Below are positions 1 through 39,898 of a DNA stretch of 39,898 nt, one piece after another; the stretch's first letter is position 1, and the number at the start of each line of letters is the position of its first letter. The DNA is from Acidobacteriota bacterium. GTDB taxonomy: Bacteria; Acidobacteriota; Vicinamibacteria; Vicinamibacterales; UBA2999. A model generated the notes under the pieces. It worked only from the letters and a program-made list of their open reading frames with translations. It was not told the origin of the DNA and did not search any database. Location: positions 1 through 39,898 of the forward strand of contig SHUG01000009.1 of the NCBI GenBank assembly GCA_009694735.1, read 5' to 3'. The position numbers and the translations under genes were made by a program.

Positions 1-99
1 CTGGTGTGGAAGCCGTCGATTCTGGATCGCTACTACTCGACGGAATTGCTGAAGTCGGACCAGGCCAAACGATCGCTCGTAATGCCGGATTTGGTCCGG
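1..99. other. Window edge, no gene recognised
   Basis: Non-coding sequence downstream of the minus-strand molybdoenzyme operon. A plus-strand reading frame runs through it into the next gene, but it is antisense to that gene for most of its length and resembles no protein I know. I see no clear terminator hairpin. Confidence 0.4.
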
Positions 100-555
100 C
101 TAACCAACTTCGCCGAGGCGTCGGAAGCCCTTGAGAATCTCGTCGACGACGAACACGTCGGTGAGGAGCGCACGCACGTGAATGGAGGCATTCACGTTGT
201 CGACCATCTGGGAGCTGATGCCGGTCTGTCCCAGCAGCAGGCGCAGGGCCGCCTGGGTCGCCGCCGCGTCGCGTGACAGGACTTCGAGGAAACTGTCGAG
301 AGCGTCTTGCGGGCCCACGCCTAAGGCCTGTGCGCAGTCACGATAGGCACCAGACAGGCCGGTGAGCGCATCGGCAAAGCGTGTCAGGTGATCGCGGAGC
401 TGCCCGCTATTGGCAGCCCCTTGATCGGTGTGCAGACCCTGAGCCGCGTAGCCCAGCATCAGTTCGTAGCCACCCTCGATGGCTTCCGCGCGTCGAGCGA
501 GTTCTTCCCGTGCCGCCTCGGGCGACATTTTTCCAGTGGCCGCCTCAGCCGACAT
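100..555 (-). CDS. Hypothetical protein, last gene of the molybdoenzyme operon
   Basis: A 151-residue protein that I do not recognise. It is Ala/Leu/Asp/Glu-rich and looks almost entirely alpha-helical, with no Cys pair, no signal peptide and no convincing membrane segment. Its ATG lies inside the 3' end of the cytochrome b gene (11 bp overlap), which points to translational coupling and expression with the oxidoreductase. By position it could be an assembly or maturation chaperone, since Tat-exported molybdoenzymes often have a small helical chaperone encoded at the operon end (TorD, NarJ, FdhE types). I see no motif tying it to any of those families, so this role is inference only. It is clearly a coding frame because the opposite frames are shadows. 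Confidence 0.75.
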   Translation of the reverse strand: MSAEAATGKMSPEAAREELARRAEAIEGGYELMLGYAAQGLHTDQGAANSGQLRDHLTRFADALTGLSGAYRDCAQALGVGPQDALDSFLEVLSRDAAATQAALRLLLGQTGISSQMVDNVNASIHVRALLTDVFVVDEILKGFRRLGEVG

Positions 556-1387
556 TGCTACCGGACTTGCTCTCGGCGACCCAGCGATCCGGATCGTGGT
601 GTTCGAGGTATTGGCGACGCGTAATGGTGCCGAAGATCATCGACTTGGTGACCCACAGCTTCTCTGGGCGCAGCGCAAAGTAGATGTGAGCGATGACGAG
701 GCCGACAAAACCGACGCCCATCAACCCGTGCACGACGTAGGTAATGCCCCACGTCGAGTCGGTCAGCATGTACGGATTGCGCTCGACCAGGCCGGTGCGC
801 ACGCGCCACATCATCAGAATGCCGGTGACGATTACCGACAGACCGGCGACGACGACAGCCAGATGGTACAGGCGGTTGCCGAGTGGGTACTTGCCCGGCT
901 TGGGACCCGGCGCGTCAATGCCCACTTCTCGCATCATCTCGGCCTTGAACTCCGGGATGTCTTTCGGTCCCACCCAGATTGACCAGAAATCCAGGACGAA
1001 CGTGGCGTGCACGATGTGGAACATGATCGAGGCGGTGAGCAGGATGCCCGCCATCCAGTGCCACTGCACCCACGCGAACTGCACGCCGACGATCGGCAGG
1101 AAGGCCGTGAGCAGCAACGTCAGCATGCTGAACGCCATCACCCAGTGGAACATCCGCGCCACGAAGCCGTGCCGCAGGACGTTCGCCGGGAGGCCCTTAC
1201 GGTCGGCCTCCATGCGGTCCACTTCCGACGAATCGCGTTTGTGGTGCTGCGAGAACAGCATGTAGCCGCCGTGCGCCACCAGAAACAACAGCCCGCCAAT
1301 GAGCGACGCCCAGAACAGGTCCCACGAGATGTGGGTGAGGACCGAGTCTCCCCACGGGCTGCGCGCCCAACTTACGAGGTTGCCCAT
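545..1387 (-). CDS. Cytochrome b subunit, formate dehydrogenase gamma (FdnI)-like
   Basis: A 280-residue integral membrane protein of the diheme cytochrome b561/FdnI family. Hydrophobic segments lie at about 22-45, 80-100, 110-130, 175-196 and 208-228. Candidate haem-ligand histidines sit in or beside them: RHGF (H73), FHW (H81), QWHW (H110), H124/H127, YHLA (H175), VVHG (H210) and AHIY (H224). The segments YPLGNRLYHL and AHIYFALRPEK resemble the FdnI signature region. In this family the protein passes electrons from a periplasmic partner to the quinone pool. Here it follows the three catalytic subunits in one operon and overlaps the FAD-subunit gene by 16 bp, so it is the likely membrane anchor and electron acceptor for the molybdoenzyme. 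Family assignment is firm; pairing with this enzyme is inferred from the operon. Confidence 0.87.
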   Translation of the reverse strand: MGNLVSWARSPWGDSVLTHISWDLFWASLIGGLLFLVAHGGYMLFSQHHKRDSSEVDRMEADRKGLPANVLRHGFVARMFHWVMAFSMLTLLLTAFLPIVGVQFAWVQWHWMAGILLTASIMFHIVHATFVLDFWSIWVGPKDIPEFKAEMMREVGIDAPGPKPGKYPLGNRLYHLAVVVAGLSVIVTGILMMWRVRTGLVERNPYMLTDSTWGITYVVHGLMGVGFVGLVIAHIYFALRPEKLWVTKSMIFGTITRRQYLEHHDPDRWVAESKSGSNVG

Positions 1388-2385
1388 TCAGCCTCTCCAC
1401 GAATGGCGCGCTTCACTAACGCCTTGACCAGCGGGATCTTGTAGGCGTTGTGACGCAGCGGCACCGCGCCCTGCACGGCGAGGTCGGCAGCCATCTCGGC
1501 CGTCGCCTTGTCGCGCGGCCGGCCCTTGATGGCGGCCTCGACCGCGTCGAGCCGGTACGGCTCAGCGGCGACGCCGTTCACCACCATGCGCGCATCACTA
1601 ATCGTGGCGCCCGACATGTTGAGTGAAGCGGCGATGTTGACGAGCGCGAAGTCCCACACCATGCGGTCGCGCACCTTCTCGAAGTAGTGCGCCTTGCCGG
1701 CCCAGGTGGCCGGAATGCGAATGGCCGTCAGCAGGTCGCCCGGCTGCAGCACGGTGAGCCTGGTGATGTCGATGCCGGGGCCAATGAAGAACTCACGGGC
1801 CGGCACGACGCGCTCCGCTGAGCCGCGCTTGATCACGAATTCCGCGTCGAGCGCGACCAGCGCCGGCGCGGTGTCGGACGGGTTCACCGCCACGCAGCGA
1901 TCGGCATTGAAGATCGCATGTTCGCGGTTCACGGCCGTCGGCGTATCGGCGTAGCAGATGTTGCCGCCCGCGCGATAGCACGGCCAGCCCGCGCGGTAAT
2001 ACCAGCAGCGCGCGTCTTGCGAGATGTTGCCGCCGACGGTGCCCTGGTTGCGAATCTGCGGCGACGCGACAATCAACGCCGCTTCGGCCAGAAGCGGAAA
2101 GCGCTCCTTCACCAGCGGGTTGTTCGCGACCGTCGTCAGCGTGGTCGTGGCGCCAATTTCAAGTCCGCCCGCGGCGTCCTTGATTCCGCGCAGCTCGTCG
2201 ACCATGCCGAGGTCAACGACCACTTTCGGCTTCTTGATGCGATCTTTCAGCCAGTCGAAAGTATCCATCCCGCCGGCCATGACCCAGGCATCAGCGCCAT
2301 GGCGGTCGAGAATACCGAGAGCGTCGCCGACGCTCGCGGGTTGGAAGAGCTCGAATGCCGACATTGCATCGCGAATTGGTGGCAT
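1372..2385 (-). CDS. Xanthine dehydrogenase-family FAD-binding subunit with extra Cys cluster
   Basis: A 337-residue CoxM/XdhB/PaoB-type FAD subunit that carries electrons between the 2Fe-2S subunit and the acceptor. FAD-binding motifs are visible as VMAGGMDTFDWL near residue 35 and TVGGNIS near 116-122. Just after the second motif are four cysteines at about C127, C136, C144 and C164 (spacing CX8CX7CX19C). PaoB and 4-hydroxybenzoyl-CoA reductase HcrB carry a 4Fe-4S cluster in an equivalent insertion, so a 4Fe-4S cluster is likely here too. The second methionine (MSAFELFQPAS, residue 8) matches the usual family N-terminus and may be the true start. The 3' end overlaps the cytochrome b gene by 16 bp, and the molybdopterin gene lies 14 bp upstream. 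Confidence 0.93.
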   Translation of the reverse strand: MPPIRDAMSAFELFQPASVGDALGILDRHGADAWVMAGGMDTFDWLKDRIKKPKVVVDLGMVDELRGIKDAAGGLEIGATTTLTTVANNPLVKERFPLLAEAALIVASPQIRNQGTVGGNISQDARCWYYRAGWPCYRAGGNICYADTPTAVNREHAIFNADRCVAVNPSDTAPALVALDAEFVIKRGSAERVVPAREFFIGPGIDITRLTVLQPGDLLTAIRIPATWAGKAHYFEKVRDRMVWDFALVNIAASLNMSGATISDARMVVNGVAAEPYRLDAVEAAIKGRPRDKATAEMAADLAVQGAVPLRHNAYKIPLVKALVKRAIRGEAEWATS

Positions 2386-2399
2386 TGTTCAGTTCTCCC

Positions 2400-5090
2400 C
2401 TAAATAAACGCCGTCAGCGGCTCGTAAGCCGGTTTGCCGCCATTGGCAAGTGCTTCCATGATGTGTTCAGGCTGCACCGGTGTGCGGCGGATGATGCCGT
2501 CGCCAATCGCGTCGGCCAGCGCGTTCAGTACCGCGCCCGCGGCGGCGCCCACCGACGGCTCGCCGATGCCCTTGGCACCGATCGGATTGGTCGGGTCCGG
2601 CAATTCGACGGCCGCCCACTTGAGCGTGTGCGGAATGTCGAGAATCGTCGGTGGCTTGTTGTGATGCAGCCGCGTCGACAGGCCCGCGCCGTAGTGCGGG
2701 TCGTAGACCAGCTTCTGGCTGCGCACGTGGCCGATGCCCTGGATGCCGCCGCCGTGAATCTGGCCGCCGAGGCTGTTCGGATGGATCACCGTGCCGACGT
2801 CGGCAACGCCCACGTACTCGAGGATGCGCCAGACGCCGGTTTCGACGTCGACTTCAACTTCCGCGAAGCCCGACATGAAGCCGTAGGTCTGACCGTCACG
2901 TGGCAGGTTGTCGCGGGCCACGCCCATCAGCCCGCGGCCCTTGTGCGCGGCCGCGGCGGCCTTGGTCATGGCGTTGAGTTCCTTCGGCACTTCCGTGCCG
3001 TCGTAGATCCCGCCCAGCGCAATCGCGCGCTCAGCCGCCTTCGCCCACGTCAACCGCAGACCGCCACCCTTGCGAATGACGCCCTGCGCGTTGGTGTCGT
3101 ACTGTTCCGGCGTGCCGCCGAAGTCCTTCGCGGCAATCTCGGTCAGCTTCTTCTTCAGATCCATGCCCGTCGCGTAGTTCGCGCGGGTGTGCGCGTACGT
3201 CGTCTGGCTGCCGGCCTGGATCGAACTCCACGGCAGGCCCTTCGCGGTGTTGCCCCAGACCACTTCGCAGTTTTCCCACGGCACGTTGGCGATCTCAGCG
3301 ATCACGCGCGCAGTGTCGACCACCGAGTGCGTGCCGAGATTGCCGATGCCCTGGTGAATTTCGAGCTTGCCGTCGGGACGCAAGACGCACAGGCCGTCCA
3401 CGCCGATCGATCCGGCGGTATAGGCGCCGGTCGCCACGCCAATGCCGCGGACCTTGCTGCCGGTGCGCTTGCCGCTGTTGGCCTTGCGCGCTTCCCAGCC
3501 GAAGATCTCGGCGCCCTTGTCGAGGCACTCCTTGACGAAGCAGCTCGTGACCTTGTTACGCGGCCGGCCGGGCGGCGTGTTGGGCGGATTCAACCCGAAC
3601 TGCGCCGTCCCTTCCGGTGCGTTCAACCTGCGAATGGCGACCTGATCGATGCCGAGCTTGCGGGCCGCCTCGGCCACGACCGGTTCGAACCATACCGACG
3701 ACTGCAATCCGCCCGGGGCGCGCTGCGACGTACCGGGGGGCGTGTTGGTCGCCACCGACAGGCCGCGGAAGCGCATGTTCGGCGCCTGGAACTGCAGCGT
3801 CGCGAGGTTCGCCGAGGTCGCGTGATCGCCCTGGCGGCGATACGGGCCACTCGCCTCGACGATGAAGGTGTCGACCGCCGTGATGCGGCCGTCCTTCTTG
3901 AAGCCCATCTTGACCCAGCCCTGGTAGCCAGGACGGACGCGGCCAATGTAGGTCTCTTCCGCGCGCGAAATGCGCATCATCACCGGGCGCCCGTTCAGCT
4001 TCTTTGACATCAGGGCCGGAATCGCAATGCTCTGCGAACCCGGAATCTTGCTGCCAAATCCACCACCGGTGTACTCGCTGATGAGCACCAGTTCCTCGGG
4101 CTTGATACCGACCCAGCCCGCGACGGCCGCAACGGTGCGCGCGAGGCTCTGCGTCGAGACGTTGATGTGGCACTTGCCGTTCTGCCAATACGCCATCGCC
4201 GACCGCGATTCGAGCGGCTGGTGCGACGTCGTCTGCTGCTGGCTGTCGCGCTCAACGATCAAGTCGGCTTCCGCGAAGCCCTTCTCGATGTCGCCGTAGG
4301 TCAGCGTTTCGGTGGCCTCGGCATTCACGGGGAACTTGCCCGCGTCGACCATGGCCATGTCGGCCGCGGTCCACTTCACCGTCTTCATGCTGGGGCCGAC
4401 GAACACGTTGCCCTGCGTGCGGCCATCGGGCGATCCGGGGCGCATGCCCTCGAGCGGATCGATCACGAACGGCAGCGCCTCGAATTCCACGACGATGCGG
4501 TCGATGGCTTCGGCGGCGAGCTCTTCGCTGTCGGCGGCAATGGCGAGAATCGGCTCACCCTCGTACACGGGCTCGTCGGTGAGCGCGAATTCGGGTGGCA
4601 TGGGTGGAGGCGTCGGTGCGGCAACCGGCGGGGCCGCACCAGCAGCAGGCGCCGGCGCAGCGGGCGCGCCGCCGCCGCCAGGTGCCGCAGCTTGCGGAGC
4701 AGGTGATCCTGCGGGTGTACCAGGTGGCGTGCCGGCCGGGCGTGCCGCAGCGGCTGCGGCCGGCACCGGTCCTGGAGGCGGCGGAGGCGCCGGCAGATCC
4801 TTGGCCGTCAGAATGCCGTGAACCCCGGGCATGGCGAGAGCGGCCGACGCGTCGATGCTAATTACCCTCGCGTGCGGACGCGGGCTGGGCATCAGCTTGA
4901 TGAAGACCATGCCCTCGGCACGGAAGTCTTCGGCGTACTTCGCCTTGCCGGTGACCTTCGCGACCAGGTCGGGCGTGGTGTAGTTGTGGCCAAGGAGCCT
5001 GAACTCCAATTTCTTGGGCGCCTCTCCGGGCGCCGGCTTCGTCGGCGCTACCGGTATAGCCGGGGCAACCGGCTTCTGCTGTTCAGCCAT
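2400..5090 (-). CDS. Xanthine dehydrogenase/aldehyde oxidoreductase-family molybdopterin subunit
   Basis: An 896-residue catalytic subunit. It begins with a Pro/Ala-rich tail (about 1-25), followed by the alpha/beta hammerhead domain and the large molybdopterin cytosine dinucleotide-binding region. GGGFGSK (342-348) and QRAPGG are typical cofactor-contact motifs. GAKGIGEPS places the conserved catalytic glutamate at E844, so the active site looks intact. Residues about 101-167 form a Pro/Ala/Gly-only insertion with almost no charge inside the hammerhead domain, which makes the protein longer than the usual 730-780 residues. It has no signal peptide of its own. By analogy with PaoABC it would be exported as a folded complex with the Tat-tagged Fe-S subunit encoded 3 bp upstream. 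The substrate cannot be read from sequence; aldehydes, purines and N-heterocycles are all possible. Confidence 0.95.
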   Translation of the reverse strand: MAEQQKPVAPAIPVAPTKPAPGEAPKKLEFRLLGHNYTTPDLVAKVTGKAKYAEDFRAEGMVFIKLMPSPRPHARVISIDASAALAMPGVHGILTAKDLPAPPPPPGPVPAAAAAARPAGTPPGTPAGSPAPQAAAPGGGGAPAAPAPAAGAAPPVAAPTPPPMPPEFALTDEPVYEGEPILAIAADSEELAAEAIDRIVVEFEALPFVIDPLEGMRPGSPDGRTQGNVFVGPSMKTVKWTAADMAMVDAGKFPVNAEATETLTYGDIEKGFAEADLIVERDSQQQTTSHQPLESRSAMAYWQNGKCHINVSTQSLARTVAAVAGWVGIKPEELVLISEYTGGGFGSKIPGSQSIAIPALMSKKLNGRPVMMRISRAEETYIGRVRPGYQGWVKMGFKKDGRITAVDTFIVEASGPYRRQGDHATSANLATLQFQAPNMRFRGLSVATNTPPGTSQRAPGGLQSSVWFEPVVAEAARKLGIDQVAIRRLNAPEGTAQFGLNPPNTPPGRPRNKVTSCFVKECLDKGAEIFGWEARKANSGKRTGSKVRGIGVATGAYTAGSIGVDGLCVLRPDGKLEIHQGIGNLGTHSVVDTARVIAEIANVPWENCEVVWGNTAKGLPWSSIQAGSQTTYAHTRANYATGMDLKKKLTEIAAKDFGGTPEQYDTNAQGVIRKGGGLRLTWAKAAERAIALGGIYDGTEVPKELNAMTKAAAAAHKGRGLMGVARDNLPRDGQTYGFMSGFAEVEVDVETGVWRILEYVGVADVGTVIHPNSLGGQIHGGGIQGIGHVRSQKLVYDPHYGAGLSTRLHHNKPPTILDIPHTLKWAAVELPDPTNPIGAKGIGEPSVGAAAGAVLNALADAIGDGIIRRTPVQPEHIMEALANGGKPAYEPLTAFI

Positions 5091-5093
5091 GGT

Positions 5094-5729
5094 TTACGCC
5101 CCCCTTGACTTGTCGGCCGCAACCATCATGCAGTCGAGAATCTTGTTGTAGTCGGCGCACCGGCACAGGTTGCCGGAAATGCCGTGCGCGAGTTGCGCGC
5201 GTGTCGGCGCGGGATTGGTTTTCAGGAAGCCCACCGTGGCCATCACGAAGCCCGGCATGCAGAAGGCGCACTGGAAGCCCTGGCCCTCGACCACCGCCTG
5301 CTGCACCGGGTGCAACGTGCCATCGGGAGCGGCGAGCCCTTCAATGCTCTGGATTTTTTTGCCGCGCACGCTGTGCGTGAGCACCGAACAGGCATACCGC
5401 GGGACATCGTCCACCAGTACCGTGCAGGCGCCACATTCCGCGCGGTCACACCCCAGCTTGGTGCCGGTGAGACCGAGCTTGTAGCGCAGGGTCATGGCGA
5501 GCGTCTCGTTCTTCAGCACATCGACACGGCGCTGCTGGCCGTTGACGTCGAGCGTGATGAGACGTTCGACCGCACCCGCCATGCCATCGTTCTGGCCCAT
5601 GATCGTGGTGCGGAACAGGTATGCCGACGCAGAGACGGTAGCGCCTGCTGCGATCACACCCTTGATGAAATTACGTCGCGAATGCCCAGGTTGAAGACCC
5701 GGTGCGTCTGCCATGCCGTCTTGACTCAT
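5094..5729 (-). CDS. Tat-exported 2Fe-2S subunit of the molybdoenzyme
   Basis: A 211-residue small subunit from the chosen ATG at 5729. Frames extend up to 5837, but the promoter at 5759-5786 lies inside that extension, and a G-rich ribosome-binding stretch precedes 5738 and 5729, so the long version is unlikely. The N-terminus carries a textbook twin-arginine signal, SRRNFIK (residues 17-23), followed by a hydrophobic stretch. Two 2Fe-2S clusters are marked by C94, C99, C102, C114 (plant-ferredoxin type) and C154, C157, C189, C191 (the GNLCRC helical domain). The protein moves electrons from the molybdenum site to the FAD subunit. As in PaoA, its Tat signal would carry the whole complex to the periplasm. 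It is the first gene of the operon. Confidence 0.93.
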   Translation of the reverse strand: MSQDGMADAPGLQPGHSRRNFIKGVIAAGATVSASAYLFRTTIMGQNDGMAGAVERLITLDVNGQQRRVDVLKNETLAMTLRYKLGLTGTKLGCDRAECGACTVLVDDVPRYACSVLTHSVRGKKIQSIEGLAAPDGTLHPVQQAVVEGQGFQCAFCMPGFVMATVGFLKTNPAPTRAQLAHGISGNLCRCADYNKILDCMMVAADKSRGA

Positions 5730-5758
5730 AGAGCCCATCCCCCCCCGAATAATTGCGC

Positions 5759-5786
5759 ATGATAGCACCAACTGTCGAGTTGTAAA
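5759..5786 (-). promoter_or_regulatory. Sigma70-like promoter of the molybdoenzyme operon
   Basis: Read on the minus strand, TTTACA (5781-5786) and TATCAT (5759-5764) are separated by 16 bp; each matches the consensus at five of six positions. Transcription would begin about 25 nt before the chosen ATG at 5729. A run of eight G residues just upstream of 5738 could serve as the ribosome-binding site. This placement separates the operon from tsaC upstream. Confidence 0.6.
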
Positions 5787-5837
5787 TACGGTGCAGATAG
5801 GTCGGAGATCGACCCTGCACGAGTGTTCAATGCCCAA

Positions 5838-6911
5838 TCAGACCCGCCGGACCCGCCCTTCAGCCGCGCGGGAGAGCCGGTCTTGCACCGCCAACCCCAA
5901 GCCGTCGGTCCCAATCGAGGTCGCCAGAATATGGGTGACGCCGGTTGCATCGAGCGCCCGCAGGGCCGCAAATAGCTCACGGGCCGCCCTGGCAGGATCG
6001 CTCCGGGATCCGTACGGCCGCACTTCCACCCGCCCGGCCGAAGCCAGCCCCGCCAAGTCAGGCGCCAGCGCCAACAAGTCGTCTTCCGGCGCCAGTATGC
6101 CCACACGTGCCCCTTGCGCCGTCAGCGTCCGTGTATCGGCGGCAAGCCGGTGGACCACGCGGTCGACCGCGCCTTCGTACAGGGTCAGCTCCGCCTGCGG
6201 CGCGTAGTGACGCGTGAGTTGGCCGGGCGCGACCTGGGCGACGTGCTCACTACCCTGCTGCGCCACCGCAACGACTTCCGGCACCACCGTTCGGATCTGC
6301 TCGAGCGTGAGTCCGCCCGGGCGCCGCATCACCGGTGGGTCCACGGTGAAGTCGACGATGGTGGATTCGAGTCCGATGTCAGTGGGCCCGCCATCGAGGA
6401 CGATGTCAACGCGGCCGGCCAGATCCGCCAGCACGTGCGCGACCGTCGTCGGACTGGGTCGCGAAAATCGGTTGGCGCTGGGCGCCGCCACCGGTACGCC
6501 GGCCATCTCCAGCAACGCCCGCGCGACCCGGTGCGAGGGCACGCGCAACGCCACACTCGGCAGACCGGCGGTGACGCTGTCGGGCACGGTCAGCTTCTTC
6601 GGCAGAATGATCGTCAGCGGCCCCGCCCAGAACGCGAGGGCGAGCTTGCGCGCGGCCGGCGGCACGTGCGAGGCGCAGAGCGAGAGCTGGCCAATGTGCG
6701 CGAGGTGAACGATCAGCGGATCGGTGGCGGGACGGCCCTTGGCCTCGAAGATTCTGGCGACGGCAGCCGGATCGAGCGCGTTGGCGCCGAGGCCGTAGAC
6801 GGTCTCGGTCGGAAACGCCACCAGCTTGCCGGCGCGCAAGGCTTCGGCCGCTTCGGCGATGACGGCCGGATCAGGATGATCTGGATCGACGCTCAGCACA
6901 CGAGTGGTCAT
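5838..6911 (-). CDS. tsaC: Threonylcarbamoyl-AMP synthase, Sua5 type
   Basis: A 357-residue Sua5/YrdC-family enzyme that makes threonylcarbamoyl-AMP from threonine, bicarbonate and ATP. This is the first step of t6A37 modification of ANN-decoding tRNAs in the cytoplasm. The YrdC domain (about 15-200) shows FPTETVYGLGANA and KGRPATDPLIVH, the nucleotide/threonine pocket. The remaining ~140 residues form the C-terminal Sua5 domain absent from short TsaC proteins. The ATG at 6911 overlaps the stop of the DUF3810 gene (ATGA), so the two are probably co-transcribed. The stop at 5838 abuts the promoter region of the molybdoenzyme operon. Confidence 0.95.
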   Translation of the reverse strand: MTTRVLSVDPDHPDPAVIAEAAEALRAGKLVAFPTETVYGLGANALDPAAVARIFEAKGRPATDPLIVHLAHIGQLSLCASHVPPAARKLALAFWAGPLTIILPKKLTVPDSVTAGLPSVALRVPSHRVARALLEMAGVPVAAPSANRFSRPSPTTVAHVLADLAGRVDIVLDGGPTDIGLESTIVDFTVDPPVMRRPGGLTLEQIRTVVPEVVAVAQQGSEHVAQVAPGQLTRHYAPQAELTLYEGAVDRVVHRLAADTRTLTAQGARVGILAPEDDLLALAPDLAGLASAGRVEVRPYGSRSDPARAARELFAALRALDATGVTHILATSIGTDGLGLAVQDRLSRAAEGRVRRV

Positions 6912-7984
6912 TGGCTTGGCGCTTGCTGGGGACCTGGGACTTTCAACACGTCAGTACCAATGAGCAATTGAATCACCCGACTGTAACTCTGTACGCCCTC
7001 TTCAACGCCTTGCGACTTCAACATCTGGTCGTACGTCGACCACGCGGCCCGTTTCACTGGTTGCACCAATGCCTTAAGACGCTGGCGGATCGCCTCCTGG
7101 TCCCCTTGTGGACCGGCGTCGAGCTTCTGCAAGACCAGCCGCTGCGTGATCGGCTGCAACTGGTTGGCTGACTCGGCCACCAGTTCCAGCCACGCGCTGT
7201 ATTCGGCCGCAGGTCCGGCGCGGAGCGCGGCGAGATAGCCGACAAAGCTCGCATCCGATTCCGGCGCATACCCCGACAAGTGCGCCCACTCATGCGCGAG
7301 CACGATCGGGCGCTCGGGTCCGGTGAGATCCGGATTGAGCAGCGTCTCGAGATAAAACGGCGCCAGCATGCCGCTCACACCTGAGGCACGAAAGAAGGGC
7401 GAGAGCCACGACGTCTTGGGCTGCGCGACGATGGTCGGTCGCGGCCGGCCGAGTTCACGTTCCACCTGGTGCAGCGCGTCGATCAACGCGGGCGGCGAGT
7501 CGTGAACCCCGGGAAAGCCGGCGGCGTGCGCGATCGCGTATGTGCGATTGGCTTCGCGCACCGCGTACTCCGCCAACAAACGAACCGCGCTTGGCGTCAC
7601 CCGCGACGCGTCGTACGGCACCATCGCCTCGAGTGGCGGCCGCGCGTAGTTGAAACCCCACGCGGCCAGAAACCACAGGTAGACGATCGCCGCACCCGTG
7701 AGGGTGGCCAGCAATCCGCGGCCGATCGGCCTGATCGATTTCTCACGGCGGAGGCGTCGGAGCCAGTGGATCCAACCACCAATCAAGATGACAACGACCA
7801 GCGACAGCGTGAGATCGAACAGCGATAGCGTGACGCGATTCGAGAGCGTGGTCAGGTTGGCTTGGACGGCGGGATAGAGACGGCGCGCGTAGTAGTGCTC
7901 GACGGCCGGCGCCGACGGCGGCCGCATCGCAACGATCGCGGCAACACCGATGACGCAGATTTGAAAGACAGATTTCACAGACAC
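6908..7984 (-). CDS. DUF3810 family membrane protein with HEWAH zinc motif
   Basis: A 358-residue protein of the DUF3810 family. Membrane segments are predicted at about 6-20, 52-72 and 90-108. The extracytoplasmic domain contains HEWAH (residues 231-235), a zinc-metallopeptidase-type HExxH motif, followed by acidic residues E242/D244 that may complete the metal site. Peptidase activity is not established for the family to my knowledge. It overlaps tsaC by 4 bp. The GTG start and first dozen codons (MSVKSVFQICV) lie in a sequence that looks like a degenerate continuation of the adjacent dispersed repeat at 7993-8019, so the N-terminal hydrophobic segment may be repeat-derived. No alternative start would keep the first membrane segment. 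Confidence 0.85.
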   Translation of the reverse strand: MSVKSVFQICVIGVAAIVAMRPPSAPAVEHYYARRLYPAVQANLTTLSNRVTLSLFDLTLSLVVVILIGGWIHWLRRLRREKSIRPIGRGLLATLTGAAIVYLWFLAAWGFNYARPPLEAMVPYDASRVTPSAVRLLAEYAVREANRTYAIAHAAGFPGVHDSPPALIDALHQVERELGRPRPTIVAQPKTSWLSPFFRASGVSGMLAPFYLETLLNPDLTGPERPIVLAHEWAHLSGYAPESDASFVGYLAALRAGPAAEYSAWLELVAESANQLQPITQRLVLQKLDAGPQGDQEAIRQRLKALVQPVKRAAWSTYDQMLKSQGVEEGVQSYSRVIQLLIGTDVLKVPGPQQAPSQ

Positions 7985-7992
7985 GTTGGGCC

Positions 7993-8019
7993 GCAGATTA
8001 CGCAGATTACACAGATTCG
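7993..8019. repeat. Short tandem repeat, dispersed-repeat type
   Basis: Two exact copies of the 9-mer GCAGATTAC followed by a third, degenerate unit ending in CAGATT. Related AATCTG-type words continue on the minus strand into the first codons of the neighbouring DUF3810 gene. I recall similar AATCTGCGTAATCTG sequences scattered in several bacterial phyla, but cannot verify that here. Confidence 0.6.
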
Positions 8020-8041
8020 AAAGTCAGGCCATCTGGAATCG

Positions 8042-8425
8042 TCAGCGGCCCGTAACGCGGCGGTACAGGAACGATGCGATCGGGAATCCTAAGGCGAACA
8101 CGATGGCAGCGACGCCCTGCGAGCTGTGCCCAATGCTAGCGAGGTAGGTGCCCGCACCGATCGCACCGAGGCTCACGAGGAACGCGAAGACCTGCCCCGT
8201 CGCAATCGTGCGCCGAATTGTGGCGTTCGAGCGCAGTCGATCGCGCTGGTTTTCCTCTGCCATGTTGACGATGCGATTGGCGAGGCCTGGAACAACCTGT
8301 TCGAAGCGGGCGAGGTCTTCGGGATCAGGCAGAGGACCCGCCCGGAACTCCTGGTGGGTCTGCTGCACGATGCGAACATCTGGCGCGCCCGCCGGAAGTC
8401 GATTACGGTTGCGTTTCGATCCCAC
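8042..8425 (-). CDS. DUF2335 family predicted membrane protein
   Basis: A 127-residue protein matching the DUF2335 pattern. A cytoplasmic part contains a Gly-Pro-Leu-Pro-x-Pro segment (GPLPDPEDLARFEQVVPG) and a helix NRIVNMAEENQRDRL. Two membrane segments follow at about 77-98 and 102-120, with a basic C-terminus. Function is unknown; family members are often found in mobile or variable regions. The GTG start lies inside the 3' end of the small upstream gene (23 bp overlap), so the two are probably co-translated. No strong ribosome-binding site is visible. It belongs to the lower-GC accessory stretch next to tRNA-Pro. Confidence 0.75.
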   Translation of the reverse strand: MGSKRNRNRLPAGAPDVRIVQQTHQEFRAGPLPDPEDLARFEQVVPGLANRIVNMAEENQRDRLRSNATIRRTIATGQVFAFLVSLGAIGAGTYLASIGHSSQGVAAIVFALGFPIASFLYRRVTGR

Positions 8426-8606
8426 TGGCGTCTGGGTGCAGTTCGGCTTCGTGACTCATTGCATCGCGCAAGTCGTCACCTACCAAGGTCCAGTCGCCGC
8501 TGTCGTTGTGGTCGACGGGGATTGTGGCCTCGTCGAATTGTGGGGCTAGCTCGACCAAACGGGCAAAGCCCGCGCCGATCGCGTCGAGCAGGTCGTGACC
8601 AGACAT
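8403..8606 (-). CDS. Small hypothetical protein upstream of DUF2335 gene
   Basis: A 67-residue acidic protein that I do not recognise, with no signal peptide or membrane segment. The ATG at 8606 is preferred over a TTG at 8627 because GGGAA lies a few bases before it. The first 22 residues look like an amphipathic helix, and the rest is Asp-rich. Its stop lies inside the DUF2335 gene, so the pair is likely one transcription unit. It could be a soluble partner of the membrane protein, which is inference from position only. Confidence 0.6.
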   Translation of the reverse strand: MSGHDLLDAIGAGFARLVELAPQFDEATIPVDHNDSGDWTLVGDDLRDAMSHEAELHPDASGIETQP

Positions 8607-8825
8607 AACGTTCCCATTATGCGGCAATCTTCGAGAAGCGCATCTGCCGAATTTCAGCTCCTTCGGGAACAGCTTGTGCCGGACAGCTTCTGAAACACGA
8701 GGATTGGGCAGGCCTGGCTGGGAGCAAATCGATCTTCCATTTGACAGCTAAGGGACGAACTTCCGGCGAATGCGGCAAGGATGCATGACCGCGCTGGTCA
8801 AAACATCGCAGATAATGCACTCTCA

Positions 8826-9497
8826 ATGCGAATCCTGCTAGCGTTGATCTGTGCATCTCTTGTCACCGTCGCCGGCTCAGCTCAGAGTCAGAGGCCCGAT
8901 GACCTGGTGGGAGTCACCTTCGAAGCCCATGTTGTCGGAGTTGTCGACGGCGACACACTCGATATCGTCCGGGCCCACACGAAACGAAAGATCCGAATTC
9001 GACTCGACGGGGTGGATTCACCGGAGACCGGCGAGCCCTTTTCCCAACAGGCGAAGAACTTCAGTCGGGTCTCGGCATTCGACAGGAATGTTAGCGTAGT
9101 TGGCAAAGACGTCGATCGGTATGGACGACTTGTTGCTCGGATTCAAGCCGAGGGAAAGGACCTCAGTGTCGAGGTGGTCGCGGCCGGCCTTGCGTGCCAT
9201 TTCCTTCGCTACTCGTCGGATCCGACACTCGCGAAAGCCGAAGCGAACGCCAGAGCTTCGGGATTGGGTTTCTGGGCGAACGGGGCACCCAAGCCGAGGT
9301 GTGTGGAACTCAATCAGCCCCAGGGCCTCATGTCTGGCGCGGCACAATCGAGCGGCTTCTTTGGAAACGTGAATAGCAAGGTCTACCACGCCCCCACCTG
9401 TAGAAACGCCCATTGCAAAAATTGCACGAAGGAATTTCGAACACGGGAGGAGGCCGAGGAGGCTGGGTACCGAGCCGCCGGCGACTGCCTGCGGTAA
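8826..9497 (+). CDS. Secreted thermonuclease-family protein with C-terminal Cys/His domain
   Basis: A 223-residue staphylococcal nuclease-like protein. It has a signal peptide at about 1-20 (MRILLALICASL, cleavage near GSAQS). The nuclease fold is marked by VDGDT (D41, D43), RIRLDGVDSPE (R59, D64, E67) and DRYGR (R101), matching the calcium-binding and catalytic residues of the family. The last ~45 residues contain YHAPTC, HCKNC and a final Cys, a small putative metal-binding module seen in other extended nucleases. It would cleave DNA or RNA outside the cytoplasm. No Shine-Dalgarno is visible, but GATAAT at 8811-8816 sits 9 nt before the ATG, suggesting a leaderless or near-leaderless mRNA. 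GC is clearly lower than in the flanking genes (33 of 60 bases at 8941-9000), consistent with transfer. Confidence 0.88.
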   Translation: MRILLALICASLVTVAGSAQSQRPDDLVGVTFEAHVVGVVDGDTLDIVRAHTKRKIRIRLDGVDSPETGEPFSQQAKNFSRVSAFDRNVSVVGKDVDRYGRLVARIQAEGKDLSVEVVAAGLACHFLRYSSDPTLAKAEANARASGLGFWANGAPKPRCVELNQPQGLMSGAAQSSGFFGNVNSKVYHAPTCRNAHCKNCTKEFRTREEAEEAGYRAAGDCLR

Positions 9498-9500
9498 ACT

Positions 9501-9536
9501 CACGATGGCGTGGAACAGGTGTTCACGATAGCGTGG
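9501..9536. repeat. Pair of 13-bp direct repeats
   Basis: CACGATGGCGTGG (9501-9513) and CACGATAGCGTGG (9524-9536) differ at one base and are spaced 23 bp apart. Spaced subterminal repeats of this look occur near the ends of IS21-type elements, but no transposase remains here. Confidence 0.45.
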
Positions 9537-10039
9537 CGCGCGCACACACTTGAACCGATTTTCATGGATGATAGACGCTAGGGCATTGGTTTGATGCAGC
9601 CCGATGGCGACGGGCATGACGCCTTCTTTCACATGTCAGGGTGACGAACCTACAAGGCTTAGCGCCAGGGTTTCGCGAGTCGTTCCTGACCGTCCGCGCC
9701 CCGAAAAGCATGAGGGCTGAGGAGGTGGCGACACTGCAGTACGCGAGATCACGAGTCAGCGTTCTGCTAACCCTCATTCGGCCGAACCTAAGTGGGCACG
9801 CCGCGAAGCCTACCATCAGCTGGTGGGTCGATCGGCGAATTCGGAGCTTCATCCCGTTCGGCCGCCAGCAACGCGGCCACAGCTCCTCGCTAGTTGCCCG
9901 CCGTTTTGGGTGCCATCTTGTAAACCTCTGGCAGCGAAAATAGGGTGCCCAGAAGGCGCACTCTTCTTACGACTTTTCGTGACTTCCGTTGCAATCTGGT
10001 TGCGAGCCGCGGGTGAAAATTGGCTCGCCAGCCGTAGCT

Positions 10040-10072
10040 TCCACCTACGCGACTTCGTCGCTCCGGTGGACA
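10040..10072. repeat. Palindromic element, intergenic copy
   Basis: Stem TCCACC ... GGTGGA with an inner GCGAC-TTC-GTCGC hairpin, followed by ACA. It has the same architecture as the elements inside der, priA and the helicase gene. Confidence 0.65.
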
Positions 10073-10141
10073 GGCAGGTCCTTCGCATGGCCCCCGAGGA
10101 AGGTTGGCTTGCCAACCGTAGCTCGGTCGCCGAACCACCAG

Positions 10142-10176
10142 CCCACCTTCGCTCGCTTCGCGAGCTACGGTGGGCA
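10142..10176. repeat. Palindromic element, intergenic copy
   Basis: Stem CCCACC ... GGTGGG around an inner TTCGCTCGC / GCGAGC arm, ending in GCA. It lies 28 bp from the tRNA-Pro 3' end and could act in termination or processing of that transcript. Confidence 0.7.
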
Positions 10177-10203
10177 ACCTCCGCCTGAATTCCGAGCGGA
10201 GGT

Positions 10204-10280
10204 TGGTCGGGATGCCGAGATTCGAACTCGGGACCTCCTGCACCCCAAGCAGGCGCGCTACCAGGCTACGCTACATCCCG
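10204..10280 (-). tRNA. tRNA-Pro (anticodon GGG)
   Basis: A complete cloverleaf on the minus strand. The acceptor stem is CGGGATG/CATCCCG, with a D arm, an anticodon stem CCTGC/GCAGG enclosing loop TTGGGGT, and a T arm CCGAG-TTCGAAT-CTCGG. The discriminator base is A and CCA is encoded (10204-10206). The anticodon at 10244-10246 is GGG, reading CCC and CCU. It lies downstream of the merR gene, a neighbourhood also seen in other diderms. Confidence 0.96.
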
Positions 10281-10319
10281 TCCTTACTTGCACTGACGGA
10301 CTTGCGGGGTTGAACGATT

Positions 10320-10787
10320 CTATTTTCTCTTGGCGGCTTTCGCTACCGCCTTCTTCTTCTCGGCAAGGGGCGGCGGCACCAACTGCAGTTCCGCAGCCTC
10401 GACGCCGTCTTTCGCCAGCATCTGCAGAATCGATTGCAGCCCAGTCTTCACGTGCCGCAGGCGGTCGCGCACGTGGTCGCCAACGGCTTCTTCAATCAGC
10501 AGAGAAGCGCCGCTACTCTTGACGCCGCCATCTTCATCCTTGGCGTCACCGTCCTCGTCCAGACGCCGCCGGGCGCCCGAGAGCGTCAGTCCCTCTTCAA
10601 AGACGAGCCGCTTGATCCGGAGCACCAGTTCGACATCCGATCGCCGATAGAGGCGCGGTCCGCCACCTGCAGGTATCTGGCCGATTTGCGGAAACTCGGC
10701 TTCCCAGGATCGCAACACGTAGGGCTGGACCTGCACCACTTCGCAGACGTCCGCAGCCTTGAATAGCTCGCGCTTGGGTGCAGCCAT
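10320..10787 (-). CDS. MerR family transcriptional regulator
   Basis: A 155-residue MerR-type regulator from the ATG at 10787. The winged helix-turn-helix covers about 8-75: KAADVCEVVQVQPYVLRSWE is the recognition region and GPRLYRRSDVELVLRIKRLV the wing and following helix. It lacks the cysteines of metal sensors and has a short C-terminal region (LIEEAVGDHVRDRLRHVKTG) that may dimerise, ending in a Lys/Ala tail. This is the subclass often encoded between an IHF gene and tRNA-Pro in other bacteria. Here der is 37 bp upstream in the same direction, and tRNA-Pro follows 39 bp downstream. The target is unknown. Confidence 0.88.
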   Translation of the reverse strand: MAAPKRELFKAADVCEVVQVQPYVLRSWEAEFPQIGQIPAGGGPRLYRRSDVELVLRIKRLVFEEGLTLSGARRRLDEDGDAKDEDGGVKSSGASLLIEEAVGDHVRDRLRHVKTGLQSILQMLAKDGVEAAELQLVPPPLAEKKKAVAKAAKRK

Positions 10788-10824
10788 CGAGGCAGTGTCC
10801 AGCGGGGAGTATAGCATGCAGCCG

Positions 10825-12540
10825 TCAGCGGCCCGACCGCTTGGGCCCCTGCTTGGCACGCGACTTCTTGGACAAGTTCGGCTGGGCGGCGCGCGACTTC
10901 TGTTTCGCCGACACGGGCTTCCCCTTCGCCTTGCCGCGGGCATGCGCGGACTTGTCCGCCGTAGCCTTGGCGAAGGCGGAGGGGGACTTGTCCCAGGCGC
11001 CCTTATGGGCAGTCTTGCTCTCGGCCTTCAGCCGCTCGTGTTTCGACGGCGAAGACCCGGGCCCCTTTCGAACCGGGCTGCGCCGTTCGGGCGCGCGCTC
11101 GCGGCCAGTCTTCCGCACGTCACCACCGCGCTGCTCCGCCCGCCCGCGAATTTGAATGCGGATCGGCGCGCCGAGAAATCCGTACTCTTCACGGAGCCGG
11201 TTCTCGAGAAACCGCTCGTACGAGAAGTGCAGCTTCGTCAGGCTGTTGGTGAACAGGATGAACGTCGGCGGCGCCACCGCTGCCTGCGCGGCGTACATCA
11301 CGCGCATGTTGCGCCGGCTGGCCGTCACTGGCGGCGCCGCGCCAGTGATTTTGAGGATGAATCGATTGAGCTCGCCGGTGGGCACGCGCTTGCGCGTGGC
11401 GGCATAGACCTTGTCGACCACCTCCAGCAGTTTCGGCGTGCGCTCACCGGTCACTGCCGAGATGTGCAGAATCGGCGCGAAGTCGAGGAACTTCAATTGA
11501 TACCGCAGGTTCTCGTCAAACACCTTCGCGGCTTCGGGTCCCTGCTCTTTCATCAGGTCCCACTTGTTGGCGGCGACGATCACGCCGCGCCCGGCGTCTT
11601 TCGCCGCGCCGGCAATCGCGCCGTCCTGATCGGTAGGACCGACCGTCGCATCGATCACCAGCACCACGACGTCGGCGCGCTCGATGGCGCGCTTGGCCAG
11701 CATCACGCTCAGCGTTTCGACCTGCCCCGACTTCGAGACCTTGCCGGGCTTCCTGATGCCGGCCGTATCGACAATGCGGAATTGACGGCGATGCCACATC
11801 AGCACCGAGTCGACCGAATCCCTCGTGGTGCCCGGCATCTCGGACACGATCATCCGCTCTTCGCGCAGCAGCCGATTGACGAGCGACGACTTGCCGGCGT
11901 TGGGCCGCCCGACAATCGCAATCGCGGTCTCCGTGGGTTCGGATTCGCCAAGGGCGCCAGGGGTGTCGGGCTCGTCTGAGTGATCGCGAGCGTAGGCCGA
12001 TACATCGGGTGTGTCGATGGCCCTCGTCTTGACCTGGGGAAGGATCGCCACCACCACTTCAAGCAGGTCGCCGACCGCTTGTCCGTGCTCGGCGCTGATC
12101 TCCACGACCGAATCGAAACCCATCTGGTAGAGCTCGAGCGCCCCGGCGCGGCCGCGGCGATCGTCCATCTTGTTGATGGCCAGGATCACGGGCACACCGG
12201 TCGCGCGCGCAGCGGCGGCGATTTCCTGGTCACCGGGGATCAGGCCCTCGCGGCCATCGACCACGAAAATAATGAGGTCGGCAGACTTCAGCGCGCGTTG
12301 GCCGCGCTCGACGACGAGCTCGTGCAACGGATCTTCGCTGGCGCCAAACAAGCCGCCGGTGTCGGTCAGGTCAAAGCGCGCCTCGCCCCAGGTGACCGGG
12401 TGCGTAATGACATCGCGCGTCGTCCCGGCAATCGCCGTGACGATCGAGCGCCGGGCTCCACTCAGCCGGTTGAACAACGTCGACTTGCCGACGTTGGGCC
12501 GGCCGACCAGCACGACGCGGGCTAAAGTTTTCTGCGACAC
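10825..12540 (-). CDS. der: Ribosome biogenesis GTPase Der (EngA)
   Basis: A 571-residue tandem GTPase needed for 50S subunit assembly. The first G domain has GRPNVGKST (13-21), DTGG and NKMD. The second has GRPNAGKSS, DTAG and NKWD. A KH-like domain follows, ending near GAPIRIQIRGRAE. Der is usually 440-490 residues. The extra ~90 residues form a Lys/Arg/Ser-rich, probably disordered tail, in which residues about 521-530 (SAFAKATADK) are encoded by a palindromic element. Such a basic tail could contact rRNA. The start is GTG at 12540, preceded by AAGGA. It is divergent from the HU/IHF gene and followed by merR. Confidence 0.96.
   Translation of the reverse strand: MSQKTLARVVLVGRPNVGKSTLFNRLSGARRSIVTAIAGTTRDVITHPVTWGEARFDLTDTGGLFGASEDPLHELVVERGQRALKSADLIIFVVDGREGLIPGDQEIAAAARATGVPVILAINKMDDRRGRAGALELYQMGFDSVVEISAEHGQAVGDLLEVVVAILPQVKTRAIDTPDVSAYARDHSDEPDTPGALGESEPTETAIAIVGRPNAGKSSLVNRLLREERMIVSEMPGTTRDSVDSVLMWHRRQFRIVDTAGIRKPGKVSKSGQVETLSVMLAKRAIERADVVVLVIDATVGPTDQDGAIAGAAKDAGRGVIVAANKWDLMKEQGPEAAKVFDENLRYQLKFLDFAPILHISAVTGERTPKLLEVVDKVYAATRKRVPTGELNRFILKITGAAPPVTASRRNMRVMYAAQAAVAPPTFILFTNSLTKLHFSYERFLENRLREEYGFLGAPIRIQIRGRAEQRGGDVRKTGRERAPERRSPVRKGPGSSPSKHERLKAESKTAHKGAWDKSPSAFAKATADKSAHARGKAKGKPVSAKQKSRAAQPNLSKKSRAKQGPKRSGR
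10951..10980 (-). repeat. Palindromic element inside der
   Basis: Stem TCCGCC ... GGCGGA enclosing a GCCTT-CGCC-AAGGC hairpin and followed by CAAG. It lies in frame in the basic C-terminal tail of Der and encodes AFAKATADK. This is the cleanest copy of this element type in the window. Confidence 0.85.
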
Positions 12541-12576
12541 GATTCCTTCTATCTTACAGGTCTAAAAGGGCTTGCG

Positions 12577-12589
12577 GGGGAAACTCCCC
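12577..12589. other. Small hairpin in the der upstream region
   Basis: A perfect 5-bp stem GGGGA/TCCCC with a 3-nt loop, in the 164-bp divergent gap between der and the HU/IHF gene. It could lie in the der leader or be another dispersed palindrome; no function is evident. Confidence 0.3.
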
Positions 12590-12644
12590 TACAGCCTCTG
12601 CATCGCACTGCCGATAAATACAGCCGGACAAAGCACTTATCCGT

Positions 12645-12673
12645 TTGACAGCGTAAGTGCCCTGATTTAAGCT
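12645..12673 (+). promoter_or_regulatory. Possible promoter of the HU/IHF gene
   Basis: A perfect -35 box TTGACA (12645-12650) is followed after 17 bp by TAAGCT (12668-12673), a weak -10. Transcription would start about 25 nt before the ATG at 12705. AGG at -7 and a GAGGAG further upstream are ribosome-binding candidates. The weak -10 lowers confidence. Confidence 0.45.
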
Positions 12674-12704
12674 AGTTACACTGATCGAGGAGCGACCAGG
12701 CAGC

Positions 12705-12974
12705 ATGATCAAGGTCGACATCGTGAACGAGGTCTCTCGGGTGGCAGACGTCACCAAGGTGAAGGCCGAGCTGGCAGTCGATGCGGTATTCGAAGCGATG
12801 CGTCATTCGATGCAGCGTGGCGAACGCATTGAGCTGAGGGGGTTTGGCGTGTTTCAGGTAAAGCCCCGAAAGCGCGGGATTGGCCGCAATCCCCGCACGG
12901 GCAAAGAAGTACGCATTCCGCCCGGCCGGACCATCCGGTTCAAGCCAGGCAAGGAACTGCGGAACATCGGCTAG
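12705..12974 (+). CDS. HU/IHF-family DNA-binding protein
   Basis: An 89-residue histone-like protein that bends DNA as a dimer. The family signature is present: helical dimerisation half (1-45), then RGFGVFQVKPRKRGIGRNP and a beta-arm PRTGKEVRIPPGRTIRFKPG with the intercalating proline. The Lys/Arg/Pro pattern resembles IHF subunits more than HU, but the two cannot be separated reliably from sequence. It is the first gene after the divergent gap with der, and the protease gene starts 3 bp downstream. The merR gene and tRNA-Pro that accompany ihfA in other bacteria are nearby but separated from it by der. Confidence 0.93.
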   Translation: MIKVDIVNEVSRVADVTKVKAELAVDAVFEAMRHSMQRGERIELRGFGVFQVKPRKRGIGRNPRTGKEVRIPPGRTIRFKPGKELRNIG

Positions 12975-12977
12975 CCC

Positions 12978-14000
12978 GTGCACCCGCCCTCGGGGCCTGA
13001 CGGTCCCTCGTCGTTGCCCATTTCAGATCCGGTCGATCGGTACGATGACTTCGTACCGGTCTACGTCCCGCGTCCCCTGCCGCCAGCTCACGGGCGGCTC
13101 TGGGTCCAGCTCGTGCTGCTCGGGGCCACCGTCATCACCACCACACTGGTGGGCGGCAGCCATTACTACAGCTTCGCCATCGATCTCGCGACCGTCAACG
13201 ACCTGCGGCCAGAGCTATCACCGACCTCAGTGTTTCTCGACCCCATGTTCTGGGTGCGGGGGCTCTGGTACAGCCTGACGATCCTGGCCATTCTCGGCTG
13301 CCACGAGATGGGCCATTACCTCGCGTGCCTGCGTTACGGCGTGGAGGCGACGCGGCCCTACTTCCTGCCCGCGCCGCTGCCGCTCACGGGCACGCTCGGC
13401 GCCTTCATCCGCATTCGCTCGCGCATTCCCAGCAAGATCGCGCTCTTCGATATCGGCATCGCCGGGCCGCTCGCCGGCTTCATCGTCGCGGTGCCGGCGC
13501 TCTTCATCGGCTTGTGGCTGTCGCGCGTGGACCGGCTGCCGGCGGATGCGTCGAACCTGGTGGAGTTGGGCGAGCCACTCTTGTTCCGGCTCGCGGCGTG
13601 GATCGTCTGGGGCGACGTCGCCGACGGCTACACCATCAACATGCATCCGATGGCGTTCGCAGCGTGGTTCGGCCTGCTCGCGACGGCCCTCAACCTGTTC
13701 CCGATCGCGCAACTGGACGGCGGCCACATTTCCTATGCCGTGTTCGGCCGGCGCTCCACCGTCATCACCATCGTGATGATCGGGGTGGCGATCGGCCTGA
13801 CCTTTGTCTCGTCAAGCTGGATTGCCTGGACGGTCTTGCTGGTGATCATGATCGCGATGATGGGCCCCCGCCATCCGCCGACGCTGGATGAAGACGAATC
13901 GCTGGACCGCGGGCGGTTGCTGCTTGCCGTGGTGGCGCTCGTCGTGTTGATCGTGTGCTTCACGCCGGCGCCAATCGGTCCGTTCCTCGGCGCCCCCTGA
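12978..14000 (+). CDS. M50 family (site-2 protease-like) intramembrane metallopeptidase
   Basis: A 340-residue multi-pass membrane zinc protease. HEMGH marks the active site in the second membrane segment, and NLFPIAQLDGGH supplies the third ligand aspartate. About six hydrophobic segments are visible. The insert ATRPYFLPAPLP after the HExxH helix is typical of bacterial and plant EGY/S2P-like members. These enzymes cut membrane-bound regulators within the bilayer, but the substrate is unknown and no anti-sigma factor is adjacent. A GTG start at 12978, 3 bp after the HU/IHF stop, suggests co-transcription; a TTG at 13014 is an alternative. Confidence 0.87.
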   Translation: MHPPSGPDGPSSLPISDPVDRYDDFVPVYVPRPLPPAHGRLWVQLVLLGATVITTTLVGGSHYYSFAIDLATVNDLRPELSPTSVFLDPMFWVRGLWYSLTILAILGCHEMGHYLACLRYGVEATRPYFLPAPLPLTGTLGAFIRIRSRIPSKIALFDIGIAGPLAGFIVAVPALFIGLWLSRVDRLPADASNLVELGEPLLFRLAAWIVWGDVADGYTINMHPMAFAAWFGLLATALNLFPIAQLDGGHISYAVFGRRSTVITIVMIGVAIGLTFVSSSWIAWTVLLVIMIAMMGPRHPPTLDEDESLDRGRLLLAVVALVVLIVCFTPAPIGPFLGAP

Positions 14001-14041
14001 GGCTTGTGGCTTGAGGACGACATTACCCCAAGTCCCAAGCC
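14001..14041. terminator. Bidirectional terminator-like hairpin
   Basis: Sixteen-base arms at 14001-14016 and 14026-14041 pair at 13 positions across a 9-nt loop. It fills the gap between the convergent ends of the M50 protease and priA genes. There is no long T run. Confidence 0.55.
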
Positions 14042-14044
14042 CCT

Positions 14045-16417
14045 TTACAGCATCGACAGCGGATCGACGTCGACCGCGATCGCCTTCGACATCTTCGTCA
14101 GCCGCGACAGGGCCAGTTGCAGGCCCTCTCGCATCGCTTTGCGGCTGGTTCCCTTCAGGAACAGCTGGACGCGGTGCTCGCCGCGCAACTTCGTGAGCGG
14201 TGCCGGCGCCGGACCCAGCACGACGAAGCCCTTGCCACCTCGTAGCGAATCAGCCAGGTCGCTGGCCGTATCCATCGCGTCCGCAAACGTCTTGCCGCGC
14301 ACGACGACGTTGACCATGGCTACCTGGGGCGGATACCGCATGGCGCGCCGGAACTCGACTTCCTTATCGTAGAACGCGCGGTAATCCTGATCGCATGCCA
14401 TCCGCACGCTGTAGTGCTCGGGCACCAGCGACTGGATGATGGCCTGCCCCGGCCGCTCGCCCCGGCCAGCACGGCCGGCCACCTGGGTCAATAACTGGAA
14501 CGTGCGCTCGGCCGATCGGAAGTCAGCGAGCCCCAGCCCGACATCGGCGGAAATGACCCCGACCAGCGTGCACTCGGGAAAGTCGTGGCCCTTCGCGATC
14601 ATCTGCGTGCCGATCAGCACGTCGATGTCACGGCTCGCCACTTTCTCCAGGATCTGGACGAGGCTGCCCTTCCGGCGCACGGTGTCGCGATCGACCCGCG
14701 CGACGCGAGCCGAGGGAAACGCTGAGCGGATCTCGGCTTCCACCCGCTCGGTACCGAAGCCGATACGTTCCATGTACGGCGCCGCGCACTTCTCGCATGC
14801 TTTTGGGACCAGCTTGGTGAAGTTGCAGTAGTGGCAGCGCGCCCGCCAGTCTCCACCGTCGCGCGAGTCGCGATCGGCGGTCGCGCTATGGTGGACAGGC
14901 CTGCGCCTATGAACGGTCAGGGTGACGCTGCAATTGGGGCACTCGAGGCTCGCGCCGCATTGCCGGCACAACACCGAGGTCGCGAATCCGCGTCGGTTGA
15001 GCAGGATCAGCGACTGCTGCCCTTCCTCCAGGCGGGTCGTGATCGCCTCGCGCAGCGCGCGGCTCAACACCACCTCGGCGCCGGCCGCGGCAATCTCCTC
15101 GCGCATGTTCACGACCTGCACCTGCGCCATCGGCCGGTCGAGCACCCGCCGGTTGAGCGTGACCAGCGAGTAGCGGCCCGCGAGCGCGTTCGTATATGAC
15201 TCGAGCGTGGGCGTCGCCGAGCCAATCACCACCAGCGCGTTCGCAAACTTGCCGCGCATGATGGCAACGTCGCGGCCGTGGTAACGCGGCGTTTCGTCCT
15301 GCTTGTACGAGGTGTCGTGCTCTTCATCCACGATGATCAGGCCGGGATTGGCGAGCGGCGCAAACACCGCCGAGCGGGTGCCGATCACGACATCGACATC
15401 GCCGCGACGAATCCGGTGCCACTGATCGTGGCGCTCACCATCGGAGAGGCCACTGTGCTGGATGGCGACGGCCGCGCCAAAGCGGGCGCGAAAGAGCGCC
15501 GCCACCTGCGGGGTGAGGGCAATCTCGGGCACCAGCATCAGCACGCCCCGCCCACGCTGCCGCACCGCGTCGGCCAGCCGCAGGTAGACCTCGGTCTTGC
15601 CGCTGCCGGTCACGCCGTGCACGAGGGCGACATGAAAGGCGTTGGCGGCCGCCAGTGGCGCGAGGTGGGCCATGGCGGCTTCCTGCTCGCTCGTCAGGGC
15701 TCGCGGTCTCCCGGCCCCATCCGGCTTGTGCGCACCGACCGCGTGCTCGAACGGATCGCGGTCGACGCGGTCGTTGCGAATCGCGACGTAGCCCAGTCCC
15801 TTCAATCGCGTGATGGTGGCCGCCGCGATGCCGCGCTCGGCGAGGTCGGGTGCCGACAGACCATGCGGCGCGCCGTTCAGCAGCAGCATCGCCTGCTTCT
15901 GCTTCGCTCCCAATGCCAGCGCGGTCCGGCTTCCACCTTCGCCAAGGCTTTGGTGGACAGGAAAGCCGGATGCCACATGCTCTGTTGTAGCGTCCGCCTT
16001 CTCGACCGCCGTAGCCTTGGCGGAGGTGGTTAGGCGGACCATGCCGGCGGCGGTCAGCGCGACAATGCGAACGGTCTTGAAGCGATCGACCTTGTTCGTG
16101 AGCCCATGCGGCGGCAAGGCGGCGGCCAGCGTCGCGCCCGGGCCGGCGAGATAGTAGTCGGACACCCACTGGGTGAGCTTGACCACGTCGGGCGGCACAA
16201 AGGCGCCGGCGTCCAGCACCTGGATGATGTCTTTCAGCTTGAAGGTGAGGTCGGCAGCACTCACCTGTCCGACGGCGACGCCGGTGAGCTTGCGAGGCCC
16301 GAGCGGCACCACCACGCGCGCGCCTGGCACGGGCATGGCCTGGTCGGGCGGCACCCGATACGTCAGCAGGCCGAGCGCGGGCACCGGCACCGCGACGGAG
16401 ACGAGGCGCTCGGTCAA
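14045..16417 (-). CDS. priA: Primosomal replication restart helicase PriA with inserted elements
   Basis: A 790-residue helicase that reloads DnaB at stalled forks. The order is an N-terminal 3'-DNA-binding domain (about 1-105), winged helix, helicase lobe 1 (GVTGSGKTEVYL, DEEHD), eight zinc-binding cysteines (CRQC, CPNC, CHYC, CEKC), lobe 2 (IGTQMIAKGHDF, QVAGRAGR) and the C-terminal domain. Two foreign-looking segments are encoded by palindromic elements: residues about 126-165, two elements back to back before or within the winged helix, and about 507-523, between zinc-binding Cys pairs. All catalytic motifs are intact, so the gene is probably functional. Start is TTG at 16417, with an AGG seven bases before it. 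It is the last gene of the ugd-priA operon. Confidence 0.95.
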   Translation of the reverse strand: MTERLVSVAVPVPALGLLTYRVPPDQAMPVPGARVVVPLGPRKLTGVAVGQVSAADLTFKLKDIIQVLDAGAFVPPDVVKLTQWVSDYYLAGPGATLAAALPPHGLTNKVDRFKTVRIVALTAAGMVRLTTSAKATAVEKADATTEHVASGFPVHQSLGEGGSRTALALGAKQKQAMLLLNGAPHGLSAPDLAERGIAAATITRLKGLGYVAIRNDRVDRDPFEHAVGAHKPDGAGRPRALTSEQEAAMAHLAPLAAANAFHVALVHGVTGSGKTEVYLRLADAVRQRGRGVLMLVPEIALTPQVAALFRARFGAAVAIQHSGLSDGERHDQWHRIRRGDVDVVIGTRSAVFAPLANPGLIIVDEEHDTSYKQDETPRYHGRDVAIMRGKFANALVVIGSATPTLESYTNALAGRYSLVTLNRRVLDRPMAQVQVVNMREEIAAAGAEVVLSRALREAITTRLEEGQQSLILLNRRGFATSVLCRQCGASLECPNCSVTLTVHRRRPVHHSATADRDSRDGGDWRARCHYCNFTKLVPKACEKCAAPYMERIGFGTERVEAEIRSAFPSARVARVDRDTVRRKGSLVQILEKVASRDIDVLIGTQMIAKGHDFPECTLVGVISADVGLGLADFRSAERTFQLLTQVAGRAGRGERPGQAIIQSLVPEHYSVRMACDQDYRAFYDKEVEFRRAMRYPPQVAMVNVVVRGKTFADAMDTASDLADSLRGGKGFVVLGPAPAPLTKLRGEHRVQLFLKGTSRKAMREGLQLALSRLTKMSKAIAVDVDPLSML
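14849..14899 (-). repeat. Palindromic element inside the PriA zinc domain
   Basis: Arms TCCACCGTCGCGCGA and TCGCGCTATGGTGGA pair at 13 of 15 positions, followed on the minus strand by the same CCTGTCCACC entry motif as the copies near 34350. It adds about 17 residues between cysteine pairs, where other PriA proteins have a short turn. Confidence 0.65.
15923..15978 (+). repeat. Nested palindromic element inside priA (first)
   Basis: Outer arms GGTCCGGCTT and AAGCCGGAT followed by GCCACAT match the element at 39163-39188. Between them sits a second element, TCCACC-TTCGCCAAGGC-TTTGGTGGACA, of the der type. The composite is read in frame as part of PriA. Confidence 0.75.
15986..16040 (-). repeat. 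Nested palindromic element inside priA (second)
   Basis: Read on the minus strand: GTCCGCCT outer arm, CACCTCCGCCAAGGCTACGG inner part, then AAGGCGGAC and GCTACA. It lies 7 bp from the first composite in opposite orientation and encodes VRLTTSAKATAVEKADA. Confidence 0.75.
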
Positions 16418-16424
16418 GGCGTGC

Positions 16425-17150
16425 CTACGCGTCGCCTTGCAGGATGGCGCGAACCAGCTTCATGTCGTCCCACACTTCGCGCTTGGCCGACGGATTGCGC
16501 AGCAGGTAGGCGGGATGGAAGGTCGGGATCAGTAAGGTGCCGCGATAGTCGAATCGCCGGCCGCGCAGCCGCGTGATGGGGTCGGTGGTCTTGAGCAGGC
16601 ACTGCGCGGCGAACTTGCCGAGCGGCACGATCACCGCCGGCCGGATCACGTCGATCTGCCGAAACAGGAACGGTTCGCAGGTCGCGACTTCATCGGGCTC
16701 GGGATTGCGATTATCCGGCGGCCGGCACTTGATCACGTTGGCAATGTAGACCTGCTCGCGCGACAGGCCGATCGCTTCGATAATCTTGGTCAGCAGCTGG
16801 CCGGCGCGGCCCACGAACGGTTCGCCGCGCTTGTCTTCCTCCTCGCCCGGCGCCTCGCCCACCAACATCAGGCGGGCCTTGGGGTTGCCGACACCGAACA
16901 CGATCTGCGAGCGGCCGAGCGTGCAGAGCTTGCAGCGCATGCAGGCCGGGCCGATGTCGGTCTTGATGTCGTCGAGGGACTCGGCCGGAGCGGTCCGGCT
17001 CAAGCCGGACGCCACATCGGCGCCGCGCCCTGTGCTGTCCGCCTTGAGGCGGACCTCTTCGGTCCGCTGACGCCACGCGGGATCGCGGCTCAGGCCGCTG
17101 ACTCCCATTGCTGCGTAGTAACGCAGGTGATCGGCAATCTCGCGTGACAT
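16425..17150 (-). CDS. Type-4 (Fe-S) uracil-DNA glycosylase
   Basis: A 241-residue family-4 uracil-DNA glycosylase that starts base-excision repair of deaminated cytosine. Fe-S ligands are C70, C73, C142 and C158. Motif GEAPGEEED (98-106) forms the catalytic loop region, and HPAYLLR (H212) is the minor-groove loop. Before the first Cys pair, residues about 33-53 (from VRLKADST to SGLSRT) are encoded by two palindromic elements, so the N-terminal linker is longer than usual. Catalytic parts are intact. It starts 5 bp after coaBC and ends 7 bp before priA, within the same operon. Confidence 0.93.
   Translation of the reverse strand: MSREIADHLRYYAAMGVSGLSRDPAWRQRTEEVRLKADSTGRGADVASGLSRTAPAESLDDIKTDIGPACMRCKLCTLGRSQIVFGVGNPKARLMLVGEAPGEEEDKRGEPFVGRAGQLLTKIIEAIGLSREQVYIANVIKCRPPDNRNPEPDEVATCEPFLFRQIDVIRPAVIVPLGKFAAQCLLKTTDPITRLRGRRFDYRGTLLIPTFHPAYLLRNPSAKREVWDDMKLVRAILQGDA
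16992..17017 (+). repeat. Palindromic element inside udg (first)
   Basis: Stem GTCCGGCT/AGCCGGAC followed by GCCACAT. It is identical to the intergenic copy at 39163-39188 at 25 of 26 positions, although here it is read as protein (in antisense, as DVASGLSRT). Confidence 0.85.
17031..17055 (-). repeat. Palindromic element inside udg (second)
   Basis: Minus-strand stem GTCCGCCT/AGGCGGAC followed by AGCACA. Relative to the first copy, one G has become C in the left arm and the paired C has become G in the right arm, so pairing is kept. It encodes VRLKADST. Confidence 0.8.
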
Positions 17151-17155
17151 CGGCG

Positions 17156-18421
17156 CTACGCCTTGGCGGCCGCGTGACGCGCGGGCACGGCAATCAGCAA
17201 CTGCTCCACCCGCTCGAGTACGCGGGCGGCTACGGCACTCTTACTCTGTAAGGGCACGTCCTCGACGCCGGCCTTCGAGACGATCGACACGGCGTTGGTT
17301 TCGACGTCGAAGCCCACGCCGGCACGCGACACATCGTTGGCCACCACCAGATCCACGGCCTTCTTCTCGAGCTTGCCCTGGGCGTAGGCCACGACATCGT
17401 GCGTCTCGGCTGCGAAGCCGACTAACACCGGTACGCCCTGCGCGCGCGACGGCAGGCGGCCCACGTCGGCGAGGATGTCCTTGGTGCGGTTGAGCGTAAT
17501 CGTCAGATCGCCGCCGGTCTTCTTGACCTTCTGGGAGGCAGGTTCAGCCGGCGTGTAGTCGGCCACCGCCGCCGCCATGATCACGGCATCCTGATCGGCG
17601 GCCCGCGCCATGACGGCGGCGTGCATTTCCGCGGCGCTGCGCACCGCGATTGTCTCGGCACCGTGGGGCGGCGTCAGGTGCGTCGGACCAGTCACCAGCG
17701 TCACCGCCGCCCCGCGACGCAGCGCTTCGGCCGCCAGCGCATAACCCATGCGCCCGCTGGAGCGGTTGCCGACGAAGCGGACCGGATCGATGTCTTCGAA
17801 GGTCGGCCCGGCGGTCACCAGCACGCGCCGGCCAGCCAGCGTGCCGCCATCGCCTGGCGGCTTCGGCGCGCCAAGCGCCGAGGTCTTCGCACGCAAGAGC
17901 TGTTCGGCCGCCGCCACCACATCCTCGGGTTCAGCCAGGCGGCCCTTGCCAATCCACCCGCAGGCAAGGTAGCCCGAACCCGGATCGACGACGTGCACGC
18001 CGCGCGCTATCAACGTGGCCAGGTTCTTCGCCACCGCGGGATGCTCGAACATGTTGGTGTTCATCGCCGGCGCAATCAGCACGGGTGCCCGCGTGGCGAC
18101 AAACAGCGACGAGAGAAAGTCGTCGGCCAAACCGTTGGCGAACTTGCCCACGGTATTGGCGGTGGCCGGCGCCACCAGCAACAGGTCGATGGTCGAGGCG
18201 ATCGAGATGTGCTCGATATCGGCGTTGGCGCCCGCCTGCCACTGGTCGGTGATCACCGCGCGCCGCGTGATCGCCTCGAAGGTCAGCGGGCCCACGAACT
18301 GAGTGGCCGACCGGGTCATCACGGCCACGACGTCGTGGCCATTCTTCTGAAGGCCGCGCGCGATCTCCACCGCCTTGTAGGCGCCGATGCCGCCAGTCAC
18401 GCCGAGTGCGATGAATGCCAT
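17156..18421 (-). CDS. coaBC: Bifunctional CoaBC (phosphopantothenoylcysteine synthetase/decarboxylase)
   Basis: A 421-residue coenzyme A biosynthesis enzyme. The N-terminal CoaC flavoprotein domain (about 1-180) starts with GVTGGIGAYKA, has the catalytic-His region around DIEHISIAS, and carries APAMNTNMFEHP, the PAMN substrate loop. The C-terminal CoaB domain (about 195-421) has VLVTAGPTFEDIDPVRF and NRSSGRMG for CTP-dependent ligation of cysteine. The linker (KPPGDGG) is encoded by two small perfect hairpins (17843-17861 and 17864-17880). It follows gmk by 3 bp. The rpoZ gene, often between gmk and coaBC, is absent. Confidence 0.96.
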   Translation of the reverse strand: MAFIALGVTGGIGAYKAVEIARGLQKNGHDVVAVMTRSATQFVGPLTFEAITRRAVITDQWQAGANADIEHISIASTIDLLLVAPATANTVGKFANGLADDFLSSLFVATRAPVLIAPAMNTNMFEHPAVAKNLATLIARGVHVVDPGSGYLACGWIGKGRLAEPEDVVAAAEQLLRAKTSALGAPKPPGDGGTLAGRRVLVTAGPTFEDIDPVRFVGNRSSGRMGYALAAEALRRGAAVTLVTGPTHLTPPHGAETIAVRSAAEMHAAVMARAADQDAVIMAAAVADYTPAEPASQKVKKTGGDLTITLNRTKDILADVGRLPSRAQGVPVLVGFAAETHDVVAYAQGKLEKKAVDLVVANDVSRAGVGFDVETNAVSIVSKAGVEDVPLQSKSAVAARVLERVEQLLIAVPARHAAAKA

Positions 18422-18424
18422 GGG

Positions 18425-19048
18425 TTATTTCTCAAACGACCTGATGATCTCTTCGGCAATCAGGCTCATGCGATGGGTCCGCGATCGTTCCGCCGCGATA
18501 ATCTCCTGCAACCGCACGACCGTGGGCTCGAGACGATCGTTGATGACGACGTAGTCGTAGTCGACGTAGGCGCCGGCCTCGGCACGCGCCGCCGCCAGGC
18601 GACGCTGCATGGCCGCTTCGCTGTCGGCGCTGCGGCCGCGCAGCCGCCGCTCGAGAATCTGGAACGACGGCGGCAACACGAAGATGGCGGTGCGATCGAT
18701 GCCGGTGGCCGTGACCTGCCGGGCGCCCTGCACGTCGATCACCAACACCACGTCCTGGCCCGATGCCAGCAGCGCTTCGGTATCGGGCCGGCAGGTGCCG
18801 TAGAGGTTGCCGAAGACGTCGGCCCACTCCAGGAACTCCTGCCGCTCGATCATGCCCTCGAAGTGCGACCGGCTGACAAAATTATAGTCGACGCCGGCGC
18901 GCTCGCCGGCCCGCGCGGCGCGCGAGGTATAGGACCGCGACATCCGCAAGTTGGGCAGAATCTGCACCAGCCGCTCGGCGAGCGTCGTCTTGCCGGTCCC
19001 CGACGCGGCCGAGATGATGAACAGCAGCCCGCGACTCTTACTCGACAT
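18425..19048 (-). CDS. gmk: Guanylate kinase
   Basis: A 207-residue cytoplasmic enzyme that phosphorylates GMP to GDP using ATP. The P-loop is SAASGTGKTTLA (about 14-25). GMP-binding residues lie in SRSYTSRAARAGE and VDYNFVSRSHFEGM, and the lid contains the Arg-rich RRLRGRSADSE. Length is normal for the family. The ATG overlaps the end of yicC by 11 bp, and coaBC begins 3 bp after the stop. The yicC-gmk-coaBC order is common in many bacteria. Confidence 0.96.
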   Translation of the reverse strand: MSSKSRGLLFIISAASGTGKTTLAERLVQILPNLRMSRSYTSRAARAGERAGVDYNFVSRSHFEGMIERQEFLEWADVFGNLYGTCRPDTEALLASGQDVVLVIDVQGARQVTATGIDRTAIFVLPPSFQILERRLRGRSADSEAAMQRRLAAARAEAGAYVDYDYVVINDRLEPTVVRLQEIIAAERSRTHRMSLIAEEIIRSFEK

Positions 19049-19928
19049 TCTGGACCTGCTCGCGCATTTTCTCCATCTCGGCCTTCGCCTGGATCACGAC
19101 CTCCGACACCTGTAGCCCGTCGGCCTTCGAGCCAATCGTATTGATCTCGCGATTCATTTCCTGCAGCAGGAAGTCGAGCTTGCGCCCGCACGGCTCGGGG
19201 CTGTCGGAGAGCGCATCCCAATGCGCGAGGTGACCGTGAAAACGGGTGACCTCTTCGCTGATGTCGGATCGTTGCGCCACGCGCACCACTTCCTGCGCCA
19301 GCGCCGCCTGGTCGATCGGTAGCGCGCCGGCCAGCTCGCGCGCGCGCTCCAGCAGCCGCGCTTCGAGTTCCTCGCGACCGGTATCGGCCGCCGCGGCAAT
19401 GCGAAGGATCAAATCGGCCAGCAGCGCCTTGCGGGCATCGAGGTCAACGCGAAGATGCGCGCCCTCGCGCACGCGCATGGTCTCGAGTTGACCGATGGCA
19501 TCGTCGACCGCGGCCTCGACCGGCACGCCAAGGGCCTCGGCCATTCCGCCTGACTCCGGCACCTCCTCCTGGATGGTCAAGGCCTGCGGCAGGCGCAACA
19601 GATCGCCTGGGGTGAGGGTGCCGCTGATCAGGCCTTTCTCCCGCGCCTGCTCCATGGCCGCCGCCAGCGCCTGCGCGAATTCGGCGTTGAGCTCGATTCG
19701 CGGCACCGCCACGTGCCGGGTCTGTAACGACACGCCGATCTCGACGCGGCCGCGGCCGAGGCGCTTCTGCACCAGCGCGCGGAGCGGCGGTTCGAGCGCC
19801 GCCAGCGACGTCGGCAGGCGCAGTTGCAAGTCGAGGAAGCGGTGGTTGACGGCTCGAATCGTCACTCCGATCGTGCCACGCTCATCGTCGCGCGTGAGTG
19901 AAGCAAAACCGGTCATGCTCTTGATCAT
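19038..19928 (-). CDS. YicC/YloC family endoribonuclease
   Basis: A 296-residue YicC-family protein. The N-terminus MIKSMTGFASL and the segment AVNHRFLDLQLRLP are family signatures. The C-terminal DUF1732 part ends with FLLQEMNREINTIGSKA and a Glu/Lys helix. Members are reported as endoribonucleases acting in RNA turnover. It overlaps the ABC transporter gene upstream by 4 bp and gmk downstream by 11 bp, consistent with one polycistronic message. No frameshift or unusual insertion is seen. Confidence 0.93.
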   Translation of the reverse strand: MIKSMTGFASLTRDDERGTIGVTIRAVNHRFLDLQLRLPTSLAALEPPLRALVQKRLGRGRVEIGVSLQTRHVAVPRIELNAEFAQALAAAMEQAREKGLISGTLTPGDLLRLPQALTIQEEVPESGGMAEALGVPVEAAVDDAIGQLETMRVREGAHLRVDLDARKALLADLILRIAAAADTGREELEARLLERARELAGALPIDQAALAQEVVRVAQRSDISEEVTRFHGHLAHWDALSDSPEPCGRKLDFLLQEMNREINTIGSKADGLQVSEVVIQAKAEMEKMREQVQNVE

Positions 19929-21712
19929 AGGGTGCTTTCGGTCTTCAGCCGCCGGCCCTCGGCCTTCAGTTCCTTCGTATCGGGACGCGTTTCGAGCAAC
20001 TGCATCTGGTGCAGCCGCGCATAGACACCGCCAGGCCGCTCGACCAGCTCGTCGTGCCTGCCCATCTCGACGACCCGGCCGCGTTCCAGCACGATGATGG
20101 CGTCGGCCTTCTGCACGGTCGACAGACGGTGCGCGATGACAAACGACGTGCGGTTCATCATCAGCGTGGCCAGCGCCTGTTGCACGAGGCGTTCCGATTC
20201 CGAGTCGAGCGCCGAGGTCGCCTCGTCAAGAATCAGCAGGGGAGAATTCTTGAGCAGCGCGCGGGCGATCGCCAGCCGTTGCCGCTGGCCGCCCGACAGC
20301 CGTTGGCCGCGCTCGCCAATCGTGGTGTCGTAGCCGTGCGGTTGGGCGACGATGAAGTCGTGGGCGTTGGCCGCCCGCGCCGCGGCCTCAATGGCCGGCA
20401 TGGCCGCGCCCGGCGTGCCGTAGGCAATGTTGGCGGCGATGGTGTCGTCGAACAGCACGGTTTCCTGCGTCACCATGCCAATCTGCGCGCGCAGCGACGC
20501 CAGGGTCACGTCGCGAATATCCTGGCCGTCGACCGTGATGGCGCCGCTGGTGACGTCGTAGAAGCGCGGCAACAAGTTGACGAGCGTGGTCTTGCCGGCG
20601 CCGCTGCGACCGACAATCGCCACCATCTGCCCGGCCCGCACCGAGAGCGACACGCCGCGCAACGTGCTGCGGCCATGGCCGTCCTCGTAGCCGAAGCTGA
20701 CGTCCTTGAACTCGATGGCGCCGGAGAACGGCGGCAACGCCGCCGCGCCCTCGCGCTCGCCCACCTCGGTATGCGTGTCGATCAGTTCGAAGATGCGCTC
20801 GGACGCCGCCATCGCCTGTTGCAGGTTGGCATTGACCCGCGACAGCTTCTTGATCGGTCCGTACATCAACAGCAACGCGGCCAGGAACGACGTGAACTCT
20901 CCGGCCGTCAGCCGGCCCTGGGCAATCTCGCGGCTGCCGTACCACAGCGCGCCGGCAATCGCGACGCCACCCAGAAACTCCATCAGTGGCGGCAGCGTGG
21001 CCAGCACCCGCGTCACCTTGAGGTTGGTCCGGAACAACGTCGCCGACGCGCGCTCGAACTTGGCGGCCTCGCGGCCTTCCGCGCCGAACGCCTTGACGAT
21101 GCGATGGCCGGTGAAGGCCTCGCCCGCCACATGCGACATGTGCTCCTGCGCCTCCTGGCTCCAACGCGAGACGGTGCGGACGCGCTTGCCGAGACGAACA
21201 ATCGGATAGACAACAAGGGGTGCGGCCGTCATGCAGACCAGCGCGAGTTTTGGGTCGTAGTAGAACAACAGCCCGGCGCAACCCATCAGCGTCAACGACT
21301 CGCGCGCAAGGTCGCCGATCGTCTCCGACACCGCGCGCTGCACCATGCCGACGTCGTTGTTGATGCGCGAGAGCAGCTGGCCGGCCGTGCGCCGCGCGAA
21401 GAACGCCGCCGACTGATCGAGCATGTGGCGGAACAACTGGTTGCGCACCACCATCACCACGCGGTGCCCCAGGCCTTCCATCAGGTAGCTCGAAAAATAC
21501 GAGCCGAGCCCCTTGAGCAAATAGACGATCAGGATCGCGGCAGTGATCGACGCCAGGTTGCCCTGGGTAATCAGCACATCGTCGATGATCGGCTTGATCA
21601 GATACGCGAGCGCCGCTGACGAGGCTCCGTACACCACCATGGCCACTGCCGCGCCGGCAATGACGGCCTTATGCGGGGTGGCGTAGCGAAGAAGGCGCGG
21701 AAAAGGGTTCAT
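19925..21712 (-). CDS. MsbA-like ABC exporter, fused permease and ATPase
   Basis: A 595-residue half-transporter that would work as a homodimer. The six-helix membrane domain covers about 15-310. The nucleotide-binding domain (about 335-580) shows Walker A GRSGAGKTTL, signature LSGGQRQRLAIARAL, Walker B LLILDEATSALD and the switch His in FVIAHRLST. It resembles MsbA lipid A/LPS flippases. Its position after ugd and galE fits export of lipid-linked sugars or LPS, but drug or lipid exporters of the same class cannot be excluded. Its start overlaps the galE stop (ATGA) and its end overlaps yicC by 4 bp. Confidence 0.9.
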   Translation of the reverse strand: MNPFPRLLRYATPHKAVIAGAAVAMVVYGASSAALAYLIKPIIDDVLITQGNLASITAAILIVYLLKGLGSYFSSYLMEGLGHRVVMVVRNQLFRHMLDQSAAFFARRTAGQLLSRINNDVGMVQRAVSETIGDLARESLTLMGCAGLLFYYDPKLALVCMTAAPLVVYPIVRLGKRVRTVSRWSQEAQEHMSHVAGEAFTGHRIVKAFGAEGREAAKFERASATLFRTNLKVTRVLATLPPLMEFLGGVAIAGALWYGSREIAQGRLTAGEFTSFLAALLLMYGPIKKLSRVNANLQQAMAASERIFELIDTHTEVGEREGAAALPPFSGAIEFKDVSFGYEDGHGRSTLRGVSLSVRAGQMVAIVGRSGAGKTTLVNLLPRFYDVTSGAITVDGQDIRDVTLASLRAQIGMVTQETVLFDDTIAANIAYGTPGAAMPAIEAAARAANAHDFIVAQPHGYDTTIGERGQRLSGGQRQRLAIARALLKNSPLLILDEATSALDSESERLVQQALATLMMNRTSFVIAHRLSTVQKADAIIVLERGRVVEMGRHDELVERPGGVYARLHQMQLLETRPDTKELKAEGRRLKTESTL

Positions 21713-22713
21713 CAGCGGGTGTCAGACACCCTATACCCGTTGGGATGGGTCGAATGCCACTGCCAGGCGTGGCGCACGATCACCTCGAGGTCGGCATAGC
21801 GCGGCGTCCAGTGCAGCTCGCGCTGGGCCCGATCGCTCGCGGCATAGAGCATGGCCGGGTCGCCGGCGCGCCGCGGCGCCGCCGTCCACGCCACCGGTGC
21901 GCCGACCACGCGGCTGACGGTCTCGATCACGGCCCGCACCGATTGCGGCGTGCCGGTGCCGATGTTATAGGCCGCTGACGGCGCGCCGTTCTCGAGCGCG
22001 GCCAACGCGCACAAATGGGCCTCGGCCAGGTCACACACGTGAATGTAGTCACGCTGGCAGGTGCCGTCCGGGGTCGGGTAGTCCTCGCCAAACACCTTGA
22101 GCGGCGTGCCGCCGGTGGCGGCGCGAATGGCAAGCGGAATGAGGTGGATCTCGGGATCGTGATCCTCGCCGATGGTGCCATCGGGGTGCGCCCCGGCCGC
22201 GTTGAAATAGCGCAGCGCCATCCACTGCAGTCCGTATGCCTGCTCAAGATGTGGCAGCGCCCGCTCGATCGTCAGCTTGGTCTCGCCGTAGGCGTTGATC
22301 GGCTGCGTGGCGAGCGACTCGATAATGGGCACCTGCGACGGCTCGCCATAGACCGCGCAGGTCGACGAAAACACGAAGCGCCGCACCCCGGCCGCACGCA
22401 TCGCCTCGAGCACACCCAGTGTGCCGACGACATTGTTCTGGTAGTAGTCGAGCGGCTTCCGCACCGACTCGCCGACGGCGAGCCAGGCCGCGAAGTGCAT
22501 CACGGCGTCGGCGCGGTGCTCCACCAGCAGCCGGCGGACGACGTCGACATCGTGAATGGCGGCGCGCACCAGCGGCACCCCCGCCGGCACCGATTCCTGG
22601 TGGCCCGCCGACAAGTCGTCGAGCACCGCCACGGCGTGGCCCGCAGCCACCAGGGCGCGCACCGCGTGGCTGCCGATATAACCCGCGCCCCCCGTCACGA
22701 CCACCCGAGACAT
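21712..22713 (-). CDS. galE: UDP-glucose 4-epimerase
   Basis: A 333-residue short-chain dehydrogenase-type epimerase interconverting UDP-glucose and UDP-galactose. NAD binding is shown by GGAGYIGSH (8-16) and the catalytic pair by YGETK. Further matches to GalE are FSSTCAVYG, ALRYFNAAGA and YIHVCDLAEAH. The frame extends further upstream, but the ATG at 22713 gives the usual N-terminus and lies 2 bp after the ugd stop. It supplies precursors for the surface polysaccharide genes across the divergent gap. Confidence 0.95.
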   Translation of the reverse strand: MSRVVVTGGAGYIGSHAVRALVAAGHAVAVLDDLSAGHQESVPAGVPLVRAAIHDVDVVRRLLVEHRADAVMHFAAWLAVGESVRKPLDYYQNNVVGTLGVLEAMRAAGVRRFVFSSTCAVYGEPSQVPIIESLATQPINAYGETKLTIERALPHLEQAYGLQWMALRYFNAAGAHPDGTIGEDHDPEIHLIPLAIRAATGGTPLKVFGEDYPTPDGTCQRDYIHVCDLAEAHLCALAALENGAPSAAYNIGTGTPQSVRAVIETVSRVVGAPVAWTAAPRRAGDPAMLYAASDRAQRELHWTPRYADLEVIVRHAWQWHSTHPNGYRVSDTR

Positions 22714-22715
22714 GG

Positions 22716-24014
22716 CTATCGTCCGATCGAGAAGTAGGTGAAGCCTAGCGCTTTCATCTGGTCTGGTTGATAGATGTTGCGGCCATCGAACACGACCGGC
22801 GTCCGCATCAACTTCTTGATCCGCGCGAAGTCGGGCTCGCGGAACTCCTGCCATTCGGTGATCACGGCCAGCGCGTCGGCGCCCTTGAGCGCGTCGTAGT
22901 TGCGATTGCTGTAGGTGACACGGGTGCCGAAGATGCCCTTGGCCACCTTCATGGCCTCGGGATCGTACGCCTGCACCTTGGCGCCCTTGGCCAGCAACGC
23001 CTCGATGATCGGCACCGACGGTGCTTCCCGCATGTCGTCGGTCTTCGGCTTGAAGGCCAGGCCCCACACCGCAATGGTCTTGCCCTTGAGGCCGGCGCCG
23101 AAGTGCGCGTCGATTTTCTTGACCAGCACGCGCTTCTGGCTCTCGTTGACCGCATCAACGGCCTTCAGGATCTTGAAGTCGTACTTCTTGTCGGCCGAGA
23201 ACTTGGTGACCGCCTTCACGTCTTTCGGAAAGCAGCTGCCGCCGTAGCCGACACCCGGGAACAGGAACGAGGTGCCGATGCGCCGGTCCGAGCCCACCGC
23301 CTGGCGCACGCGATCGACGTCCGCGCCGAACAGGTCGCAGACGTTGGCGATCTCGTTCATGAGCGAAATCTTGGTCGCCAGGAAGGCATTCGAGGCGTAC
23401 TTGGACAGCTCCGCGCTCGGACAATTCATCACCATGATCGGTGCGCCGGTTCGCGTGAACGGCTTGTGGAGCTTGACCATCAACTCGGCGGCCCGCGGAT
23501 CCTCGGCGCCAATCACCACGCGATCGGGCTTCATGAAATCGTCGACCGCCGCCCCCTGCTTCAGGAACTCGGGGTTGCTGACAACGCTGAAGGGATGGGT
23601 GGTCTCGCGGCGCACGACTTCGCGAACTTTTTCAGCCGTGCCGACGGGCACCGTGCTCTTGTTGACGATGACCTTGTAGCCGTTCATAGCGCGGGCAATC
23701 TCACGCGCGACGCCCATGACGTGTCGCAGGTCCGCCGAGCCGTCTTCCCCTTGCGGCGTGCCGACCGCGATGAACACCACCTCGGCCGCGCGGACCGCCT
23801 TGGGGAGTTCGGTCGTGAATACCAGGCGGCCTTCGGTCTTGTTGCGCTTGACCATCTCTTCCAGGCCCGGTTCGTAGATCGGCACCTTGCCGCGGCGAAG
23901 CATGCGAATCTTCGCGGCGTCTTGGTCGACGCACGTCACGTCATTACCGCACTCGGCCATGCAGGCGCCCAGCACCAGCCCCACGTAGCCTGTCCCGACC
24001 ACCGCGATCTTCAT
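22716..24014 (-). CDS. ugd: UDP-glucose 6-dehydrogenase
   Basis: A 432-residue enzyme oxidising UDP-glucose to UDP-glucuronate with two NAD+. GTGYVGLVLGACMAE is the N-terminal Rossmann loop, NPEFLKQGAAVDDF the substrate region, and GVGYGGSCFPKDV holds the catalytic cysteine. Length is standard. It is the first gene of the long minus-strand operon, with a strong promoter at 24034-24062 and a G-rich ribosome-binding site. Its product feeds the UDP-glucuronate decarboxylase at 31787, so the two together make UDP-xylose. Confidence 0.96.
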   Translation of the reverse strand: MKIAVVGTGYVGLVLGACMAECGNDVTCVDQDAAKIRMLRRGKVPIYEPGLEEMVKRNKTEGRLVFTTELPKAVRAAEVVFIAVGTPQGEDGSADLRHVMGVAREIARAMNGYKVIVNKSTVPVGTAEKVREVVRRETTHPFSVVSNPEFLKQGAAVDDFMKPDRVVIGAEDPRAAELMVKLHKPFTRTGAPIMVMNCPSAELSKYASNAFLATKISLMNEIANVCDLFGADVDRVRQAVGSDRRIGTSFLFPGVGYGGSCFPKDVKAVTKFSADKKYDFKILKAVDAVNESQKRVLVKKIDAHFGAGLKGKTIAVWGLAFKPKTDDMREAPSVPIIEALLAKGAKVQAYDPEAMKVAKGIFGTRVTYSNRNYDALKGADALAVITEWQEFREPDFARIKKLMRTPVVFDGRNIYQPDQMKALGFTYFSIGR

Positions 24015-24033
24015 TCCACCCCCAAAAGACGGA

Positions 24034-24062
24034 AGCGTATCACCGGGGTTTTATGCTGTCAA
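24034..24062 (-). promoter_or_regulatory. Sigma70-like promoter of the ugd-priA operon
   Basis: On the minus strand, a perfect TTGACA (24057-24062) is followed by 17 bp and TACGCT (24034-24039). A GGGGGTGG ribosome-binding stretch precedes the ugd ATG. Eight genes downstream have gaps of at most 7 bp, so this may be the main promoter of them all. Confidence 0.6.
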
Positions 24063-24070
24063 CATACTGA

Positions 24071-24097
24071 ACCACAAGGACTTGCTGCTCTTGTGGT
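24071..24097. promoter_or_regulatory. Inverted repeat before the glycosyltransferase operon
   Basis: Perfect 8-bp arms ACCACAAG (24071-24078) and CTTGTGGT (24090-24097) with an 11-bp spacer, 12 bp before the GTG start of the first glycosyltransferase gene. It could be an operator for a dimeric regulator or a hairpin in the 5' leader limiting translation. Confidence 0.55.
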
Positions 24098-24109
24098 ACT
24101 CTCCTTACC

Positions 24110-25237
24110 GTGCGGATCCTGATCGACTACCGTCCGGCGCTACGCAAACGGACGGGCGTCGGCGAGTTCGTTCACGGGCTGACCAAGGCCCTGTGCAACG
24201 GGAGCAATTCGAGCGACGCGATCACGCTCTTCAGCAGTTCCTGGAAAGACCGGCCCTCGCCCACCCTGGCCTCCGAGATGCCCTCGGCCCGGATTGCCGA
24301 CGTCAACCTGCCAGTTCGCGCCCTCGTCTGGGCCTGGAATCGCCTCGAATGGCCACCGGTTGAGTGGTTCGCCGGCGAACACGACGTGGTCCACAGCCAG
24401 AGCCCCATGCTCATTCCGACCACCTCGGCCGCGCGGGTGGTCACCATTCACGACCTGGATTTCTTGCGGCACGCCGATCAAATGTCCGGCGAGATTCGCC
24501 GCGACTACCCGCGCCTTGCCCGCTCCCATGCCGCGCGCGCCGACGCCATCGTCGTGTCGTCGCACTACGCCGCTCGAGAGGTGACGCGGGAACTGGGCGT
24601 GACGCCGTCGCGGGTGCACGTCTGTCCGCCGGGCCGACCCGACTGGGCGGCGGGCGTGGCCGCCCGGCAGTCGGCGCGGCGTGGCACCACCATCCTGTTC
24701 ATGGGCACGCTGAACCTGCGCAAGAACGTGGGCACCTTGCTTGAAGCCTATGCGCGGCTGCGCGCGCAGGTCGCCGATGCGCCGCGCCTGGTGCTGGCTG
24801 GCCACACCACGCCGGCGTCGGCGCGCTGGGAAGCGCGCGCGAAAGAAGCACCCCTGGCCGGCCACGTCGAGATCACTGGCTACGTCGACGCCGCCCGGCG
24901 CATCGAACTGTTCGCGAACGCGCGCATGCTGGTGCTGCCCTCCTACGAAGAAGGCTTCGGGCTGCCGGTGCTCGAAGCCATGGCCTGCGGCGTCCCGGTC
25001 GTTGTGTCGTCGCGCGGGTCGCTGCCCGAAGTGGCCGGTGGGGCCGCGGAGCCGATCGATCCCGACGATGCGGAAGCGATGGCGGCGAAGATGCGCGAGC
25101 TGCTGACCGATGGGGCTGCCGAGTCGGCCGCGCAACGCGGCCTGCTGCAGGCGTCCCAGTTCAGCTGGGCGACGTGTGCGGCGGCAGCGCGCACAGCCTA
25201 CGCCTCGGCAATGGAGGTCCATGCGCATCGCGGTTGA
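24110..25237 (+). CDS. GT4-family glycosyltransferase
   Basis: A 375-residue GT-B enzyme of family 4, transferring a sugar from a nucleotide donor to a growing saccharide at the inner membrane face. The N-terminal domain begins MRILIDYRPALRKRTGVGEF, with a glycine-rich acceptor loop. The C-terminal donor-binding domain has ILFMGTLNLRKNVGTLLEAY and the signature PSYEEGFGLPVLEAMACGVP with the EX7E glutamates. The start is GTG and no clear Shine-Dalgarno is visible. The last 17 bp overlap the next glycosyltransferase gene. Sugar specificity is not readable. Confidence 0.9.
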   Translation: MRILIDYRPALRKRTGVGEFVHGLTKALCNGSNSSDAITLFSSSWKDRPSPTLASEMPSARIADVNLPVRALVWAWNRLEWPPVEWFAGEHDVVHSQSPMLIPTTSAARVVTIHDLDFLRHADQMSGEIRRDYPRLARSHAARADAIVVSSHYAAREVTRELGVTPSRVHVCPPGRPDWAAGVAARQSARRGTTILFMGTLNLRKNVGTLLEAYARLRAQVADAPRLVLAGHTTPASARWEARAKEAPLAGHVEITGYVDAARRIELFANARMLVLPSYEEGFGLPVLEAMACGVPVVVSSRGSLPEVAGGAAEPIDPDDAEAMAAKMRELLTDGAAESAAQRGLLQASQFSWATCAAAARTAYASAMEVHAHRG

Positions 25238-26390
25238 CGCGCGCGAGCTGTGCGGCCATCCCACAGGCGTGGGACGCTACCTCCGCGAGTTGCTCACTGA
25301 ATGGGCGGGTGACGCCAACGCCGTGCGCCACGAGTGGACGCTGTACGCGCACGCCCAGCCCGACGTTCCTGCCGCGTGGCTGCCGCGGGTGCGGGTGATC
25401 CCAGGCAGCGGCGGCTCCTCGTGGGAGCAATGGACTTATCCACGAGCGCTCTCGGCCGAGCGGCCGGACGTCATGTTCGCACCGGCGTATTCCGCGCCGC
25501 TGACCGCGCCGGCGCCGGTGGTCCTGACCATTCACGACGTGTCGTTCTTCGCACATCCCGAGTGGTTCTCGTTCCGCGAGGGCACGCGCCGACGGCAGCT
25601 GACCGGCTGGTCGGCCAGGCGCGCGCAGGCAATCCTCACCGACACGGTCTTCTCGCAGGGCGAGATCGCCCGTCACATCGGGCTGCCGACGGCTCGTGTG
25701 GGCGTGATTCCGCTTGGCATCAGGCGCCTGGTCCGGCTGACCGCCTCCGCCGAGGCTTCCACCTTCGCCAAGGCTACGGCTGACAAGACGGCGGTCAAGA
25801 AGCCGGACGCCGCATTGACCGCTGCCCCCCCGTCCCGGGAACCAATCGTGTTATACGTGGGCTCGGTGTTCGAACGACGAAGGGTTGATCGGCTGATCGC
25901 CGCATTTGATGCCGTGGCCGACCAGGTGCCATTGGCGCAGCTCGAAGTGGTCGGCGAAAACCGGACCCGGCGCCCGCGGATCGATCTGGAGGCGCTGCGT
26001 CAGCAATCACGTCACCGCGACCGCATCCACCTTCGGGCCTATGTCGATGACGCGACCTTGGCCAACCTCTATGCCCGTGCCTCGGTGTTTGCGTTCCTGT
26101 CGGAGTACGAGGGTTTCGGGTTGACGCCGCTCGAGGCGCTGGCCGCCGGCGTGCCCCCGGTGTTGCTGGACACACCGGTGGCCCGTGAAACCGCCGGCGC
26201 GGCGGCGCTCTACGTCTCCGCCGCCGCCGGCCGCGAGGCGATTGCCTCGGCGCTGGTCACCGGCCTTACTGACGAAGGTGTCCGCCGCGACATCCTCGCG
26301 CACGCCCCGGCGATCCTGGGCCAGTACGACTGGACGACGACGGCCGCGCGCACACTCGCCGCCATCGAGGGAGCCGCCGTTGGCCGATAA
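25221..26390 (+). CDS. GT4-family glycosyltransferase with inserted repeat in linker
   Basis: A 389-residue GT-B glycosyltransferase from the ATG at 25221. The N-domain starts MRIAVDARELCGHPTGVGRY; the C-domain has VLYVGSVFERR and LSEYEGFGLTPLEALAAGVP (EX7E motif). Residues about 170-198, including TFAKATADK, come from a triple-nested palindromic element and fall exactly in the linker between the two Rossmann domains, so folding is probably preserved. It overlaps the previous gene by 17 bp and the next by 11 bp. The N-terminus resembles that of the neighbouring GT4 genes, suggesting old duplications. Confidence 0.9.
   Translation: MRIAVDARELCGHPTGVGRYLRELLTEWAGDANAVRHEWTLYAHAQPDVPAAWLPRVRVIPGSGGSSWEQWTYPRALSAERPDVMFAPAYSAPLTAPAPVVLTIHDVSFFAHPEWFSFREGTRRRQLTGWSARRAQAILTDTVFSQGEIARHIGLPTARVGVIPLGIRRLVRLTASAEASTFAKATADKTAVKKPDAALTAAPPSREPIVLYVGSVFERRRVDRLIAAFDAVADQVPLAQLEVVGENRTRRPRIDLEALRQQSRHRDRIHLRAYVDDATLANLYARASVFAFLSEYEGFGLTPLEALAAGVPPVLLDTPVARETAGAAALYVSAAAGREAIASALVTGLTDEGVRRDILAHAPAILGQYDWTTTAARTLAAIEGAAVGR
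25730..25814 (+). repeat. Triple-nested palindromic element inside a glycosyltransferase gene
   Basis: Outer arms GGTCCGGCT / AGCCGGAC, middle arms GACCGCC (25739-25745) / GGCGGTC (25790-25796), and an inner der-type element TCCACCTTCGCCAAGGCTAC at 25758-25785. It ends GCCGCAT, close to the GCCACAT tail of other copies. Confidence 0.8.
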
Positions 26391-27213
26391 CCTGTCCTCC
26401 CTCGCGATCATCATCGTCACCTACAATTCCACCACGGAGATCGGGCCCTGCCTCGACTCGCTGGTCGGACACACCGATCCGTTTCCCACCTCGATCACCG
26501 TCGTCGACAATGCCTCGAGCGACGGCACCGCCGCTCTTGTCAGGGCACGCTGGCCGAGCGTGCACGTGATCGCGTCGCCCACCAACGTCGGCTTCTCGCG
26601 TGCGAATAATCTCGGGATTCGCGCGACCGGTGGTGACTACGTGCTGCTGATGAATCCTGACACCGTGGCGCCGCCGGGCGCCATTCAAACCCTGGTGCGG
26701 GGGTTGGCGGCGCACCCTGACGCCGCCATCGCGGGCGCGCGGCTCTTGAGCGAGCGAGGCTTTCCGGAACTGTCGTGGGGCGACCCGATCGGTCCCTGGA
26801 ACGAGCTCAAGCGAAAAGCCTTCTCGATGCTCTACTATCGCAAGATTCGCCGCATCGTCCGCAAGGTAGACAAATTGAGCCGCCAGGCGCGCGAGGTGGC
26901 GTGGGTCAGCGGCGCGTGCATGGTGATTCGGCGTCCCGACCTCGAGGCCGTGGGCCTGCTCGACGAGCGCTATTTCATGTACACGGAAGACGTCGACCTG
27001 TGCGTGGCGATGACCAAGCGCGGCCGTACCGTGCTGTATGTCGCGGCCGCCGAGGTGCTGCACCATCGCGGCCGCTCGGCCGCGCGCAACCCGGCGACCG
27101 AGCGGCTGTATCGCCAGAGCCAGGTGGCCTACTACGAGAAGCACCTGCCACGTTGGGCGGGCCTGCTCCGGGCGTACCTGAAGTTGACCGGCAAGTCGGC
27201 CGCGGACGGCTAA
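26380..27213 (+). CDS. GT2-family glycosyltransferase (rhamnosyltransferase-like)
   Basis: A 277-residue GT-A enzyme of family 2. It starts at TTG 26380, supported by GAGGGAG six bases upstream, giving the normal N-terminus ADNLSSLAIIIVTYN. Other motifs are NASSDGT, LLMNPDTVAPPG (the DXD-like metal site) and VSGACMVIRRPDLEAVG with FMYTEDVDL, typical of WbbL-type rhamnosyltransferases. It overlaps the previous gene by 11 bp, and its TAA shares a base with the next ATG. Donor identity is uncertain. Confidence 0.9.
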   Translation: MADNLSSLAIIIVTYNSTTEIGPCLDSLVGHTDPFPTSITVVDNASSDGTAALVRARWPSVHVIASPTNVGFSRANNLGIRATGGDYVLLMNPDTVAPPGAIQTLVRGLAAHPDAAIAGARLLSERGFPELSWGDPIGPWNELKRKAFSMLYYRKIRRIVRKVDKLSRQAREVAWVSGACMVIRRPDLEAVGLLDERYFMYTEDVDLCVAMTKRGRTVLYVAAAEVLHHRGRSAARNPATERLYRQSQVAYYEKHLPRWAGLLRAYLKLTGKSAADG

Positions 27214-28325
27214 TGCGCATTGCAATCGACGCGCGCAAGCTGAGCGACTTCGGCATCGGCACCTACATCCGCAACATCCTGATCGAGCTGTCGCGTCTCG
27301 ATCAGGCGACTGAGTACGTCGTGTTGTGCCGGCCCGACGACCAGGACTCCGGCGACGTCCTCGGCCGCAACTTTCGCATGGTGCCGGAAACGGCGCCGGC
27401 GTATTCGATCGCCGAGCAGTATCGCATTCCGCTCTTGCTGGCGCGCGAGCGCGTGCAGCTGGTCCACGAGCCTCACTACGTGCTGCCGCCGGCGATTCGC
27501 TGCCGATCGGTGGTCACCATTCACGACTGCATCCACCTGATGTTCCCGCAGTACCTGCCCGGCAAGCTGGCGTATGTCTACGCGAAAGGATCGATGTGGA
27601 GCGCGACGCGCAAGGCCGATCGCGTGCTCACCGTGTCGGAAGCGTCGAAGCGCGACATCCTGCGATTCTTCGACATTCCTGCCGAGAAGGTCGAGGTCAT
27701 CTACAACGCCATCGACGAGCGGTTCCTCGGCCCTGCCGACACCACGCGGATGGATCTGACCCGCCAGCGCTATCAGCTCGATCACCCGTTCGTGCTCTAC
27801 GTCGGCAATATCAAGCCGCACAAGAACATCGAGCGGCTGGTGGCAGCGTTTGCGATCGCCAGGCGCAGCGGCCCGGATGACCTCAAGCTGATCGTCATCG
27901 GCGACGAGTTGTCGAAGTACCCGGTGTTGCGGCAGTCGGTGCATCGCCACAAGCTGGACAAGCACGTCCGGTTCCTCGGCTTCCAGCCGCGGGAAACGCT
28001 GGCGGCGTTCTATCGCCTCGCCCGCGCGTTCGTCTTCCCGTCCCTGTATGAAGGCTTCGGCTTGCCGCCGCTTGAAGCGATGGCGTGCGGCACGCCGGTC
28101 GTCACCTCCAACGTGTCATCGTTACCGGAAGTGGCAGGCGGCGCGGCGCTGCTGGTGGACCCGTACGATTCAGAGGCCATCGCCGACGGCATGGTCCGCG
28201 CGGTGACCGACGAGCGGCTGCGTGCGGACCTCATCACGAAGGGCCTGGCGCGAGCGCGTGACTTCTCGTGGAAGCAGAGCGTGGGAAAAATCCATCAGAT
28301 CTACATGGAAGTTGCCAATCGGTAG
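27213..28325 (+). CDS. GT4-family glycosyltransferase
   Basis: A 370-residue GT-B glycosyltransferase beginning [20 protein letters not shown] at the ATG overlapping the previous stop (TAATG). The donor domain has [20 protein letters not shown] and [20 protein letters not shown] with both EX7E glutamates. It is the last gene of the first half of the polysaccharide operon; the convergent VapBC pair follows. I see no clear terminator hairpin in the 56-bp gap after it. Confidence 0.92.
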
Positions 28326-28381
28326 GCGGTCCTGGGCGCCTCGTGGGGTCAACGACAACGATATCGCGGGCCCTGGCCGCA

Positions 28382-28789
28382 TCAGTATTTGAGAAGCCGG
28401 AGCCCGGGCACGCGCGAGAAATCCTTCACATTCCTGGTCACGAGCGGCGCATCGCCCAGGGTCGCTGCGGTCGCGATCAGCAGGTCCATGGCGGCCACCG
28501 GCTTGCTGCCCCGTGTCGTCGCGGCCAGTAATCGCGCGTAGTGTGACGCGAACCGGTCGTCCGGGTACACCACATGAAGGCCCGACATCAGCTCGTCCAG
28601 CGCCTCATGCTCGCGCAGCGCCTGGCGCGACAGCTCCGCCCCGGCGCGCAGTTCACACGCCACGTGCACCGACACTCCGAGCAGCTCGTTTGGATTAAGC
28701 GACTCGATCAGATCCAACGCTCCACCGGGTCGCCCACTTACCGTTTCCCGATGCAGATCGATCAGGAACGAGGTGTCGAGATGGATCAC
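28382..28789 (-). CDS. vapC: PIN-domain ribonuclease toxin VapC
   Basis: A 135-residue PIN-domain toxin, a Mg-dependent RNase that in this family cleaves tRNA or rRNA. Acidic active-site residues are visible: D5 in HLDTSFLIDLH, E46 in ACELRAG, D100 in AAMDLLIATAA, and D117-D122 near RNVKDF. The GTG start overlaps the antitoxin stop (GTGA), so translation is coupled and the antitoxin comes first, as usual. The pair is inserted between two halves of the polysaccharide operon on the opposite strand. Confidence 0.92.
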   Translation of the reverse strand: MIHLDTSFLIDLHRETVSGRPGGALDLIESLNPNELLGVSVHVACELRAGAELSRQALREHEALDELMSGLHVVYPDDRFASHYARLLAATTRGSKPVAAMDLLIATAATLGDAPLVTRNVKDFSRVPGLRLLKY

Positions 28790-29019
28790 AGCGTCACGGC
28801 TCGTGCCGGTGACAACTTACGGGCCTGTAGCTGCCGATCGATCGCGTCCACGGCCGCCGGGCTGAGCCGACTCGCGCGGATCCGCGCCAGGAATCGGCCA
28901 ACCGTAGGCTGGGGTCCGAAGTGCGCCTTGATCACCTGCGAGAACGACTGCCCCGCGACCTTGTGGCGCGAGAGCAAGCCGTAGGCTTCCATGTCGATAG
29001 TGATGGTCTTGACGGCCAT
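28786..29019 (-). CDS. vapB: VapB-type antitoxin (PF02697-like)
   Basis: A 77-residue antitoxin from the ATG at 29019 (a GTG at 29034 is possible). The N-terminus MAVKTITIDMEAYGLLSRHK followed by GQSFSQVI is the pattern of the VAPB_antitox family, a DNA-binding N-terminal half. The C-terminal half is basic and would wrap the toxin active site. It probably represses its own operon. It lies directly upstream of vapC, overlapping by 4 bp. Confidence 0.87.
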   Translation of the reverse strand: MAVKTITIDMEAYGLLSRHKVAGQSFSQVIKAHFGPQPTVGRFLARIRASRLSPAAVDAIDRQLQARKLSPARAVTL

Positions 29020-29073
29020 GCACTGATCATGCACTTAGCTGAAGCATTGGTCAACCTCGCACGATGCGGCTGT

Positions 29074-29185
29074 CCCACGAGCCCGAGCATGGCGAGGGCG
29101 AGCCGACGCCGAGCGTGAGCGAGGCGCCCACGCCGCCAAAGGCGGCGCCCCAGGAAGGGCGAGCGCCAAAGGCGCGAGCCCGACT
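29074..29185. repeat. Palindrome-rich block before the second polysaccharide operon half
   Basis: It begins with a 30-bp segment (29074-29103) closely matching, in inverted orientation, the one at 34083-34113. Two hairpins with AAA loops follow: GCCGCC-AAA-GGCGGC (about 29132-29146), and GAGCGCC-AAA-GGCGC with flanking GGGC/GCCC just before the GTG at 29197. Confidence 0.6.
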
Positions 29186-29196
29186 ATGATCCTCAA

Positions 29197-30354
29197 GTGC
29201 GCGTCGCCCTCATCCACGACTGGATCACCGGCATGCGCGGCGGGGAGAAGGCACTCGAAGTCTTCTGTGAGCTCTTCCCTGCCGCGGATCTGTTCACGCT
29301 GGTCTATCTGAAGGGCACCGTCACGCCGATCATCGAGCGGCGGCTGGTCAGGAAGTCGCCGATTCACTGGCTGCCGTTCGCCGGCACGCTGTATCGGCAG
29401 TACCTGCCGCTTTTCCCCATCGCCGTTGAGCAGTTCGACCTGGATGCCTACGACCTCGTCATCAGCACCAGTCACTGCGCGGCGAAATCGGTGGTGGTCA
29501 CCGGGCGCGCGAGGCATCTCTGCTATTGCCTCACGCCCATGCGCTACGCCTGGGATCAATTCGACGCCTATTTCGGCCCGGACCGTGTCGGCAAGGTGCC
29601 AAGCGCGCTGCTGCGGCCGGTGCTGGCGAGCCTGGCCCGTTGGGACCGCGCCACGGAGGGCCGGGTGCACCGCTATCTCGCTATCTCTCAATATGTTGCG
29701 CGGAGGATCGCGCTGTACTATAATCGTCAGTCGACCCTTGTGCATCCACCGGTCGACACTGATTTTTACTCACCCGCCTCGGACGAGGCGGCGGCAGCTG
29801 TGACGCCAACCACATCATCAGATCACCCACTCCCGGCGTCCCCACATTTTCTCGTGGTGTCGGCGCTCGTGCCCTATAAGCGCGTGGATCTGGCCATGAT
29901 GGCGGCCCGCCGCGCCGGCGTGCGCCTCACCGTCGTGGGGAGCGGATCCGAACGGCAGAGCCTTGAGCGCCTGGCCGGCGACGGCATCGAGCTGGCCGGC
30001 TGGCGGTCAGACGAAGAGATTCGCGACCTGTATCGAACCTGCACGGCGGCAGTCCTCCCGGGCGAAGAAGACTTTGGCATCGTGCCGGTCGAGGCGCAAG
30101 CCTGTGGCCGGCCGGTCGTCGCATTGGGCCGCGGCGGGGCTCTCGACACGGTGATCGACGGCGAAACCGGCGTCCTGGTTGGCGAGACGACGGTGGAATC
30201 GCTGGAGGCGGGGCTCCGGCGTGCGGCAGCAACGCCCTGGCAGCCCGCGCGCATCCGCGCGCACGCCGAAACCTTTTCTCGGCGCCGGTTTGTCGCCGCG
30301 ATCGAGCAGGTCGTGGACGACACCATGCGCGCCCCGGCGGGCACCAGGTGGTAA
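29197..30354 (+). CDS. GT4-family glycosyltransferase (WbaZ-like)
   Basis: A 385-residue GT-B enzyme resembling WbaZ-type mannosyltransferases. The N-domain reads VALIHDWITGMRGGEKALE, with YCLTPMRYAWD in the acceptor region. The donor domain has FLVVSALVPYKRVDLAMMAA and PGEEDFGIVPVEAQACGRP with EX7E. The linker (about 190-210, SPASDEAAAA) is encoded by a perfect 8-bp palindrome at 29774-29791 and is Ala/Thr/Ser-rich. GTG start; the 3' end overlaps the next gene by 7 bp. The substrate is inferred by resemblance only. Confidence 0.9.
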   Translation: MRVALIHDWITGMRGGEKALEVFCELFPAADLFTLVYLKGTVTPIIERRLVRKSPIHWLPFAGTLYRQYLPLFPIAVEQFDLDAYDLVISTSHCAAKSVVVTGRARHLCYCLTPMRYAWDQFDAYFGPDRVGKVPSALLRPVLASLARWDRATEGRVHRYLAISQYVARRIALYYNRQSTLVHPPVDTDFYSPASDEAAAAVTPTTSSDHPLPASPHFLVVSALVPYKRVDLAMMAARRAGVRLTVVGSGSERQSLERLAGDGIELAGWRSDEEIRDLYRTCTAAVLPGEEDFGIVPVEAQACGRPVVALGRGGALDTVIDGETGVLVGETTVESLEAGLRRAAATPWQPARIRAHAETFSRRRFVAAIEQVVDDTMRAPAGTRW

Positions 30355-31786
30355 GACGCCACAACCGGCTGCTGGTCGCCTTCCACGTCGGCACCGACGC
30401 GGTGATGGCGATGGTGGCGTTTCTGCTCGCCTATGTCATCCGCTTCGAATCGGGCCTGTTCGTGATCACCCGCGGCCAGCCGCCGATCGAGCAGTACGTC
30501 AGCGTGCTGCCGTTTGTGGCGCTGGTCGTGCCGATCGGCTTCCACTTCCAGGGTCTCTATCGGCTGCGCCGCGGCCGCTCACGGATCGACGACTTCTTCA
30601 ACGTGCTGGTCGGCAGCATCTTCGCCGTCGTGCTCGGCATCGTCAGCACGTTGTACTTCCAGGCCTATTACGCGTCTGATGTGCAGCGCGACATTGGCGC
30701 CTTCGAGGTGTCGCGCCTGGTGTGGGGCCTGTTCCTGTTCTGCAATATCGTCGCGGGCTACCTGTCGCGCAAGTTCATCCGCGAGGCGCTGGAACGGCGC
30801 TGGCTGGCAGGCGTCGGCCTGCGGCGCATCCTGATTGCCGGCGCCGGCGACCTCGGCCGCGTGGTCGCCGACCGCATGCTCGAACATCGCGAACTCGGGT
30901 ATCAACTGGTCGGCTTCGTCGACGACAAGGCGGGCGGCGATCACCTCGGCTACCGCGGGTTGCCGCTACTGGGGTCGCTCAGTGAAGCGGCCGCGATTGT
31001 CGCCAACGAGAAGATCGACGACCTCTACGTGGCGCTGCCGCTCGAAGAGCACATGAAACTGCTCGACCTGATCGAGTCGACCAGCCGCGAGGGCGTGGAC
31101 GTGAAGGTGGTCCCCGACCTGCTGCAGTTCATTGCGCTGCGAGCGCGCCTCGAAGACCTGGACGGTGTCCCCGTCATCAACCTGAACGACGTGCCCCACC
31201 AGGGACTGAGCGCGTTCAGCAAGCGGACGCTCGACATCCTGATCTCGGCGGGCGCGCTGGCGGTGATGGCGATTCCCGGCGCCATTATTTTCTGGCTGAT
31301 CAAGCGCGGTTCACCCGGGCCGGTGTTTTACACCCAGGAGCGGATGGGCCTGGACGGCAAGCAGTTCAACGTCTGCAAGTTCCGGACGATGCCGCTCGAT
31401 GCGGAGCCGGAGGGGCCGGTGTGGGGGGACGAGAACGACCCGCGCGCCACTGGCATCGGTGTGTGGCTGCGCCGCCATGACCTCGACGAGTGGCCACAGT
31501 TCTGGAACGTGCTGGTCGGCGAGATGTCGATTGTTGGGCCGCGGCCGGAACGGCCGTTCTTCGTCGAGCAGTTCAAGCATCGCATTCCCCAGTACATGCT
31601 GCGCCACAAGGTGAAGGCCGGCATCACCGGCTGGGCCCAGGTCAACGGCTGGCGCGGTAACACGTCGCTCGAGAAGCGCATCGAGTACGACCTGTATTAC
31701 ATCGAGAACTGGTCGGTAACCCTGGACATCAAAATCATGTGGCTGACGCTGATCCGCGTGCTCACTCCCAACCGCGGAGCGGCGTA

Positions 31787-31787
<1 letters not shown>
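30348..31787 (+). CDS. Polyprenyl glycosylphosphotransferase (WcaJ-like)
   Basis: A 479-residue initiating transferase that attaches a sugar-1-phosphate (often glucose) to undecaprenyl phosphate, starting exopolysaccharide repeat-unit assembly. Four N-terminal membrane helices (about 10-130) are followed by a CoA-binding-like Rossmann domain ([19 protein letters not shown], about 158-270). A fifth membrane segment (about 300-320) leads into the catalytic domain, with KFRTM, DELPQ-like [10 protein letters not shown] and GPRPERP. Length matches full-size WcaJ. Its GTG overlaps the previous gene, and its TAA shares one base with the next ATG (TAATG). Confidence 0.94.
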
Positions 31788-32725
<938 letters not shown>

Positions 32726-34069
32726 TTGCCATTCACCACGCTCGGGCTCGGGTTGAAGATCACGACCGCACTCAAGGAACAGGGCTACGTCGAGCCGACG
32801 CCGATCCAGGCCAAGGCCATTCCCGTCATTCTCGAAGGCCGCGACATCATCGGGGTGGCGCAGACCGGCACGGGCAAGACCGCGGCGTTCGTGCTGCCGC
32901 TGCTCGAGCGCTTGAGCGCGGCGCCGTCGCAGAAGCACATGCGGGCGCTGGTCGTGGCGCCCACCCGCGAGCTGGTCGCCCAGATCGAGGAGAACATCCG
33001 CGCCTACGGCCGCCACCTTCACCTGCGCTATGCCACGATCTTTGGCGGCGTCGGCGAGGGTCCGCAGATTCAGGCCCTGCGCCGCGGCGTCGACATTGCC
33101 GTGGCCACCCCGGGACGCCTGCTCGACTTGATGCAGCAGCGCCACGTGAACTTCGCGGACCTGCAAGTGATCGTGCTGGATGAAGCCGATCGCATGCTCG
33201 ACATGGGCTTCCTGCCGCCGATCCGCAAGATCGTCGCGGCGACGCCGAAGCTTCGCCAGACCTTGCTGTTCTCGGCGACCTTGTCGAAGGAGATCGAGGC
33301 GGTCGCCAAGGAATTCCTGAAGACGCCGGTGCTGGTGGAGATTGGCGCACGCTCGACGCCGGTGGAAGCCGTGGCCCAGTGGGTCGTCGGGGTGTCGCAG
33401 GCCGCCAAGGTGCCGGCGCTCGTGCACCTGCTCAAGGATGCCGCGCTCGAGTCGGTGCTGGTGTTCTCACGCACCAAGCACGGCGCCGATCGCATCGCCC
33501 GCAAACTGGAAGATGCCGGCATCCGCTGCGCCACGCTGCACTCGAACCGCACGCAGGGCCAGCGCATCCTCGCGCTCAAGCGTTTCAAGTCGGGCGACGT
33601 CCGCTGCCTGGTCGCCACCGACATTGCCGCCCGCGGCATCGACGTCGACGGCATTTCTCACGTCATCAACTACGATTTTCCGCCGCAGCCTGAAGATTAC
33701 GTCCATCGCATCGGTCGGACGGCCCGCGCCCAAGCCATCGGCGATGCCATCAGCTTTGTCTCTCACGACGAGATGGACGATTTGCGGCGCCTCGAGCGCT
33801 TTCTCGGCCGCGGTATCACTCGCCGCAAGCTGGAAGGGTTCGTCGCGAACACGCCCCACCCTTCGCCTTCGGCTACGGGTGGCAAGCCGCACGGCGCAGC
33901 TTCGGGGGACGGGCCCACGTCACATTCAGGGAATCGTCCGCCGGGTGGCGGCCGCTCGCACGCTCGCCCCGGCGGCCATCGTCCGGCCGCAGCAGGTGGC
34001 GGCTCGTGGCGGCCCCGTGGCCCCGGTGGCCAGCGTTCGGGCGGCCCGCCGCGGCGCGGACAGGCGTAG
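32726..34069 (+). CDS. rhlE: DEAD-box RNA helicase, RhlE-like
   Basis: A 447-residue ATP-dependent RNA helicase. Motifs in order: Q-motif region GYVEPTPIQ, AQTGTGKT (I), PTRELVAQ (Ia), TPGRLLD (Ib), DEAD (II, within VLDEADRMLDMGF), SAT (III), ATDIAARGID (V) and HRIGRTARA (VI). The tail after about 375 is Gly/Arg/His/Pro-rich and probably binds RNA. Its beginning (residues about 377-387, HPSPSATGGKP) is encoded by a palindromic element. The start is TTG directly after the uxs stop, giving the normal N-terminus PFTTLGLGLK. Co-transcription with sugar genes may simply be read-through. Confidence 0.93.
   Translation: MPFTTLGLGLKITTALKEQGYVEPTPIQAKAIPVILEGRDIIGVAQTGTGKTAAFVLPLLERLSAAPSQKHMRALVVAPTRELVAQIEENIRAYGRHLHLRYATIFGGVGEGPQIQALRRGVDIAVATPGRLLDLMQQRHVNFADLQVIVLDEADRMLDMGFLPPIRKIVAATPKLRQTLLFSATLSKEIEAVAKEFLKTPVLVEIGARSTPVEAVAQWVVGVSQAAKVPALVHLLKDAALESVLVFSRTKHGADRIARKLEDAGIRCATLHSNRTQGQRILALKRFKSGDVRCLVATDIAARGIDVDGISHVINYDFPPQPEDYVHRIGRTARAQAIGDAISFVSHDEMDDLRRLERFLGRGITRRKLEGFVANTPHPSPSATGGKPHGAASGDGPTSHSGNRPPGGGRSHARPGGHRPAAAGGGSWRPRGPGGQRSGGPPRRGQA
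33856..33886 (+). repeat. Palindromic element inside the helicase gene
   Basis: Perfect stem CCACCC ... GGGTGG around TTCGCC-TTC-GGCTAC, followed by CAAG. It sits in frame at the junction of the helicase core and the low-complexity tail. Confidence 0.75.
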
Positions 34070-34457
34070 CTCGCTTGGGTGGGGCGAGCCCTCGCGATGC
34101 TCGGGCTCGTGGGCCCGGCGCTAACGCGCCTTGTGGGGCTCGCGGCTTCGCCGCTCATGGGTTCGTGCCTGAAGCCCCCGGTTCCGGGTTCCACCGGGAT
34201 CCTCAAGATCGCGTAGAGGCGGCAGATAGAGCGAGTGTCCGCATTGGTGGGTTGGACCCCGGCCGATTGTATTCGTTCCCGACGAGCGGCGAAGCCGCGA
34301 GCCCCACGAGACCGAGCGACGCGAGGGCGAGCCGCACGAGGCGCGACTTGTCCACCGAAGCGCGTCGGCGCGAAGGTGGAAGCGCCGAGCCCCACGCGGA
34401 CCGGGCGACCTGTCCGCCGAAGCGCCGCAGGCGCGAAGGAGGAAGCCCGGTCCGCGC
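34070..34457. repeat. Gene-free convergent gap filled with palindromic repeats
   Basis: No gene is seen in these 388 bp between the convergent ends of the helicase and pgsA. It contains a perfect 24-bp inverted repeat (34133-34156 and 34284-34307). A segment at 34083-34113 matches 29074-29103. Two der-type elements (34347-34380 and 34408-34446) share the core TGTCCRCCGAAGCGC and GCGAAGG. Transcripts from either side would form very stable structures here, so it may act as a bidirectional terminator. Confidence 0.8.
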
Positions 34458-35015
34458 CTACTTGTTGATGATCCGCGCCAGGCGCCAGGCGTAATCGACC
34501 CACGACGCCAGCGTGATCCCAAGCGAGATCCAGATCGCCGCCTCCACCCACAGCGACGTGCGGCCAAGGTAGTTGAAGAACATCACCACCACGCACGACA
34601 CCACGAACACGGCGGTGGCCACCTTGCCGAGCGGCGATGGACGGAACGTCCGCGGGCCAACCGCCAGGTTGATGATGGCCACCGTGAGCAGGATGCCGAC
34701 ATCACGGCTGAGGACGGTGATCGTCAGCCACAGCGGCAGGCGATTCACGAGACCGATGTTGGGCAAGGTCAGCACGACGAAAGTCGCGCCGATCAGCAGT
34801 TTGTCGGCAATCGGATCGAGCCACGCCCCCAGGTCGGTCTTGCCGCTGGTCGTGCGGGCAGCGAAGCCGTCCAGCAGATCGGTGATGCCGGCGAAGATAA
34901 AGGTCAGCAGCGCCCAGCCGAACCGGCCATACAGCGTCAACAACACAAAGGCCGGCACCAACAGCATCCGCAGCATCGTGAGCTGGTTCGCCAGGGTGAA
35001 GACCTGGGTAGTCAT
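34458..35015 (-). CDS. pgsA: CDP-alcohol phosphatidyltransferase (PgsA-like)
   Basis: A 185-residue inner-membrane enzyme of the CDP-alcohol phosphatidyltransferase family, most like phosphatidylglycerophosphate synthase. The family signature is complete: DLLDGFAAR, then GAWLDPIAD, giving the four metal-binding aspartates. Five to six hydrophobic segments are visible. The ATG at 35015 overlaps the stop of the lipoprotein gene (ATGA) and yields the standard N-terminus FTLANQLTMLR; the upstream extension of the frame is Arg-rich shadow sequence. The exact alcohol substrate is inferred. Confidence 0.9.
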   Translation of the reverse strand: MTTQVFTLANQLTMLRMLLVPAFVLLTLYGRFGWALLTFIFAGITDLLDGFAARTTSGKTDLGAWLDPIADKLLIGATFVVLTLPNIGLVNRLPLWLTITVLSRDVGILLTVAIINLAVGPRTFRPSPLGKVATAVFVVSCVVVMFFNYLGRTSLWVEAAIWISLGITLASWVDYAWRLARIINK

Positions 35016-36388
35016 GGCCGGGTCAGGGCCTCGACGCGGTCGATGGTTTCGATCGCCTCGGCGCCGCTCACGCCGCGCAGGAGTTCGAAGTTGCCGCCCG
35101 CGAGCGACATGATGCCGGCGGCGACGGCTTGCGAGACATCCGGGTAGCTGAGGTGGCCCACGGGCACGTCGTTGACGGTCACCGCGGTCGCCTGCCACCT
35201 CTTCAGCAGGTCCGGCTTGGCCGCCCCCACCAAGCCCAGCAACCGCGAGACGGTCAGCGCCAGCTCGCCGCGGCGAACCCGCAACCCAGGCTGAAACTCG
35301 TAGTTCGGCAAGGTGTCCATGATGCCCGCGCGCGTCACGGAATTAATCCACTGTTGCGCCCAGTGCCCGCGGATGTCGGTGACGATCAGCTGGCGAGGGC
35401 GCGCGCGAGCCACCAGGCTCTCGAGCCGAATGCCAATCAGCGCGGCAATTTCGGCGCGGGCCACGCCGGCATTGCCGGGGATGGCGCGATACTCAGCCGG
35501 TAGCTTCATCAGCGCCGCCCGAGCCCGCACGCGCGCCATGACGTTGTCGGAGACTTCGCCCAGGTCAATGGCGCGGGCCCGTTCGTACGCCGACAACGCG
35601 CCCACCACATCGTCATTGGATTCCAGCAGCCCGCCAATCGCCGCCCAGGATAGCGCATCGCCCAGGTCGAGCTCGACGGCCTTGCGGTAATGGTCGAGCG
35701 CCGCCGCCGGCTCGCCGGCCTTCTGCTCCACGGCGGCGAGCTCGCGATACAGAAACGCCGAGTCAGGAGACGCGGCGATCGCGTGCTGATAGGCAGCCTT
35801 CGCTTCGTCCCAGCGACGGCCGTCGGTCGCCGCCTTGGCCCGGCCCAGCATGTCCTGGGTCGCGTGGAACCGGAGCAATTCGACCCGGCCCTTGAGGTCG
35901 GTCAGCAACGGATCCTTCGCCAAGGCCGTCTCGAAGCTGATCAGGGCGTCCCCGACGCGGTCCATTTCGAGCAACGCCTGGCCACGGCCGACCAGGGCGG
36001 GGACGTAGGTGGCCTCTGTCACCAAGGCGCGATCGAATCGCGTCAGCGCCTCCGCTTCGTTGCCGCGCACCAGCGCCACGTACCCCATCGCCGCGTCGGC
36101 GGGATAGAACGTCGCCTGTTGCTTCAGCGCCGCGGCGAACTCACGTTCGGCACTGCGCAGATCGTCGAGCTGGAAATATTGCCAGCCCCGATCGAGCCGA
36201 CCACTGAGCGCCGGCAGCGTGCCCTCGGGCACCGCGGGAAACATGAACTCCGGATGCTTGGGCGCCCCGACCACCACCGGCACCGCCTTCGGTGCGCACC
36301 CGGAGACAGCAACGCCACCGAGGCACACAGACACAGAGAAGGCCAATATTCTTGGGCACCCAGGGAACCACGAGCTTTCTCTACCCAC
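35012..36388 (-). CDS. Lipoprotein with TPR repeats and C-terminal SLH-like domains
   Basis: A 458-residue protein read from GTG 36388, chosen because GAGG lies six bases before it and it gives a proper signal with basic residues. The lipobox is VSG-C after the hydrophobic ILAFSVSVCLGGVAV. TPR-like repeats follow (about 65-300, for example AMGYVALVRGNEAEALTRFD and SAFLYRELAAVEQKAGEPA). The last ~123 residues hold two S-layer-homology-like modules (DIRGHWAQQWINSVTRAGIM and YPDVSQAVAAGIM). It is probably outer-membrane anchored and protein-binding, possibly also wall-binding. The signal-peptide codons coincide with a dispersed-repeat-like sequence (36316-36371). It overlaps hflX by 8 bp and pgsA by 4 bp. 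Confidence 0.82.
   Translation of the reverse strand: MGRESSWFPGCPRILAFSVSVCLGGVAVSGCAPKAVPVVVGAPKHPEFMFPAVPEGTLPALSGRLDRGWQYFQLDDLRSAEREFAAALKQQATFYPADAAMGYVALVRGNEAEALTRFDRALVTEATYVPALVGRGQALLEMDRVGDALISFETALAKDPLLTDLKGRVELLRFHATQDMLGRAKAATDGRRWDEAKAAYQHAIAASPDSAFLYRELAAVEQKAGEPAAALDHYRKAVELDLGDALSWAAIGGLLESNDDVVGALSAYERARAIDLGEVSDNVMARVRARAALMKLPAEYRAIPGNAGVARAEIAALIGIRLESLVARARPRQLIVTDIRGHWAQQWINSVTRAGIMDTLPNYEFQPGLRVRRGELALTVSRLLGLVGAAKPDLLKRWQATAVTVNDVPVGHLSYPDVSQAVAAGIMSLAGGNFELLRGVSGAEAIETIDRVEALTRP
36316..36371. repeat. Dispersed-repeat-like segment at a gene 5' end
   Basis: It contains CACCGAGGCACACAGACACA, which I recall as a repeat scattered in several bacterial genomes. Here it overlaps the start region of the TPR/SLH lipoprotein gene and encodes the hydrophobic core of its signal peptide in antisense. 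Only one copy lies in this window, so the call rests on memory. Confidence 0.4.
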
Positions 36389-37682
36389 GACGGCCTCGCA
36401 TTTTCGGGGCGGCGGGCGTTGCCATGCCGACCTTGGGGAGCAGGCGGCGCGGCAGGTCGACCTCCAGCGTCGCGTGATCGCCCATGGTGGCGTGACTGTG
36501 CACCGTGGCATGGCGATAGACCCAGGCCAGGCGCTCGGCCTGTGCGGGATCCGAGAGATCGAGGTCGATCGTCACTCGCTGTTGATCCAGCGCCAGTCGC
36601 GATGCGACGCTCTCGAGCAGGTCGTCGCATCCCTGGCCGGTGGCCGCGGAGATCAGCAGCGCCGACGGGTCCGCATCCTGGACGCGGCGGCGTTCGTCAG
36701 GCGACAACTGGTCAACCTTGTTGTAGACCTCAATACGCGGCACCAGGTGGGCGCCCACCTCTTCGAGCACGCGCGTGACCGCGGCCATGTGCCGCTCGCG
36801 CTCGGGATTGGCGGCATCGATGACGTGCAAGACCAGATCGGCGTCGGCGGTTTCTTCGAGCGTGGCCCGAAACGCGGCGACCAGCGTGTGCGGCAAGCGG
36901 TCAATAAAGCCAACCGTGTCGCTCACCAGCAACTCACGCCGATCGGGCAACGACGCACGGCGCACCAGCGGATCCAACGTGACGAACAACGCGTTGGATG
37001 CCTCCGCGTCTGACTTGGTCAGCCGGTTGAACAACGTCGTCTTGCCCGCGTTGGTATAGCCCACGAGCGCCACCGTCGGCGCATCCATCTTGTGACGCCG
37101 CTCGCGCAGTTGGGTACGGCGGCGCCGCACGACGTCGATGTCGTCCGTCAGTACTTTCATGCGGACGCGGATACGGCGGCGATCCGCTTCGAGCTTGGTC
37201 TCGCCAGGGCCCCGGGTGCCGATGCCACCGCCCTGCTGCGACAAGCCGGTGCTGGCGCCAACCAATCGCGGCAGCAGGTACTTAAGCTGCGCCAGCTCCA
37301 CTTGCAGTTTGCCTTCCCGCGTGCGAGCGCGCCTGGCGAAGATGTCGAGGATGAGCTGCGTGCGATCGACAACCTTGAGATCGAGCCGCTTGCTGAGCTC
37401 GCGCAACTGCGCGGGCGACAGTTCGTTGTCGAAGATGACGACACCGGCGTCGGCTTCCGCGGCGGCGGCGGCCAGCACCTCGACCTTGCCGCTCCCCAGA
37501 AACGTCGCCGAATCGGGCCGGGGGCGCTCCTGCAGCACCCGCAGGACGACGCGCGCTCCCGCTGCTTCCGCCAGCCCACCAAGCTCTTCGAGGGAATGTT
37601 CTGCGTCGACCCGCCGCGCGCCGCCGGTGACCAGGCCAACAAGCGCTGCTCGTTCGACGAGCACGGGACGTTGAGTACTCAT
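36381..37682 (-). CDS. hflX: GTPase HflX
   Basis: A 433-residue ribosome-binding GTPase that splits stalled 70S ribosomes. The N-terminal HflX domain (about 20-175) ends in the Gly-rich segment GGGIGTRGPGETKLE. The G domain has GYTNAGKTTLFNRLT (P-loop), DTVGFID and NKVDQL, followed by a short C-terminal domain. Length is normal. Its ATG is only 36 bp from the start of the divergent antiporter gene. The stop overlaps the GTG of the lipoprotein gene, so hflX leads a three-gene operon. Confidence 0.95.
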   Translation of the reverse strand: MSTQRPVLVERAALVGLVTGGARRVDAEHSLEELGGLAEAAGARVVLRVLQERPRPDSATFLGSGKVEVLAAAAAEADAGVVIFDNELSPAQLRELSKRLDLKVVDRTQLILDIFARRARTREGKLQVELAQLKYLLPRLVGASTGLSQQGGGIGTRGPGETKLEADRRRIRVRMKVLTDDIDVVRRRRTQLRERRHKMDAPTVALVGYTNAGKTTLFNRLTKSDAEASNALFVTLDPLVRRASLPDRRELLVSDTVGFIDRLPHTLVAAFRATLEETADADLVLHVIDAANPERERHMAAVTRVLEEVGAHLVPRIEVYNKVDQLSPDERRRVQDADPSALLISAATGQGCDDLLESVASRLALDQQRVTIDLDLSDPAQAERLAWVYRHATVHSHATMGDHATLEVDLPRRLLPKVGMATPAAPKMRGRRG

Positions 37683-37718
37683 TTCTCAATCGATTTTACT
37701 CCACAACTTATAATCAGC
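37683..37718. promoter_or_regulatory. Compact divergent promoter region (hflX / antiporter)
   Basis: Only 36 bp separate two divergent start codons. On plus, a perfect TATAAT (37709-37714) lies 4 bp before the antiporter ATG, which would give a leaderless mRNA. On minus, TAAAAT (37694-37699) lies 11 bp before the hflX ATG. The two promoters must overlap, and neither gene has room for a normal leader. Confidence 0.55.
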
Positions 37719-39158
37719 ATGCCGATGAGCGATCCTGTCGCGGAGTTTCCTCGCGCGCTTGCCGCGTATCCAGACGCCGCTGGAAGTCTCTGGACCGTCC
37801 TGGCCGCGCGCATTGAAGCGGAACCATTCAACGCAATTGCGACCGGCATCTTTCTGCTCGCCGTGGCGCACACCTTTGTCGCGGCGCGATTCACCAGGGC
37901 CGCGCACGAGCTGCAGCAGGCCAGCGATACGCGACTGGCCGCGGCCGGATTGCCGTCGCGGCCCAGCGTGCGCGCCGAAGTCCTCCACTTTTTCGGCGAG
38001 ATCGAGGTGGTCTTCGGCCTGTGGGGGCTCCCACTGATGGTCGCGATCATCTGGTCGCGGGGATGGGAGACGGCGAAGCACTACGTCAACGACACCGTCA
38101 ACTACACTGAACCGCTGTTCGTTGTCGTCATCATGGCGCTGGCGTCCACGCGGCCGGTGGTCGCGCTGGCCGAGTCGGTGCTGCGCCGCGTGGCCCAGCT
38201 CGGGCGCTGCACGCCAGCGGCGTGGTGGTGCGCCATCCTGATCGTGGCGCCGTTACTCGGCTCGTTCATCACCGAACCGGCAGCCATGACCATCGCCGCG
38301 CTGCTGCTCGCGCGCCAGTTCTACGACCTGCAGCCATCCATGCGATTGCGTTACGCCACGCTCGGGCTGCTGTTCGTCAACGTCTCGATCGGCGGCACGC
38401 TGACACATTTCGCGGCGCCGCCGGTGTTAATGGTCGCCCGCACGTGGGGGTGGGACACGGCCTTCATGATCGGCCATTTCGGCTGGCGGTCGGCGATCGC
38501 CATCATCGCGTCAACGGTGGTCTACGTGATCGCGTTTCGCCGCGAATTCGCGGCATTGGCGGCGCGGCAGCCGGCCCCCGACCTGGAATCGCCCGCCGAG
38601 GATGCCGAAGAGGGCCGGCGCCTGCTGCCGATCCCCTGGTGGGTCACCACCATCCACCTGGCCTTCATGGCCTGGACGGTGGCCAACGCGCACTACCCCG
38701 CCTTGTTCGTTGCCGGCTTCCTGTTCTTCCTGGGCTTTGCCCGCGCCACGGCCGCGTACCAGAGCATGCTGGATATCAAGACGCCGCTGCTCGTCGGGTT
38801 CTTTCTGGCGGGGCTCGTACTTCATGGCGGGTTGCAGGGCTGGTGGATTGCGCCCGTGTTGTCGAGCCTCGGCGAGACGCCGCTGTTCTGGGGCGCGACC
38901 GTGCTCACGGCGTTCAACGACAACGCCCTCATCACGTACCTGGCGACGCTCGTGCCGAACCTGGACGAGACCTTCAAGATCGCGGTCGTCGAAGGCGCGG
39001 TCACGGGCGGCGGTCTGACGGTGATCGCCAACGCGCCGAACCCGGCCGGCCAGGCGTTGCTAAGCCGCTTCTTCGACGGCCCAATCAACCCGCTGCGGCT
39101 CTTCCTCGCCGCCGTCATTCCGACGTTGATGGCCGCCGCGGTGTTTCGGTTGCTCTAG
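37719..39158 (+). CDS. Putative Na+/H+ antiporter (PF07399-like)
   Basis: A 479-residue multi-pass membrane protein of the putative Na+/H+ antiporter family found in Chlamydiae and others. About eleven hydrophobic segments are seen. Conserved-looking stretches are AVAHTFVAARF near the N-terminus, FITEPAAMTIAALLLARQF, GGTLTHFAAPPVLMVA and FNDNALITYLATL near the C-terminus, where buried Asp/Asn/Glu could bind cations. ATG 37719 follows a perfect -10 box; a second ATG is at 37725. It would exchange Na+ for H+ across the inner membrane, but transport has not been shown for most members. Confidence 0.82.
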   Translation: MPMSDPVAEFPRALAAYPDAAGSLWTVLAARIEAEPFNAIATGIFLLAVAHTFVAARFTRAAHELQQASDTRLAAAGLPSRPSVRAEVLHFFGEIEVVFGLWGLPLMVAIIWSRGWETAKHYVNDTVNYTEPLFVVVIMALASTRPVVALAESVLRRVAQLGRCTPAAWWCAILIVAPLLGSFITEPAAMTIAALLLARQFYDLQPSMRLRYATLGLLFVNVSIGGTLTHFAAPPVLMVARTWGWDTAFMIGHFGWRSAIAIIASTVVYVIAFRREFAALAARQPAPDLESPAEDAEEGRRLLPIPWWVTTIHLAFMAWTVANAHYPALFVAGFLFFLGFARATAAYQSMLDIKTPLLVGFFLAGLVLHGGLQGWWIAPVLSSLGETPLFWGATVLTAFNDNALITYLATLVPNLDETFKIAVVEGAVTGGGLTVIANAPNPAGQALLSRFFDGPINPLRLFLAAVIPTLMAAAVFRLL

Positions 39159-39162
39159 TTCA

Positions 39163-39188
39163 GGTCCGGCTAAAGCCGGACGCCACAT
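39163..39188. repeat. Palindromic element between convergent genes
   Basis: Stem GTCCGGCT/AGCCGGAC with a 1-2 nt loop and the GCCACAT tail; 25 of 26 positions equal the copy inside udg (16992-17017). It lies between the antiporter stop and the MFS stop, so it may also serve as a two-way terminator. Confidence 0.8.
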
Positions 39189-39196
39189 CTGTCGGT

Positions 39197-39898
39197 TTAG
39201 CTGTCTGCCAGGGGCGCTTCGTTCGACACCGAGGTCGGCTCCGATCGCAGCCGCCTGGCCACCAGCACCGCCAGCACCACCAACAGCGCGACGTCGGCGA
39301 CAAACACGATGCGAAGTCCCGAACCGCCGATCAACCCGGCAACGACCGGACTCACAGCCAGTCCGATCAGCGACGCGGTCGTCATCACGCCAAAGCCGGT
39401 CGCGTGCGCGTCGGCCGGCAGCAGTGAACCGGCGACCGAATAGATGGTGGTCGTCGCCACGCCGATCGCCAGCCCCACCGCCACCATCGATGCACCGACC
39501 AGCCACAGCGTGGGCGCGACCACGATGGCGGCCAGAGCCACCGCTGCGGTTGCCGTGCCGCTGACGATGACGCGCTTGGCGGATCGGTGCTTCAGCAGCC
39601 GGGCGGCCAGTTGCGAACCACACGCGGCCGAGACCGCGCCAAGCGAGAACAGGATGCCTGAGACGATGGGGATGCGCTGCGGCTCTACTCCCACCTGCGC
39701 CACAAACAGCGGCAACACGGGACCGAAGCTGCGGTCAACCGTCTGCAGTCCGAAGATCACAAACAACGCGAGCACGAACCCGGGCAGGCGCATGAGATGA
39801 GCGAACACCTCCCACCCGCCGCGGTGGGTGCTGGCCGCGCGCTTGATGGGTGGATCCTTGTAAACGACCAGCACGAGCACCAGGGCCGCGGCGTAGAA
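39197..39898 (-). CDS. MFS transporter, partial (3' part)
   Basis: The visible C-terminal 233 residues of a major facilitator superfamily transporter; the frame is open to the window edge, so the start lies outside. Six hydrophobic segments fit the second half of a 12-helix carrier. GFVLALFVIFGLQTVDRS opens the second bundle, and a loop RLLKHRSAKRVIV resembles the cytoplasmic loop between helices 8 and 9. The final segment ends in an Arg-rich tail. Drug or sugar efflux is possible; the substrate is unknown. Confidence 0.85.
   Translation of the reverse strand, partial: FYAAALVLVLVVYKDPPIKRAASTHRGGWEVFAHLMRLPGFVLALFVIFGLQTVDRSFGPVLPLFVAQVGVEPQRIPIVSGILFSLGAVSAACGSQLAARLLKHRSAKRVIVSGTATAAVALAAIVVAPTLWLVGASMVAVGLAIGVATTTIYSVAGSLLPADAHATGFGVMTTASLIGLAVSPVVAGLIGGSGLRIVFVADVALLVVLAVLVARRLRSEPTSVSNEAPLADS

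Follow-up and report, generated by a model that had tools for sequence, protein, structure and literature searches.

A PaoABC-like trio clustered with an FdnI-like cytochrome b in Acidobacteriota: a candidate quinone-linked molybdenum hydroxylase

PaoABC (YagTSR) of Escherichia coli is the model exported molybdenum hydroxylase, and its three subunits leave the cytoplasm as a trio on the Tat signal of PaoA (PMC4273604). NAD is not used by this enzyme, O2 reacts slowly, and the terminal electron acceptor has not been identified (PMC3958847). In FdnGHI of E. coli, a periplasmic catalytic part of the DMSO-reductase type is combined with FdnH, a multi-cluster subunit with a membrane helix, and with the cytochrome b FdnI, with menaquinone as the expected acceptor. 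NiFe hydrogenase-1, which is attached to the PF01292 cytochrome b HyaC, is another exported oxidoreductase of several subunits. 4-Hydroxybenzoyl-CoA reductase (4-HBCR) has three subunits and an extra [4Fe-4S] cluster in the FAD subunit; it is cytoplasmic, fed by ferredoxin and devoid of a cytochrome. In acetic acid bacteria, a membrane-bound aldehyde dehydrogenase of the xanthine oxidase family (PDB 8gy3) is coupled to the respiratory chain at the membrane, presumably through a heme c subunit and not an FdnI-like cytochrome b.

We describe herein a cluster of five genes in which a PaoABC-like trio is accompanied by an FdnI-like cytochrome b. The cluster comes from an Acidobacteriota MAG (3.25-Mb, 86% complete) of a soil or aquatic acidobacterium, and its nearest named relatives are also Acidobacteriota MAGs, several of them assigned to Vicinamibacterales, Vicinamibacteria or Luteitalea. 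The window, i.e., the whole stretch of DNA analysed, is 39,898 nucleotides long, and its position 1 is the first base of the contig.

Gene layout and the catalytic trio

Five tightly spaced open reading frames occupy positions 100-5729 of the minus strand and encode, in order of transcription, an Fe-S subunit, a molybdenum cofactor (Moco) subunit, an FAD subunit, a cytochrome b and a small protein. The first three genes are separated by gaps of 3 bp (Fe-S/Moco) and 14 bp (Moco/FAD), while the FAD and cytochrome b genes overlap by 16 bp and the cytochrome b and small genes by 11 bp. Such spacing leaves no space for a promoter ahead of cytochrome b. The Fe-S gene was taken to start at the ATG at 5729, which is preceded by a G-rich stretch, and an alternative in-frame ATG at 5738 is possible. 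A Sua5-type gene (5838-6911) lies upstream at a distance of about 108 bp, and the downstream side of the small gene is the contig edge. Compared with paoABC of E. coli, the catalytic genes are arranged A-C-B instead of A-B-C, the cytochrome b and the small protein are additions, and PaoD is missing from the cluster.

All three catalytic subunits match their Pfam families above the gathering thresholds. The Fe-S subunit (211 aa; 5094..5729, minus strand) carries Fer2 and Fer2_2 domains for two [2Fe-2S] clusters (PF00111; PF01799, 2.7e-25) and an N-terminal Tat signal. Its twin-arginine motif, SRRNFIK (residues 17-23; 5661..5681), is kept in every homologue with an intact N-terminus (51 of 54, the other three being cut; one match is doubtful). 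The Moco subunit (896 aa; 2400..5090, minus strand) matches MoCoBD_1 (3.6e-55), MoCoBD_2 (1.7e-42) and Ald_Xan_dh_C, and its Glu844 (codon at 2559..2561) aligns with the catalytic Glu692 of PaoC and is invariant in 57 of 57 aligned sequences. By length comparison among relatives, a Pro/Ala-rich insertion in its hammerhead domain (about residues 100-168; 4587..4793) is long in the nearest relatives and mostly 13-42 residues elsewhere. The FAD subunit (337 aa; 1372..2385, minus strand) matches FAD_binding_5 (1.8e-46) and CO_deh_flav_C. Its Cys127, Cys136, Cys144 and Cys164 (codons within 1894..2007) align with the [4Fe-4S] ligands of PaoB and are cysteine in every aligned Acidobacteriota homologue. 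The trio belongs to the xanthine oxidase (molybdenum hydroxylase) family, as it combines domains for binding Moco and FAD and a pair of [2Fe-2S] domains with the catalytic glutamate.

The initial annotation had likened the trio to PaoABC. In architecture the likeness is clear, since a Tat signal is borne by the Fe-S subunit alone, the FAD subunit contains the four extra cysteines of the PaoB type, and the catalytic glutamate resides in a separate Moco subunit; in sequence it is loose, with identities of 26% (Moco), 34% (FAD) and 40% (Fe-S). The curated equivalogs for PaoC (NF041671, 213 vs 1180) and PaoA (NF008514, 126.5 vs 322) were missed, and every other curated NCBIfam equivalog also lay far above the scores of the trio, which therefore appears to represent an unnamed subfamily. 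Two other identities were rejected by the curated cut-offs: Mo-Cu CO dehydrogenase (CoxL; TIGR02416, 145 vs 991 bits) and xanthine dehydrogenase.

No hydrophobic signal segment was seen on inspection of the Moco, FAD and small protein sequences. As PaoABC travels as a trio on the signal of PaoA, export of the present trio as one unit is the natural inference, and the same genome encodes TatC and one XdhC-family Moco chaperone. 4-HBCR is the nearest relative by several scores; the FAD and Fe-S subunits score well against it, and its gamma subunit, together with PaoA, is among the nearest solved relatives of the Fe-S subunit. These scores would suit a complex that runs in reverse, with electrons from quinol driving a reduction at the Moco site, as in 4-HBCR, through the same kind of [4Fe-4S] cluster. 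We consider this most improbable: CoA thioesters do not occur as substrates in the periplasm, and, on established redox knowledge, menaquinol is too weak a reductant for such chemistry. Redox chemistry argues for electron flow from the trio toward the quinone.

The cytochrome b and its small neighbour

The predicted diheme cytochrome b (280 aa; 545..1387, minus strand) passes the gathering threshold of PF01292, the cytochrome b561/Ni-hydrogenase b-type family (75.9 vs 30.1 bits; 4.4e-21). A profile built from 20 of its homologues matched a single solved chain, FdnI (E 7e-4), and FdnI was also the best Foldseek match of its AF2 model (E 2.5e-5; TM 0.62 to the target), the model being of moderate quality (pLDDT 71.5) and having a fifth, N-terminal helix in addition to the four-helix fold of FdnI. 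The second plausible fold match was HyaC. Residues His18, His57, His155 and His169 of FdnI, the heme ligands in the 1kqf structure, correspond to His81 (1145..1147), His110 (1058..1060), His220 (728..730) and His234 (686..688), all four of which are invariant in 115 sequences. The pairing of His110 with His57 comes from a local-pair alignment of five sequences, and the other three pairings come from a 116-sequence alignment as well. The KDIP...GKY loop of FdnI is also present.

The initial annotation had called this subunit a formate-dehydrogenase-type cytochrome b. Profile, fold and heme ligands all bear this out; the FdnI equivalog cut-off (TIGR01583) was missed, however, at 45.5 vs 115.85 bits. 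Judged from its sequence, the subunit is FdnI-like, yet not an FdnI orthologue, and for that reason we do not file it as FdnI even though it may well work like it. Also distinctive are the extra first helix and the invariant His39, His124 and His127, which are not found in FdnI; His39 and His124 are kept even in a cytochrome of only 26% identity (locus L128). Hydropathy and charge predict five helices with the N-terminus outside. With this topology, the heme bound by His110 and His220 would lie on the outer side of the membrane, where an exported trio would dock.

The last gene (100..555, minus strand) encodes a protein of 151 aa with the motif SSQ-x2-DN-x-NASIH-x-R-x-LLTD-x-F. It had been described as a small unknown protein, in agreement with our searches of Pfam and NCBIfam, neither of which gave a family match. 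Its AF2 model is a confident, all-helical bundle (pLDDT 88.5), and a PDB fold search with it returned nothing below E 0.1, all matches being generic helical bundles. In the phylum sample (see below), all of its 25 full matches adjoin a cytochrome b gene (25 of 25), and none was found beside cytochrome-less trios. Lacking a signal peptide, the protein is probably cytoplasmic. Our guess, a weak one, is that it acts there as an assembly factor for the cytochrome-linked form. Its constant place beside the cytochrome would also suit a structural or accessory subunit bound to the cytoplasmic face of the cytochrome, a role to which we give tentative weight. This role fits poorly with one cytochrome-linked family of clusters (f51), in which the small protein is missing, and with L064 and the second cluster of L071, where a conserved lipoprotein takes its place behind the cytochrome; the cytochrome itself therefore does not depend on the small protein.

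Linkage across Acidobacteriota and its exceptions

In 396 Acidobacteriota genomes, the positions of 43 strong cytochrome matches were set against those of 48 FAD homologues (identity of at least 57%), linkage being scored when the cytochrome lay within 1.5 kb of the FAD gene on the same strand. Because only five FAD candidates per genome were scored, the counts are lower bounds. At least 38 of the 48 FAD homologues have a linked cytochrome; conversely, at least 38 of the 43 cytochromes have a linked FAD gene, or at least 40 if two genomes with the FAD gene in pieces are included. Among 79 named loci, the cytochrome is accompanied by the trio, or by whatever part of it the contigs cover, in 65 and stands alone in 14. 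The five-gene order is kept over several orders and classes of the phylum, and among the named carriers are Vicinamibacteria, Terriglobia, Bryobacterales and one Pyrinomonadaceae MAG. The five-gene observation is real and far beyond chance. A cytochrome that was not conserved with the trio, or that was expressed separately, would have spoken against the initial annotation; the cytochrome gene was instead found to be conserved with its partners and to overlap one of them. A search of plasmids with the cytochrome b gave no match. A few carrier loci are titled as other phyla (e.g., Chloroflexi and Cyanobacteria), presumably through doubtful naming of MAGs.

Ten of the 48 close FAD copies are without a cytochrome, and eight of these ten are second copies in genomes that also possess a linked copy. 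As cytochrome-less trios mostly co-occur with a linked copy, the cytochrome is either not obligatory or else shared. In a quick tree of the FAD subunit (81 rows), the cytochrome label changed six times, mostly as scattered absences inside the cytochrome-bearing set; two of the ten rows without the label are distant homologues of about 35% identity. In the marine relatives, a solitary paralogue of the cytochrome occurs.

These exceptions lend some weight to a different view, in which the trio is a soluble periplasmic detoxifier of the PaoABC kind that serves several acceptors (soluble carriers and, slowly, O2), and the cytochrome is a general relay from periplasm to quinone that merely shares the operon. 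PaoABC itself works without a cytochrome b (PMC3958847). The strong linkage of trio and cytochrome in both directions over the phylum and the overlap of their genes argue against this view, however, as does the absence of a soluble cytochrome c or ferredoxin gene from the cluster, and we regard it as unlikely.

Some variants differ in the membrane-associated part. Five cytochrome-less trios have a conserved lipoprotein gene directly behind the FAD gene, and it is the same lipoprotein that replaces the small protein in L064 and L071. Among more distant trios, a remote cytochrome b lies ahead of both an MFS-like gene and the trio in L128, and in L130 a remote cytochrome b directly precedes the Fe-S gene. 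The lipoprotein swaps and the remote cytochromes suggest that membrane modules are exchangeable among trios. A bolder version, which we hold to be doubtful, is that cytochrome b with the small helical protein, cytochrome b with the lipoprotein, and the lipoprotein alone are interchangeable modules of a phylum-wide respiratory class, and that the extra N-terminal helix of the cytochrome (His39 with His124) accommodates a third heme or makes up a novel site for quinone.

Proposed electron route, substrate and implications

Taken with the two-way linkage, the cofactor ligands and the Tat motif point to what is likely a periplasm-facing, membrane-bound respiratory complex of the xanthine oxidase family that reduces menaquinone via its own FdnI-like subunit. 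It differs from FdnGHI in the type of its catalytic part and in the lack of an FdnH-like subunit, and from hydrogenase-1 in that the catalytic subunits are unrelated. According to this model, the Fe-S, Moco and FAD subunits would acquire their cofactors and assemble in the cytoplasm and then leave jointly by hitchhiker export, as for PaoABC, with the Fe-S subunit providing the Tat signal, and the small helical protein, itself devoid of an export signal, might aid assembly of the cytochrome-linked form from the cytoplasm. Outside the inner membrane, the Moco site with Glu844 would hydroxylate the substrate. By homology, electrons would pass from Mo through the two [2Fe-2S] clusters to FAD and on to the [4Fe-4S] cluster, from there to the outer heme (His110/His220) and the inner heme (His81/His234) of the cytochrome, and finally to menaquinone on the cytoplasmic side of the membrane. 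The same genome contains an MqnA/MqnD-type (futalosine-type) menaquinone gene, and MenB did not rise above its cut-off there.

The substrate is most likely to be sought among aldehydes, as the best solved-structure matches of both the Moco and FAD subunits are aldehyde oxidoreductases or oxidases. Because the neighbourhoods give no pathway, we favour an aldehyde at only about even confidence. Clustering of the neighbourhoods of the 79 loci revealed no common pathway, only lineage-specific flanks: Sua5 and DUF3810 in the nearest relatives, and MTHFR, an aminotransferase and a 2-hydroxyacid reductase (read by eye) in another group. A plasmid search with the Moco subunit found only relatives of about 30% identity, and hence no annotated neighbours that might hint at the substrate. 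An N-heterocycle or a purine-like compound, hydroxylated as isoquinoline, nicotinate or xanthine are and with the same electron route, is a possible substrate of lesser standing. By score, the closest curated model of the Moco subunit is that of XdhA-type xanthine dehydrogenase, whose cut-off is missed by far, and at the position of Arg457 some lineages have Arg while others have Ser, so that substrates may differ; the aldehyde-type matches of the Moco and FAD subunits tell against it.

The initial annotation knew of no characterised complex with this set of genes. In agreement with this, a literature search yielded no account of an enzyme of the xanthine oxidase family that is paired with a cytochrome b; most subscription journals lie outside its coverage, so that it is no proof of absence. 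Within that coverage, the quinone-linked wiring proposed here has no described example in this enzyme family. The cluster and its variants also define two so far unnamed protein families, that of the small helical protein and that of the lipoprotein. For one branch of the family, moreover, the cluster offers a direct and testable answer to the question, raised by PaoABC, of the physiological acceptor. If the quinone site is cytoplasmic, as in FdnI, the enzyme would serve as half of a redox loop and conserve energy. If the model is true, Acidobacteria, one of the commonest soil phyla, would have a previously unrecognised way to supply their respiratory chain with electrons from compounds that are oxidised beyond the cytoplasm.

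Other features of the window

The hammerhead domain of the Moco subunit carries a long, low-complexity insertion rich in Pro and Ala (window 4587-4793), and such long insertions are found mainly in the nearest relatives. Elsewhere, window 8781-9497 encodes a Staphylococcal-nuclease domain, with a below-cut-off C-terminal match of Ada-type zinc-binding kind.

A lipoprotein beside the trio

An unnamed lipoprotein family (motif G-x-WSG-x3-QT-x-SF) adjoins the trio genes at homologous loci L110 (8012-8413), L134 (988-1563), L103 (1435-1866) and L064 (about 9951-10292). Depending on the locus, it occupies the position of both cytochrome b and the small protein, or of the small protein only.

Cytochrome b

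In marine Vicinamibacterales, a solitary cytochrome b paralogue (loci L075-L085, L087, L088 and L090), flanked by a sulfatase-like and an MBOAT-like gene (neighbours assigned by eye), retains all heme ligands. At L129:5192-6471 (genome G077), cytochrome b and the small protein are paired without an adjoining FAD gene.

Separate from the FdnI heme ligands, His39 and His124 (also His127) of the window cytochrome b (545-1387) are invariant, and possibly represent a third heme site or a quinone site.
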